A stretch of DNA of 64,000 nucleotides. Origin: Liolophura sinensis (taxonomy: Eukaryota > Mollusca > Polyplacophora > Chitonida > Chitonidae). How positions within the stretch are numbered: the stretch's first letter is position 1; each line of letters opens with the position of its first letter. The stretch spans positions 30,573,732 to 30,637,731 of the forward strand of contig NC_088304.1 of NCBI RefSeq assembly GCF_032854445.1, read 5' to 3'. The position numbers and the translations under genes are program-made. The notes under the pieces were generated by a model. The model was not told the DNA's origin and did no database searches. It worked only from the letters and a program-made list of their open reading frames with translations. Shown piece after piece: positions 1 to 64,000 of the stretch.

Positions 1-59
<59 letters not shown>

Positions 60-60
60 T
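1..60. repeat. AT dinucleotide microsatellite
   Basis: About 50 bp of AT/TA repeats at the window edge, followed by CACACA. Confidence 0.95.
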
Positions 61-499
61 TATGTACGATGAGACAAGAAGAGCGTGAGGTGAGAAAGGA
101 GTGCAAGTATCTTCTGTGACTAGAGCCAGAAGCACGTTGCCACGCATATATGTCCAACATATCAGTACTTCTATACCAGACAAAAACATATATTTATGTT
201 AACATTAAGGACTACATTACTGGGAATAAAACCAGAGATTTTGCAAATGGTCACACTTAACCGAAGAAATCCCGCCTCTTGTCATTCACCTCATTAAGAG
301 GTCTTTTCAAACTGTTGTAAATGCGTAAATCATAGCAACTTAAATACCTCCTACTGCAGCAAAGATTAAACAGAAGTAATCTGAAAACAATACAGATATT
401 TTAATTGCAATCTATTAAACGTCACTCGACTGGAAGTAATAAAAATTCTATGTTGTCATCACATTACAAAATACAATCACATATAAACAATGCAAAGGG

Positions 500-740
500 A
501 GCAGGCCTGGGAGACTTTAAGTCCACCAGCAGGGACCAGGCCTGGGAGATTTTAAGTCCACCAGCAGGGACCGAGCCTGGGAGACTTTAAGTCCACCAGC
601 AGGGACCAGGCCTGGGAGACTTTAAGTCCACCAGCAGGGACCAGGCCTGGGAGACTTTAAGTCCACCAGAAGGGACCAGGCCTGGGGGACTTTAAGTCCA
701 CCAGCAGGGACCAGGCCTGGGGGACTTTAAGTCCATCAGC
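500..740. repeat. 36-bp minisatellite
   Basis: About 6.5 units of GGAGACTTTAAGTCCACCAG then CAGGGACCAGGCCTGG. Confidence 0.92.
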
Positions 741-2379
741 AGAATCCGGATTTATGCAGGTATAAAATTAAGACTACGGTACGGAGAGTAAAGCCACGGC
801 GTGGAGAGTAAAACCAAGGCACTGACGGCACGTAGTCTACATATTGTCACACGTAAGCTCTCTAGTCATTTTACCTCAAAAAGCCTTCTAACACAGATAT
901 GAAAACGACGTTAGGTTTATTGCGATCATGTCACGTTTTTAATTTAGAAACTTTAACAACATTACTGTTTGCGAACGTGGACAGGCCACCTGGATGTCAT
1001 GTCGCCTAGTTTCGAGCCGCTGGCATGCAAGGTGGGGAGTTTTCAGACAGCAACCAGCTTCAGATCTGTGATTTGTATTTTTGCCTGAAAAATCGTCTCT
1101 CGTCTTACTATGATTTGAAACTCATGACTGCTTTAGGAAAGAACATCTTTTATCGTATACATGACTGCTTTTTTCTTGAATACCTACAGCTTCAATCAAC
1201 GTTACTGTTTTTATTCTGTGCATAACCACATCTGTCGTATACGTCACAGCCTACATGTCATACGAAAGATTCATGCAGAACATGAAATTTAACCAATTGA
1301 AGGTCTGTGATTATAACGTCATGGCAGTCTCGTATATTCTAATATCTCGCGTTAATATCCTGGCTCGTATTTCAACCGCTCTTCCGATTTGATGCCTTTG
1401 TCTTTCTGTACAGCTGTAATCATTCAAAACCTGTCGTATAAACAATGTACGAGTGTCAGATGAGTTCGTCTTTAGATACATTTTCGGCTGAGTCACAGAA
1501 TATATAAGGCCACTGTAACTGGCGTTTAAGTATCAAATGTCTGCAATCTCCGACCGAGCGCCATATGAAAACACATCAATTACACATGACATGTTGTCTC
1601 TCCATCTAGAGTGACCGGAAAATCAAACCTCCCTATAGTGCAGTCTCCTTCCCGGCACGCGACAGCGGCCATTTTCCCAGCGCATTGACCAACGGCCTGT
1701 CGGCTATACGCTACACTGACTTTTTGACCTGGTAACTTTAAACGTAAAAGCACGGATGCAACCTTCTTTAAACATGAACCGAGTGCTTTGCGGATGCGGT
1801 TCGTTGATCAGGCCCTTGATGATTTACATGCTTGTTAATTTCGGGAGTATTCGTAATTTATGAAGAGTGACAGTTTTAAGCAAAATAATAATCAAATAAA
1901 AGGACTGTGTCACGTGAGCGAGTGCGTGGCGAAACAGAAATAAACGTCTCTTTATTTTAATGTAATTGTCTTCGTGTCCGAGAACCCTAATAATATATCT
2001 TTTGCCAAATATTGCAGAGACAACATGTGGTTTTTTGCTTATCACATTGTGTGGTTATTTAATTTTACTGCGTTATTCGTTTGTTATATGGACAAACGCA
2101 AGTCATTATTGGCGCCTTGTTGGCTCATACCAATGGGCCACAGCATCCCCTGCTATCTATCTCCTTCACTGTTATGAGATTATTGTAATACATTGTGTCA
2201 GAGCGCCCCAGAAGACATTTGGTTATATACTCAGAATATAACACCTCAAAACGTTAACGGTACCCGACCTCTTTAGGTGACAAAACGTACAAATACAAGA
2301 AAAACACAGCTTCTGTGGTGACTAAGGGTCTGGAGAGGTCACAGAACATGGGTCATGCCACTCTACAAGTGTTTATTTA
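741..2379. other. No gene seen
   Basis: Only short open frames without recognisable domains. A GAGAGTAAAACCA motif at 780-830 recalls the 46-bp array of intron 9 in copy A. Confidence 0.5.
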
Positions 2380-2482
2380 TATGTTTATTTATTTATTTAT
2401 TTATTTGGTAGGTGTTTTACACAAAGTACTCAAGAATATCTTACTTATACAACGACAACCAGTATTATGGTGGGAAGATGCC
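2380..2482 (-). mobile_element. 5'-truncated SINE
   Basis: Reverse orientation: ATTTATTTATTTATTTATTT then GTGTTTTACACAAAGTACTC, CTTATACAACGACAACCAGT and ATTATGGTGGGA. Confidence 0.75.
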
Positions 2483-2641
2483 ATTGTGCAAGAACAACTG
2501 GTGTGCTTCGGGGAACACATACATCGTTCTTTCTCGATTTCCTATAACACACAGTCATGTAACATCAGCTAATCTATCCAAAGGAAAGGGACACCAGCCT
2601 GTACTGTAAATGGTCGGTTCAAGGGTTTCGATATTTGTTAT

Positions 2642-2818
2642 TGGTGTTATTCGTCCAAGGGGTCATTCATCCAAGGGGTTATTCGTCCAAGAGGTTATTC
2701 ATCCAAGGGGTCATTCATCCAAGAGGTTATTCATCCAAGGTGTAATTCATCCAAGGGGTTATTCGTCCAAGGGGTCATTCATCCAAAGGGTTATTCGTCC
2801 AAGCGGTTATTCGTTCAA
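2642..2818. repeat. 15-bp minisatellite
   Basis: About 12 units of GGTTATTCGTCCAAG / GGTCATTCATCCAAG. Confidence 0.92.
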
Positions 2819-3894
2819 GTATAATAAGTATAAAGCATATACCTTTTCCCGTGCAGTGGAGATTAGGCCCCAAGCCGGGTTGACCATTGTTCGCTTATAA
2901 TGTCTGAGTACCATGTAATGCCAGTTTGCCCTCAAATCGCCATCGATACTGGACAATATACTACAAAGACTTGACGTCCAAATTACCTCAGGTGGCAATG
3001 CTTTGACTGTTGTAGCAGAGAAACAAATACTCCAGTATTTCTTGACAATGATGTCACCACATGACGTGTATGGAGACACGAGAAACGTGTTAAAGTTGTT
3101 TCTTCCTACATCACGTTATGCATGTCTATGAATTTTTTGTTCCATAAGTTTGGAAAAAATTTACACATGTGCATCCCTTCACACGAAGATTTATAACGGA
3201 TGTGGAATTTGCGAGACACTGAGGAGAAGAAGCACTTTAGATATTTCAGTCAACCCAGTCAGTCAGTAAATTAGGCAGAACGCGCACGCTCGAAGAAATC
3301 CTTGTCTGGATCCGGGCTGCGCCATGGAATCATAATTCCTGTTCAGACAGAGAAACCAAACTCGTTGCATGTAAACCGGCCTCTCTTTGATTGCGGTTTG
3401 CAGTCACGTGATCAACCGGAAGCTTCCCTCCTTCCTCTTGTCACAGAACCAGAATTAATGGAGTCTAGTAATGGGGAATCGGGAGTGGCTGATAACCGGG
3501 GCGAAATGTCAAGCCAAATGGCTTTGTGATCAGAATAAACCGCTGACGTGTGGCCACAAACCAGTGTAAAGTCGCTGGTCGCCTTTGTCTTAAGACAAAT
3601 TACAAGCAAAAATGTGAGGTTTCTAACTCTTATTACGGTCATTTCATTAAGAAGTTTATTATAATCTGTAACGACATCTCTTGGCTATTTGGCTAATCTG
3701 TGCACGTGCGGTCACTGCGACCCAAGGCTTTCTTACTCTCCGATATGTTTCATGATTACGGCCTATCAAACTGAACCTGACCTTTACTTGACCTTGAACT
3801 CAAAACTCAAGAAGATCATAAAATTCTCTAAAAGTCAAATACAATAGACTTCAAGTTAAACCATGGCCATAAGTTATTACATATTATGTCTATT

Positions 3895-4400
3895 TTCTTC
3901 TATAAATGATTGCTTTTTAATCCGATCAAAACTTTTGATCGGATTAAAGTGATGTTTTGAAAAGATATGGCGGGATTTTCCCCTGAATTTTGCTTATAAA
4001 TGCGATTAAGAATGTAAATTTATTTCTCTTTACTTGAATTGCGCTTGTTCATTTTGTATTACGTAAAGTTTTGGTATCCCTTTGCATTGCATTTTACTAA
4101 CTAGCTTCCAAATGTAAAAAGATTTTTCTATGGTTACATATCTTCGTCTAGAAATGATTGCTTTTAATAAGATCTAAAGTATCGATTGAAATGATAAGGT
4201 ATTTTTCCTTTGTTTTTTTTTTTTGTTTGTTTGTTTTTGTTTTTTGCTAAGAAATGTTTACAACAGTTCAAGTTAACGTTATCCCTCTTTACTTGTATTG
4301 ACGCCTGTTCATTTAGTTCTACCTTAATTTTATATCCCCTTTGCTTATATCCAATTGCGTTTTGTTAATTCACTTCTAAAATGCAGGCGTTTTCTTTTTC
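3895..4400. repeat. Diverged tandem duplication of about 250 bp
   Basis: Paired landmarks: AAATGATTGCTTTTTAAT / AAATGATTGCTTTTAAT, TTTGCTTATAAATGCG / TTTGCTAAGAAATG, CTCTTTACTTGAATTGCG / CTCTTTACTTGTATTGACG, and GTTCATTT. Old, non-coding. Confidence 0.5.
3916..3948. repeat. Perfect 33-bp palindrome
   Basis: Left arm TTTAATCCGATCAAAA, one central C, right arm TTTTGATCGGATTAAA: 16-bp perfect arms. Confidence 0.95.
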
Positions 4401-5019
4401 TGTGATGAAGTCTTTTGTGTCAATTTAATTCTGTTATATACAAGTTTATCCTTTTTATTGAACCAGCATTTCTTTTGCTCAGACTCAGAACAGGGATCTC
4501 GGTCTCCTGATTTTACTTAAGATGTAAGCGTTTTGACTGAGTTTAAATCTCTACACACGTATTTGTTTCGGCACTGAAAGTAATAGAATAACATTGTGTT
4601 AGTGAGTAACGCGTGAGCGCAGGCTGTTCACGACTCTCCCGGTTGTCATATCGTTTTCCAATGGAATCGTGGACGGAGAAGATGGCACACGAATAGCTCA
4701 GGAAACCTGAGAAACCTCTCAGAAACCTGAGAGCAACAATCACGCAGTGCGGCGATCTGTCTAAAAGATGACATGTGCTGTTAGACAACGGTTGTTTTCA
4801 CAGCCAGGGATGGACAGAGGGGGCGGGGTGGACGGTTTGGGGTTGGGATCTGGTGTTTCGAGGCGAAAGGGTTATGATGTTTAGAGTAACACAGCCGAGG
4901 TGTAGTAGTGGGGAGATGATCGATTGTGTGACTGACTAAATGCCTTTTGATTGTTTGAGTGATTGTCTGACTGACACGGTTTATGACTTTTGTTTGTTTG
5001 CATGCTTCATATTTAGCGC

Positions 5020-5480
5020 TTATTACATGGTTGATCCATGACAGAATGGTTGATGTGATAGTTGGAGAAATTGATCCATGATCGAATGCTTGGTGTGATA
5101 GCTGGATAAGTGGATCCAATGCAGAATATTTGGTGTGATACTGGACAAGTTGGTCCTTGGCTGAATGGTTGATATGATGGATGGACGAGTTGATCAATGA
5201 CTGAAACGTTGATGTGATAGCTGGGCAAGTTGATCCACGACTGAATGGTTAGGGAGAGCTGGCTGATCTATGGCTGAATGGTTGATATGATGGCAGGACA
5301 AATTGATCCACGGCAGAATGGATAGTGTGATGGCTGGGCACGTTGATCAATCGCTGGATCATGGTTGGACGAGTTGATCCACGACAGGATAGTCGGTGTG
5401 ATAGCTGGACAAGTTGATCCATAACTGAGTGATTGGCATAATAGCTGGAAAAGTTGCTCCATGACCGAATGTTTGGTATC
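5020..5480. repeat. 40-bp minisatellite
   Basis: About 11 units of TTGATCCATGACTGAATGGT then TGATGTGATAGCTGGACAAG. Overlapping minus-strand open frames here are repeat artefacts. Confidence 0.9.
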
Positions 5481-5974
5481 ATGGTCCTGAATTTTAGAGA
5501 CGTAACTGGCTGAATCCACGACTAGGTGATCCCGATGGTTTCATCAAACTGACCTGGTGATTGTGTGTCACGATAATCGCGTATGCTACGTGTTTTGTGA
5601 ACGGTGCGGTGCTACATTTAGGATTTTGGGCCAGTTTCATGAAGTGTACTTAATGTTAAGTAGCCCTTAGTTAAGTGCGTGATATAGTTAAAGGCTTATT
5701 TAGCTAAGTGCGATTCATGGACATAGGACACTGTTACGGCCGAATTGCTTTCAGAGTGTCATACTGTGGTGAGAAGTGTGTTCAATACTGATTCGGTTTA
5801 GGTTTAAGATTTTTACAATTGGTCATCTTGTAACTGAACAATAATCATCAGACCATTAATTGATGAACAGAAAAGGCAACAAAATATATAACTGGAATTA
5901 TTTCCGAAGAGCGTTGAGCGACCATTGTCATTTTTTTCTGCCGTTTTATACTAACAGCTACTTATTGGACTATA

Positions 5975-6450
5975 TATACTGAGCTACTAGGCTAACACTG
6001 AGTTATTAGGCTAACACTGAGCTACTAGGCTAACATGAGCTAATGGGCTAACAAGGAGCCACTAGACTAACACTGAGCTACTGGGCTAAAACTGAGCTGC
6101 CAGACTAACACTGATTTACTGGACTCAAAACTGAGCCACTAGGTTAAAACTGAGCTACTAGACTAAAACTGAGCTACTGGGCTAATACTGAGCAACTAGG
6201 CTAACACTGAGGTACTGGACTAACACTGAGCTACTGGGCTAACAATGAGCCACTAGGCTAACACTGAGCTACTGGGCTAAAACTGAGATACTAGACTTAC
6301 ACTTATTTACTGGGCTAAAACTCAGCCACTAGGCTAACACTGAGCTACTAGATTAAAAATGAGCTACTAGGCTAACGATTAGTACTATAGACTAGCACTG
6401 AGCTATAAGGCTAATACTGTGCTACTAGACTAGCACTGAAAATACTAGAT
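5975..6450. repeat. 20-bp minisatellite
   Basis: About 24 units of ACTGAGCTACTAGGCTAACA with substitutions (GGG/AGA variants). No open frame of interest. Confidence 0.92.
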
Positions 6451-7071
6451 TACCATATAGCCTCTAATTCGACATGCTATCCGAGGAAGCTATGCGCCTG
6501 AAGCCAGTGAAAGCATTTGCCAAGTGAGGTCACGGCTGCAGTTGGACGTTTCTTCAACGCGTCGCTTGTCTGTCAAATGAATTGAGATAAATAGTGACAA
6601 AAAGGTTAAATATTCTCCTGATAACGTTCGAGAAACCCAGTCAATCAATGTAATACGGACGCTGCTTCCTTGCAGTTCCTTTTTATTGACTGGATGTCTA
6701 TCTAACATTTGTTCTTGCCAAATTTCTATCTCCGGCTTTTTGTGGCAATATTTCAAACATTTTGACGTGATTGGAAAATTGGATTTGTTTAACTGCCGTA
6801 TAAATAACTAGGGGAGTCCATGCTCATAGCCGCGGCAGGGTTGAAATCTTATTCGTTATACTTCTATGGACACTCGACTGAGGACGCAATTACTCGGCAC
6901 ATGTTTTAAGACAGCAGGAGAACGTGCCTAAGAAATATGGATGAAAATCCGATTTGTTTTTACACTGGCTATTGAATTTTGTGGTGTGTTCGCCGTTTGG
7001 AGAAATTGCCAAAACTGCCAGTTTAACGAAATTAAAGCGCACATATGCCTTTAGATATTACAGGACTGTAT

Positions 7072-7235
7072 TGTATTTGATTGATGTTTTACGAAATACT
7101 CAAGACTATTTCATTTATACGACGGCGACCAGCAATAACCGGGCAGAGCACTGAGGAAAAGCGCGACCAGGTTGCTGGCAGACCTTCCCGAGTACGACTG
7201 GAGAGAAAGCCAGCATGACCTGTACGAAGCGCTCA
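7072..7235 (-). mobile_element. 5'-truncated SINE
   Basis: GATTGATGTTTTACGAAATA, CATTTATACGACGGCGACCA, then GTTGCTGGCAGACCTTCCCG and AGAAAGCCAGCATGACCTG. Confidence 0.78.
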
Positions 7236-7989
7236 CATCGATCGCACTGGTACGAGACTCTTGGCGACTGACATGTGCTCGGTGATGATAGTCCCCGCTA
7301 TCGAATTCAACTCTGTTCTTGATTTTCGTGTGTAGACTAAATTTCGGACCTTCTGACTTCAAACTATGCCAAGATCATTGTAAGCTTCCTTGTATCATAC
7401 AAATTCACATAAATTGCACGAAATTGGCTGATTTTTTAACAGTTCTTCAACATATGGACATCCACCATTTTTGTCCCCCAAAAACCCGGATGTGTCCTGC
7501 GGCTTTGGAACCTCTATTTGGTTATTAAAAGGATGGCGTCTAAGGCCAATAGCATGGTTTATATCGAATACATAGCCAGATCGCAGAAAATTTACCCAAT
7601 GGTCACCGACGTACTAGTAATAAACAGCACGAAACACTCGTAATATTTCAAGCATGATAAGTTAAACCATAATAGCCCAAAGCCAAGGAAACATTTTCTA
7701 CTAAGCAGACAAAGCTATATTCACCTTTCAAATCAGACATGTCATTTGATATACACAGCCGCTTGATGGTCACGAAGCTTTCTAAGACCTTTGGCGGACT
7801 TGGCCTTAACATGCGATATCCAATAATTCCAGAACTTATATTTCAACTTATACGTTAATCTTTTTTGTGTTGTGAAAGTTAGTATTGAAATAAATATTCT
7901 TATAGTAAGTCACAATTTTTGCGCAGTAAACAGTTTCAAAATTATTTCTGACTGAAGTGGCGAAGATATCAGGGTATATCGATTAATTT

Positions 7990-8160
7990 AAGGTTTAAAC
8001 CGTAAATTGCAAGTGCTTAAAAAGCCAAACTCAGAACACAAAAGAACTCAAATTATGGTTGATACTTTATTCCACAGTAAAGAACCAGTGCACATTCTAA
8101 ACTTCCTATGGGCACAAGCATCTAAAAAGTGAACTTGAGACTCAAAATATATTTTCATGT
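7990..8160. mobile_element. MITE-like element fragment, reverse orientation
   Basis: The reverse complement matches the family core (GGAAGTTTAGAATGTGCACT, GGTTCTTTACTGTGG, TTTGAGTTCTTTTGTGTT, GGCTTTTTAAGCACTTG). Ends not recognisable. Confidence 0.45.
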
Positions 8161-8269
8161 TGTTTTCAAAATGGACAGTGTATATCCATGCTTAGTGTAG
8201 CACTGTTTCAAGTGAGTTCAGAAAAATTATTTTCAGTGTTTTTTTTTCTGTTTTGTTTTACATGCTTAA

Positions 8270-8301
8270 CCTGGGATTAAGAGACGTCTCTTAATTCCAG
8301 G
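8270..8301. repeat. 32-bp near-perfect palindrome
   Basis: CCTGGGATTAAGAGA, CG, TCTCTTAATTCCAGG: 15-bp arms with one mismatch. Confidence 0.92.
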
Positions 8302-11300
8302 CTCAACGAAGCTTTCCTAAAGGCATAACAATGGGTAAGACAGACCTGAGGTCAGCCCGCACTCAGCTCGAAGAATGCATAACACAAATTACCATATATC
8401 AGCCGTGTACAGTGTTGCATCTCCTTATATTACCCCATACAAATTGATCCAGACTGGAACCTGCTGTAAGAGCAAAATATAGAGATCATAAGGATTTTTC
8501 CAAGTCCCCTATATATCTAAAAAAAACACAGTAGCCCAATATTTTTATAGGATGGTCTCTATGAGGATGCCAACACAAACTGGCGTGACAAACCGCCATG
8601 TGTGACTCCATATCCCCGTCTATCCCGGGTGTTAAGTGAATGAGGGTTGGTGGCTATTCAGAGGCTCTGTATGGATGATTTAGCTTATTTAATGGGGTCA
8701 TACTGGACGATGTTTTTATTTCTCCGTCATTTCATATCGCACGCTACAAGCTCCGCTGTCCCGAAAAATTCCTCTTTAAGTTCGGTGCCGCGGAGAGATT
8801 AGACTGGCCAGTTTATGCGGCTTTATTGTCAGGATAAATTTGTTTTTTGCATCCAAGTAGGGAACTTTGCCACATCGGAGGCATAATTATCTGCTATCGC
8901 TGAGAAAATCCAATGGGCACTAATGCGAAATCAATACATATGGAGACCGAGAGCTCAAATGTTGCACTACCCCCCTTAGGAATGCCGTATCTATAAAAGT
9001 TTCAGGATTCTAGCCTCACAGAAAGAGCTGATGGGATTTTATTAATTAAATTACCATTTGATCCTCCAGTCGTGGTTTCCAGCGAGAGTAAGGCTTAAGT
9101 TACTCGACGCTGTCTGCTAACCCAGATGTGAAAAGTTAAGAATTTTTGAGAATAAATTCATTGCGAGTTTTGCTTTCGTTGAAACACAATATGAGCAACC
9201 GCAAGAACACTGTTTATGTTTTAGAGGACACATAAGCCTATTTTATTAGATATCGCTTGTAGCCTTTTTCTGACTAGAATCACTATGCGATAATTGCATG
9301 ATTATCAACTCATGTAACGAAAGGATAACGAGCTTACGTGTCCGAGATGTGCCTCTTTTTTCACTCACCACATTTTTTTATCGTTTAGTAACACTACATA
9401 GTGTTGCTTAACCTGTTACTGAAAGCACCTACATCGGTCTATTACTTATTCATTTAATCAATATGTACTTTGAAAGCTTGAATTTCGTAAAGGACATCGT
9501 TTAACTGTTGTTAAAGTTTTGAAATACTATGTACATTTTTGATTGAAGCTTACCACCGTGCCTATTCAAAAATGTTTTACTCAGAACTTCCGGTAGATTT
9601 ATTGATGAATAAAACACCAACCTTTCAAAATAAGTATAGATAATACAAGTTTAAAATCTATATATATGCTGCGATGAATTCCGTAAAGGATAACTTTTTA
9701 ACTACTGCTAAAGTTTTGAAATAAGTACATTTTCGATTGGAGTTTAACACCGAGCACGTTCAAAAATATTTCACTCATAGGACTGCGGTTGGACATAACG
9801 CTAGTGTAAGCCAACGGCGTTTCCAAATAAATGTAGATAACAAATTCATATTTAAACCATGCACAAAACAGGTTTGTCTGGCTCAGTCAGATGAAGGTCT
9901 CTCTCATGCGCGAATCTACATGTAGCTCCATAATAAGTGGCTTTAAGTCAGTAGGTTTGTCTGGCACATGTCGAATGACTGTGGTTTTCTCTGCTCCCAA
10001 AAACCTGACCGCCAGCGTAGAATGAAATATTCTTGAACACGGATTTTAACCCAGTTAAATAAAATATTCACTAGAGGCTAGGGTTAGTGCTGTAGGACCA
10101 AATAGATGTATCGCATTCGTAGACCAGTAATAAAATCTGTCCATTAACATGCTCATCACGTGCTATACAGTGTATGTGTAGAATTAATATCAAAAACATG
10201 TACATTGCTGCCTGATTAAACCTTTGACCTTTTGACCTTTCTTTGAGATATATGCGTGGTGTAGGCTGGTTTGTACTTCATGGCGGGCCAGCATACATGC
10301 TACCATTGATAATCTTATGCATTGTCAGTGGCAAACTTAGTCAGAATATTGGGATTTAATTATGCTAATTTTGTAGTAATTAACGTGCTCAGTACTGATT
10401 GGGTTCAGATTGCGCTCACACAAAGCGAGGCGGTTTGCAAGCACGCATCGTGACAAACAAAGTCAATAACAACTGTTTGTCAGTTTCTGGTTTTCGTCAT
10501 CCTCAAAATTCATTACGCTTTTGATAACAACCTCTGCATCGATCCTTACACGGCCAATTCTCTCGGCGGACTGACGACCCTTACTTGATCTGTTTCATGA
10601 ATTGTTGGGGGCGCAAAAAAAAAAAACCCCGAACATTCCTCCATTCTAGAGTTCAAATGTCAGCGTTACTACAAAAACACGGCCATGAATTGATGTCTCA
10701 GCCATCGAGATATGGCCTCATTGCAGGCAAATTTGAAAAAAAGTTATTTCGTTGGAGAAATTCCGAGATAATCACATCGATTCTTTTCATTCCGGACATG
10801 CAGATGGAATTGAGCGTTATGCCGTGTGCAGGCGGTTGTAACAAACCCGTGGATTTCAAGCCGAATTAAAGACTTTATTAACTGTGCATGATTAAGGAGT
10901 GTAGGCCAAAGGTCCGCTGTTTTGTGCTAAAACCCATTTTGATCCTCGACTCGGCGTTCACGGCAGGCGTCTAGACAAAACCGCCAAGCTCCTCTTGTGT
11001 CTACAGTAGGTTATATAACATGACTGGGGCTGAGAGTTCAAATCTTGATCCTGAAGAATTCCGAATTTTACAGGTATGTTGCTCGTGGCAAACTATCAAT
11101 TCGCCGGGACTTCCGTGCTTACGTCCGGTGTTTCAGAGTACCGGTTATAATCTATATACATATATATCTATGCGTCGACACAGACATTCGTATACCAGGT
11201 GTCAACCAAAATGGACGTTCCGAGTAAATAATCGCAAGCGAATTCCCAATACGACGTTAAACAAAAGAAGTATGCAAAGTATGAATTTAGGACGGAATCA

Positions 11301-11584
11301 CGCAAAGAGAAGCAGTCAACAGTTTTCAATGCTGTTGGAAAGACACACGGAGTGTTCTATGTGAATGAGGATTAAAACCGCAAATCAGTACGGCTGCAGA
11401 CGTTAGTCAGGAGATTTGTCAGTTACCTGGCGACGGTCGCCTACTTACCTGATCAACCCCATGATTTAGTGCCCTTTTGGGAGCTGGATTCAAACAAGCA
11501 ATCACATCGGTCAAGGACCAGATAGTCAATCCCAATACACTGCTCGGGCAATGAAGTCCCGGTATTTTCATGTTTTTTTGCTTG
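8302..11584. other. No gene seen
   Basis: AT-rich, non-coding in appearance. The longest open stretch (11020-11364, plus) has no recognisable composition or domain. Confidence 0.5.
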
Positions 11585-11762
11585 ATTCCACTTTATGATT
11601 TTATCTATCTGATTGGCGGTTTACGCCTTACTCAAGAACGTTTCACTTATATGACGGCGGCCAGCATTATGGTGGGAGGAAACGGGGCAGAGCCTGGGGG
11701 AAACCACAACCCCGGACTCGACGCAGTTTGCTGCCAGACCTTTCTACGTAGCTGAACTTGAG
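11585..11762 (-). mobile_element. 5'-truncated SINE
   Basis: CTGATTGGCGGTTTACGCCT, ACTTATATGACGGCGGCCAG, CATTATGGTGGGAGGAAACG and GGGCAGAGCCTGGGGGAAAC. Confidence 0.8.
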
Positions 11763-12890
11763 CTCACAGGTACCGCATGGATGAGATGCAGTCCAGGGGC
11801 ATCGCGCCATTTATTTTCCTGAGATTACGTCACTATTTCTGTGCTCTCACAAATCATATGTGTTAAAATGTTAATATGTTTTCTAAATACAAGTTTCATG
11901 CTGTAAAATTTGATTACCAACATTTCTAACACTTTAGAATGTGTTTGCCTATAACGTTAAAAATACATTCCCTACTCCACCGCTGACAAGATGTTTTATT
12001 TAACTTTATCAAAGTTATACATAACCTTGCAGTTGTAAGTGAATGGGAACATACCAGATCCATTGTTCATCTATATATTACGTTGCAGCATTAGTGGAAG
12101 GCCATGCCTTAGACACCGGATACCACACCCCTCCAGTCAGAATGTAGATAATGACACCAGATGGGACAAATCTAATCTTATCCTTATATATGAGCACCCA
12201 ACCGATTGTTAAGCCAATTCCAAAACGCTAGATCTGGTCTTTTTAGCATTGAAAACGTGTATCAAAGTAATTTTAATACTGCTGCCAGATTTTATGTCAA
12301 TTATTACAGGCGCTTCGCAGCTTTAGAATCTGATGTGATTTGATATTTATTTCATCATGTACATGTAGGGAATTGTACAAATAATAAAGTGCTGATGTGG
12401 AAATAAAATTTCCATGGCTTCTTTCATCTCGTTATATCTCATAAAACATTACTTAATACAAAGATGAAAATATACTCTTAAAGAAACTAGAAACAATCTT
12501 GTTCAAACAAGATTCAGAAATACAACTACAACGAAGATAAAAACGTTTTAAAGATCACAAAGCACCAAATAGGGATTGTAACCAACTAATTTGCTTCATA
12601 TTTTTCTGATATGAATTACATGTTCTTACATGTTCATCTGGGAGTTTGTGACAATTTGTTTTAAGAAAACCTGCCGCTGATCATAATGCACCTAATCTGA
12701 GTAATTACAACATGGTTACACTGAATATAAAACAAAGGCTTAACATACAGTAGAATACTATAGTTAATGTCCTCAATTGCTTTCACATTAATCTTGCCAT
12801 AACTCCAAACTCTTGACGCCGTATTTACCTTAAACGCCATTCTGCCTCTCGCGGTAACGTTACATTGACATTGACATTCGTAAGGTGGCA
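11763..12890. other. No gene seen
   Basis: Unique sequence between a SINE and the left-edge minisatellite. No coding or repeat signal seen. Confidence 0.5.
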
Positions 12891-12894
12891 TTTA

Positions 12895-13515
12895 CTACAA
12901 CACAGATACAAACACAGGGAACCATACATTAACTAAATAACACAAAGACAAACACAGGGAACCATACATTAACTAAATAACACAAACCATACATTAACTA
13001 AATAAGACAAAGACTAACACAGGGAACCATACATTAAATAAATAACACAAAGACAAACACAGGGAACCATACATTAACTAAATAACACAAACCATACATT
13101 AACTAAATAACACAAAGACAAACACTGGGAACCATACATTAACTAAATAACACAAAGACAAACACAGGGAACCATACATTAACTAAATAACACAAAGACA
13201 AACACAGGGAACCATACATTAACTAAATAACACAAACCATACATTAACTAAATAACACAAAGACAAACACTGGGAACCATACATTAACTAAATAACACAA
13301 AGACTAACACAGGGAACCATACATTAACTAAATAACACAAAGACAAACACAGGGAACCATACATTAACTAAATAACACAAACCATACATTAACTAAATAA
13401 CACAAAGACAAACACTGGGAACCATACATTAACTAAATAACACAAAGGCAAACACAGGGAACCATACATTAACTAAATAACACAAAGACAAACACAGGGA
13501 ACCATACATTAACTT
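12895..13515. repeat. 40-bp minisatellite at the left edge of the array
   Basis: About 17 units of GGGAACCATACATTAACTAA then ATAACACAAAGACAAACACA, mixed with a shortened 26-bp form. It resembles GAACCATATATTAACTTCAC at the unit junctions (18855, 33900), so it probably grew from the unit end. Confidence 0.9.
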
Positions 13516-13809
13516 CGCCCTCGCATGTGAAGAAATATCATACAGTGAAATATGATCAAACTAATGGGTATATTATACCGCATTGGGTGAACGTAGAAGT
13601 TTCCGCTAATTGACGTCGACAGCCTGCTGGAAACAGTTGATATATGGAGAACACATCGAACACCCTCACTTAGGTAGGAAATCTCAGTGACAAAGACCAA
13701 TTTCCGTGGACTCCAGATCTTCCCTCCCCCTCCCCCAAATTATACTCCCACTTCTTAGTCGCTTTACTGAACTGCCTGTGTGGGTCCTGTCTGCAATGCG
13801 CAGGGGTCA

Positions 13810-13951
13810 TCACAGATTAGAGTGGGGTCCCTTCTTCATGATCATGTCCGCGGCCTTCTCGGCGATCATGATGCTTGGGGCATAGAGGTTAGCAGCGGTA
13901 ATCTGTGGCATGATGGAGGCGTGTACACGCAGTCTCTCCACGCCTTTCACT
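13810..13951 (-). pseudogene. GMC copy C exon 11 remnant
   Basis: Homolog of terminal exon 11, with acceptor AGTTTCAG and stop TGA intact and one codon lost (Asp544 region). It ends MKKGPHSNL, against [10 protein letters not shown] in A and B, so it is the older or faster-diverging copy. Confidence 0.88.
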
Positions 13952-14039
13952 CTGAAACTGGAGGGAAATTATTAGTTATTGAGAAATTGTAAACTGTTTA
14001 AAGGTTTTGTCCAAACCAGGCAGAGCCCGGAGGAGTCCC

Positions 14040-14650
14040 ATGAAACTCACTAATACTGACAAACCTTGTGACGTAAACCTTCGCACCTCACTAATACTGA
14101 CAAACCTTGTGACGTAAACCTTCGCACCTTACTAATACTGACAAACCTCCTGACGTAAACCACCGCACTTCACCAGGTACTGGCATACTTCCTGACATAA
14201 TACTCCTGGCGTAAACAAGCTCACCTCACCATGTACTGACAAACTTCCTGACATAATACTCCTGGCGTAAACAAGCACACCTCACCATGTACTGACAAAC
14301 TTCCTGACATAATACCCCTGACGTAAACAAGCGCACCTCACCATGTACTGACAAACCACTGACGTGAACACAGGACATAACCAGGTACTGATGAACGTCT
14401 TGACATAAACCTCACCGGGTACAGGCAAACCTTTTGATTTAAACTGCCCCACGTCACCAGGTACTGACAACCCCCCTGGCTCAAAACCTCCCCACCTCAG
14501 CACGTACTAACAAACTTCCTGACGCAAATCATCGCACCTCACCGGGTATTGGCAAACCTCCTGATGTAAATCTAATCACTTCACCAAGTGCTAACAAACC
14601 TACCAACGTAAACTTCGTCACCTCAGTGCGTGCTGGCAAGTCTCTTCACA
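14040..14650. repeat. About 57-bp repeat in the last intron of pseudogene C
   Basis: About 10 degenerate units of CACCTCACCATGTACTGACA, AACTTCCTGACATAATACTC and CTGGCGTAAACAAGCG. Shorter versions sit in the matching intron of A (about 19.42-19.55 kb) and B (about 34.45-34.77 kb). Confidence 0.8.
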
Positions 14651-14823
14651 TAGACCTCCGCACCTTACCAGGAGCTGATAAAGGTAAATCTGCATCCCAT
14701 TGTGAAGGCACCTGGAGCAAAGCTGTCGGCATCTGTGCCTGACGTAATTTCCATGACAACACACAGCCAAGAAATAAGTCACCATAAAATTGCACGTGAG
14801 GCATAACCTTGTAGAACGGCCCC

Positions 14824-15022
14824 CAGGGTCCATATTTATCAAAAGTCTTAAGACTTAAGTCAGAAATTCAAACACAGCAACAATTAAAATGTTTTGCTCT
14901 AGGAAGTTTAAAATGTGTACACTGATTTTTTACTACAGAAGAATATACCAACAACAATTTGGGTCTTTCCACTTTTGAGTTTGCCTTTTTAAGTCCTAGC
15001 AATTTAGGACTTAAGCTGTTAG
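14824..15022. mobile_element. MITE-like element, copy in the last intron of C
   Basis: Begins GGTCCATATTTATCAAAAGT then CTTAAGACTTAAG and carries the family core (AAAATGTTTTGCTCTAGGAA, ACACTGATTCTTTACTACAGAA). The 3' terminal repeat is eroded near ATTTAGGACTTAAG. Non-coding. Confidence 0.55.
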
Positions 15023-16949
15023 ATGGAACCAGCTCTGCTCTGTCTGTCTTCGTTCGGCATTGGAAACTCACTAACCTAAGTTGTGGATCTACCACCGTGG
15101 TCGCATCCTTCACCCGACCCATGCGACGTGGGGTGATACATCATAAAGATACATCTCAGCACAATGAGCAAGGTCTTCGTAAGCTGAATGTTCTTCGTAT
15201 CCCACTTTCTCACAGCAAGCCGAATATACCCTGGAAAGATGCCCTCGATTAGACTAAATTAAATGTGAATTCTGTTAACACTGAAAAGGTAAGCTCATTC
15301 ATTTTTTAGGGGTATATATTAGTGATTTATTTAAAGTGGAAGGCAATACTTAACTAATGCTTATGTCTACTGAAAGACTACCATTCAAAGTATTTTCAAC
15401 TGGCATTAAATATTTTTTAAATTTTTTTTCCAACCCAGTACAAGGTAAGTGAAACTTCGTCTTAACTCAGCTGTAGCACGTCTCCATTATCTACAGCAAA
15501 GTGATGTCACGTTTACTCTAGCTCTCTAACTTCGAAGGTATTTTCCGTGTAACAGTCTGAGCAGTATCCTATGGCAGATAAATGTTGTGGACTTTGGCGA
15601 TAAAGACTCAGTATAGCTTTCTCGGAAATTGGACATACTGGAAGAATATTTCTTCCACTGCTTGAACTGCTGATACAGTAAGCCTACTATATCATTTACC
15701 ACAAACTCCAGCGACCCTGTTTAGGTAACCTCGATGCAGATGCACGGCCTGGGTATTCCTGGTTCAGGTCGTGTTCCTGGTTCAGGCTGTGCTGGTGATG
15801 TTGACCCTACTAAATGTTTACAAAATTACAAAAGGGATTGTTGTACAGCTAGAGTCATGCTCAATTCGGAAACAAATGGAAATAAATCTAAGCACAGCTG
15901 GGGCTGATCTAGGCATTTGACTGATTTTATGTTTTAATTTTGTAGCGGTGGCGTCTAAGATGAAAGCAGTGCTAACCAAGTTATTGAGGACGTCAGAGAA
16001 AGTGCCTTGGCTTGAGCAGGGCTTTTCAATAATTTAATTTTTTTCCTTTTTCCATAAAAGGAAACGAAAAAAACACCCCTTGTATGCTAGAAAGACGAAG
16101 GAGCAAAATTTGAATTCTTCAGTTGTAATAAATTCACAGAAAAAATTTATATCATAAGATTTAATTAATTTTAATCGTTGCCCGGTGAGATGCCGTCATT
16201 TCATTCTCATAAACCTTCGGCGTCCCTAATGAATTCTGCACTGACTCTGATATTTGTTATATAGAAACTGCTGACTAAACACTAAAAGTAACGACAAAAA
16301 AATGTATTTGGAAAGGTGAATGTGGTTTGGGCTGAGACGATGTGCTACTTCTTCAAATGACTCTTTACCATTGATACCATTGGCACCATTGGCACCATAT
16401 GCGTAATATGGTTACTTGTCCGTAGTGCGTAAATTTGCACATTTGACTATAGTGGAGTTTTGCGCTCATAAAGTATACTCCTTGCAGCGCATGCACCGCT
16501 CTCTACGTTCGCCTAACATGACCTTGACCACTAGTACATTTAGTACAGAAATCTTTAATAACACTGAGTTAACTAGAATAACGGTCATGAGACAGAAAGT
16601 GACGTCAGAAACCACAAAAATTATGTCTCAATCTTTGGTTATAATAATATAATAAATTTATATACATGCAATTTCTTTATCTAAAATATTCGCACTTACG
16701 TTGCATAGGGTCCATACGTCTAGCTAGGCCAGTGGTGGCAGAGATGTTAAGTGAGCGTAGAGAGGAGCACCTGCGATGTATAGAGTATTCTCATGTGGTG
16801 AAGTTTAATTCCTTTTGGCTTTGTCAAGATCCGAGCATCGAGGTCTTGTTCTATGTCATCATTCCATAGGTTAATTTGTAACTTCTCGGTTTGCATTATC
16901 ATGGCTCTACTTTTCAAATGCTACGTTGTTATGACCAATAGTGTGGTTT

Positions 16950-17410
16950 GTAGTTCCATTTTGTTTTGGAGAAGGCACTGTAATGGTTGTCTGTACAAAT
17001 ACGTTGTTATACATTACCAATAACTACAGTAGGCCTCCGCAAATGTTTTGTTGTCTTTTACCATTGAACACAGAACTTTATCCAACCAGAACACGGTGTC
17101 TTCACGGTTGTACTTTACCAATGACTGCAGTAAGCCTTTACGAACGTTTTGTTGTACTCTTAAAGTGACTGCAGTAGGCCTTTACAAATGTTTTGTTTTA
17201 CTTTACCATTGCCTACATAAGGCCTTTGCAAATCTTTTGTAGTACCGTACTTTACCAATATCTGCAGTAGGGCTTTACAAATGTTTTGTTGTACTTTACC
17301 AATGTCTGCAGTAGGCCTTTCCACATATTTTGTTGTACTTTACGAATGACTACAGTAGGCCTTTTCAAATGTTTGGTTGCACTTTAACAAAGACTACAGT
17401 AGGCCTATGC
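16950..17410. repeat. Minisatellite in the 5' flank of copy C
   Basis: About 10 units of roughly 44 bp, TTTTGTTGTACTTTACCAAT then GACTGCAGTAGGCCTTTACAAATG. This is the array homologous to those upstream of copies A and B. Confidence 0.88.
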
Positions 17411-17411
17411 T

Positions 17412-17520
17412 TTACTGTGCCTCAGGCTCTGCTCGGTTTTCTCACACAATAATGTTGGCTAACGTCGTATAAGTGAAATATTCTTGAGTACAGCGTAAAA
17501 CACCAATGAAATAATTAAAA
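17412..17520 (+). mobile_element. 5'-truncated SINE upstream of C
   Basis: CTCAGGCTCTGCTCGGTTTT, then GCTAACGTCGTATAAGTG, TATTCTTGAGTACAGCG and AACACCAATGAAATAATT. Confidence 0.75.
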
Positions 17521-17629
17521 GAATATTTTACATGACTACTATGAGTGGAAAAATCTAGTATATTATGTTAAATACCTATGAAATGAATATTAATTAGTAA
17601 ATAATCAGCAATCATCGTACTACTGCACG

Positions 17630-17885
17630 GGGCCTCCGTGGCTCAGTTGGTTAGCCGGCTAGCGCAGCGTAATGACTCAGGAGCCTCTCAGCAATGCTGT
17701 CGCTGCGAGTTCAAATCCAGCTCATGCTGGCTTCCTCTCTGGCCATACGTGGGAAGGAAAACCTGGGGATGGTTATGTGTTTCCCCCGGGCTCTGCACGG
17801 TTTCCTTCTACCACAATGCTGGCCGCCGTCGTATAAGTGAAATAGTCTTGATTACGGCGTAAAAGACCAATCAAATAAGTACAAA
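17630..17885 (+). mobile_element. tRNA-derived SINE, near full length
   Basis: The head GGGGCCTCCGTGGCTCAGTT contains an A-box-like TGGCTCAGTTGG, and the B box is GAGTTCAAATCC. The body (GGCCATACGTGGGAAGG, CTCTGCACGGTTTCC, AATGCTGGCCGCCGTCGTAT) ends AAAAGACCAATCAAATAAG. Upstream of pseudogene C. Confidence 0.85.
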
Positions 17886-18059
17886 AAATAAACCATACTG
17901 TTCCGATTGGCAAAGAGTAAATAAAGATCTTTAACTCCAAAGCCTGTAGCAAAACAAAGTCAGGTGTGGTTCGAGTCAGAAAAACGGGATTGTGTTTAGC
18001 AACATGATTTGAGAGGCATTTTCTTTGAGTTGACCAAGATTAGAATCTCGGCAGAACTG

Positions 18060-18560
18060 CTCTGAGGCTCACCCATTACCCCACCAGTGATGATTTATGC
18101 TCTACCAGGCAGCCATTGCCGCCGTGTTACAAACAGACAAACCCGCATCCTCCTTTGTGTTCGGAAACTATATGTTAGTGGAATCGATCCAAGGTTTGAT
18201 TTCTCTCTTTTTATGGCTACATCCAGCAGGCTAACATGATCCGAAGTTAATATGCTTACCCAGGAACGGTGAAGAGTAGCCATTTGTAATACTCTCCACT
18301 CCCGTTGCTATGGAAACTGACACAAACAAATTTTTTTAATCTGGCGCAATAAGCCGCAGATGCGAATCCGGCCATAAATCCACGCCACATCCCTGTCAGT
18401 CTCGTTTCCGCTTTGCTCAACTTTTAGTCGAAGCTTGAACCAGATTAATCACCCTTCGATGCAAATTAACAGACCAAACGTCGCGGAAGTAGGCTGCTAA
18501 TAGCTGAACACTGGTTGTCAAGGTGATGTAAGTGTTATCCCTTATAGATACAAACACTTG
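18060..18560 (-). promoter_or_regulatory. Conserved upstream block of unit C (X-box + octamer)
   Basis: This block is shared almost unchanged with 33090-33600 and 49400-49920. GTTGCTATGGAAAC at 18304-18317 fits the RFX X-box consensus (GTTNCCATRGNAAC on the other strand). ATGCAAAT at 18459-18466 is a POU octamer. It lies upstream of the pseudogene C on the minus strand. The regulatory role is inferred. Confidence 0.45.
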
Positions 18561-19169
18561 TACATGATGAAGTATGCCAAAACAAGTTGTCATACCTTAG
18601 AAAAACTTCTTGATCCAAGATAGGCCAACTGTGTATATCTTCTAAAAATATTTCATTTGTAATCTAGATACTGTATATCTTACACTGAATTTTAAAAGCG
18701 ATCGACATCCATCATGAAAAATCAAGGTAACAAAGGACCATACATTTACTTCACAAGCCGTCGGTGTTACAAATATGGTTCGTCTCGGTTAAAGCAGTGG
18801 ATATTATATAAATGCTAAAACAAACCACTTTTTCAAAATTACATGAAGAGAAAACAACGAACCATATATTAACTTCACATGCAAGAGAAGATAAAACAGT
18901 AAAATATTATCATATTAAGTGTATATTTTATCTCACAGGTTTAACGAAGAAACGTTCTGCCCACTGGCTTCGACAGCCTGCTTAAAACAGTGGGTATATG
19001 GAGAAAACATCAAACACTCTCAGTTAGGTAGGAAATCTTCATGACAAAGAAATTTAATGTAAGGACCGATTTCAGCGGACTCCAGATCTTCCCTCCCCTA
19101 AATTACAGTCCTACTTCTTAGTCGCTTTACTGAACTGCCGGTGTGGGGGTCTGCAATGCGAGGGGGGCA

Positions 19170-19314
19170 TCACAGGTTGGACTGGGGCCCCTTCCTCTTG
19201 ATCATGTCCGCGGCCTTCTCGGCGATCATGATACTCGGAGCATAAAGGTTAGCAGCGGTAATCTGCGGCATGATGGATGCATCTACAACTCGCAGCCTCT
19301 CCACGCCTTTCACT
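19170..19314 (-). CDS. GMC copy A exon 11 (terminal)
   Basis: 145 nt, acceptor CATTTTCAG, ending ...KGPQSNL and TGA. It encodes [18 protein letters not shown], then [12 protein letters not shown]. Asn555 sits at the second catalytic position. The second Asn of the common GNTNAP motif is Tyr here. The protein is identical to copy B. Confidence 0.94.
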
Positions 19315-22300
19315 CTGAAAATGAGGGGAAATTAATACTTCTCATTTGATTTTTTCCTTCCAATTATTATCATTTCTTTTTATTATTATTTCAGTTTTTT
19401 ACTGAAAAACCTCAGAGGTAATTTCTGCACCTCGCCAGGTACTGCCAAAACTTCTTGGCCTAAACCTCCACACCCCGCCAGGTAACTAACAATCCTCGTT
19501 ACGTAAACAGCCAGAACTTGCCAAGTCCTGACAAACCTTCAACATCCCTTTATTGCGCCTGAAGACACTTGCATGCAGTCCATTCTACGAAGCAGTCGCA
19601 AACTGCGTCTTGACAAAACATTGTGAAGAGATACGTGGTAAATACGCTTGAGGCAAAGTGACGACAGCTTTGTAGACCGGAACCAAGGCTCATATATATC
19701 AAACGGACTTATAAGTTGAAAATTCAAACACAGCGCCAATTAAAATGTTTTGCTCTGGGAAATTTGTACACTGATTCTTTACTGTAGAACAACGTACTGA
19801 CCACATTTTGAGCTTTTTCCTGTTTAAATTTTGGCTTTTTAAGCATTTGAAATTGATGACTTAAGTCTTAATTTTTTGGATTTAGCATGGGGCACACACT
19901 AACCTGAGCTGTGGATCTACCACCGTGGTCGCATCCCTCGCACGACCCATGCGGCAGGATCCCGAGGGGTGATACATCATGAACGTTAAGCTTCGGACAA
20001 ACTCCTCCCAGTATTCGTCCGTGAACGGTGTCTTTGAATATCCAGGTAGAATTCGGGACGTAAAACGAGCTCCTATTTCCTTCATAGGTTTCGTTTTTGC
20101 GAGCTTCAGCAGGGCTTTAATACCTGTGAATAAAAGATCTAATATCAAGCACTGCAGCTTTTTTTGTAGAACATTAACAAAAATAGTTCTTATTTATGTG
20201 TACTAAGGCTGTCAGTCTCATGACACAGGCGATTACTGATAATAAATGAAAACCTTTGTGTATCTCACGAATATATAAAGAAAGAAGAGAATAAAACCAG
20301 AGCAGCGACGTCAGTGGGATAGACGTACGGCATAAAGAGTAAAACCAGAACAGCGACGACAGTGTGATAGACGTACAGCATAGAGAGTAAAACCAAACCA
20401 ACGACGACAGTGTGAAAGACGTACAGGATAGAGAGTAAAACCAGAGCAGTGATGACAGTTTGATAGACGTACAGCATAGAGAGTAAAATCAGAGCACAGA
20501 TGGCAGTGCGATAGACGTACAGCTCAGGTAGTAAAACCAGATCAGCGATCACACTGTGATAGACATACAGCACAGAGTAAAATCAGAGCAGCGACGACAG
20601 CGTGGCAGACGTACAGCAGAGAGGAAAACCAGAGTAGCGACGACAGTGTGATATAGTTGGCAATTGACCACACACATGTATTAGCCATCAAATCCAGCCT
20701 ATTGTCAGCTTTACGTCAGTCAAGGTTTTATTCCGACTGTTCGTGTATATGCATACAAAGTAACAACGCAGACGCCCCTTATTAACATCATTTAAGCAGA
20801 ATTACTTTTTTTAAATGTGCTATGTTGCCTGCAATTTATTACACGTCAGTGGTCTAGAATTACTCAAAATGATGTGTTGTTATCACATTTAATATAAAGA
20901 GAGAGATTGAGAATGTGAAATTGTGTTTCACCTGCCACAAGGGTTTTGACATCGTCAGGGTGGGACAAGGCCTTATGGTCGATGAGGGGGTGGGAGTTGG
21001 GATCACTGTCCCTTAGTCGGATTGTGCCCCGGCTCTTTGGGTGCGTAGCGTACATGGAAACGCTGAATCCATGTTTACCGCGATTCCCACCGAAAATGGC
21101 TTCCCAGACCTGTATAAACAACAGTACATGTCAACGTGGAAGTTGAGCACACATAAGCAAAGAAGTTGATGTCATTTTTCGCAACTTAGGTTTCAGAAAT
21201 GTAGACGTTAGCATGGAAACCTTTGCTTTGTTAGATTCTCATCGAATATAACTTACCAGACCTGTATAAATAATAAAAAAGCTAAGATTGAAATTGACTT
21301 TTCACAACTATATCTTATTAAACCCTCTGAGTAAGGCTTCCCCAATCGATATATACATAAGCAAAGATGTCAGCGTCATTCTTCGCAGATTAGCTTTCAG
21401 AAATTTAGATCTGTACACTTGCTGTCACAAACCTGAAACTCGGTCTTTCGAATGTGCTATCCTCAACATGTCAAAGCTGTACGCTATAGAAATACGTTTC
21501 CTTTAACTCTACAGTAATTCTGACCTCATATCACCTAGTTACTTGTGAATAATAAAGGCCATCACGTAACATTTAACACAAATGCTCTCTTGCGCATCAA
21601 CAACAAGCCAAATTTCGCAAATTGCACTCAACATTGTTCGGCAAAAATACGTTTGGACTGAAGCCAACAGGAATGCATTATTATATGGGTGAATGACAAT
21701 TTCTTTGAGTGTCCTAACATTATCTGTTGTCTTTATAATGAACACAAGGTACTTTTATCGGCTATTATGAGAAAAGGACTGTCTTGATTTTGAGAAGACC
21801 AGCCGCGTCCGCCTTAGTGAAGCAGTCATCGAAAATGGCAGATTCACGAAGATCATTTAGTCTGAACTTACATACACTTTACCAGCTATCTGATTATCTT
21901 ACCTCATCTTGCAGCTCTCTCAGTCTGAACTTACACACACTTTACCAGCTATCTGATTATCTTACCTCATCTTGCAGCTCTCTCAGTCTGAACTTACACA
22001 CACTTTACCAGCTATCTGATTATCTTACCTCATCTTGCAGCTCTCTCAGTCTGAACTTACATACACTTTACCAGCTATCTGATTATCTTACCTCATCTTG
22101 CAGCTCTCTCAGACTGAACTTACACACACTTTACCGGCCATCTGATTATCTTACCTCATCTTGCAGCTCTCTCAGTCTGAACTTACATACACTTTACCAG
22201 CTATCTGATTATCTTACCGCATCTTGCAGCTCTCTCAGTCTGAACTTACATACACTTTACCAGCTATCTAATTATCTTACCTCATCTTGCAGCTCTCTCA

Positions 22301-25300
22301 GACTGAACTTACACACACTTTACCGGCTATCTGATTATCTTACCGCATCTTGCAGCTCTCTCAGTCTGAACTTACACACACATTACCAGCTATCTGATTA
22401 TCTTACCTCGTCTTGCAGTTCTCTCAGTCTGAACTTACACACACTTTACCAGCTATCTGATTATCTTACCTTATTTTGCAGCGCTCTCGATCTGATATCA
22501 CACACACTTTACAAGTTACCTTTTTGTGTTACCCCTTTTTCAACTTACTTAGTCTGAAAAAAACACATACTTTACCAGCTATTCGATTATCTGACCTCAT
22601 CTTTGAGCTCAGTTAGTCTGAAATCAAACACACTTAAGCATCTATCTGATTGTCTTTCCTTTTTTCATCTCACTTACACTGAACACACACTTTACCAGTT
22701 AACTAATTGTCTTATCTCATATTTCAGCTCACTTAATCTGAGACCACACACACTTTACCAGTTAACGGAATGTCTTATCCCATCTTTGGACTCACTTAGT
22801 CTGAAATAACACACACTTAATCAGCCATCTGATTGTCTAACCTCATCGTTTAACCCACTTAGTCTGAAATAACACACACTTAATCAGCCATCTGCTTGTC
22901 TAACCTCATTGTTTAACTCACTTAGTCTGAAATCACACACTCCACCAGTTACCTGATCGTTTTACCTCATCTTTTAGCTAACTTATTTTTGAACACACAC
23001 ACACTTTACCATTTTCCTGATTGTCTTACCTCATATTTGAGCTCACTTAGTCTAAAATCACACACACTTTACCATTTTCCTGATTGTCTTACCTCATATT
23101 TGAGCTCACTTAGTCTAAATTCACACACACTTTACCATTTTCCTGATTGTCTTACCTCATATTTGAGCTCAGATAGTCTAAAATCACACACAGTTTACCA
23201 TTTTCCTGATTGTCTTACCTCATATTTGAGCTCACTTAGTTTGAAATCACACACTTTACCAGTACCTGATTGTCTTACCTCATCTTTCATTTCAGTCATG
23301 TCTTTTAATCTGGGCACATCTCCAGACCCATGTAATGAGCAAAAATTTGAAAAATTAATATCTGGATTCGGATTGCCTGGGCTTTGAACCTCCGTTCTTA
23401 TCAATCCCACCGCATCGAGCGTTTGTGTAGCACGAGGACCTACATAAATTGCAAATATTCTTGTTAGCATAACTTGGACGATGACTCAATGGTTTTAAGA
23501 ACTAAATCATTCTAGTAATCCATGAACCTAATAAGCTAAGGTAAGCAAGTTCTGAAATAAACAATCAGTAAAATTTAATAGACATTATGGTTCAGACATG
23601 TTGACATTCATGTACTGTCTGAATTGTAATGTGGTTTAGGCGTAGTACCATTATCGTACTGTCTGAATTCTAATGCTGTTCAGGCGTATTACGATTATCG
23701 TATTGTCTGAATTCTAATGTGGTTCAGGCGCAGTACGATTATCGTACTGTCTGAATTCTAATGTGGTTTAGCCGCAGTACAATTATCGTATTGTCTGTAT
23801 TCTAATGTCATTCAGGCGCAGTGCAATTATCGTATTTTCTGAATTCTAAGGTGGTTCAGGCGCAGTACAATTATCGTATTGTCTGTATTCTAATGTCATT
23901 CAGGCGCAGTACAATTATCGTATTGTCTGTATTCTAATGTCATTCAGGCGCAGTACCATTATCGTATTGTCTGTATTCTAATGTCGTTCAGGCGCAGTAC
24001 CATTATCGTATTGTCTGTATTCTAATGTCGTTCAGGCGCAGTGCCATTATAGTGTTGTCTGAATTCTAATGTGGTTTAGACGCAGTACCATTATCGTATT
24101 GTCCAAATTCTAATGTGGTTCAGGCGCAGTACGATTATCGTACTGTCTGATATCTAATGTGGTTTAGCCGCAGTACCATTATCGTATTGTCTGAATTCTA
24201 ATGTGGTTTAGGCGCAGTACGATTATCGTACTGTCTGATATCTAATGTGGTTTAGCCGCAGTACCATTATCGTATTGTCTGAATTCTAATGTGGTTCATG
24301 CGCAGTACGATTATCGTACTGTCTGATATCTAATGTAGTTCAGGCGCAGTATCATTATCGTACTGTACGAATTCTAAGGTGGTTCAGGCGCAGTACCACT
24401 ATCGAATTGTCTAAATTCTTGATCACAGCGTCAATTCATTGGCAAAAATATTGCACATTCATAACACTGAAGTAACAGGGCTAAGACTCAAGCTTGACAA
24501 CCCTCAATCCCTTTCGTAATGTTAACACTACACCGCAGGGTGACGTCCGCCTGGCAGTAATCTGCAGATGGTCGTGGATTTATCCCAGGCTGTGTCCGAT
24601 TTCCTGGCCTTCGTCGTGTAAGTGATTGCAAGGGGTATTCTTGAGTACGGCCTTCGTCAAATAAGTAGAAAATTCTGGAGCAAAACGCTTAACACCAAGT
24701 ATTATAATGCGAGTATTTTGGTCTGCATTTTGATTATTGTATTCCTATTCAGCTCTTCGGTAAAACTGTAGGATCACGTTTGAAAAATTTTAGGAATCTT
24801 ATCAAACGGAGGCGAAATTATGTCACTTCGTGAATCGTCCACCTATGCACACGCTACACGCACCTGCTCGTAGCTTTTCGTATCGGTCCATTGTGTCCTG
24901 CGATTCGACATCCTGGGGTAAAGCCGAGTAAGGTTTATCTATCTCAAACTCCAACCCCACCACTCCTACATGGTCTTGGAAATTTTCACCCACGGGGAGG
25001 TCGGCGACCAAGTCAATCTATATGAGCATTAATGATAAATGAGCACTACTTATAATATCGGGACCAGAAGATCCAGGATCAATCCTTGATCGAGTCACAC
25101 CTAAGACTTTAAAAGAGGAAGTTGTAACTTCCTCGCTTGGCGTTCAGCATGAAGGCGATAGTGCAACGACTGGTTGACCCGTATCAGTATAATGGCTCGG
25201 GCGGGGCGGCTTACTTGCCTTCGGTAAGTCGTCTCAGTAAAGCAACACTAAATAAAAGAGCGGTGGAAATCCGTCCTGCAACAAGGAGGCACATTACACG

Positions 25301-28300
25301 TACATGCACCCTAATGATTCCTTCGTCGTCATATGACTGAAAAATTGTTAAGTACGACGTTAAACCCCAGGCACTCACTCATTCACTACTTATATATAAT
25401 AAGCATTGTCGACAGTGAAGTATCATGCCGAAGACACCAGGCATGACAACCCACCCAGTGTGAAAGAGTCAGCCACATTATACTGACACGGGGCCAAGTG
25501 ATTTTGTATAGATCAATACAGGTTTAAAAATAAATTAGTCACATTAATTATGAGTGAGTACACTAACCAGTATGTTGAGAAATATTTAGATACGCCATAC
25601 TTTGTCTGCTCAGCGTCGAGTCAGATATCCTATTTTTCCCGTGAGATGTTACGATATAGATTTTACCAGTTACAGAGGTACATGGGATACTTCAGGCTGT
25701 ATGATCTTCACCACAATAGCAAACGAGTGACTTAAGGATAAGCAGCCATGATTGTGACGTATCCAAACATTCCTCAACCTACTTGTGTTCAGACTATTTT
25801 GTTCAAGTCCCACCATGAGCTTCTCAATCGAGAAGCGAACCAGCTAAGGTCAAGAACCGATCAAAAATGACATATAAAGATCTTATATCTAGAAAATAAA
25901 TACATTTGAGGAAGAGGGACATACAGAGGGTCGAGGCCAGATGCGCTTGTGAAGGACATTACTACTTTGGTAAGAATAAGAGGTCGACGGCACTCTTGTT
26001 GCCATTTGCTACATGTGTATGTCTGGCGTTCGTTGACTTTCTGTTTCCAACAAATGGCGTACATAGCTATACACCACAAGAAGGGAAAAGTTCGTCAGCA
26101 GCTTGCCGCGCACACAACTGACCGCAATCGTATTTATTGTGAGTGAAATATTGTTGACCCTCAGAACGTCATTAAGCAGCAATCAGGTAAATAAATATCA
26201 TTTCTTCCAGAAACGTCAACCTCGGCTTCATCGATTAGATTTATTTATTTATTTGATTGGTGTTTTACACCGCATTCAAGAATATTTCTCTTATGCCAAC
26301 ATTACGGTGGAAGGAAACCGGGGAGAGCACGGGGGGGGGGGGGGGACTCAAGACCGTTGTTGGTAGATCTTCCGATGTATGGCCTGAGAGGAAGCCACCA
26401 TAAGCTGGACTTGAACTTACAGTGACTGCATTGGTGGGAGGCTCCCGGGCCATTGCCCAGTGCTGGCGTGCTAGCCCCTTCGGCTACGGAGGCCCACTCA
26501 CAGGTTATAGGTCTGACCATTTTCCAGTTGTCTCCGCCGGACTGGTTTTGCTTGTGTTCTTTTATATTATATAACGCATACTAAGAGAAGAGATGTTAAC
26601 GGTGACGTACCCCTAAGGATCTAAGATGGTCGGCCGGCCCGATCCCTGACAGCATGAGGATCTGAGCGGAGCCCACCACCCCACCACACAGCAGGATCTC
26701 CTGACGTGCCCTCACCGTGTACGTCTGTCTGCTGGAGGTACGGACGTACTCCACGGCGCGAGCGATCCTGTTGTCTGTGATAACCTTCAACAGAAATCGA
26801 CATGAACTCATCGTCTGTGGACATTCGTGTATGCCGTAGGAACATGTTCGATTCAAGTCAGAACAATATGGATAATTCAGATCGACTGATTTGATTTATT
26901 TATTTATTATACTGGTATTTTACGAAGTATTCAAGAACCCTGTACTTATACGACAGCGACAAGGACTATGGTGGGAAGACACTGGGCGGAGCCTGGGGAA
27001 AGCCACGCCTATCCGCAGATTGTTGCTCTATGTACATGGCGTTACAGCAAGACTCTAACCGTTTGAATACATAGTCATGATATTTCTTATTCCAGAATTG
27101 AAATCCATGAAGAGCTACCTTGGTCACGTGGCAGTGTGTAACCACATGGAGGTTGTCTCTCCCTAAGGCCGATCTGAGATAGACTTTGCTGGAGCTCTGT
27201 CTGACGCCGTCTCCAATGTTAGACTGCACCACCATGAAGCCTGCATGTAACAGATACCAGCAAATGTTGTGTACATAAATACTAGCCATATTTTGCATAA
27301 TTATCGACTGTCTAACATTTTTTCTTCTTATCGACTACAAGTTTCTAAAATTAATTGCATGGAAGCTGACACCAGTTGCTGATTTACTTGGTGTAATAAT
27401 AAACGAGTTTTCAAGCTGCTTTTCTTCAGCACTGGGGAGGAAAAAATTAAATCTGTCCGTATAAAATAAATGTTACACAACATGGATTCATATGTTATTG
27501 GGAGGAAACCAGGCAGAGCACTAATTTGGTTATTTCCCTAAACCTAAATCGTCGTTCACAAAAACTTCAAACACAGCAAGCTCTCGATTGAAGATTTCTT
27601 TGACATTTCCTATAATTTTTAATACTCTGCATTGTTTATTTCCCATGTCTTTGTTCTCTGTGTGTTACATGTTTTCATTCAGTGCTTTACCCAAAGGATT
27701 CGGGCCATTGCAGTCGGTTCCCGGATAGCCCATGGCTTTTCCGGCTTCCACAAATACGTTGGCCAAAGGTGTCATTTTAGCTTCACTCACAATCGTTGGC
27801 CCATCAGTGCCCCGGTGGTCTGCAAATATTGGGTAAACAAAGTTTTAGACAACAAAATCAGAGTCAATCGTCAAATCGAATAATTCCGTATTTTCATATA
27901 CGGAAAATAAAAAAAAACACAAGATATAATACAGTCAACTCCTTAGCAGGGCAAAATACTATACGCGAACGTCGTGATGATTTTATCCAGTTTTCGAGAG
28001 AGACGGTAACTGTAGGTCGGTGGATTACGCCGGGTACTCCGGTTTCCTTCACATATTTTGGGCCATACGCTACACACTACACAACTAAAGTTGACCCAGG
28101 AACATCTCACCAATGCGATCGGTCATGCTGGTTTCCTCTCCGGCCGTACGTGGGAAGATCTTTCGACAACCTGCGGATGGTCGTGGGCTTCCTTCGGGCT
28201 CTGCTTAGTTTCCTCCCATCATAATGCTAGCCATCGCCATAAAAGTGAAATATTCTTCTGTACGGCGCAAAACACCAATCAAATAAATATATTATATCGC

Positions 28301-31300
28301 CCTTTAAATTTTGAAGGGCCTTGTGGAATTTACTAATGGTATAATCGCGCTCACCTGAATCAGCGAGATGGTCAGCGAGGCAACGCTCAGACTTGATAAA
28401 GTACGGAAGGACGTCAGCGTAACCCCAGCCTGTACAGCCCATGTTCTTCCAGGTGTCGAAGTCGTGTGGGGTGCCTCGCATGAACATCATGTAGTTGATA
28501 GAGCCCGACCCGCCCAACACCTTCCCTCGCGGAATATTACATACCTAAGAAACAGATAAGTGCGAGGATGCTGTCGGGTTTCACGCCCTTTCATCAAGAA
28601 TGTGTTAGCACTGATCATCGTGATGATAGGGTGAATGTTTCGGAATACTTTTACCATTCGGCGGCAGAGTTACCGGAGTGGTCTGTGGATATTCCGTTGG
28701 GTCAACCATGGTATTCTACCGCCAGTCAACCATCATTCCACAACCAAACCAATATCAGGCAAATGACAGACTACTGACAGTCTACTGGTGTATATTGTTT
28801 AATTCACTTTACTTAGACTTAATGAATTGCGCATCAAATTTTAAATTATTTATGCGATGTGTGCTTATCTCCTATTTCAAGAAAATTTTATATTTGTGAC
28901 AATGTGAGTGCTTAGATGTTGAGGATACCAGACAGAACCTGCCTGAAACCACCACACTTTACCAGCCATTTGAGAAATATCTTGATTCAAAACCGCGGTC
29001 GAAACAGTGGTAGCTGGATTCAAACATGTGACCTCTTTAGATGGGTATATTTAACAAAAAGTTACCAAAATACCTTCACGTAATAAAACTACTTGATTTT
29101 AATACATAGCGTCATACATTACCTGGTTCTTGAACGCCTTGAAAGCATTTTCCTGAGGCACGCCCTTATATTGCCAGTCGTAGTCAGTCAGCTGCAATTG
29201 AGCGGCTCGTATGGGGACAGCGATATCCGACACTTCACTGTTGTCCCCTCCGGCTTCCAGTAACAACACGGTGCGGTTTGGATCCTCCGAGAGTCGAGCG
29301 GCTAGTACACACCCACAAGCACCGCCTCCCACTGAAATAAAACATCGACAACAACATAAAATCGGATTGTTAACTCCAGTCAACAGTTGATAAAAGCTTG
29401 ACATCGCAAGACAGCGAGGCCCTAGAAAGCGACCCACCAACGCTACCTGTTAGCTGGCTGCCTCCTTGCCTACCTGGATCCTTGTAATACAGGGTGAGGT
29501 AGACAGACAGTGAGGCAGCGACGCCGTAAGACAGTAAGGTAGCGCGACCGCGGGGTAGCGATGTGTCGAGGTTGCGAAACATCCTAGCGGTTCCTTTTGG
29601 TTCCCACACCATCTAACCAGGGCCCGTAGTATCAAACAACTTAAGTCTTGTTCTGCAGTAAAGAATCAGTGTTCAAATTTTAAACTTCCCAGAGCAGAAT
29701 ATGTTATTTGTAGCTGCGTTTAGAATTTTGAATTAAATCTTAAGACGTTTGATAAGTATGGGCCTATACCACTATTACGCATATATATCAAGTAAGATAC
29801 CCATGGTGTCGTTGTAAAACACCCAACAAGTAAGAAAAGCTTAAATTCACAATGGTTGCGACCTCCCGCAAATGATGATGCCGTGTTACACTCTGGACCA
29901 CCGTTACATGAATTTCTTACGTTAAAAGGTATAGGATGGCAAAAAAGTGAACGACCGACCAACGCTGAGACAGAACGACTCATATAGACACTCTTCGCAG
30001 CTGATTTAGAAAAAAAGCGAACCATTTCTTTAACAGGAAGTAACTTTCTGGTGTCAAAATCCGTGCTTTTTGAGCACAAGTCTCCTTCGTTGAAAAGAAA
30101 AGCTTATGTTCGTGGATGTGATATCGCGTCTTTGATGAGTACAGTTCTCGATCTGCAGAGGTTGCTTATTTTTTTTTTTTTTGTGCAATCGTAACCTGCT
30201 TCAGAGAAGAATTCCTCAGTCCCCGAGAAAGTGCAGCATTTCGATTAATTGGAGAGTTTCAAGTTCGAAAAGGCTAAGAAAACGTCAAACTGTATTATAT
30301 CACTTCTGAGAAGTTGTCGGTAACTGTTTTTGATCACATTTACTAATACTACTAACATAGGCGTCTGCAAAGTTTCACAAAAAGTCATTTAGGGTAGATG
30401 AACAATGGAGAAAACTGAGGCGCCGGAAGTGTGTGAATTTGAGAATTATCTAAAGGAGGGGGGTATCATTTGAACCTCTATAACGTGGTGAGACAGGCGA
30501 TCCGTAAATTGATATCAGTGAAATCATTCACAAGTGACGTGATAGAGTAGGACTGTTTTCCCTTTAACGCCAAAATAGTTCTAACTCGAAACACCCCTAA
30601 TCTAGAACAGTGACGTGTAATAAATTGCAAGTAATGTCAATGCATGTTTTCTTTACATAATTCTGTTGGCTAGATCGCGAACTCATTGGTCAATGGTCGG
30701 ATGGTTGCACCGAACTAGAGCTGTAACGATCTGAGCAAGCGAGTTTAAGTTTAAATGTAGAATTAAAGGTTGCAATTTTAGAAACAATCATTTAAATGTT
30801 GTCTACAGCATTTTTTGACTTTGTACATAATAACTTAAGCAAGTTACTTATTTAACTGAGTTCATCATCTATATGACGGAGATCAAGTTTATGAAGCGAG
30901 GAAACCGGAGTGTCCAGAAAAAAACCATCGCCCTTCCTTAAGTAATTGACAGACCCTCTCACTCAAAATCAACAGCCGAACATGAAGCTATTTTGCATAC
31001 AGACTACATGTACTTAAACGCCTACACAGTGTACATCCACCACCTCACAGTATGGTTATCTGAATACAATTTTCTGAACATTAAGATTACAGTGGAGCTA
31101 TATAGGCGTATTATCAAAATCAGGTCAGGTCACCTTCGGATTACAGAGATCAAGTTTTATACGTATTAGTTCTTGTCCCCATATACAATGCTGCAGTTTT
31201 CTCCAGCTGCATTGTGCATATAGTATTACAGCCAGACCGTCTACGTCTACACATGCTGTTCCGTCAATAAACATATGTCATACAGTTGTACCGTGACACC

Positions 31301-31443
31301 CCTTTGTCGTGACACCTCTTTGACGTAACAGCTCAACAATGTGAATGAGACGTATTATTGCAATATCTCTAGATGCACCTACCTATAACGAAGTCGTACA
31401 CGGGCCGTAATTGTGCTTCGCGCAGAACATTTGATGTCTCCAT
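19170..31443 (-). CDS. GMC oxidoreductase, copy A (11 exons, 580 aa)
   Basis: FAD-dependent glucose-methanol-choline oxidoreductase, of the type often annotated in invertebrates as glucose dehydrogenase- or choline dehydrogenase-like. Family members oxidise an alcohol, sugar or polyol using bound FAD; the substrate here cannot be told from sequence. The spliced exons give 1743 nt with every phase matching. The Rossmann motif GGGACG lies at residues 22-27 and the FAD-ribose acidic residue (LLLEAGGD) at E46. GMC signature 1 ([11 protein letters not shown]) starts near 97. A degenerate signature 2 ([13 protein letters not shown], Ala where Pro is usual) lies near 280. The catalytic His is H511 in [10 protein letters not shown] and the partner Asn is N555 in ITAANLYAP. 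The start is METSN, with an in-frame TAA 9 nt upstream and G at -3 and +4. No signal peptide is seen in this form. Length is typical for the family. It lies between copies C and B in the tandem array. Confidence 0.93.
19685..19890. mobile_element. MITE-like element, last intron of copy A
   Basis: GGCTCATATATATCAAACG start, family core, and GACTTAAGTCTTAATTTTTT end. Shared with copy B at 34905-35118 and C, so it predates the duplications. Confidence 0.5.
19904..20123 (-). CDS. GMC copy A exon 10 (catalytic His)
   Basis: 220 nt, acceptor TATTCACAG, donor CTCAG|GTTAGT. It encodes residues 460-533, with [21 protein letters not shown] containing the catalytic His511, then VVDPQLR. Five residues differ from copy B. 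Confidence 0.94.
20290..20650. repeat. 46-bp minisatellite, intron 9 of copy A
   Basis: About 8 units of AGAGTAAAACCAGAGCAGCG plus ACGACAGTGTGATAGACGTACAGCAT. Copy B has only about one unit at 35510-35550, so the array expanded in A or contracted in B. A related GAGAGTAAAACCA sequence lies at 780-830. Confidence 0.88.
20932..21109 (-). CDS. GMC copy A exon 9
   Basis: 178 nt, acceptor TTTATACAG, donor GGCAG|GTGAAA. It encodes [35 protein letters not shown] and [11 protein letters not shown], the LHPKSRG-type region of the substrate-binding domain. Confidence 0.93.
21850..23278 (-). repeat. 63-bp minisatellite in intron 8 of copy A, seeded by the exon 8 donor
   Basis: About 23 units of 63 bp. 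Read on the minus strand, each unit holds CAG, then about 22 nt resembling the end of exon 8 (CTxAGTGAGCTxxAAGATGAG type), then GTAAG. Units next to exon 8 are TTTCAG|ACTAAGTGAG variants; the distal block uses a TTCAGACTGAGAGAGC variant. On the plus strand the homogeneous block 21784-22557 happens to be open for 257 codons because 63 is divisible by 3. That is not a gene. Confidence 0.88.
23279..23439 (-). CDS. GMC copy A exon 8
   Basis: 161 nt, acceptor TTATGTAG, donor GATGAG|GTAAGA in phase 0. It encodes [17 protein letters not shown] and PNPDINF, ending MTEMKDE. Its last 22 nt are the founder-like unit of the 63-bp minisatellite that fills intron 8. It is the most diverged exon between A and B (8 of 53 residues). 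Confidence 0.9.
23590..24420. repeat. 44-bp minisatellite, intron 7 of copy A
   Basis: About 19 units of GTATTGTCTGAATTCTAATG plus GTTCAGGCGCAGTAC and a CATTATC end. A subset reads CAGTACGATTATCGTACTG, a perfect 9-bp inverted repeat around one base. The same array occurs in copy B. Confidence 0.9.
24525..24685 (+). mobile_element. Decayed SINE, intron 7 of copy A
   Basis: Weak match: CAGTAATCTGCAGATGGTCG, GCTGTGTCCGATTTCCTGGC, GTATTCTTGAGTACGGC. Strongly diverged. Confidence 0.6.
24864..25017 (-). CDS. GMC copy A exon 7
   Basis: 154 nt, acceptor CATATAG, donor GAGCAG|GTGCGT. It encodes [20 protein letters not shown], the conserved GENxQDH segment of GMC enzymes, ending YEKLRAG. A single residue (Leu298, Val in B) differs. 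Confidence 0.92.
25065..25385 (+). mobile_element. Second SINE-like family, intron 6 of copy A only
   Basis: Element with GCGGTGGAAATCCGTCCTGC and TTAAGTACGACGTTAAACCC, ending in CACTCACTCATTCACT. It is flanked by about 10 bp of ACTACTTATA on both sides. Copy B has a single GCACTAATTATAATAAACAT there. From memory such ACTC-tailed elements are common in molluscs. Confidence 0.7.
26235..26495 (-). mobile_element. SINE in intron 6 of copy A (reverse orientation)
   Basis: Starts with the reverse tail ATTTATTTATTTATTTGATT and ends with the reverse head CTACGGAGGCCC. Contains a run of 15 G at 26331-26345. Also present in B, so it is older than the duplication. Confidence 0.85.
26611..26784 (-). 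CDS. GMC copy A exon 6
   Basis: 174 nt, phase 0 at both ends, acceptor GTTGAAG, donor TTAGGG|GTACGT. It encodes [14 protein letters not shown] through [22 protein letters not shown], with a degenerate GMC signature 2 (SA in place of SP). The nucleotide sequence looks identical to copy B across the exon and its flanks. Confidence 0.93.
26885..27015 (-). mobile_element. 5'-truncated SINE, intron 5 of copy A
   Basis: Reverse tail TTTGATTTATTTATTTATTA, then ACTTATACGACAGCGAC and GCGGAGCCTGGGGAAAGCC. Shared with copy B at 42610. Confidence 0.8.
27119..27240 (-). CDS. GMC copy A exon 5
   Basis: 122 nt, acceptor ACATGCAG, donor CCAAG|GTAGCT. It encodes [20 protein letters not shown], then [21 protein letters not shown], a standard GMC segment. 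The protein is identical to copy B. Confidence 0.92.
27691..27819 (-). CDS. GMC copy A exon 4
   Basis: 129 nt, acceptor ATTTGCAG, donor TTTGG|GTAAAG. It encodes DHRGTDGP... through [15 protein letters not shown] and NGPNPLG, the usual segment after the SERL-like region of GMC enzymes. One residue (Leu, Phe in B) differs between the paralogs. Confidence 0.9.
28085..28290 (+). mobile_element. SINE in intron 3 of copy A, head partly lost
   Basis: From GACCCAGGAACATCTCACCA through CCTCTCCGGCCGTACGTGGG to the AACACCAATCAAATAAATAT tail. Confidence 0.83.
28355..28544 (-). CDS. GMC copy A exon 3 (GMC signature 1)
   Basis: 190 nt, starts in phase 0 after TTTCTTAG and ends at TCAG|GTGAG. It encodes residues 91-153, with [20 protein letters not shown] and PYFIKSE. 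The protein is identical to copy B. Confidence 0.93.
29123..29331 (-). CDS. GMC copy A exon 2 (FAD-binding motif)
   Basis: 209 nt, acceptor TTTATTTCAG, donor CAG|GTAATG. It encodes residues 21-90, including GGGACG and LLLEAGGD of the FAD-binding Rossmann fold, then [10 protein letters not shown] and FKNQ. Four residues differ from copy B. Confidence 0.93.
29474..29582 (-). CDS. Possible alternative first exon of copy A with a hydrophobic anchor
   Basis: ATG followed by 36 codons (MFRNLDTSL...[21 protein letters not shown]) ending at GATCCAG|GTAGGC. It has the same phase as exon 1, so it could splice to exon 2. A membrane or signal segment covers roughly residues 16-33. That splice would lose the YDFVI strand of the FAD fold. 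In copy B the ATG is ATC and an about 8-nt deletion shifts the frame, so it is not conserved. It may be a relic or non-coding. Confidence 0.25.
29619..29766. mobile_element. MITE-like element with paired terminal inverted repeats
   Basis: Clearest member. It opens GGGCCCGTAGTATCAAACAA and closes CGTTTGATAAGTATGGGCC, so about 17 nt at the ends are inverted repeats (GGCCC-TA-TATCAAAC). About 150 bp long, with the core TCTGCAGTAAAGAATCAGTG. It lies in intron 1 of copy A. Confidence 0.6.
29785..30765. other. About 1 kb present only in intron 1 of copy A
   Basis: Copy B joins CACATATAAGAAATGG directly to GTAGCAATTTTAGAAA. The extra A sequence shows no recognisable gene, inverted repeat or target duplication. 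Confidence 0.6.
31383..31443 (-). CDS. GMC copy A exon 1
   Basis: 61 nt encoding the N-terminus METSN...VYDFVI, which contains the first beta strand of the FAD-binding fold. It ends in phase 1 at ATAG|GTAGGT. An in-frame stop lies just upstream, so this is the first coding exon of this form unless an acceptor lies inside it. Confidence 0.8.
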
Positions 31444-31749
31444 CTCCACTTATTGAAACTTTCGAGACTAATAATATCAAACCTACCAGCAAACTGTACC
31501 TTGGAGTCAACTTGTTTTTGTGACCTTCACGATATATCACGTGATTACGCAAAGTCATCGTATAATACTTGTCCAGGAGCGTCCCGCTTTCTCACAGCAA
31601 GGCGGCTGTGCCCAGCAAAGATAAACAAAGCGATTACATGAGATTAAATTGACTCGGCATTCTGCTGATGTTGAAAGATTAAACTCATTCAATCTTTAGG
31701 AGCGTAATTTCATGGATTTTTTAAGTGGAAAGCGTATGTCATCTCTACA

Positions 31750-32215
31750 TGTACAACACTATTACCAGTGATTGCAGCAGCCACATATAGATTATTTGTT
31801 GTAATTTACCGGTGATTGCAGTAGGCCTATACAAATATTTTGTTGCATCTTACCAGTGATTGCAGTAGGCACATACACATGACTTGTTGTATTTTACCAG
31901 TGATTGCAGTAGGCACATATAGATTATTTGTTGTACTTTACCGGTGATTGCAGTAGGCCTATACAAATATTTTGTTGCATTTTACCAGTGATTGCAGCAA
32001 GCACATACACATGATTTGTTGTATTTTACCAGTGATTGCAGTAGGCACATACAGATTATTTGTTTACTTTACCGGTGATTACAGTAGGCCTATACAAATA
32101 TTTTGTTGTATTTTACCAGTGATTGCAGTAGGCACATACACATGATTTGTTGTATTTTACCAGTGATTGCAGTAGGCACATACACATGATTTGTTGTATT
32201 TTACCATACCATACA
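31750..32215. repeat. Minisatellite in the 5' flank of copy A
   Basis: About 10 units of roughly 44-46 bp, of type TTGTATTTTACCAGTGATTG plus CAGTAGGCACATACA. They alternate with a GCCTATACAAATATTTTGTTGCA variant. Homologous to the arrays at 16.95-17.41 kb, 47.88-48.53 kb and, inverted, 52.22-52.81 kb. Confidence 0.88.
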
Positions 32216-33089
32216 CAGTGCACCAATACAAATGATTCGTTGTATTTCCCCAAGAATAGAACATGATTGTACATGTTCATGAACAATTTTTTTACATATT
32301 GTATGTTTTAATAACCCATCTTTTAATGCACATTTTCCCCAATGGTAGAATTCTTTCAGAAGTGACGTCATCGATGACAGCGGGACTGGATTATTGCTTC
32401 TATTTCGTGCTCTAGGTCCCTCCTCATCCCACAAAGTTGTTTTAACAGCGATAGCTGTTGGCGTCATGAGTGCAGGCTACTTAATTGCCTGACAGACAAC
32501 TGGAGAAATAGACAAAAATGTCGTTTGAAGGCATTTGTACGTCCTAAGAAGAAATCTGAGAAGCTTTTTATACTCTGTATGTTAAGGCGAATGACAAGCT
32601 GCATAGTAAGACATGCAAACAAAAAGTTTCATGTTTTCCTTCATTTATTCGAATCGAATGGTGTGGGATTATTACAAGCGTTTGCTAGTAATTTTCAAGC
32701 AGGACAGTTTTCTGAACGAATCATCAAAAAGAAAGCAGGGCCTCGCAGGCTCAGGTGGCTAAATCCATGACAAATCCATAAGGTCTGGTGTTCAAATCAA
32801 GCCCTCGGTGTTTCCACTGCCGATTGGAGTGAAGAGTTTACCAGGTACTTGCCGAGTGGTGTACTGCGGGCCTTTCGGATCTCTCCATAAATTTGTCTGA
32901 TCCTCGTCTGATCATGGGAAACATGTAGTTCACAATGTCAACATGTTTTTTATCCATGGTGATGGACAATGGATGAATTTCCATACACACCTTAACCTCC
33001 AAAATCAGGTGTGATTTGTGATCAGCAGAATGAAATTGTGTCAAAGAATGTGAATTCGAGGCATTTTCATAGAACTGACGATGACCAGA

Positions 33090-33600
33090 ATCTCGGCAGA
33101 ACTGCTCTGAGGCTCATCCGTTACCCCACCAGTGATGATTTATGCTCTACCAGGCAGCCATTGCCGTGTTACAAACAGACAAACCCGCATCCTGCTTTGT
33201 GTTCGGAAACTATATGTTAGTGGAATCGATCCAAGGTTTGATTTCTCTCTTTTTATGGCTACTTCCAGCAGGCTAACATGATCCGAAGTTAATATGCTTA
33301 TCCAGAACCGATGAAGAGTAGCCATTTGTAATACTCTCCACTCCCGTTGCTATGGAAACTGACACAAACAAATTTTTTTAATCTGGCGCAATAAGCCGCA
33401 GATGCGAATCCGGCCATAAATCCACGCCACATCCCTGTCAGTCTCGTTTCCGCTTTGCTCAACTTTTAATCGAGGATTGAACCAGATTTATCACCCTTCG
33501 ATGCAAATTAACAGACCAAACGTCGCGGAAGTAGGCTGCTAATAGCTGAACACTGGTTGTCAAGGTGATGTTAGTGTTATCCCTTATAGATTTAAATACT
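33090..33600 (-). promoter_or_regulatory. Conserved upstream block of GMC copy A (X-box + octamer)
   Basis: Same block, with X-box motif GTTGCTATGGAAAC at 33346-33359 and the ATGCAAAT octamer about 150 bp further on. The X-box is about 1.9 kb upstream of the copy A start codon, so it is a candidate promoter, enhancer or noncoding first exon. It could equally act on the end of copy B; no transcription start can be seen. Confidence 0.45.
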
Positions 33601-34215
33601 TGTACATGATGAGGTATACCAAAACAAGTTGTCATACTTTAGAAAAGCTTCTTGATCAAAGATAGTTCAACTGTGTATACCTTCTATAAATATTTCATTT
33701 GTAATCTAGATACTGTATATCTTACACTGAATTTTAAAATCAATCGACATGCATCATGAAAAATCAACGTAACAAAGGACCATACATTTATTTCACAAGC
33801 CGTCGGTGTTACAAATATGGTTCGTCTCGGTTAAAGCAGTGGATATTATATAAATGCTAACACAAACCACTTTTTCAAAATTACACGAAGAGAAACAACG
33901 AACCATATATTAACTTCACATGCAAGAGAAGATAAATCAAACCGTAAAATATTATCATATTAATGTGTATATTATATCTCACAGGTTTAACGAAGAAACG
34001 TTCTGCCCACTGGCTTCGACAGCCTGCTTAAAACAGTGGGTATATGGAGAAAATATCAAACACTCTCAGCTAGGTAGGAAATCTTCGTGACAAAGAAATT
34101 TAATGTAAGGACCGATTTCAGCGGACTCCAGATCTTCCCTCCCCTAAATTACAGTCCTACTTCTTAGTCGCTTTACTGAACTGCCGGTGTGGGGGTCTGC
34201 AATGCGCGGGGGTCA

Positions 34216-34360
34216 TCACAGATTGGACTGGGGCCCCTTCCTCTTGATCATGTCCGCGGCCTTCTCGGCGATCATGATACTCGGAGCATAGAGGTTAGCA
34301 GCGGTAATCTGCGGCATGATGGAGGCATCTACAACTCGCAGCCTCTCCACGCCTTTCACT
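34216..34360 (-). CDS. GMC copy B exon 11 (terminal)
   Basis: 145 nt, acceptor AATTTCAG, ending KGPQSNL and TGA. The protein is identical to copy A and carries catalytic Asn555 in ITAANLYAP. Confidence 0.94.
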
Positions 34361-37300
34361 CTGAAATTGAGGGGAAATTAATACATCTCATTTGATATTT
34401 TCCTTCCAATTATTATCATTTCTTTTTATTATTATTTCATTTTTTACTGAAAAACCTCAGAGGTAATTTTCTGCACCTCGCCAGGTCCTGGCAAAGCTTC
34501 TTGACGAAAACCTCCACACCTCGCCAGGTAATTAACAATCCTCCTGACGTAAACAGCCACACCTCACCAAGTACTGACAGACCTCAGAGGCATTTTTCAG
34601 CACCTCGCCAGGTGCTGGCAAAGCTTCCTGACGAAAACCTCCACACCTCACCAAGTACAGGCAAAACTTCCTGACGAAAACCTCCACACCTCGCCAGGTA
34701 ACTAACAATGCTCGTAACGTAAATATCAATACCTCACCAAGTACTGACAAACCTTCAACTTCCCTTTATTGCGCCTGAAGACACCTACTTGGGATCCGTC
34801 CTACGAAGCAGTCGCAAACTGCGTCTTGACAAAACATTGTGAAGAGATACGTGGTAAATACGCTCGGGGCAAAGTGACGACAGCTTTGTAGACCGGAACC
34901 AAGGCTCATATATATCAAACGTCTTAGGACTTATAAGTTGAAAATTCAAACACAGCGCCAATTAAAATGTTTTGCTCTGGGAAGTTTAAACTTTGTACAC
35001 TGATTCTTTACTGCACAACAACGTGCTAACCACATTTTGAGCTTTTTCCTGTTTAAATTTTGGCCTTTTAAGCATTTGAAATTGATGACTTAAGTCTTAA
35101 TTTTTTGGATTTAGCATGGGGCACACACTAACCTGAGCTGTGGATCTACCACCGTGGTCGCATCCCTCGCCCGACCCATGCGACAAGACCCCGAAGGGTG
35201 GTACGTCATGAACGTTAAACTTCGGACAAACTCCTCCCAGTATTCGTCCGTGAACGGTGTCTTTGTATATCCAGGTAAAATTCGGGACGTAAAACGAGCT
35301 CCTATTTCCTTCATAGGTTTCGTTTGTACGAGTTTCAGCAAGATTTTAATACCTGTGAATAAAGATCTAATATCAAGCGTTGTAACCTTGTGTAGAAGAT
35401 TAACAAAAGTACTTCTTATTTATAAGAGCTAAAGTTGTTAGTCTTATGATACAGGCGAATACTGGCAGTAAATAAAAACCTTTGTGTATCTCACGAATAT
35501 ATTAAAACAGCAGAGAGTAAAACCAAAGCAGCGACGACAGTGTGATATAGTTGGCAATTGACCACACACATGTATTAGCCATCAAATCCAGCCTATTGTC
35601 AGCGACACTTCAGTCAAGGTTTCATTCCGGCAGTTCGTGTATATGCATAAAAAGTAACAACACAGACGCCTCTTAGTAACATCATTTAAGCAGAATTACT
35701 TTTTTCTAAATGTGCTATGTTGCTTGCAATTTATTACACGTCTATGGTCTAGAATTACTCAAAATGATGAGTTGTCATCATATCTAATATTAAGAGAGAG
35801 ACTGAAAATGTGAAATTGTGTTTCACCTGCCACAAGGGTTTTGACATCATCAGGGTGGGACAAGGCCTTATGGTCGATGAGTGGGTGGGAGTTGGGATCA
35901 CTGTCCCTTAGTCGGATTGTGCCCCGGCTCTTTGGGTGCGTAGCGTACATGAAAACGGTGAATCCATGCTTACCGCGATTCCCACCGAAAATGGCTTCCC
36001 AGACCTGTATAAACAACAGTACATGTCAACGTGGAAGTTGAGCACACATAAGTTGATGTCATTTTTCGCAACTTAGGTTTCAGAAATGTAGACGTTAGCA
36101 TGGAAACCTTTGCTTTGTTAGATTCTCATCGAATATAACTTACCAGGCCTGTATAAATAATAAAAAAAAGCTAACATGGACGTTGACTTTTCACAAATAT
36201 ATCTTATTAAACCCTCTGAGTAAGGCTTCTCCAATCATTCTTCGCAGATTAGCTTTCAGAAATTTAAATCTGTACACTTGCTGTCACAAACCTGAAACTC
36301 GGTCTTTCGAGTGTGCTATCCTCAACATGTCAAAGCTGTACGCTATAGAAATACGTTTCCTTTAACTCTACAGTAATTCTGACTTCATGTCACCTAGTTA
36401 CTTGTGAATAATAAAGGCCATAACGTAACATTCAACATAAATGCTCTCTTGCGCATCAACAACAAGCCAAATTTCGCAAATTAGGTATACGGTTTTAGAT
36501 ACAAGTATGTCACACTCAACATTGTCCGGTAATAGAATGTTTGGATTTGAGTGTCTTAACATAAAGGTTGTCACAAGGAAGTTATATTACCTATTATTAA
36601 AAAAGGACTATCTTGATTTTGAGAAGAGCATCCGCGTCCGCCTCAGTGAAGGAGTCATCGAAAATGGCAGTTTTGCGAATTTCATTTTATCCTTTAGTTT
36701 GAAATCACACACACTTTACCAGTTATCTGATTAACTTACCGCATCTTTGAGCTCATATAGTCTAAAATCACACACTCCTTACTAGTTATCTGATTATCTT
36801 ACCGCATCTTTGAGCTCAAATAGTCTAAAATCACACACTCCTTACGAGTTATCTGATTATCTTACCACATCTTTGAGCTCAGATGGTCTAAAATCACACA
36901 CTCCTTACTAGTTATCTGATTATCTTACCGCATCTTTGAGCTCAGATAGTCTAAAATCACACACTCCTTACGAGTTATCTGATTAATTTACCGCATCTTT
37001 GAGCTCAGATAGTCTAAAATCACACACTCCTTACTAAATATCTGATTAATTTACCGCATCTTTGAGCTCAGATAGTCTAAAATCACACACTCCTTACTAG
37101 TTATCTGATTATCTTACCGCATCTTTGAGCTCAGATAGTCTAAAATCACACACTCCTTACTTAATATCTGATTAATTTACCGCATCTTTGAGCTCAGATA
37201 GTCTAAAATCACACACTCCTTACTAGTTACCTGATTATCTTACCGCATATTTGAGCTCAGATAGTCTAAAATAATACACACTTTACTACCTACATGACTG

Positions 37301-40300
37301 TCTCATCTCATATTTCAGCGTACTTAATCTGAAACCACACACTTTACCAGCTATCTGATTTTCTTGTCTCATCTTTTAGCAAACTCATTCTGAAATGACG
37401 CACAACTCATTAGTTTTCCAATTATCTTACCTCACTTTTTAGTTCAGTTAGTCTTAAACCACACACACTTAAAAACTTATCCGATTGTCTTACCTCATCT
37501 TTCAGCTCACTTAGTCTGAAATGACACAAACTTTACCACTTATCCGATTGTCTTACCTCATCTCCCAGCTCACTTAGCCTGAAATGACACAAACTTTACC
37601 ATTTATCCGATTGTTTTACATCATCTCTCAGCTCACTTAGTCTGAAATGACACAAACTTTACCATTTATCCGATTATCTTACCTCATCTCTCAGCTCACT
37701 TAGTCTGAAATGACACAAACTTTACCATTTATCCGATTATCTTACCTCATCTCTCAGCTCACTTAGTCTGAAATGACACAAACTTAACCATTTATCCGAT
37801 TGTCTTACCTCATCTCCCAGCTCACTTAGTCTGAAATGACACAAACTTCACCATTTATCCGATTGTCTTACATCATCTCTCAGTTCACTTAGTCTGACAT
37901 GACACAAACTTCACCATTTATCCGATTGTCTTACCTCATCTCTCAGCTCACATAGTCTGAAATGACACAAAACTTTACCATTTATCCGATTGTCTTATCT
38001 CATCTTTCAGCTCACTTAGTCTGAAATGACACAAACTTTACCATTTATCCGATTGTCTTACATCATCTCTCAGTTCACTTAGTCTGACATGACACAAAAC
38101 TTTACCATTTATCCGATTGTCTTACCTCATCTCTCAGCTCACATAGTCTGAAATGACACAAACTTTACCACTTATCCGATTGCCTTACCTCATCTCTCAG
38201 CTCACTTAGTCTGAAATGACACAAAACTTTAGCATTTTTCCGATTATCTTACCTCATCTCTCAGCTCACTTAGTCTGAAATGACACAAAACTTTACCACT
38301 TATCCGATTATCTTATCTCATCTTTGAGCTCACTTAGTTTGAAATGACACAAACTTTACCACTTATCCGATTGTCTTACCTCATCTCCCAGCTCACTTAG
38401 TCTGAAATGACACAAACTTTACCACTTATCCGATTGTCTTATCTCATCTCCCAGCTCACTTAGTCTGAAATGACACGAAACTTTACCACTTATCCGATTA
38501 TCTTACCTCATCTCTCAGCTCACTTAATCTGAAATGACACAAACTTTACCATTTATCCGATTGTCTTACCTCATCTCCCAGCTCACTTAGTCTGAAATGA
38601 CACAAAACTTTACCATTTATCCGATTGTCTTACCTCATCTCCCAGCTCACTTAGTCTGAAATGACACAAATTTTACCACTTATCCGATTGCCTTACCTCA
38701 TCTCCCAGCTCACTTAGTCTGAAATGACACAAACTTTACCATTTATCCGATTGTCTTATCTCATCTTTGAGCTCACTTAGTCTGAAATGACACAAACTTT
38801 ACCACTTATCCGATTATCTTACCTCATCTTTCAGCTCACTTAGTCTGAAATGACACAAACTTTACCATTTATCCGATTGTCTTACCTCATCTTTGAGCTC
38901 ACTTAGTCTGAAATGACACAAACTTTACCACTTATCCGATTGCCTTACCTCATCTTTCAGCTCAGTTAGTCTGAAATGACACAAACTTTACCACTTATCC
39001 GATTATCTGACCTCATCTTTGAGCTCAGTCTGAAATCAGGCACGCTTTACCAGTTATCTGATTGTTTTATTTTCTCATATTTCAGCTCACTTAATCTGAG
39101 ACCACACATACTTTACCAGTTACGTCATTATTATACCTCATCTTTCAGCTAAGTTTATTTGAAATCACACAGACTTTACCAGTTACTTGATTGTCTTACT
39201 TCATCTTTTAGCTAACTTATTCGGAAATCGTATACACTTTACCACGTATACGATTGTCACACCTCATCTTTCAGCTCACTTAGTCTGAAATCACACGGAC
39301 ATGACCAGTTATCAGATTCTTTTACTTCATCTTTCAGCTAACTTACCATTTTCCTAATTGTCTTACCTCATCTTTCAACTCATTTAGTCTAAAATCACAC
39401 ACACTTTACCATTTTCCTAATTGTCTTACCTCATCTTTCAACTCATTTAGTCTAAAATCACACACACTTTACCATCTTCCTAATTGTCTTACCTCATCTT
39501 TCAACTCATTTAGTCTAAAATCACACACACTTTACCCGCTATCTGATTGTACTACCACATATTTCAACTCACTTAGTGTGAAATAACACACTTTACCAGT
39601 TACCTGATCGTCTTACCTCATCTTTCATTTCAGTCATGTTTTTTAAGCTAGGCACATCTCCAGCCCCTTGTAATAAGCAAAAATTTGTAAAATTAATGTC
39701 TGGATTCGGATTGCCTGGGCTTTGAGCCTCCGTTCTTATCAATCCCACCGCATCGAGCGTATTTGTAGCACGAGGACCTACATAAAATGCAAATATTTTT
39801 GTTAGCATAAATTGGACAATGACTCAGTGGTTTTAAGAACTAAAGCATTCTTGCAATCCCTGAACCTAATAAGCTAAGGTAAAAAAGTTCTGAAATAAAC
39901 AATCAGTAAAATTTAATAGGCATTATGGTTCAGATATAATGACATTCATGTACTGTCTGAATTGTAATGTGGTTTAGGCGTAGTACCATTATTGTACTGT
40001 CTGAATTCTGATATGGTTCAGGCGCAGTACCATTATCGTGTTGTCTCAGTTCTAATGTGGTTCAGGCGTAGTACCATTATCGTATTGTCTGAATTATAAT
40101 GTCGTTCAGGTGCAGTACAATTATCGTATTGTCTGAGTTCTAATGTCGTTCAGGCGCAGTACCATTATCGTATTGTCTCAAATCTAATGTCGTTCAGGCG
40201 CAGTGCCATTATCGTATTATCTGAATTCTAAGGTGGTTCAGGCGCAGTACCATTACCGTTTTGTCTGAATTCTAAGGTGCTTCTGGCACATTACCATTAT

Positions 40301-43300
40301 GATATTGTCTGAATTCTAATGTAGCTCAGGCGCAGTACCATTATCGTATTGTCTGAATTCTAAGGCGTTTCGTGCGCAGTACCATTATCGCATTTTCTGA
40401 ATTCTAAGACGGGTCAGGCGCAAAACCATTATCGTATTGAATGAATTCTAATGTGGTTCAAGCACAGTACGATTATCATATTGTCTGAATTCTAATGTCG
40501 TTCAGGCCCAAGACTGTTATCGCACTGTCTGAATTCTAAGGTGGTTCACCAAGTATTATAATGCGAGTATTTGTGTTTGCATTTTGATTAAAGTATCTCT
40601 ATTCAGCTCTTCGGTAAAACGGTAAGATCGCGTTTGAAAAATTTTAGGAATCTTATCAAACGGAGGCGAAATTATGTCAGTTTGTCAATCGTCCACCAGG
40701 GGCCTCCGTGGCTCAGTCGGTTAGCGCGCTAGCGCAGCGTAATGACCCAGGAGTCTCTCACCAATGCGGTCGCTGTGAGTTCAAGTCCAGTTCATGCCGG
40801 CTTCCTCTCCGGCCGTACGTGGGAAGGTCTGCCAGCAACCTGCGGATGGTCGTGGGTTTCCCCCGGGCTGTGCCCGGTTTCCACCCACCATAATGCTGAC
40901 CGCCGTCGTATAAGTGAAATATTCTTGAGTACGGCGTAAAACACCAATCAAATAAAATAAATAAATCAATCGTCCACCTATGCACACGCTACACGCACCT
41001 GCTCGTAGCTTTTCGTATCGGTCCATTGTGTCCTGCGATTCGACATCCTGGGGTAAAGCCGAGTAAGGTTTATCTATCTCAAACTCCAACCCCACCACTC
41101 CTACATGGTCTTGGAAATTTTCACCCACGGGGAGGTCGGCGACCACGTCAATCTATATGAGTATTAATGATATACGAGCACTAATTATAATAAACATTGC
41201 CCCTTATTAAAATGTGTGAAAATGTCCCTTTGGTCACATTATGCTGACACCGGGCCAAATGATTTTGTACCGGTTAATATAGATTTTAAAATAAATTAGC
41301 CACATTAATTATGAGTGAGTATACTGGCCAGTAGGTTGAGAAATACATGTATTTAGATACGCTATACTTTGGCTGCTTAACGTCTCGTCAGATATCCTGG
41401 CGTTCGCGTTAGGTGTTACGACATAGATTTTACCAGTTACAGAGGTACGGGTGCTTACTCAGGCTGTATGATCTTCACTACAATAGCAAACGGGTGACTT
41501 GAGGACGAGCAGCCATGATTGTGACGTATCCAAATATTCCTCAACCTACTTGTGTTCAGACTGTTTTGTTCAAGTCCCACCGTGAGCTTGTTAAGGTTCC
41601 ATAATAATTTATTTCACCGTGACATCGATACAAAATCTAGAAGCATACCAGCTAAGGTCGAAAACCGATCAAAAATGACATATAAAGATCTTATATCTAG
41701 AAAATGAATACATTTGGGGAAGAGGGATATACAGAGGCTAAACAATCAATGCGCTTGTGAAGGACATTACTACCTTGGTAAGAATAAGCGGTCGACGGCA
41801 CTCTTGTTGCCATTTGCTACATGTGTATGTCTGGCGTTCGTTGACTTCTCTTTCATCAGAAAAAGATTATCAGTAGCTCGCTCAACGTCGCCGGTTTATC
41901 TCGGGCTCCTTCACGCACACAACTGACCGCAATCGCATTTATTGTGAGCGAAATATTCTTGACCCTCAGAACGTCATTAAGCAGCAATCAGGTAAATAAA
42001 TATCATTTCTTCCAGAAGGGTCAGCGTCGCATTTTATCGGTGAGATTTATTTATTTGATTGGTGTTTTACATCGTTCTCAATAATATTTCGACGTATGGC
42101 CGGAGAGGAAGCCAGCATGAGTTGGACTTGAACTCACAGAGACCGTATTGGGCGGCTCCCGGGCCATTGCCCAGAGCTGGCGTGCTAACCCCTTCGGCCA
42201 CGGAGGCCCTCTCATCGGTTTTACGTGTGACCATTTTCCAGTTATCTTCGCTGCACTGGTTTTGCTCTGTACCTTGGCTTCTTTTATGTATATGTAAAGC
42301 ATACTAAGAGAAGAGATGTTAACGGTGACGTACCCCTAAGGATCTAAGATGGTCGGCCGGCCCGATCCCTGACAGCATGAGGATCTGAGCGGAGCCCACC
42401 ACCCCACCACACAGCAGGATCTCCTGACGTGCCCTCACCGTGTACGTCTGTCTGCTGGAGGTACGGACGTACTCCACGGCGCGAGCGATCCTGTTGTCTG
42501 TGATAACCTTCAACAGAAATCGACATGAACTCATCGTCTGTGGACATTCGTGTATGCCGTAGGAACATGTTCGATTCAAGTCAGAACAATATGGATAATT
42601 CAGATCGACTGATTTGATTTATTTATTTACCATACTGGTATTTTACGAAGTATTCAAGAATCCTGTACTTTTACGACAGCGACCAGCATTATGGCGGGAG
42701 AAAACTGGGCGGAGCCTGGGGAAAGCCACGCCTATCCACAGATTGTTGCTCTATGTACATGGCGTTACAGCAAGACTCTAACCGTTTGAATACATAGTCA
42801 TGATATTTCTTATTCCAGAATTGAAATCCATGAAGAGCTACCTTGGTCACGTGGCAGTGTGTAACCACGTGGAGGTTGTCTCTCCCTAAGGCCGATCTGA
42901 GATAGACTTTGCTGGAGCTCTGTCTGACGCCGTCTCCAATGTTAGACTGCACCACCATGAAGCCTGCATGTAACAGATACCAGCAAATGTTGTGTACATA
43001 AATACTAGCCATACTTTGCATAATTATCGACTGTCTAATATTTTTTCTTCTTATCGACTACAAGTTTCTAAAATGAACTGTATGGAAGCTGACATCAGTA
43101 GCTGATTGACTTGGTGTATTTATAAATGTGTTTTCCAAGCTGCTTTTTCAGAAAGAGAGAGAAGAAATTTTAAAACAATTAAAGCTCTCCATATAAGATA
43201 AATGTTACACAACAGAGCATTAATCTGGTTATCTCCCTAAACCTAAATCGTCGTTCACAAAAGCTTCAGACACAGCAAGTTCTCGACTGAAGATTTCTTT

Positions 43301-46300
43301 GACATTTCCTATAATTTTTAATAATCTGTATTTTTTATTTCCCATGTCTTTGTTCTCTGTGTGTTACATGTTTTCATTCAGTGTTTTACCCAAAGGATTC
43401 GGGCCATTGCAGTCGGTTCCCGGATAGCCCATGGCTTTTCCGGCTTCCACAAATACGTTGGCAAAAGGTGTCATTTTAGCTTCACTCACAATCGTTGGCC
43501 CATCAGTGCCCCGGTGGTCTGCAAATATTGGGTAAATAAAGTTTTAGACAATAAAATGGTCAAATCGCATAAAACACTATTTTGACACACGGAAAATAAA
43601 AAAACACAAGATATAATACAGTCAACTCCTTAGCAGGGCAAAATACTATACACGAACGTCGTGATGATTTTATCCACTTTCCGAGAAAGACAAATCACAT
43701 CATATATTTTGGGCCATACGCTAAACGCTACACAACTAAAGTTGTATTTTTACATCAAATTGTCCCAGCCGTTTGGGCTAGATTATCCTGTAGATATACG
43801 GTTCCATTTTGGTTTTAAATCTGCAGTCAGTTGCTTAATTGCGTACGTATAAATATGATGCTGTGAGAGTACAACATTGCACGGCACTTACTGCAGCAAC
43901 CCGCGGATGGTCGTGGGCTTCTTCCGGGCTCTGCTCATTTTCCTCCCACCATACTGCTGGCCATCGCCGTATAAGTGAAATATTCTTCTGCACGACGCAA
44001 AACAAATAAATATATTATACTGCCTTTAAAATTTTGAAGGGCTTTGTGAAATTTACTAATGGTATGATCGTGCTCACCTGAATCAGCGAGATGGTCAGCG
44101 AGGCAACGCTCAGACTTGATAAAGTACGGAAGGACGTCAGCGTAACCCCAGCCTGTACAGCCCATATTCTTCCAGGTGTCGAAGTCGTGTGGGGTGCCTC
44201 GCATGAACATCATGTAGTTGATAGAGCCCGACCCGCCCAACACCTTCCCTCGCGGAATATTACATACCTAGGAAATATATAAGTACGAGGATGCTGTCAG
44301 GTTTCACGCCCTTTCATCAGAAGTGTGTTAGCACTGATCATCGTGATGATAGGGTGATTGTTTCGGAGTACTTTTACCATTCGGCGGCAGAGTTACCGGA
44401 GTGGTCTGTGGATATTCGGTCGGGTCAACCATGGTATTCTACCGCCAGTCAACCATCATTCCGCAGCCAAACCAATATCAGGCAAATGACAGACTACTGA
44501 CAGTCTACTGGTGTATTTTGTTTAATTCACTTTACTTAGACTTAATGAATTGCGCATCAAATTTTAAATTATTTATGCGATATGTGCTTATCTCCTATTT
44601 CAAGAAAACTTTATATTTGTGACAATGTGAGTGCTTGGATGTTGAGGATACCAGAGAGAACCTGGCTGAAAACATCACATATCACCAGCTATCTTAGAAA
44701 CCTCTTGGTTCAAAACAGCGGTAGCTGGATTCAAACACGTGACCTCGTTAGATGGGTATATTTAACAAAAAGGTACGAAATACTACATGTAATAAAACTA
44801 CTTGATTCTGATACACAGCGTCATACATTACCTGGTTCTTGAACGCCTTGAAAGCATTTTCCTGAGGCACGCCCTTATATTGCCAGTCGTACTCAGTGAG
44901 CTGAAGCTGAGGGGCTCGTATGGGGACAGCGATGTCCGACACTTCACGGTCGTCCCCTCCGGCTTCCAGTAACAACACGGTGCGGTTTGGATCCTCCGAG
45001 AGTCGAGCGGCTAGTACACACCCACAAGCACCGCCTCCCACTGAAATAAAACATCGACAACAACATAAAATCGGATTGTTAACTCCAGTCAACAGTTGAT
45101 AAAAGCTTGACATCGCAAGAAAGCGAGGCCCTAGAAAGTGACCCACCAACGCTATCTGTTAGTTCGCTGCCTCCTTGCCTTGCTACCTGGATCCTTGTAA
45201 CACAGGGCGAGATGGACAGTCAGCGATGCTGCAAGGCAGCTGGGTAGCGCGACTGCGGGGTAGCGGTGTGTCGAGGTTGCAAAAGATCCCAGCGGTATCT
45301 TTTGGTACCCACCTCATCTATAAAAAAGGCCTATATTATCAAGCAACTTAAGACGTAAGTCAAAACATACAGGTCCTTAAAAAGCGAAACTCCGAGCAGA
45401 AAAGTACTCAAACTGTACTCAGTACATTGTTCTGTAGTAAAGAATCAGAGTACAAGTTTTAAACTTTCTAGAGCAAAACATGTTATTTGTAACTGCGTTT
45501 TTATTTGTAACTGGACCTATACCACTATTACACATATAAGAAATGGTAGCAATTTTAGAAATGATCATTTAAATGTTGTCTACAGTAATTTTTTTTGACT
45601 TGTACATAATGACTTTAGCTAGTTACTGATTTAACTCATTGGTGTTCATCATCTATATGACGGAGGTCAAGTTTATGAATGGAGGAAACCGGAGCATCCA
45701 GAAAAAAAAACATCGCCCTTCCTTAAGTAACTGACAGACCTTTTCGCTCAAAATCAACAGCCGAACATGAAGCTAGTTTGCGTACAGACTACATGTACTT
45801 AAACGCCTATACAGTGTGCAACCACCAGACGTTCTCAAGTACTTAACAAAGTACACGAAGTAAACACCAACGAGTTCATCTTGAGTTCAAAAATAGACCT
45901 GATTTAGCTATGGCTAGTGGATTAGATAGAATGCCCGGCGGGCAATATAGCACAGGGTCTACCTCACAGTATGGTTATCTGAATACAATTTTCTGAACAT
46001 TAAGATTACAGTGGAGCTATATAGGCGTATTATCAAAATCAGGTCAGGTCACCTTCGGATCACATACATCAAGCTTTATGGGTATCGGACAGTATAGTTC
46101 TTGTCCCCATATACAATGCTGCAGTTTTCTCCACAGATGCAATGTGCATATAGTATTACACTCAGGACGTCTAAGTCTACTCACGCTGTTCCCTCAGTAA
46201 ACACGTCATGCAGATGTACCGTGGTACCCCTTTGTCGTGACACCTCAGCAATGTGAATGAGACGTATTATCGCAATATCTCTAGATGCACCTACCTATAA

Positions 46301-46355
46301 CGAAGTCGTACACGGGCCGTACTTGTGCTTCGCGCAGAACATTTGATGTCTCCAT
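34216..46355 (-). CDS. GMC oxidoreductase, copy B (11 exons, 580 aa)
   Basis: Paralog of copy A with identical exon lengths and phases, giving an intact 580-residue GMC flavoenzyme. All landmarks are kept: GGGACG at 22-27, E46, signature 1 from about 97, GENFQDH near 305, His511 in [10 protein letters not shown] and Asn555. About 22 residues differ from A by eye, with 8 in exon 8 and only 2 in exons 3-7. Introns carry the same minisatellites at different lengths: intron 8 is much longer, and the intron 9 array is reduced to about one unit. A full-length SINE sits in intron 7 close to the donor and is absent from A. Substrate unknown. A young tandem duplicate that shows no coding damage. Confidence 0.93.
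34905..35118. mobile_element. MITE-like element, last intron of copy B
   Basis: Counterpart of the element at 19685 in copy A, with an extra CTTAGGACTTATAAG near its start. Confidence 0.5.
35133..35352 (-). CDS. GMC copy B exon 10 (catalytic His)
   Basis: 220 nt, acceptor TATTCACAG, donor CTCAG|GTTAGT. It contains [15 protein letters not shown] with the catalytic His. Five residues differ from A. Confidence 0.94.
35827..36004 (-). CDS. GMC copy B exon 9
   Basis: 178 nt encoding [20 protein letters not shown], then [19 protein letters not shown]. Two residues differ from A. Confidence 0.93.
36700..39616 (-). repeat. 63-bp minisatellite in intron 8 of copy B
   Basis: About 46 units of the same 63-bp repeat, twice the copy A array. 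There are at least two homogenised sub-blocks: 36.7-37.27 kb (TTACTAGTTATCTGATTA type) and 37.45-39.0 kb (TTACCATTTATCCGATTG type). Nearly every unit keeps TTTCAG, an exon-like 22-mer and GAG|GTAAG. Confidence 0.88.
39617..39777 (-). CDS. GMC copy B exon 8
   Basis: 161 nt, donor GATGAG|GTAAGA. It encodes [19 protein letters not shown] through MTEMKDE. Eight residues differ from copy A. The exon end is homologous to the 63-bp repeat unit of intron 8. Confidence 0.9.
39930..40545. repeat. 44-bp minisatellite, intron 7 of copy B
   Basis: About 14 units, homologous to the array in copy A. The units are more degenerate and rarely palindromic (mostly CATTATC rather than GATTATC). Confidence 0.88.
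40699..40965 (+). mobile_element. Full-length SINE in intron 7 of copy B, with target-site duplication
   Basis: Complete head, body and AATCAAATAAAATAAATAAA tail. It is flanked by the 13-bp direct repeat TCAATCGTCCACC. Copy A has one TCGTCCACC here and no insert, so insertion followed the A/B duplication. It lies about 20 bp from the exon 7 donor. Confidence 0.92.
40999..41152 (-). CDS. GMC copy B exon 7
   Basis: 154 nt encoding [20 protein letters not shown] through YEKLRAG. The donor GAGCAG|GTGCGT is followed about 20 nt into the intron by the duplicated target site of a SINE. Confidence 0.92.
42045..42212 (-). mobile_element. SINE in intron 6 of copy B, internally deleted
   Basis: Counterpart of the copy A SINE at 26235. 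The middle (CCAGCATTATGGTGGG part to the G run) is missing; the head CACGGAGGCCC remains. Confidence 0.82.
42334..42507 (-). CDS. GMC copy B exon 6
   Basis: 174 nt, phase 0 at both ends. No difference from copy A seen in the exon or in about 60-100 nt on either side, which fits recent gene conversion. Confidence 0.93.
42610..42740 (-). mobile_element. 5'-truncated SINE, intron 5 of copy B
   Basis: Same insertion as in copy A, less decayed here (ACAGCGACCAGCATTATGGC). Confidence 0.8.
42842..42963 (-). CDS. GMC copy B exon 5
   Basis: 122 nt, same splice sites as A. One synonymous change (His codon in NLHVVTH). Encodes GFMVVQSN through HVTK. Confidence 0.92.
43390..43518 (-). CDS. GMC copy B exon 4
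   Basis: 129 nt, acceptor ATTTGCAG, donor TTTGG|GTAAAA. One nucleotide change from A gives Phe for Leu in MTPLANV. Confidence 0.9.
43895..44010 (+). mobile_element. SINE remnant in intron 3 of copy B
   Basis: Shortened counterpart of 28085-28290. It begins GCAACCCGCGGATGGTCGTG, so about 90 bp at the head side are missing relative to A. Confidence 0.78.
44078..44267 (-). CDS. GMC copy B exon 3 (GMC signature 1)
   Basis: 190 nt, acceptor TTTCCTAG, donor TCAG|GTGAG. Protein identical to copy A, with one synonymous nucleotide change seen. Confidence 0.93.
44832..45040 (-). CDS. GMC copy B exon 2 (FAD-binding motif)
   Basis: 209 nt with the same splice sites as copy A. It encodes [17 protein letters not shown] and LLLEAGGDD, and has four residue changes from A (DR for NS, P for A, E for D). 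Confidence 0.93.
45326..45519. mobile_element. MITE-like element, intron 1 of copy B
   Basis: Counterpart of the copy A element, longer inside (about 195 bp) and keeping more of the family core. The A copy has an internal deletion. Confidence 0.55.
46295..46355 (-). CDS. GMC copy B exon 1
   Basis: 61 nt encoding [20 protein letters not shown], phase 1, donor ATAG|GTAGGT. In-frame TAA lies 9 nt upstream as in copy A. Residue 12 is Val (Leu in A). Confidence 0.8.
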
Positions 46356-46674
46356 CTCCACTTATTGAGACTTTCGAGACTAATAATATCAAACCCACCA
46401 GCAAACTGTACCTTGGAGTCAACTTGTTTTTGTGACCTTCACGACATATCACGTGATAACGCGAAGTCGTCGTATAATACTTATCCGGGAGCGTCCCACT
46501 TTCTCACAGCAAGGCGGCTGTGCCCAGGAAAGATGGACATAGCGACTACATCAGAGTAAATTGACTGTGAATTCTGATGATGTTGAAAGAGTAAGCTGAT
46601 TCAATCTTTAGGAGCGTATATTGATGGTGTATTTAAGTGGAACGCGTCTGCCATCTTTATATGTACTACAATAC

Positions 46675-64000: not shown

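Follow-up and report, generated by a model that had tools for sequence, protein, structure and literature searches.

A splice-junction minisatellite in two tandem GMC oxidoreductase genes of the chiton Liolophura sinensis, probably founded by the end of exon 8

Introduction

How does an intron come to be filled with near-copies of its own 5' splice site, and do such copies matter to the gene that carries them? The question is raised by a 64,000-nucleotide stretch of the Liolophura sinensis genome (hereafter, the window; the assembly was originally published under Liolophura japonica, a name since corrected to L. sinensis), in which two tandem GMC oxidoreductase genes, copies A and B, each contain a 63-bp minisatellite in intron 8. 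Both GMC_oxred_N (PF00732) and GMC_oxred_C (PF05199) scored above the cut-off, which places the protein among the GMC oxidoreductases; its relatives in PDB include choline oxidase and alcohol oxidase. The reading frames of exons 8 and 9 are open in A and in B. RNA-seq from five tissues (digestive gland, foot, gill, gonad and heart) is described for the sequenced animal (PMC11068029). The features considered here are the following, with the limits of exon 8 in copy B taken from TAG/GT and GAG/GTAAG (the slash marks the junction).

39617..39777, minus strand: exon 8 of copy B, of which the last 16-22 nt form the exonic portion of the repeat unit
39616, minus strand: true exon 8 donor of copy B (G of GT), GAG/GTAAGACG; U1 duplex -9.6 kcal/mol
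36005..39616, minus strand: intron 8 of copy B
35827..36004, minus strand: exon 9 of copy B, GMC_oxred_C
36694..39639, minus strand: 63-bp junction minisatellite of copy B, 47 units; unit 1, at 39578-39639, is the true junction
36124..36160, minus strand: degenerate copy of the exon 9 acceptor junction within intron 8 of copy B, TTATTTATACAG/GCCTGGTAAG; local score 34
21236-21273: equivalent degenerate acceptor junction copy in copy A; local score 41
23279..23439, minus strand: exon 8 of copy A
21850..23300, minus strand: 63-bp junction minisatellite of copy A, 23 units; unit 1, at 23241-23300, is the true junction
23219..23278, minus strand: 60-nt stretch from the true donor to the first decoy donor (23218), copy A only; open in frame
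20932..21109, minus strand: exon 9 of copy A

Array anatomy and splice signals

An initial annotation of the window had described a boundary-derived 63-bp minisatellite in intron 8 of both genes, and its presence was confirmed by TRF (36694-39345 and 39343-39627 in copy B, 21853-23286 in copy A) and by wrap-around alignment. The alignment resolved 47 units in B and 23 in A, counting the true exon 8 junction and excluding end fragments of 1, 5 and 12 nt. In both arrays, unit 1 is the authentic exon 8/intron 8 junction, in register.

With the true junction counted, 40 of the 47 units of B and 20 of the 23 of A retain GT, and 31 and 15, respectively, the longer motif GTAAG. An AG stands right before the exon-like piece, together with the GT, in 35/47 units (B) and 17/23 (A), again including the true junction, and nearly all of these AG..GT pieces measure 22 nt (34 of 35 and 16 of 17). 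The initial estimate of about 46 (B) or 23 (A) near-perfect sites was thus right about the many donor copies and somewhat high in its count: with the true donor set apart, GT is kept in 39 of 46 units (B) and 19 of 22 (A), among them 30 and 14 with GTAAG. U1 pairing equals or exceeds that of the true donor in 21 units of B and 11 of A, so that pairing strength would not account for the choice of the true donor.

Comparable structures are known from amphioxus as “mirages”, tandem arrays of an exon/intron boundary described in Adh3 and the globins BflGb6 and BflGb9 (PMC3087553). Several of the features by which mirages are recognized were found in both chiton copies, namely tandem repetition of minisatellite type, a unit that spans the exon/intron boundary, an authentic boundary that is itself a unit, and AG/GT signals in many, not all, units.

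Comparison of the two arrays suggests that they have old units in common. Reciprocal-best pairs (A1-B1, A6-B8 and A10-B10) lie in the same order in both, the boundary units A1 and B1 are 92% alike, and the best match of unit A4 is a tie between B13 and B4. The largest unit blocks are copy-specific in A and in B, and array length is 47 versus 23 units, a difference between paralogous copies, not alleles.

Origin of the array

Compared with the unit consensus, the final 22 nt of exon 8 agree at 16 of 22 positions, including 14 of the last 16, and among 7,556 other GT-anchored 22-mers in the window none exceeded 13 matches. Aligned with the unit, the exon 8 boundary of copy B scored 91, a value reached by 0 of 200 shuffles (maximum 29). 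It might seem conceivable that an ordinary minisatellite of the intron carries GAGGTAAG beside exon 8 by coincidence, in a window so rich in minisatellites (50 TRF rows), where seven other array consensuses have no match to copy B exons (their observed scores were reached by 79-148 of 200 shuffles). We nevertheless count a chance or convergent likeness as already refuted by the 22-mer and shuffle controls and give it a negligible probability; moreover, in A as in B the true junction is unit 1 and in register.

The paralogues indicate the direction of the change. In ten of them (L001-L010), exon 8 is readable to a GT at the matching place, as judged from alignments that reach the last residue in six and by eye in four, and “GM”, as in ITGMKDE, is kept in 5 of the 10. 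The nearest paralogue, L001, matches the unit at 15 of 22 positions and has no tandem array. Because paralogues without an intron 8 array have a phase-matching exon end, we regard the exon end as ancestral and the array as derived. The unit DNA gave 30 genome matches, all in intron 8 of A and B, and the genome search, within its limits for repeats, found the unit nowhere else. An exact-pattern genome search with a coding-like 17-mer returned no match and is uninformative, since the array units differ from that 17-mer; Rfam gave nothing in the window. The alternative that the array is older and that a repeat unit supplied the end of exon 8 would fit the continuous run of the exon-adjacent unit into the array, but the paralogues that keep exon end and phase lie at other chromosomal places, and the unit was not recovered elsewhere by the genome search; we consider it very improbable. 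Overall, the earlier proposal that the end of exon 8 founded the array is supported, both by the paralogues that have no array in intron 8 and by the genome search.

The reading that we favor, and hold to be highly probable, is that the intron 8 array is a mirage. A junction stretch of about 16-22 nt of exon and about 41-47 nt of intron would have been duplicated in tandem, presumably in the ancestor of the two gene copies. After the gene duplication, slippage or unequal exchange would have extended the array into the intron independently in A and in B, while the true junction kept its place as unit 1 and probably remains the donor. Splicing would join exon 8 mainly from this exon-adjacent donor, with the copies as near-neutral passengers, and use of a downstream copy would mostly introduce a stop codon and lead to loss by decay. 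We infer the use of the first donor because of protein conservation. Comparable arrays arose at exon edges in several genes of this chiton.

Predicted effect of decoy use and conservation of the splice columns

None of the 39 decoy donors of copy B leaves an open frame, all of them giving early stops, and a stop occurs in 34 of its 35 AG..GT microexons. Copy A is similar: 18 of 19 donor extensions run into a stop, and all 17 microexons end in one, inside or within 60 nt of exon 9; one decoy donor (23218) would add 20 in-frame codons. The expectation that decoy use should be harmful agrees with these predicted stops in nearly all decoy extensions and microexons.

We also asked how well the splice signals are conserved among units. 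For the splice columns of A and B together, conservation was not significant (P 0.11 and 0.15). Over nine arrays, a set that omitted the second donor array of L034, donors were slightly above their own units (donor 9-mer, P 0.046; GT, P 0.058). At L037, the GT columns were among the least conserved (5th percentile), with GT intact in 73% of units. The donor copies thus appear not to be purged and to be at most weakly conserved, and a weak function would be compatible with their slight conservation across the nine arrays (P about 0.05).

Could the copies, then, be in use? They might engage U1 or form pairs with nearby acceptors; the gene might then be tuned through downstream donors or poison mini-exons, or the excision of intron 8 might be delayed. 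The material is at hand, with 35 (B) and 17 (A) AG..GT mini-exons, many strong donors and a nearly always poisonous outcome, and the donor 9-mers are the slightly better conserved part of the unit over nine arrays. There are precedents as well, in the decoy exons of OGT intron detention (PMC12017769) and in a human minisatellite titled, in 1995, as providing multiple splice donor sites (listed among the references of PMC2915984). Yet A and B diverge strongly in copy number and unit type, the splice columns of the two show no significant conservation, and the same structure recurs at unrelated junctions of unrelated genes. Exons of 22 nt about 41 nt apart are, besides, very small for exon or intron definition, which weighs against use of the mini-exons. 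We therefore judge this alternative improbable. Signs that selection either retains the decoys for a regulatory role or removes them were not borne out, given the weak conservation and lack of purging. Equivalent arrays at other junctions of other genes point the same way, as do the amphioxus arrays, which are reported not to disturb regular splicing, RT-PCR having suggested that it is regular (PMC3087553).

Junction arrays at other exons of this genome

Junction arrays were also found at other exons of GMC paralogues, at two CCT loci and at one P450. Among 218 GMC junction probes from 15 genes (A and B included), nine had a same-strand copy in the adjacent intron with a score of at least 34, compared with 1/218 for opposite-strand copies; 60 shuffles of each probe gave at most 33. 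Six of 89 CCT and P450 probes (10 loci) scored 116-200, against maxima of 29 on the opposite strand and 35 in shuffles. A junction copy at exon 7 of L028, tested apart from the 218 probes, scored 83. In GMC genes, the arrays occupy five different junctions (the donors of exons 7, 8, 9 and 10 and an acceptor of exon 7). Such arrays are common in the genes sampled, which span three unrelated gene families.

How often arrays lie at junctions depends on how they are counted. By TRF spans, a junction falls within 4 of the 18 arrays in 13 GMC paralogue genes versus 1.89 expected (P 0.11), and geometry alone is weak evidence for such a preference. The boundary unit of L017 and L019 is diverged, and TRF leaves it out. 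Counted by homology, 6 of 18 arrays lie at a junction (P 0.007), or 5/17 without the two-copy array of L026 (P 0.029), 5/12 among arrays of at least 2.2 copies (P 0.008) and 5/10 among those with three or more (P 0.002), figures that we treat as suggestive because the arrays had already been inspected when they were classified and the exon limits are alignment-based estimates.

Several candidates were not counted as mirages: exon 10 of L028 (intronic part only), the exon 8 acceptor of L018 (one diverged copy), exon 5 of L024 (short), two arrays of L034 (one where a model match has its 3' end, the other acceptor-side and including no more than about 5 nt of exon), L032 (score 47, SINE-like) and the 5' match of L037 (score 36). 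The 17-bp array of L027 lies beyond the mapped exons and was likewise left out. Separately, arrays of 27 and 43 bp at L013/L028 carry donor-like motifs and were not traced to an exon edge.

Relation to known systems

The closest parallel is provided by the amphioxus mirages, described also in TnC and PGBD5 (PMC3902484). As far as their accounts go, they too are minisatellite-like repeats across an exon/intron boundary, at donors or acceptors, with AG/GT signals in many but not all units and a boundary unit distinct from the remaining ones. The chiton arrays differ in belonging to a mollusc, not a cephalochordate, in affecting two gene copies and, within a single genome, several junctions in three gene families, in their size (up to 47 units, versus 6 and 3 in two BflGb6 haplotypes), and in being known from sequence alone.

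A second relative is human. The IFI6 minisatellite reportedly consists of 12-nt donor-consensus-like units near the end of exon 2, of which downstream units are used. It resembles the chiton arrays in its donor-like units starting at the exon end, and differs in its much shorter unit and the reported use of alternative donors; it is not known to have a full junction unit. By analogy, the human donor-site minisatellite suggests that use of copies is possible, and the reported use of downstream units in IFI6 would speak against copies being always silent.

Two further systems are more distant. Intron gain by tandem genomic duplication (PMC4974935, PMC3443670) is described as likewise copying splice signals; in the chiton, however, the intron between exons 8 and 9 is pre-existing, common to the paralogues (already in L001-L003), and no new intron is shown, so we rejected this classification. 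The decoy exons in the detained intron of OGT (PMC12017769) are similarly reported as intronic cryptic splice sites able to compete with the true ones, whereas the chiton units form a tandem array copied from the true junction and represent a sequence potential only. The parts consulted of papers on earthworm metallothionein, chicken MUC2, prawn lectin and hTERT (PMC2915984) describe no exon-boundary arrays, and a search of the text of a chiton genome paper (PMC12005716) gave no mention of tandem repeats or minisatellites.

Discussion

In the literature consulted, minisatellites at exon boundaries have so far been an amphioxus peculiarity with one human relative; the kind is thus already known, mainly from lancelets, and the molluscan lineage is new. 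Their occurrence in a mollusc, in three families and at five GMC junctions, suggests a general route for multiplying splice sites. We tentatively extend this to a broader view, somewhat less likely than not, in which the exon/intron junctions of this chiton are preferred birthplaces of minisatellites. Many ordinary genes would then carry ladders of sites as strong as the real one, and the donor would be chosen by position, as the first and exon-adjacent site, not by strength. Such arrays call for care in gene predictors and repeat maskers, and they offer a natural test case of how the spliceosome selects one donor among dozens of equals. If the broader view is true, the genome of this chiton would amount to an experiment of nature on how donors are chosen, and new exons and introns could draw on its permanent reserve of spare splice signals.

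A repeated exon/intron boundary in intron 8 of two tandem genes

The window (C10:30573732-30637731; assembly size 609 Mb) carries two tandem GMC-oxidoreductase genes, A and B, both on the minus strand, in which exon 8 ends in phase 0 (MTEMKDE|V).

Copy B: 39617, minus strand, exon 8 end; exon 9 starts at 36004
Copy A: 23279, minus strand, exon 8 end; exon 9 starts at 21109

Alignment to the 63-bp consensus of the intron 8 minisatellite recovered 47 units in copy B and 23 in copy A, and in both copies the array starts, in register, at the true junction (units B1 and A1). Of the units downstream of that junction ("decoys"), 39 of 46 in B and 19 of 22 in A keep their GT, and U1 pairing equals or exceeds that of the true donor (-9.6 kcal/mol) in 21 and 11 decoys, respectively. 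Since eight other donors of these genes span -6.1 to -11.1 kcal/mol, the decoy donors are ordinary good donors. AG directly precedes the 22-nt exon-like piece in most units (41/47 in B, 20/23 in A), and a second GT lies ~20 nt beyond (43/47 and 20/23). The unit spans the junction, forms a tandem array in both gene copies and carries usable-looking splice sites.

Another minisatellite, of 44 bp, occupies intron 7 of both copies (23612-24419 and 39950-40548); compared with the exon edges of copy B, it gave no match. Related 44-bp arrays (TTACCAGTGATTGCAGTAGGC...), one of them inverted, lie at 17107-17406, 31762-32206, 47897-48531 and 52262-52811, as if spread through duplication or a mobile element. 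Upstream of copy B, a 44-bp array at 51218-52037 has two donor-like motifs per unit on the minus strand (GGTAAGGGTAAGG). The window also contains a 726-aa open frame matching DUF7042, DUF7043 and DUF7044 (60360-62537, minus strand) and several partial copies of a dispersed element (40700-40970 and elsewhere), presumably a molluscan tRNA-derived SINE, which also has a copy in the paralogue locus L002, outside the window.

On the mitochondrial contig, COX1 was identified by Pfam and the other genes were named by eye from translations, giving COX3-ND3-ND2-COX1-COX2-ATP6 on one strand and ND5-ND4-ND4L-CYTB-ND6-ND1 on the other. We take this to be the ancestral molluscan order, and the source is therefore not a lancelet. 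Contig G000:C99 has seven COX1 matches spaced ~15.5 kb apart, representing tandem mitochondrial genomes, either misassembled or copied into the nucleus. A chiton genome first reported under the name Liolophura japonica is described as having 632 scaffolds, the longest of 96,433,062 bp, with an N50 of 37,343,639 bp (PMC11068029); its species name was later corrected to L. sinensis (PMC12441733).

Founder and age of the array

The initial annotation proposed that the exon 8 end founded the array, and this was borne out. Of the last 22 positions of exon 8, 16 agree with the unit; none of the window's 7,556 remaining GT-anchored 22-mers exceeds 13. The similarity is confined to the exon piece, the preceding 35 nt matching at 5-6 positions. 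Ten paralogues, L001-L010, have an exon 8 that could be followed up to a GT at the corresponding place (in six through an alignment reaching the final residue, in four by eye). In the stretches covering the three closest of them, L001-L003, TRF detected no array, and the exon tail of the array-less L001 matches the unit at 15 of 22 positions. A three-unit, 191-base query found 30 places in the genome, all in the two introns (a search limited for repeats). Because the paralogues share the exon end and this search placed the unit in the two introns only, the exon edge is the older element, from which the array was copied.

Reciprocal best matches link A1 with B1, A6 with B8 and A10 with B10, in an order common to both copies; A4 matches B13 and B4 equally well, and the largest unit blocks are specific to a single copy. 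This retained order suggests that the array predates the duplication of genes A and B. It would have arisen by tandem duplication and probably grew by unequal exchange or slippage.

Consequences of decoy use

Decoy use had been expected to be harmful, and the reading frames agree. None of the 39 decoy donors in B extends exon 8 as an open frame, and one of 19 does so in A, namely the first, with a 60-nt extension. A stop lies within 34 of the 35 AG..GT mini-exons of B and 14 of the 17 of A; in A, all 17 reach a stop either internally or within 60 nt of exon 9. Mis-splicing would therefore nearly always be poison, and RNA decay could conceal it. The exon-adjacent donor is probably the one used, since it alone preserves the conserved protein (the first decoy of copy A keeps the frame too). 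The copies may be tolerated because the first donor is mainly used or because mis-spliced RNA decays.

Across all 68 decoys of the two copies, the columns holding GT and AG (mean 0.94) are neither distinctly conserved (P = 0.11; P = 0.15 for 27 dereplicated units) nor depleted. Taken over nine junction arrays, conservation of the donor 9-mer lies 0.025 above the unit mean (P = 0.046) and that of GT 0.045 above it (P = 0.058). Between 73% and 100% of units keep GT, the lowest being L037 (one of the CCT and P450 loci described below), whose GT columns fall at the 5th percentile of conservation. We read the donor copies as near-neutral, with weak constraint possible.

Junction arrays in other genes

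We surveyed 13 ten-kb stretches around GMC paralogues, with 107 exons mapped.

Junction arrays found by eye in GMC paralogues
L019, exon 7: 85 bp, 13 copies
L020, exon 9: 89 bp, 8 copies
L017, exon 10: ~45 bp, 6 copies
L028, exon 7: 29 bp (22 exonic), 16 copies
L026, exon 7: 17 bp, 2 copies
L024, exon 7 acceptor: 63 bp, 12 copies

Each probe joined 25 nt of exon to 25 nt of intron and was scored against the adjacent intron, for introns of 70-6,000 nt with mapped neighbouring exons. Nine of 218 probes reached at least 34 on the same strand, against one on the opposite strand and a shuffle maximum of 33. Among these hits, those at exon 8 of A and B represent one event, another two reflect a lone degenerate copy of the exon 9 acceptor that lies within intron 8 in both A and B, and those in L018 and at L028 exon 10 are weak. 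L028 exon 7 (83) and L026 exon 7 (14, missed by the probe) were scored separately; the L017 exon 10 array, plain by eye, reaches only 27.

Arrays with donor-like motifs also occur in introns 9 and 8 of L028, the GMC paralogue on C1 (7288-8208 and 6248-6672); no exon edge origin was traced for them, and they are possibly old, drifted mirages, that is, boundary arrays like those of amphioxus. In L027, whose exon 7 lies outside the fetched stretch, a 17-bp array (3-678; ~40 copies of TCAG|GTACACAATGAGA) much resembles the two-copy array at exon 7 of its relative L026.

A second sample covered 7 of 11 listed CCT/chaperonin places and 3 of many P450 places, picked for exon matches within 10 kb with tables, including open-frame lengths, already seen, and hence not blind. 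Six of its 89 probes score 116-200, followed by 47 and 36, with opposite strands at most 29 and shuffles at most 35. Clear donor junctions make up four of these six: one at L029, two at L034 and one at L037, where GT is in place in 34 of the 42 matching units. Seven of the ten loci showed no junction array by this probe test, on incomplete exon maps. Long arrays lie between the mapped exons of L033 and L035. The array at L034:8953-9495 is built of 41-bp acceptor-like units (TTTATGTACAG) and continues into the start of a CCT exon, each unit including just ~5 nt of exon.

Homology identifies 6 of the 18 arrays in the 13 GMC paralogue genes as junction arrays, versus 1.89 expected from random founders (P = 0.007); TRF spans identify only 4 of 18 (P = 0.11). 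These counts are no more than suggestive of junctions as preferred sites for arrays.

Relation to amphioxus mirages

Amphioxus mirages are described as tandem arrays of exon/intron boundaries, at donors and acceptors, that are unstable in length and contain cryptic AG/GT signals, and RT-PCR suggested that regular splicing is undisturbed (PMC3087553, PMC3902484). The authors of the amphioxus globin study proposed mirages as a source of new introns (PMC3087553). Our search of the open-licence literature by word found no boundary arrays in animal groups beyond; given that scope, earlier reports may exist. Like them a tandem array of an exon/intron boundary, the chiton intron 8 array is a mirage by structure; as far as could be seen, the lineage, the array length and the frequency in the genes sampled are new here.
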